DNA of 11,329 bases from a bacterium (GTDB taxonomy: Bacteria > CSSED10-310 > JAJRTK01), in contig JAJRTK010000363.1 in the NCBI GenBank assembly GCA_024278345.1, positions 1 to 11,329 of the forward strand. The letters are read 5' to 3'. The translations under genes were made by a program, and so were the position numbers. Positions 1 to 11,329 of this stretch are shown piece by piece. Positions within the stretch are counted from its first letter, which is position 1. Every line of letters begins with the position of its first letter. The notes beneath the pieces are model-generated. The model was not told the origin of the DNA, ran no database searches, and worked only from the letters and a program-made list of their open reading frames with translations.

Positions 1-6
1 ATCAAC

Positions 7-223
7 GTAAGCCGGGACACAAGCCAAAACCAAGACGCAACGCGTCGTACATGAATGTGGGTCCAGGGAGCGAGCTCCCTGGTGGGTGCAGGGCAAAGCC
101 CTGCCGGGGACCGGGGCCGGAGGCCCCGGACGACCTACGGGTAACGCGCGGCGTGACCCGCCGAGCGATAGCGAGGCGTTGGCGCTTGCAGTTCCACAGT
201 CCTGGAATTGTCCCGCGTTACGT
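7..223. repeat. Palindrome-rich non-coding repeat element with inverted ends
   Basis: No convincing gene lies between the window start and 265. The stretch is bounded by near-inverted 13-mers: GTAAGCCGGGACA at 7-19 and TGTCCCGCGTTAC at 211-223, which match at 11 of 13 positions once one is inverted. Three perfect stem-loops follow one another: CCAGGGAG/CTCCCTGG (63-82), GCAGGGC/GCCCTGC (88-104) and CCGGGGCC/GGCCCCGG (111-129). A weaker one, CGGGT/ACCCG, spans 138-160. There is no T-tract, so this is not an ordinary terminator for the sulfatase gene ending at 266, although it could protect that mRNA's 3' end. The form resembles REP/BIME or MITE-type elements, which are often moved by a transposase encoded elsewhere; that link is inference. 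Confidence 0.7.
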
Positions 224-265
224 GGATGCCCAGCACGACAGAGCCGGTGGCCGGTGCCGATTGCG

Positions 266-1582
266 TCATGGGCCTTGGGCGCCCTGAGCTCCAGCTTCTA
301 CCAATCCACACGCCTCAAGGATGAGCCGGGCGTCTTGGGTTCCCGTTGCTCCAAGTCCATCCGCATCGAGATATCCGAGCTGTTCGAGCTGCTGCCGCTT
401 CTCCTCGGGCATCTCAAGTTCGGCATCGTTCCGGATCTCCTCCCCTTGGAGAGCCAAACGGCCGAAGCCTTCCGCCGCCTTCCGGCAGATGTCGTTTCGC
501 AGCTCCACCCGCTCAGCCGCCAAATCGCTACGTTCCCCGGGATCCGCCCACAAATCGTAGAGGCGCACCCGTTTTCGGATGAGGTCCGCGATGAGCTTGT
601 AGCGGCCTTCAACCAACCCTCGCAGATTGCACGCCTGCTCGCTGTGAAGGAAGACCTCTCGGGCAACCGGCATTTCGGGAGGTTCCACGCTTTTCTCCAC
701 GAAATCGAGAATCCATTGGTGGAGATCCGTCATGCGAGTTGGCCCTTCGATGACGGAACCAGTGCCGACCGCTCCCGTTGCGATGAGGAGCGGGATCTGA
801 ACAACCTCCTGGTAGAGTGCCGTGGTGTGGTGCCAGCCGCCGTGCTCCTTGAATTGCTCGCCATGATCCGCCGTAACGATGACCGCCGGGGGGCGGGGCA
901 ACCGTTCCGCGGCTGCCATCACTTCGCCCAGGAAGGCGTCGGTAAACCGGATCTCTCCACGGTAAAGCGAGCGGCCATCCGATTTCATCGTCGTCTCTGG
1001 AGGATGAGGCATGTAGTGAAAGTGGGGATCGAAATAGTGGAGCCATACGAAGAAGGGCTCTTTTGCCGTCTTCAGGAGATCGACACCGATCTCGGAAAGC
1101 CGCTCCGACGTCACCGAGAGGTGTGCCGCATCATCGGTCCCCGGGATGAGTTCTTCGTCAAAACGCTCAAAACCGCGGTCGAACCCATAATCCGGCCCCA
1201 GAAGAAGATGGGTGACGGCCGCCGACGTGTGGTAGCCCTTCTTCCGGAGCTTTTCCGCAAGAGTCAGCGCGTTTTGGGGCAAGGCCTTCCGAAAGTGGAT
1301 AGCGCCGTGGACCTTGGGTTCGAGCCCAGTCATCAGGGAGGCCAGAGATGGCAGGGTCCAGGGTGAAGGTGCCCAGACCATTTGATAGAGGCGGCTCTGC
1401 CGGCTCAATCGATCCAGAGCTGGCGAGGCGTACATCGGAGAGCCGTAACCTCCAAGATCATCAGCTCGAAGAGTATCGACGGTGATGAGCAGGATGTTGG
1501 GCGGCTTCTCCGTCCACTGGCACCCGCCGCAAAATCCGGCCAAAACAAAAAAAACGGCCAGATCCCGAAACGGCCCGTTCAC
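266..1582 (-). CDS. Sulfatase/alkaline-phosphatase-fold hydrolase or transferase with Thr at the catalytic position, putative lipoprotein
   Basis: 438 residues, belonging by motif to the sulfatase family (PF00884). The N-terminus is hydrophobic and ends in FCGGC at residues 17-21, a weak lipobox, so periplasmic membrane anchoring at Cys21 is plausible but not certain. The core begins with NILLITVDTLRAD, where Asp36 should bind metal. The signature that is C/S-x-P-S-R in formylglycine sulfatases reads T-L-P-S-L at 76-80 and continues LMTG, so the nucleophile position is Thr76. HYFDPHFHY (182-190) and TADHGE (237-242) supply further expected metal and active-site residues. Thr cannot be converted to formylglycine; family members with Thr here (EptA, LtaS) are phosphotransferases, so true sulfatase activity is uncertain. 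The start is GTG and overlaps the carbamoyltransferase stop as GTGA, implying translational coupling. The protein ends in a Gln/Ala/Gly tail after the usual LGYLD. Confidence 0.85.
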   Translation of the reverse strand: MNGPFRDLAVFFVLAGFCGGCQWTEKPPNILLITVDTLRADDLGGYGSPMYASPALDRLSRQSRLYQMVWAPSPWTLPSLASLMTGLEPKVHGAIHFRKALPQNALTLAEKLRKKGYHTSAAVTHLLLGPDYGFDRGFERFDEELIPGTDDAAHLSVTSERLSEIGVDLLKTAKEPFFVWLHYFDPHFHYMPHPPETTMKSDGRSLYRGEIRFTDAFLGEVMAAAERLPRPPAVIVTADHGEQFKEHGGWHHTTALYQEVVQIPLLIATGAVGTGSVIEGPTRMTDLHQWILDFVEKSVEPPEMPVAREVFLHSEQACNLRGLVEGRYKLIADLIRKRVRLYDLWADPGERSDLAAERVELRNDICRKAAEGFGRLALQGEEIRNDAELEMPEEKRQQLEQLGYLDADGLGATGTQDARLILEACGLVEAGAQGAQGP

Positions 1583-3327
1583 TCTACCGGGCCTCTCTGC
1601 TTCGCGACGAGGTACGGTCCCAGCACCAAGTACCGCAAGCCCGAGGTCATCAAGACCCGGACCGCGTCTTTCGCCGTCCCCACGATGGGTTCCCCGTGAA
1701 GATTGAATGACGTATTGAGGACCGCTCCGATCCCGGTCTTCTTGTAGAATGCCGCCAGGATCGCATGGTACTCGGGGTTATGCTCCCGACGGAGCACCTG
1801 GGGCCGGCAGGTTAGATCAGCCTGGTGGCAGGCGGCAATGATCTTGTATCCCAGGTCGGTGGTGGGAAAGCAAAGAAGCATGTATTCCGAAGAATGCCCC
1901 CTTGGATTGATCAGATAGTCCTTGGCATGTTCCTCCATCATGGAGGGAGCAAACGGCATCCAGAAGTCGCGCTGCTTGATCATGGCATTCAGCTTTCGTA
2001 CCGACCCCAGATGAGAAGGATTCGCCAACAAGCTCCGGTTCCCCAGAGCCCTGGGTCCGAACTCCATCCTCCCGCAAGCTCGACCCACGACTTCCCCCCT
2101 GGAGAGAAGATCCGCCACGGTATCGGCCATGTCTCCTGGCTTTTCTACTCTCAGTTTCGCCCGATCCAAGCCCGCCACGAAATCATCCAGATTTTCTGGC
2201 AGGGGCGGCCCAAGATAGGCATCCTTCATGGGAACGTGGCGAATTGGCTCGCCCTTGGCATCGCAGATATCTCGGTATCCCAGGAATGCCGCCCCTACCG
2301 AAATGCCGTCATCGCCGGCGGCTGGGAAGACGTGGAGTCGTTCTACATCGGGAAGCTCAATGATCTTTGCGTTCGCCCGGATATTGAGAAAGCCGCCGCC
2401 CGCGGCCGCGATAGTCCCGACGCCGAAATGCTGGACGTTGTTTTTGACCCACTGGACCATCGTTTCCTGGAAGATGGCCTGCAATGCACAGGCGACGTAA
2501 TCGTGCCGCCGGTTGGGGAGCCGCCTGTTCAGATAAGAGACCACCGCCGACGCCGCCCGGCCGCTCCGGTTCCGAAAACGAAGTCCATCCACCCGCCACA
2601 TCTCCCGGAACACCTCCAGGATCTCGTCCGCTTTCCGGGGATCGGGATAGGCGGCGAGGCCCATCACCTTGTATTCCTCTTGCCATGGCTTCATTCCCAA
2701 AAACCGGGTGACCTGAGCATAGAACCCAGCGATGGAATGCATGGAACTGATGGAGACCTTTCGCTCGAAGCGTCCGGCCTTCCCAATGCTCACGGTGGCA
2801 CAGAGGCCATCGCCATTCCCATCGCAGGTCACAACCAGGGCTGGATCGTCTGAAGGCCTGGTGTGGAAGGCTGACGCGGCGTGACAGTCATGGTGATCGT
2901 AAACCACGATTTTTGTTGCGTCGAAGCCCGCGGCCTCCCACTTGGGCCGATGGAGACCGAAACGCTCTCGAGTCCGTATACGGCTCATGGTTGCCACATA
3001 AAGGCGACGAAGCGCTTCCGACTCCATGATGGAGGTCGGCACAACGCGCGAGCCTACCGAAACCAGGCCGGTGGTGAAGCGGTATTCCCCGCCCTGAGCG
3101 CGATTCGAGTCAAACCGCTCGCAACGGGTCCCCAGCGCTACCCGGTCCACCTCTTCGGGGGCCACACCAGCAAGATCCAGCACTGCTTCAATAGAGCGAG
3201 ATGGAAAGGCAACGGAATACTTATTCCCGTCCAACCTCTCTTCCGCCACGGCCGCAACCAACTCGCCGTCCCGAACAAGAGCCGCTGACGAGTAATGGCT
3301 CAATGTCACGCCTAATACGGTGCTCAT
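1579..3327 (-). CDS. O-carbamoyltransferase, NodU/CmcH/TobZ family
   Basis: 582 residues from the chosen ATG. The family transfers a carbamoyl group from carbamoyl phosphate, through a carbamoyl-adenylate, to hydroxyls of sugars or natural products. The N-terminal Kae1-like domain opens with TVLGVTLSHYSSAALVRDG and EER at 29-31. The metal-binding YDHHDCHAASAF lies at 143-154 and DGNGDG at 169-174. EYKVMGLAAY (218-227) and FPAAGDDGISVGAAF (334-348) follow. The YrdC-like C-terminal domain has GRMEFGPRALGNRS (419-432) and NTSFNLHGEPIV (538-549). All expected motifs are present and the length is typical. The frame stays open upstream to 3531, but those 68 extra codons show no family similarity, and a strong Shine-Dalgarno sits just before 3327. 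It is the first gene of a pair with the sulfatase-like gene; together they may modify a surface glycan, but no glycosyltransferase is in view. Confidence 0.93.
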   Translation of the reverse strand: MSTVLGVTLSHYSSAALVRDGELVAAVAEERLDGNKYSVAFPSRSIEAVLDLAGVAPEEVDRVALGTRCERFDSNRAQGGEYRFTTGLVSVGSRVVPTSIMESEALRRLYVATMSRIRTRERFGLHRPKWEAAGFDATKIVVYDHHDCHAASAFHTRPSDDPALVVTCDGNGDGLCATVSIGKAGRFERKVSISSMHSIAGFYAQVTRFLGMKPWQEEYKVMGLAAYPDPRKADEILEVFREMWRVDGLRFRNRSGRAASAVVSYLNRRLPNRRHDYVACALQAIFQETMVQWVKNNVQHFGVGTIAAAGGGFLNIRANAKIIELPDVERLHVFPAAGDDGISVGAAFLGYRDICDAKGEPIRHVPMKDAYLGPPLPENLDDFVAGLDRAKLRVEKPGDMADTVADLLSRGEVVGRACGRMEFGPRALGNRSLLANPSHLGSVRKLNAMIKQRDFWMPFAPSMMEEHAKDYLINPRGHSSEYMLLCFPTTDLGYKIIAACHQADLTCRPQVLRREHNPEYHAILAAFYKKTGIGAVLNTSFNLHGEPIVGTAKDAVRVLMTSGLRYLVLGPYLVAKQRGPVE

Positions 3328-3330
3328 GCT

Positions 3331-3345
3331 CTCTCCATCTCCTCC
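3331..3345 (-). promoter_or_regulatory. Shine-Dalgarno that fixes the carbamoyltransferase start
   Basis: On the minus strand the bases before the ATG at 3327 contain GGAGGAG (3345-3339) and then GGAGAG (3336-3331), three bases from the start codon. This double purine-rich site, with family homology beginning at once after the ATG, favours 3327 over the in-frame upstream starts. Confidence 0.7.
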
Positions 3346-3720
3346 ATCACGACCCGTGTTCCTCATAAAGAATCGGCCTACGAAGCCGGAAACGCCTAGC
3401 CGCCGGGGACGAGGAGGATAGGATGCCAGGTGCGCAGTCCTGCCTACATCGAGGAGGCCCCACCGACTAGAACGCCGGAGCAAGGATGGATCCGGTTCCG
3501 CGGCAGACTCCGGTTGAGAGTTCCGGGTCACAAGCGTGTCGCAAAAAAACTATCCACGAGCGGGGCGACAAACCGGCGCTCTGGAACCCCTACCCATACC
3601 CCATTGGACCGAGGAGATGCAATTCCATCGCCTTAGTGGCCGGGGCGAGGGGCTGACCTCGACCTCACACGCCTCCCGCCTCCCGGACCGGGGACTCGAT
3701 CTCCCACCCTGGACCGTTAG
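3346..3720. other. Intergenic stretch upstream of the carbamoyltransferase; no gene seen
   Basis: About 375 bases between the barrel gene's terminator and the carbamoyltransferase start. The open frames here on either strand lack recognisable content and have poor starts. The promoter of the carbamoyltransferase operon must lie here, because a terminator separates it from the upstream minus-strand gene, but I could not pick a convincing -35/-10 pair. A run of seven A lies near 3544-3550. Confidence 0.5.
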
Positions 3721-3754
3721 TAAAAAAGCGTCTCAGGCTGCCTGTAGCTAGACG
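3721..3754 (-). terminator. Rho-independent terminator of the outer-membrane barrel gene
   Basis: Read on the minus strand, CGTCT (3754-3750 region) pairs with AGACG (3733-3729). Inside that, CAGG (3744-3741) and CCTG (3737-3734) pair around a three-base loop, with a five-base bulge on one arm. The hairpin is followed by C and TTTTTT (3727-3722). It lies 20 bases past the barrel gene's stop, so it should end that transcript and uncouple it from the carbamoyltransferase operon. Confidence 0.65.
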
Positions 3755-3774
3755 TGGCAAAGGCTTCCGGGCCC

Positions 3775-4386
3775 TCAGTTCATTGTCGCGGAGAACCGGA
3801 GTCCGAAGCTTCCACCGGTCAAGCTCAGGTCGGAATTTGAATCTGGAATCGAATGGAAGCCCCCCCCCAAGGCGACACCCAATCCCCATTTGTCACTGAC
3901 CCACCATTCCTTACCCACGGCGAAATCAGCCGCAAAACCAACGTCGGAATCCACTGTCCCCAAAATGTCGATGTCAAGAGAGAGCTTTCCCGCACCCGCG
4001 GACCCCGTCACATAGAAATTTGAGTCTCCCAGATAGTAAGTGACTCCCGCGCCAAAGGCCGCCAAAGAAAGACTCGTGTCGGACAGCTCCGCACTGACTC
4101 CCCCGGACTCCACGTCGGGAGAGACAACATTCCATCCAAAAATCGTCGCGTGGACCGCCAAGTTCTCCGTAATCACGGCACCAAAGGCCATATTGAAATC
4201 GCCACTGACCCCCGACAAGGTCACTTCGGGCGATAGATTCTCCGAACTGCTCGCATAACCCGGACCCGCGGAAATCCGCATGAAAAAGCCCCCGTCGTGA
4301 TCTCTCTGCGCCCAAGCAGAGGACGCCAACAAAGACAATCCAAAAACGGCGAACGACATCCCTTTGAGCAGACTTCCAAACCTCAT
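3775..4386 (-). CDS. Small outer-membrane beta-barrel protein, function unknown
   Basis: 203 residues. A classical signal peptide (positively charged start, hydrophobic core at about 9-22) ends in SSAWA before Gln27. The mature part alternates small and polar with hydrophobic and aromatic residues in strand-like segments such as FFMRISAGPGYAS, SLSLAAFGAGVTYYLG, NFYVTGSAGAGKLSLDI, WGLGVALGGGFH and SFGLRFSATMN, separated by Asp/Ser-rich turns. This suits an 8-stranded barrel of the OmpX/OmpW/opacity type, but I cannot assign a named family. It ends in Asn, not the usual aromatic residue. AGGAGG lies nine bases before the ATG, fixing the start. The gene is transcribed alone, divergently from the PEGA gene. 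Its coding sequence contains nine consecutive G (see the separate repeat entry). Confidence 0.85.
   Translation of the reverse strand: MRFGSLLKGMSFAVFGLSLLASSAWAQRDHDGGFFMRISAGPGYASSSENLSPEVTLSGVSGDFNMAFGAVITENLAVHATIFGWNVVSPDVESGGVSAELSDTSLSLAAFGAGVTYYLGDSNFYVTGSAGAGKLSLDIDILGTVDSDVGFAADFAVGKEWWVSDKWGLGVALGGGFHSIPDSNSDLSLTGGSFGLRFSATMN
3860..3868 (-). repeat. Nine-G homopolymer tract inside the outer-membrane protein gene
   Basis: Nine C on the plus strand are read as G on the coding strand, encoding Leu-Gly-Gly-Gly in ALGGGFH near the C-terminus. A slip of one base in the direction that reads the neighbouring frame would replace the last barrel strands with an unrelated tail running to about 3665. 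Such tracts cause phase variation of surface proteins in other bacteria; whether this one varies is unknown. Confidence 0.85.
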
Positions 4387-4431
4387 ACGTCAAATCCTCC
4401 TGCACGAGTTTATGGTTCAACTCACCTCTCA

Positions 4432-4460
4432 CTCATAGCAATCCGGCAATCCCGGAGCAA
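4432..4460 (-). promoter_or_regulatory. Possible sigma70-type promoter of the outer-membrane barrel gene
   Basis: Minus strand: TTGCTC (4460-4455), 17 bases, then TATGAG (4437-4432) with an extended TG one base before it. The match to consensus is only moderate, but spacing is ideal and it would give a leader of about 40 bases before the ATG at 4386. Confidence 0.3.
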
Positions 4461-4813
4461 AGGCCGTAGAACGCATTGAGAAAAAGACTCCCGAAACCAC
4501 ACTCCTTTCTTATGGTTGGCGTCCGGTCGGGTCGGCGGCAATCCGTCCGCCGCCCCTCCCCTATCATCGCCCTTGAACAGATCTCATTGCCCTCATGGCC
4601 TCTTTCGGCCCAGGATCTCCCCTCCGCGGATCCGCCAGGAAGATCTTCTCCACAAAGCAGGTCATTCCTCTGATGAAACTCTCTTTGGGTCACCTTTTTG
4701 CAAATTCTCCAAAATCCGCGGCAATCCCATCCCGACCTCCTTCACCAGCGCCACTCTGAATCCACTCTACGGTGAAATAGATTGCGTTCTTGTTGCAAAA
4801 ACCCACCCCGAGC
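4461..4813. other. Divergent intergenic region; no gene seen
   Basis: About 350 bases between the divergently transcribed barrel and PEGA genes. Open frames on both strands give no family-like protein and no good start. A short inverted repeat, GGCGG/CCGCC, lies near 4533-4550. Regulatory sites for the two flanking genes are expected here but none is clear beyond the promoters listed separately. Confidence 0.5.
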
Positions 4814-4843
4814 TTGCCTCTGAGGTGGTATCGGTATTATAAT
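4814..4843 (+). promoter_or_regulatory. Sigma70-like promoter of the PEGA-domain protein gene
   Basis: TTGCCT (4814-4819) and a perfect TATAAT (4838-4843) are separated by 18 bases. Transcription would start near 4850, giving a leader of about 55 bases before the ATG at 4906, which has GGGAAAGGA upstream as ribosome binding site. This is the best promoter match I noticed in the window. Confidence 0.6.
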
Positions 4844-4905
4844 GGAAGAAGAGGAGGCTTCTGGAGGGACAGGCTCCCAAACAACATGCCGGGAAAGGAC
4901 ACGCC

Positions 4906-6036
4906 ATGACATCATGTAAGAAAATTGCGCTCCTCGCTGGGATTGTCTCCGTCGCCCTCGCGGTACCGGAGATTGCGTTGTCTGGGTCCCGAGGCGGAAG
5001 CCATCGCTCCGGCGGGTCCCATTCGAGTTCCCGAAGTTCGGGACATGCTTCTTCCAGCCGTGGAAGCCATTCCCGCGGAAGCCGTTCCCGCGGAAGCCGT
5101 TCCCACGGAAGCCGTTCCGGATGGTCAGGGCAGCGGGGGCGCGGCTCAAGCTCTCGGGGGCATAGCTCGCGGGGAAGCCGCTCCAGATGGAGAGGACAAA
5201 GCGGATCCTCGGGATCGCGAGGGAGCGGTTCCCGCGGGCAGTATCAAACCCACAGCGGCAGTAGGGATGGCGGCTCCGGCTCCCACCGCCAGGGCCGGTA
5301 CAGGACCCGTCACGGAGGCTCCGCCAACGGGTGGTACGGTGGACACAACAATGGCTATTATGGCGGCAACCATGGCGGCTACTATGGCGGCGGCTACGGT
5401 TATTATCCCTATTACGGTTACTATGACTATTACCCTTACTATTCTTGGGGTTATTACCCTTACTATCCCCTTGGGTGGTCTTGGTATTCCTGGTATTACT
5501 CCCCTTATTACTTAGGAGGTTCTTACGCGGCCACGGGCGACGACGGGTATTACTACGATTCGGAGGGCGATTCCGGCTCGGGCTGGCGAGGCTGGGACTC
5601 GTCTCGCAGCAACGGATATGACGAAGCGCCCGACAATCGCTACCAATTGGAAAGCGACGCCTGGCGCCGCGAATCTGGGTATTCCGGGGCGGCACGGCGG
5701 TCTGGGTATTCCGGGGCAGCACGGCGGGACGAGCCTTCCCGCGGACGGGAAGCACCGGATGGTGCCAGGTGGCGAGAAACCGCTTGGATCTATTTCAGCG
5801 TAAATACGCCCAACGCGAAGGTCTACTTGAACGACAGCTACGTTGGGCAAGCTAGTGAATATGGGTCAGGAGCTTCAGGACTCCCCGTTCGAGCAGGCCA
5901 ACACAAGATCGAGATTGTTGATGGCCCGAAGACCTATTCGGTGGTTATACGCCTGGCGCCGGGGCAACAGTCGCTTGTCCGCCACTCCTTCAAAAAGCCG
6001 GCCCAGAAAACTCGCAAACCGGAAACGTCAAGATAA
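4906..6036 (+). CDS. Secreted Ser/Arg/Gly-rich and Gly/Tyr-rich protein with C-terminal PEGA domain
   Basis: 376 residues. Residues 1-26 form a signal peptide (KK then a hydrophobic run ending ALS). Residues 27-125 are almost only Ser, Arg and Gly with some His, including repeats such as SRGSR. Residues 140-205 are Gly/Tyr-rich (GYYGG, YYPYYGYYDYYPYY), resembling prion-like or adhesive low-complexity sequence. Residues 258-274 contain two copies of SGYSGAARR. Residues 293-361 form a PEGA-like fold: VNTPNAKVYLNDSYVGQ, then GLPVRAGQHKIEIVDG, ending in a Lys-rich tail. PEGA domains are generally surface or cell-wall associated in bacteria and archaea; the molecular role here is unknown. It has its own promoter and no operon partner. 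Strong low-complexity bias makes long antisense frames appear here; they are shadows. Confidence 0.85.
   Translation: MTSCKKIALLAGIVSVALAVPEIALSGSRGGSHRSGGSHSSSRSSGHASSSRGSHSRGSRSRGSRSHGSRSGWSGQRGRGSSSRGHSSRGSRSRWRGQSGSSGSRGSGSRGQYQTHSGSRDGGSGSHRQGRYRTRHGGSANGWYGGHNNGYYGGNHGGYYGGGYGYYPYYGYYDYYPYYSWGYYPYYPLGWSWYSWYYSPYYLGGSYAATGDDGYYYDSEGDSGSGWRGWDSSRSNGYDEAPDNRYQLESDAWRRESGYSGAARRSGYSGAARRDEPSRGREAPDGARWRETAWIYFSVNTPNAKVYLNDSYVGQASEYGSGASGLPVRAGQHKIEIVDGPKTYSVVIRLAPGQQSLVRHSFKKPAQKTRKPETSR
5062..5121 (+). repeat. Four tandem 15-bp repeats coding Ser-Arg/His-Gly-Ser-Arg units
   Basis: Units begin at 5062, 5077, 5092 and 5107, each close to GGAAGCCGTTCCCGC. The first differs by an A for G, the third by an A near its end, and the last diverges after GTTCC. 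They lie in frame in the SR-rich block, so copy-number change would lengthen or shorten it by five residues without a frameshift. Confidence 0.85.
5674..5727 (+). repeat. Two tandem 27-bp repeats coding SGYSGAARR twice
   Basis: Copies at 5674-5700 and 5701-5727 differ at one base (GGCGGC against GGCAGC), a silent change. The high identity suggests a recent duplication in the linker before the PEGA domain. Confidence 0.9.
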
Positions 6037-6118
6037 TACACTCATGGAGACCCATCGGACCACCCCAGAAGCATGAAAGGCTGGACGCCGCGGCCACCGA
6101 TGTTTTCCCCCCCCCAAT

Positions 6119-6324
6119 CTTTTCGCCTGGAGGCCTTCCGGTCTTTCTCCGGCCTTTCGCATGGAGGCCTTCCGGCCTCCAGGCTCTCCGTTGGCGCTCC
6201 CGGTTGCCCGGCAAGAAGCGGGCGCGGGCCGGAAGGCCCAAAATCCGTTCCCCGGAACCTTTTCGCATGGAGGCCTTCCGGTCTTTCTCCGGCCTTTCGC
6301 ATGGAGGCCTTCCGGCCTCCATGC
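6119..6324. repeat. Direct 63-bp repeat pair made of hairpin-forming units
   Basis: Copies at 6119-6181 and 6259-6321 lie exactly 140 bases apart and differ at one base (C at 6127, A at 6267). Each holds two versions of a 21-base unit, TTTCGCATGGAGGCCTTCCG plus G, starting at 6121, 6155, 6261 and 6295. The second unit of each copy folds into a hairpin. At 6299-6324 it is an 11-bp perfect stem, GCATGGAGGCC against GGCCTCCATGC, with loop TTCC; at 6162-6181 the stem is 8 bp. Nine C lie at 6107-6115 just before. Frames are open on both strands only because stops are rare in this GC-rich repeat. It may act as a 3' end or terminator-like structure for the PEGA gene. Confidence 0.85.
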
Positions 6325-6341
6325 TAGCGTTTACTTTCACG

Positions 6342-6566
6342 GTAACGCGGGACATGTGACGAAAGAAAAAAACGCGGTGCCGAACATAAGCGAGGCCTAC
6401 CTGGCCTTGGTCACCGGTAGTGCCTTTGGCGGCTCTCGCTGTCGCTCGGACCCGGCCACCCTGCAAAATCTCAGGCGCCGCCCCATGGCCTCCGCCCCTG
6501 GAACCCGGCGGAGGCGGCCTCCGGACCTCCGCTGGGAGCTTGCGCCGCGGCCCTTTGGGCCGCGGC
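6342..6566. repeat. Palindrome-rich non-coding region related to the element at 7-223
   Basis: It opens with GTAACGCGGGACA (6342-6354), the same 13 bases as the inverted end at 211-223. It then contains CTCGCTGTCGCTCGG (ending 6449), matching at 14 of 15 bases the complement of a motif at about 161-176. Further in are GCCTCCGCC/GGCGGAGGC (6488-6515), CGGAGG/CCTCCG (6509-6523) and a 10-bp perfect stem GCCGCGGCCC/GGGCCGCGGC with loop TTT (6544-6566). The order of modules suggests a diverged member of the same repeat family. No gene is seen between 6325 and 6619. Confidence 0.65.
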
Positions 6567-6619
6567 TCGCTGCGCTCGGCATCAGACCCTCGCCAGAGAG
6601 CGCACAAGGACCCGTTGCA

Positions 6620-6811
6620 ATGAAAGGCAACCGGAGGGAACGGCGGAAGCGTCCAGTGGGCGGTTCCGCCGTGGTGCTCTTGCTGGAACCGGGCAGGGTA
6701 GTGTTTGATGAAGATCTCTTGGCGTCTAGCCAGAAAAACCTTGAGACACTAGTCCGAAGCCGGATTGGGTTGGCGGCGGCGGGGGAAAACAAGCGGAGAA
6801 ACCTGACATGA
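6620..6811 (+). CDS. Small uncharacterised protein, 63 aa, first of the ABC exporter cluster
   Basis: Not recognised. It begins with a very basic stretch (MKGNRRERRKRP), then GGSAVVLLLEPGRVVFDEDLLASSQ, and ends basic. The ATG at 6620 has AAGGA nine bases upstream. The frame is open further upstream, but that part runs through hairpin repeats and is unlikely to be coding. Its stop overlaps the next start as ATGA (6808-6811), a typical sign of translational coupling, which is the main argument that it is real. No signal peptide or membrane helix is evident. Confidence 0.5.
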   Translation: MKGNRRERRKRPVGGSAVVLLLEPGRVVFDEDLLASSQKNLETLVRSRIGLAAAGENKRRNLT

Positions 6812-6990
6812 AGACCTATTTGTTCAAACTTGGAAAGACCGAAGTCTGGAGGCGCCACCTTTCGGACGAAATCGCCAGGGATCAGGCTCGAGCCCTGGCG
6901 GCAAAACAGAAGGTCAGCGTGGAAGTGTGGCGATCGACGCTTCGTGGCAAGGCCATGCTCGGCGTCGAAAAAGGCGAAGAGCGTGCATAG
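6808..6990 (+). CDS. Small uncharacterised charged protein, 60 aa
   Basis: Not recognised. The sequence is rich in Lys, Arg, Glu and Ala and looks soluble, with a helical middle (LSDEIARDQARALAAKQK). A GGAG lies ten bases before the ATG. It overlaps the preceding small gene by 4 bases and the following membrane-anchored gene by 8, so all three are probably translated together. An alternative is the longer frame opening at 6830 on the next reading frame, but that would put an unrelated basic stretch before a clean membrane helix. Confidence 0.55.
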   Translation: MKTYLFKLGKTEVWRRHLSDEIARDQARALAAKQKVSVEVWRSTLRGKAMLGVEKGEERA

Positions 6991-7792
6991 GATCTATTCG
7001 ATTCTCGTTGTCGGGATTTGGCTCGCCTTGATGGGGTACCAGACCTACGAGGGTTATCTCCGCCCCCGCACCGAAACGGAACGAGTGACGGAGCTTTTCG
7101 AGCCGTGGGAAGTCTTTTACCTCCTGGAAGCCGGGAAAGCGGAGCGGGGTTTCTTCGCCGAGCGCCTATTTCTCAACGCGACATCCACGGGCTGGATTCG
7201 GGAGTCAAGAGGCTTTTATGGAACCCTGCCCACGGATTCGGTATTACTCAACTCGGCCTTGGATCTCACCTCTTCGGGGCGCCTCAGGGGATTTCGCATT
7301 CAGATTCGGTCTCTGGCCCGCTCCGTGGATATCCTGGGCGACAGCACCCTCGACGGCTTCGTGGTGACGGTGCGCCTTGGCGACGAAAAGCCCTTCGACA
7401 AAATGCCTGTCCCCGTGCCGGATCTCGGTTCCTTGAGACTCGATCTTCCCCTGTTGGGATTGGGGAAACTCCCGTGCCCGGGCTCCCTGGAGCTTCCTCT
7501 TCCGGCGGCGCCGGGGATCTCGTTCCGCTCGATCCGGTTCGAGCTAGAGCCGGAACAAAACCCGCTTCCCACGGTCGAAAGAAAAAAGGTCCTGTCGATT
7601 CTGGTGGACCGGAGGAGATATCGTGGCCTGCTGTCGGCTGACGGTATGCTGGACGAGCTGGATCTTGGACACGGCATGCGCCTTCGGCGGGCCAACCGCC
7701 GGCTCATGAGATCGTTCGTGGATCGAAGAAATGCGCTTCTGGATGCCATGGACGGTCGGCGGCGCCAAGAAACGGGGCCTTCCAAGGAGTAG
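6983..7792 (+). CDS. Uncharacterised protein with N-terminal membrane anchor, 269 aa
   Basis: Not assigned to a family. Starting from GTG at 6983 gives MHRIYSILVVGIWLALMGYQTYE, a single membrane helix at about 4-20 and no cleavage motif, so it is probably an anchored protein with its bulk outside the cytoplasm. The rest has beta-type alternation with repeated Leu/Pro/Gly segments (PDLGSLRLDLPLLGLGKLP) and an Arg-rich C-terminus. The frame is open up to an ATG at 6830, but that overlaps the 60-aa gene completely and would bury the helix. It overlaps the upstream gene by 8 bases and lies 170 bases before the ATPase gene, so a role with the exporter is plausible (inference). Confidence 0.7.
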   Translation: MHRIYSILVVGIWLALMGYQTYEGYLRPRTETERVTELFEPWEVFYLLEAGKAERGFFAERLFLNATSTGWIRESRGFYGTLPTDSVLLNSALDLTSSGRLRGFRIQIRSLARSVDILGDSTLDGFVVTVRLGDEKPFDKMPVPVPDLGSLRLDLPLLGLGKLPCPGSLELPLPAAPGISFRSIRFELEPEQNPLPTVERKKVLSILVDRRRYRGLLSADGMLDELDLGHGMRLRRANRRLMRSFVDRRNALLDAMDGRRRQETGPSKE

Positions 7793-7835
7793 TTTTGGAT
7801 TTTGCGGGCTGTGGAGCCATCCCCGCGGCGAAGGG

Positions 7836-7880
7836 GGCGAGCAGTGGGCGGCGGAGCGCCCGATGGGAGCGGAAGGCAAC
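7836..7880 (+). repeat. Dispersed ~47-bp repeat, copy C
   Basis: It begins GGCGAGCAGTGGGCG and ends GATGGGAGCGGAAGGCAAC. It matches the minus-strand copy at 10450-10404 with five substitutions and a two-base gap, and matches the minus-strand copy at 11183-11234 similarly. It sits in the 170-base gap between the membrane-anchored protein and the ABC ATPase and is inverted relative to the other two copies. Confidence 0.7.
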
Positions 7881-7962
7881 TCAAAGGATTCAAGGAACGG
7901 ACAAAGGTGAGCAAGAACGGGCTTTTCACTGATTCCACCCCGTGCAGAGGTGACCTATCCTC

Positions 7963-8700
7963 ATGATTCGGATCAAAAATCTGGTCAAGACATTTGGCGC
8001 GACGACCGTTCTCCACGGCCTCGACCTCGAGATCGGCAAGGGAGAGTTCTTTTGCTTTCTTGGACCCAACGGCGCCGGAAAGACGACCACGATCAAAATC
8101 TTGACCGGACTCCTGCTTCCCACATCGGGACGGGCTCTTGTGGGTGGCCATGACGTCGCCTTGGAACCCCTTGCCGCAAAGCGCCTCATGGCCTACATTC
8201 CGGATCATCCATTTCTGTACGGAAAGCTGACAGCCATGGAGTTTCTGGAGTTCGTGGCCGGGCTCTACGAACTTCCTCGCACCGAGCTCATGCGGCGGGG
8301 CCCGGAGCTCTTGGATCAATTCGGGATCGGCGACGATCAGGATCGCCTCGTAGAGGATTTTTCCCACGGAATGCGGCAAAAACTGGTCTTCGCCGCCGCG
8401 TTTCTGCACCGGCCCGAGGTTCTTGTGGTGGACGAACCTTGGGTAGGCCTCGATCCTCTGTCCATCCGGAGCATCAAACGGTTTCTGAAAGAAGAGACGG
8501 CCAAGGGACTGACGATCTTCATGTCCACGCACACCTTGACCCTGGCCCAGGAACTGTCGGACCGGATCGGCATTCTCCACCGCGGTGAGCTGCTCTCCCT
8601 TGGTACAGCCGAAAGCTTGCTGGAGACTCTGGGAGGCGGCGACCTGGAGGATGCCTTCCTGGCGATGACGGCGGACGAAGCGGAAGGCGGAGCGAGCTGA
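7963..8700 (+). CDS. ABC transporter ATP-binding protein (ABC-2 type exporter)
   Basis: 245 residues, a complete single nucleotide-binding domain that powers the adjacent permease. Walker A is GPNGAGKTT (34-42), the signature is FSHGMRQK (133-140), Walker B is VLVVDEP (153-159), the D-loop is GLDP (162-165) and the switch His is H190 in STH. The Q-loop position reads YIPDHPFLYGKLT, with Asp81 where Gln is usual. The ATG has AGAGGTGA about nine bases upstream. The stop overlaps the permease start by one base (TGATG), indicating coupled translation. The HGMRQK signature is common in ATPases paired with ABC-2 membrane subunits; the substrate cannot be told from sequence. Confidence 0.95.
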   Translation: MIRIKNLVKTFGATTVLHGLDLEIGKGEFFCFLGPNGAGKTTTIKILTGLLLPTSGRALVGGHDVALEPLAAKRLMAYIPDHPFLYGKLTAMEFLEFVAGLYELPRTELMRRGPELLDQFGIGDDQDRLVEDFSHGMRQKLVFAAAFLHRPEVLVVDEPWVGLDPLSIRSIKRFLKEETAKGLTIFMSTHTLTLAQELSDRIGILHRGELLSLGTAESLLETLGGGDLEDAFLAMTADEAEGGAS

Positions 8701-10394
8701 TGCTGGGAAACGCCGGTCACGGTCTCCGGCCGCTTCTTTGGGTCAAGGGCCGAGTATTGCGCCATCTTGTGAGAAACTTCTTCTCCGGCGGAATCGTGGC
8801 CCCCATATCCGTCGCGGTCATCGGCACACTCTTCACCGTGGGAGGGGCGGCGCTCTTCCTGGCAGCTCTCCAATTTCTTGCCTCCTTCCCCACCGTAGGG
8901 TCGCTCCTTGTGGATCGCATCCTGATCCTCTTTTTCGTGACTCTCATGGTGATGCTCACCTTTTCGGCAATGCTCATCTCTTTTTCGACGCTTTACAAAG
9001 CCGAGGAGATGAAGCTTCTGTGGACGCTTCCCATTGGTCCCGTGGCCCTCTTTCGAGCCCGGACGGGCGAATCGATTTTTCTTGCCGCCTGGGCATTCAT
9101 CGTGCTCGGCGGGCCCATGCTTATCTGCTGGGGAGTCGTCCAGGGCGCCAAGGCGGAATTCTACGTAGTACTTCCCTTGCTCCTTATTCCCTTCACGCTG
9201 GTCTGCGGGCTTGCGGGCGCGCTGCTCACGCTTGGGCTCGCCTACATCTTCCCGCGGCTGAGTTGGCGCACACTCTGCGTTTTGGTGGGACTCGCGGCCC
9301 TTGCGGCCGGCGGCTATGTCCTGGCGGCTTTCGAGGTCTGGCGCGTTCGCGGCTCCAGCTCCCTGGTTCTCTTGAACCAGATCCTGGTGGGGCTGCACAA
9401 TCTCCAATCTCCTTTGGCACCCAGTTATTGGGCCTTTGCGGGACTGGGAGCCGCTGCCCGGGGAAACCTGGCCTCCGCCGCGAAGTTCGGAGCGCTGCTT
9501 TGGATCAATGTGCTGATGCTGGAAGTCGTCTTGGCTCGCTTCGTGCCAAGGCTCTTCTTTCCCGGCTACTCCGCCCTTTCCAAGGCGAGCGGGCGACCCG
9601 GCCGAAAATTTGGTCAAGGCATCCTTGCGTGGCTGGGCCGGCGCCTATGGTTTCTGCAACCGGCGGAAGCAGCGCTCAGCCTTCGGGATTTCCGGCTTTT
9701 CTGGCGCGATCCGGCCCAGTGGAGCCAGTTCCTTCTCTTCGCCATGCTCATGGCGGTCTACGTGGGGAACATCCAGCACCTTCCCCGAGGAGTGAATTCC
9801 CCCGTCTGGATCAACATCCTCCACTACCTGAACCTGCTCTCATGCGCCCTTCTGCTGGCGACGCTCACGTCCCGCTTCATCTATCCTCTCGTGAGCTTGG
9901 AAGGAAAAACTTTCTGGGTTGTCGGCCTCGCGCCTATCAGCCGCTCCCGACTCCTGCGGCAAAAACTCTGGCTCAGCCTCTCCACCACCCTCGTCTTCTC
10001 CGAAATCATGGTGGCCGCCTCCTGCTACCGGATGGCTATTCCCATGACCCGGATCGCCGAATTCTGCCTGGTGATCCTGCTGATGAACCTCACGCTCTCC
10101 AGCGTGGCCGTGGGCTTTGCCGCCATCTACCCAAACTTTGAGGAAGACAACCCATCCAAAATCGTCAACGGCGCTGGCGGAATCATCAATTTCTTCGCCA
10201 GCCTCACGTACACCGTGATTTCCGTTCTCGTTCTAGCTGCACCGCACCATTTCCTCCAAAGTGAACAGATCACTCCCGACGCCACAGGGTGGTGGATCAA
10301 CGCCAGTTGGGTGGCTTTCATCGCCATGAGCCTCGCTTTCGGCACGATCCCTCTCTTATTGGGAATGACCCGTTTCCGGCGCTTCGAATTCTGA
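8700..10394 (+). CDS. ABC-2 type exporter permease, about 12 membrane helices
   Basis: 564 residues, roughly twice the length of a simple ABC-2 half-permease, with about 12 hydrophobic segments (near 35-57, 72-95, 125-148, 155-180, 190-212, 262-282, 344-358, 370-390, 425-445, 452-477, 490-515 and 530-555). Cytoplasmic coupling-type stretches are visible: YKAEEMKLLWTLPIGPVALF (99-118), LRDFRLFWRDPAQWSQ (328-343) and EGKTFWVVGLAPISRSRLL (401-419). NFEEDNPSKIVNGAGGIINF (479-498) resembles the large 'putative ABC exporter' permeases. One ATPase gene precedes it directly, so the likely complex is two ATPases with this permease. It is the last gene of the cluster; no T-tract terminator is seen after it, only the repeat at 10402. 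Confidence 0.92.
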   Translation: MLGNAGHGLRPLLWVKGRVLRHLVRNFFSGGIVAPISVAVIGTLFTVGGAALFLAALQFLASFPTVGSLLVDRILILFFVTLMVMLTFSAMLISFSTLYKAEEMKLLWTLPIGPVALFRARTGESIFLAAWAFIVLGGPMLICWGVVQGAKAEFYVVLPLLLIPFTLVCGLAGALLTLGLAYIFPRLSWRTLCVLVGLAALAAGGYVLAAFEVWRVRGSSSLVLLNQILVGLHNLQSPLAPSYWAFAGLGAAARGNLASAAKFGALLWINVLMLEVVLARFVPRLFFPGYSALSKASGRPGRKFGQGILAWLGRRLWFLQPAEAALSLRDFRLFWRDPAQWSQFLLFAMLMAVYVGNIQHLPRGVNSPVWINILHYLNLLSCALLLATLTSRFIYPLVSLEGKTFWVVGLAPISRSRLLRQKLWLSLSTTLVFSEIMVAASCYRMAIPMTRIAEFCLVILLMNLTLSSVAVGFAAIYPNFEEDNPSKIVNGAGGIINFFASLTYTVISVLVLAAPHHFLQSEQITPDATGWWINASWVAFIAMSLAFGTIPLLLGMTRFRRFEF

Positions 10395-10401
10395 GAGGTC
10401 A

Positions 10402-10453
10402 GTGTTGGGTTCCGCTCGCATCGGGCGCAGTCCGTCGCCCGCTGCTCGCCATG
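10402..10453 (-). repeat. Dispersed 52-bp repeat, copy B
   Basis: It matches 11183-11234 at 46 of 52 bases in the same orientation, and 7836-7880 in inverted orientation. Read on the minus strand it would encode MASSGRRTAPDASGTQH then stop, closely like the first 17 codons of the frame carrying the Avd-like pseudogene. It begins eight bases after the permease stop. The differences between copies are not biased to A, so it is not a DGR template/variable repeat pair. Confidence 0.8.
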
Positions 10454-10622
10454 CCCCCCCGGCGCCAACCCAAAGCCGCACACCCTACACCCACGCCATC
10501 ACGGCGCGCCCCGAACCCGGCTCAACCTCCGGCTCTTCCCGAACCACCCCAACAAGGCTGTGCAGGCCCAAGGACCCGCTCGCAATATCCCTCCGCCCCT
10601 CCCTTTCCCACCCCGCGACTGC
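10454..10622. other. Non-coding stretch after the reverse transcriptase remnant
   Basis: About 170 bases, C-rich on the plus strand. No family-like protein is seen in any frame. It may be decayed retroelement or intergenic sequence. Confidence 0.4.
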
Positions 10623-10838
10623 TCAAAACAGGTACCACCCGAGGGAAGAAGCAAGGGTCCGCCCCAGCTTTTCACGGGCAACGTTCGGGAGCCTCCGACG
10701 CATTCGGCGAAGCCCCTGCCTTCCGGGATCAATCCCCTTCGGGCCAACCCGGGCTCCCAAATAGTTGACTTGACATCGAGTAGACCGGACATGCCGCTTC
10801 CCGGAATGCAGCTCCAACCTTCGGTTTTCCGCCAACCA
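10623..10838 (-). pseudogene. C-terminal (thumb) remnant of a DGR-type reverse transcriptase
   Basis: About 71 codons ending in TGA at 10623. The peptide starts WLAENRRLELHSGKRHVRS, continues TRCQVNYLGARVGPKGIDPG and RQGLRRMRRRL, and ends REKLGRTLASSLGWYLF. In group II-intron-like and DGR reverse transcriptases, the segment after the YxDD catalytic motif follows the pattern L-x-L-H-P-x-K ... G-V-x-F-L-G-x-x-V-x-P-x-G ... R-R-x-R-R-R-L ... S-x-L-G, and this stretch follows it closely. The fingers and palm, including YxDD, are absent: directly upstream lies the Avd-like gene in another frame. The element cannot therefore be active. Recognition is by pattern, not by search, and a thumb of another reverse transcriptase class is possible. 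Confidence 0.6.
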
Positions 10839-11233
10839 ACAAGAAATGGCCCCACACCAGCTTTTCAACTTTGCCTGACAATCGGAAACAACCCACGCCG
10901 ATCCAAAAGCCCCACACTCTCCGCCAACCGAATTCGCACCCGTAATTCCACTAATGCTCGATCCGCGTCTTCCACGCCCTCCACCCTACCATATCCGTGA
11001 AGAGCAAGGGCTATCCGCGACAGCAGCTCCAGCGATGACTCCAGGATCTGACGGCCCAACACCGACGAGCAATTCCTCACCAACTTCCCGTGGAGCCACG
11101 CCCTCAGATCATACGACCCCACGAAAAGTGGGTCGTGCTCTTCTTTTAGGGCGGAGTTCTCGGCAAACCCTTTGTCTTCTTCGTGTTGCGTTCCGCTCCC
11201 ATCGGTCGCCATCCGACGCCCGCTGCTCGCCAT
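10834..11233 (-). pseudogene. avd: Avd-like four-helix-bundle protein (DGR accessory), frameshifted
   Basis: In DGRs, Avd is a small four-helix barrel that binds the reverse transcriptase and template RNA. From about residue 34 the frame reads EEHDPLFVGSYDLRAWLHGKL, then GRQILESSLELLSRIALALHG and DADRALVELRVRIRLAESVG followed by LLDRRGLFPI, which has the helix pattern and length of Avd/four-helix-bundle proteins. It stops at 10865, but the next frame supplies the expected last helix (RLSGKVEKLVWGHFLLVGG), so a single-base indel near 10870-10885 has split the gene. The first ~20 codons come from the dispersed repeat copy A, and the true start is unclear. The reverse transcriptase tail follows at once. 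Alternative: a stand-alone 23S-insert-type four-helix bundle. Confidence 0.6.
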
Positions 11234-11234
11234 G
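11183..11234 (-). repeat. Dispersed 52-bp repeat, copy A
   Basis: It shares 46 of 52 bases with 10402-10453 in direct orientation and resembles 7836-7880 in inverted orientation. On the minus strand it encodes MASSGRRMATDGSGTQH, in frame with the Avd-like sequence. Copies A and B bracket the retroelement remnant. Confidence 0.8.
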
Positions 11235-11257
11235 ATCGCCCTCTTCGCTCCATTGCC

Positions 11258-11329
11258 CTAGGGCTGGAGCACCACCCGTTTTTCGGACCGGCCTCTTCCG
11301 TTGGAGCCCCCATGGCGGATGCCGGTGGG
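11258..11329 (-). CDS. Possible 3' end of a gene, perhaps a DGR target, cut by the window edge
   Basis: Twenty-three codons from the window edge end in TAG at 11258, reading GIRHGGSNGRGRSEKRVVLQP at the end. DGR target proteins with a C-type lectin or formylglycine-enzyme-like fold commonly end in a variable region finishing near GFRVVL plus a few residues, after a GGS motif. GGS and RVVLQP here are suggestive. The position just upstream of the Avd-like gene is where a target is expected. With so few codons this is weak. Confidence 0.25.
   Translation of the reverse strand, partial: PTGIRHGGSNGRGRSEKRVVLQP

Follow-up and report, generated by a model that had tools for sequence, protein, structure and literature searches.

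The window analysed here is the whole of an 11,329-bp contig (C293), part of a 6.06-Mb genome assembled in 550 contigs and 87.9% complete. At the end of this contig, on the minus strand, an Avd-like ORF lies next to a peptide that the initial annotation took for the tail of a DGR-type reverse transcriptase (RT), fused to avd by an internal deletion that had removed the catalytic core. We wondered if the region is indeed what is left of a DGR and, if so, how it was taken apart.

Most of the contig is ordinary-looking. By reading, it contains a sulfatase-like gene, a carbamoyltransferase-like gene and an outer-membrane-like protein, and Pfam identifies a two-gene ABC transporter at 7963-10394. 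An ORF of 376 aa (4906-6036) begins with a signal-like sequence, passes through low-complexity regions rich first in S/R/G and then in Y/G, and ends in a PEGA-like part. Two direct 76-bp copies (93%), rich in the palindrome GGAGGCCTTCCGGCCTCC, occupy 6110-6325 and represent a separate repeat family. A repeat at 113-231 is 84% identical to the start of another contig, C341; since the start of the C341 ORF has protein-level matches at about 100 places, this is probably a further repeat family.

The peptides on which the RT reading was based (ENRRLELHSGK, QVNYLGARVGPKG, RRMRRRL and ASSLGWYLF) are all found on the minus strand in an 81-residue ORF at 10623-10868. Against a DGR-RT HMM built in this analysis from 17 RTs (loci L064, L071, L073-L076, L078-L085, L091, L092 and L096), this tail scores 28.7 bits; 2000 shuffles peak at 5.1 bits and the reversed peptide scores -1.3. 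PHROG 1423 "Reverse transcriptase", which also matches the DGR RT of locus L071 (5e-115), aligns with tail residues 3-78 (E = 1.5e-4). The tail was not recognised by Pfam and NCBIfam RT models or in PDB searches, and phage records and viral contigs searched with it gave no matches. Weaker tail matches in other genomes (L065-L070) look like chance, the matched frame being without RT.

Judged by profile comparison, the tail belongs to the DGR class, since a small group II profile (7 sequences) gives it only 5.9 bits, inside its own shuffle range (maximum 6.3). That the tail of a group II intron or retron RT had landed beside avd is scarcely credible: the genome does carry a group II RT and a retron-like RT (the only others found in the assembly, with no further DGR-type RT), the post-YxDD region is broadly alike among RTs, and a mixed profile of other RTs (6 sequences) reaches 10.9 bits over a shuffle maximum of 4.1, but the DGR score stands well apart from the group II one and the NCBIfam RT models are silent.

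The RT remnant comprises the post-YxDD segment and the start of the thumb, and extends over 10626-10887 (minus strand), corresponding to positions 239-309 of the 361 in the DGR profile. The range given initially, 10623-10838, thus contains RT homology, but a six-frame scan places the beginning slightly upstream, at ~10887; the homology is solid only down to ~10671, and 10626-10670 is poorly supported. The last ~15 residues, which end in ASSLGWYLF, fall outside the profile alignment; the PHROG match reaches residue 78, and the stop codon of the frame is at 10623-10625. YxDD ends at about model position 234 (counted on L074), a few residues before the retained part begins. As claimed, the catalytic core is gone: the six-frame scan of the window detects model positions 239-309 and none of YxDD or the other motifs. 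The 3' part of the RT beyond position 309 is also eroded or lost.

The neighbouring gene is Avd-like, as proposed. Its homologous part (10885-11130, minus strand) covers positions 3 to about 86 of 107 in an Avd HMM built in this analysis from 16 loci, and scores 21.9 bits against 8.7 for the best shuffle. Two public families, PF22296 bAvd (E 0.0015) and NF033474 (E 0.0037), also match it, both under their curated cut-offs. On these scores it is a genuine Avd homologue, yet damaged: the end of helix 4 is missing and the first few codons are replaced by a MITE-like repeat. The ORF described as Avd-like has 122 codons, and codons 1-34 (MASSGRRMATDGSGTQHEEDKGFAENSALKEEHD), including the ATG, lie inside this repeat, which is multicopy in the genome. 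Because the Avd match begins at model position 3, the repeat adjoins avd almost at its natural start. Third-position G+C is 0.67 and 0.62 in the two remnants, only slightly lower than in neighbouring genes (0.69-0.74), and any decay could therefore be recent.

The repeat copy next to avd is full-length (~146 bp; 11131-11276, minus strand). Aligned copies delimit it by imperfect TIRs, GGTGGTGCTC and GAGCACGACC, and at least 40 copies were matched in the genome. The repeat is short, multicopy, bounded by TIRs and without a transposase gene, as MITEs are. Perfect 8-bp TSDs surround nine other copies and TSDs with one or two mismatches surround four more; the copy in the window has no matching TSD, its flanks being GAAAAACG and CACTTTTC. 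With 262 genomic matches to the core motif of the repeat, and 0 to its reversed pattern, a shorter REP-like core may be spread more widely than complete elements are. A fragment of this core lies downstream of the RT remnant (10403-10460, minus strand), and the same core adjoins an avd fragment on C341.

Several further features of the repeat were recorded. It occurs once more in the window, at about 7827-7893. Its internal ATG opens a frame that leaves the element by way of the terminal repeat, and adjoining ORFs can thereby gain codons. At a group II intron RT locus on contig C336 (about 2777-2863 of L001), intron-like sequence seems to begin within a copy of the MITE: the alignment holds as far as GAGCGG and then gives way to an intron-like 5' end. 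We also considered the 146-bp repeat as a DGR template spread through the genome. This was rejected, as the element has TIRs and 8-bp TSDs and its copies differ, by eye, at all kinds of bases and not just at A.

With a start supplied by the MITE, the residual ORF might be expressed and kept for some role. Its 122-codon frame is open and its codon composition is near that of neighbouring genes, but it lacks helix 4 with the GGW end, its family scores stay under all curated cut-offs, no conserved counterpart was seen and the other avd pieces of the genome are broken at different points. We regard such retention as very improbable.

If the region is a remnant, the join between its two parts should be recognisable. 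The remainder of the genome was searched with 10461-11125, and the sole significant extra match is a 59-bp stretch of C341, 95% identical to window 10885-10943. Past the base matching 10885 this paralogue diverges and runs on as Avd helix 4 (YHCLEQMDSLGRQLGG), which falls within a single alignment to Avd profile positions 69-102 and is weak alone. The window instead continues past 10885 with RT homology in another frame, from SDCQAKLKSW at ~10887. The C341 divergence point and the beginning of RT homology are two independent lines that place the join at 10884/10885 on the minus strand, with an uncertainty of a few bases to ~10. The deletion proposed in the initial annotation thereby gains independent support, as the C341 avd departs from the window where RT homology begins.

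The fusion itself does not hold at the protein level. The avd and RT remnants occupy different frames of the same strand, and the avd frame meets a stop a few codons past the join, within RT sequence; the join is thus a DNA junction from which no fusion protein is made. An apparent helix 4 past that stop in the avd frame (VGPFLVGW, overlapping the RT frame) was attributed to chance, because the C341 continuation fits Avd without a stop and differs from it. Nor is the junction the only damage: beyond the one deletion originally envisaged, on the avd side the 5' end is cut or capped by the MITE, and on the RT side the 3' end is eroded.

To estimate what was lost, complete loci are needed for comparison. 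A scan of 84,980 species genomes (three-row alignment) yielded two confirmed relatives, L073 in an Anaerolineae MAG and L074 in a Bryobacteraceae MAG. Both are complete-looking DGR-type loci with an Avd-like ORF, a full RT bearing YVDD and FGE-sulfatase-like proteins nearby. Locus L071 has the same parts, its avd and RT overlapping by four bases, and L040, from the phylum of the window, has avd followed by the start of an RT, in the same order as L071. The tail could have matched no RT, or only a class with no link to Avd; its match is to the DGR class, and each confirmed relative whose whole locus was available for inspection (L071, L073, L074) carries avd along with FGE-type proteins. An intact relative at the same locus, suggested as a means of mapping both deletion ends, was not found, so the RT-side end is placed by profile alignment only. 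Some 20 avd codons and ~238 RT codons would be missing; with parent genes overlapping in the manner of L071, the loss would come to at least about 775 bp. This figure is a lower bound under the assumed avd-RT order.

Could the junctions be artefacts of assembly? In such a chimera, the assembler would have brought together pieces of avd and RT that come from separate loci or separate organisms, and the boundary at the MITE would be a mis-join. The MAG is fragmented, several MITE copies sit at contig ends, the contig analysed here stops 53 bp past one that has no TSD, and the 59-bp avd segment is present twice. However, three differences separate the longest exact run shared by the two copies (~38 bp) from the breakpoint, which makes a k-mer join at that point unnatural. 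The order and strand of avd and RT are moreover those expected for one DGR, an improbable outcome of random joining. A chimera is therefore improbable as an account of the whole region, although the MITE-avd 5' junction taken singly could reflect a rearrangement or an assembly error, given the missing TSD and the nearby contig end.

The region is thus very probably a dead DGR remnant, in which an internal deletion joined avd to the RT tail and a MITE abuts the avd 5' end. It contains a DGR-class RT fragment and avd, adjacent on the same strand; of what a functional DGR needs, both the RT catalytic core and a TR/VR pair are absent, no pair with adenine-specific differences being detected among the repeats of the window. 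With YxDD, the other catalytic motifs and a recognisable template repeat all missing, the remnant would be incapable of mutagenic retrohoming, and is presumably inert. As to its origin, we infer an ancestral cassette, present in several copies, in which avd preceded RT on the minus strand. A single internal deletion of at least ~775 bp would have removed the avd end and the whole catalytic part of RT, connecting avd codon ~86 to RT codon ~239. A MITE-like element would have reached the avd start by insertion or recombination, providing the new start and 34 foreign codons, and other copies of the cassette would have broken elsewhere.

The genome contains three further broken avd pieces, on C341, C531 and C275, with differing breakpoints. 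On C531 (1402-2073 of L121), an HTH-like gene, apparently frameshifted, precedes a middle fragment of avd (LGRQILELSFELGSRIALVLQGYGGL). On C341 (70-465 of L119), a homologue of this HTH-like gene is cut and joined to an avd 3' fragment. On C275 (about 1450-1593 of L118), an HTH-like start (MDLSLRETAALLGRSVRQV) continues, within one short ORF, into the final codons of avd (MRQLDGIGRQLGGWIKR), and this avd end matches the Avd profile with E of about 1e-4 to 2e-4. The HTH assignment is weak and partly made by reading (PF12728 E 0.12; the C531 ORF has no Pfam match). Presence of the HTH-like gene beside avd fragments on two contigs suggests that it belonged to the ancestral cassette.

About 370 bp upstream of the C275 remnant lies an FGE-sulfatase gene (3-1127 of L118; PF03781 E 3.6e-43). 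Read against known DGR variable regions, its C-terminus (RGGSWGSDAWGLRASSRDRFGPGIRPGNYVFRLVR) resembles one, and the gene may be a target that this DGR family has left orphaned. The C275 locus yielded no TR, and the loci examined yielded no second copy of the VR-like end. A wider account, in which a cassette including the HTH-like gene beside avd was duplicated several times, every copy was dismantled by repeat-associated deletions and at least one diversified target was left fixed, is possible but doubtful.

Decay of this kind has precedents. In Thiohalocapsa PB-PSB1, DGR loci are degenerate, with machinery missing or pseudogenised and MITE-like repeats in place of components, and structural variants were observed in long reads (PMC10907252). 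The genome analysed here is similar: several loci are found per genome, some without RT or pseudogenised, and MITE-like repeats replace or delete components. Thiohalocapsa, however, keeps complete loci that show what was lost, whereas only remnants were found here, and in the window the MITE provides a start for the avd ORF (PMC10907252). Truncated DGR RTs were reported in DiGReF (PMC3521204) and a degraded RT-only cassette in Anabaena sp. 90 (PMC7517822). Common to these and the window are inactivated DGR RTs, some of them by transposon insertion; those RTs were truncated through insertions, nonsense mutations or frameshifts, or RT alone was kept, in contrast to the window, where only the RT tail persists and is joined to avd (PMC3521204, PMC7517822). 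MITEs that make in-frame additions to genes have been described as well; those of Coxiella burnetii, compared by their features, are likewise short, have TIRs and direct repeats and overlap ORFs (PMC5896051).

The view of the locus as a snapshot of DGR decay is thus supported, and the window adds a new example to a process already known, DGR decay through deletion and MITE-like repeats being already published (PMC10907252). It puts on record one clean way in which a DGR can be lost: the catalytic core disappears while avd and the RT tail stay. It also illustrates how a pseudogene can acquire a false start from a MITE, a feature by which automatic annotation would be misled. Finally, four remnants with differing breakpoints in one genome could reveal the order in which a DGR cassette decays.
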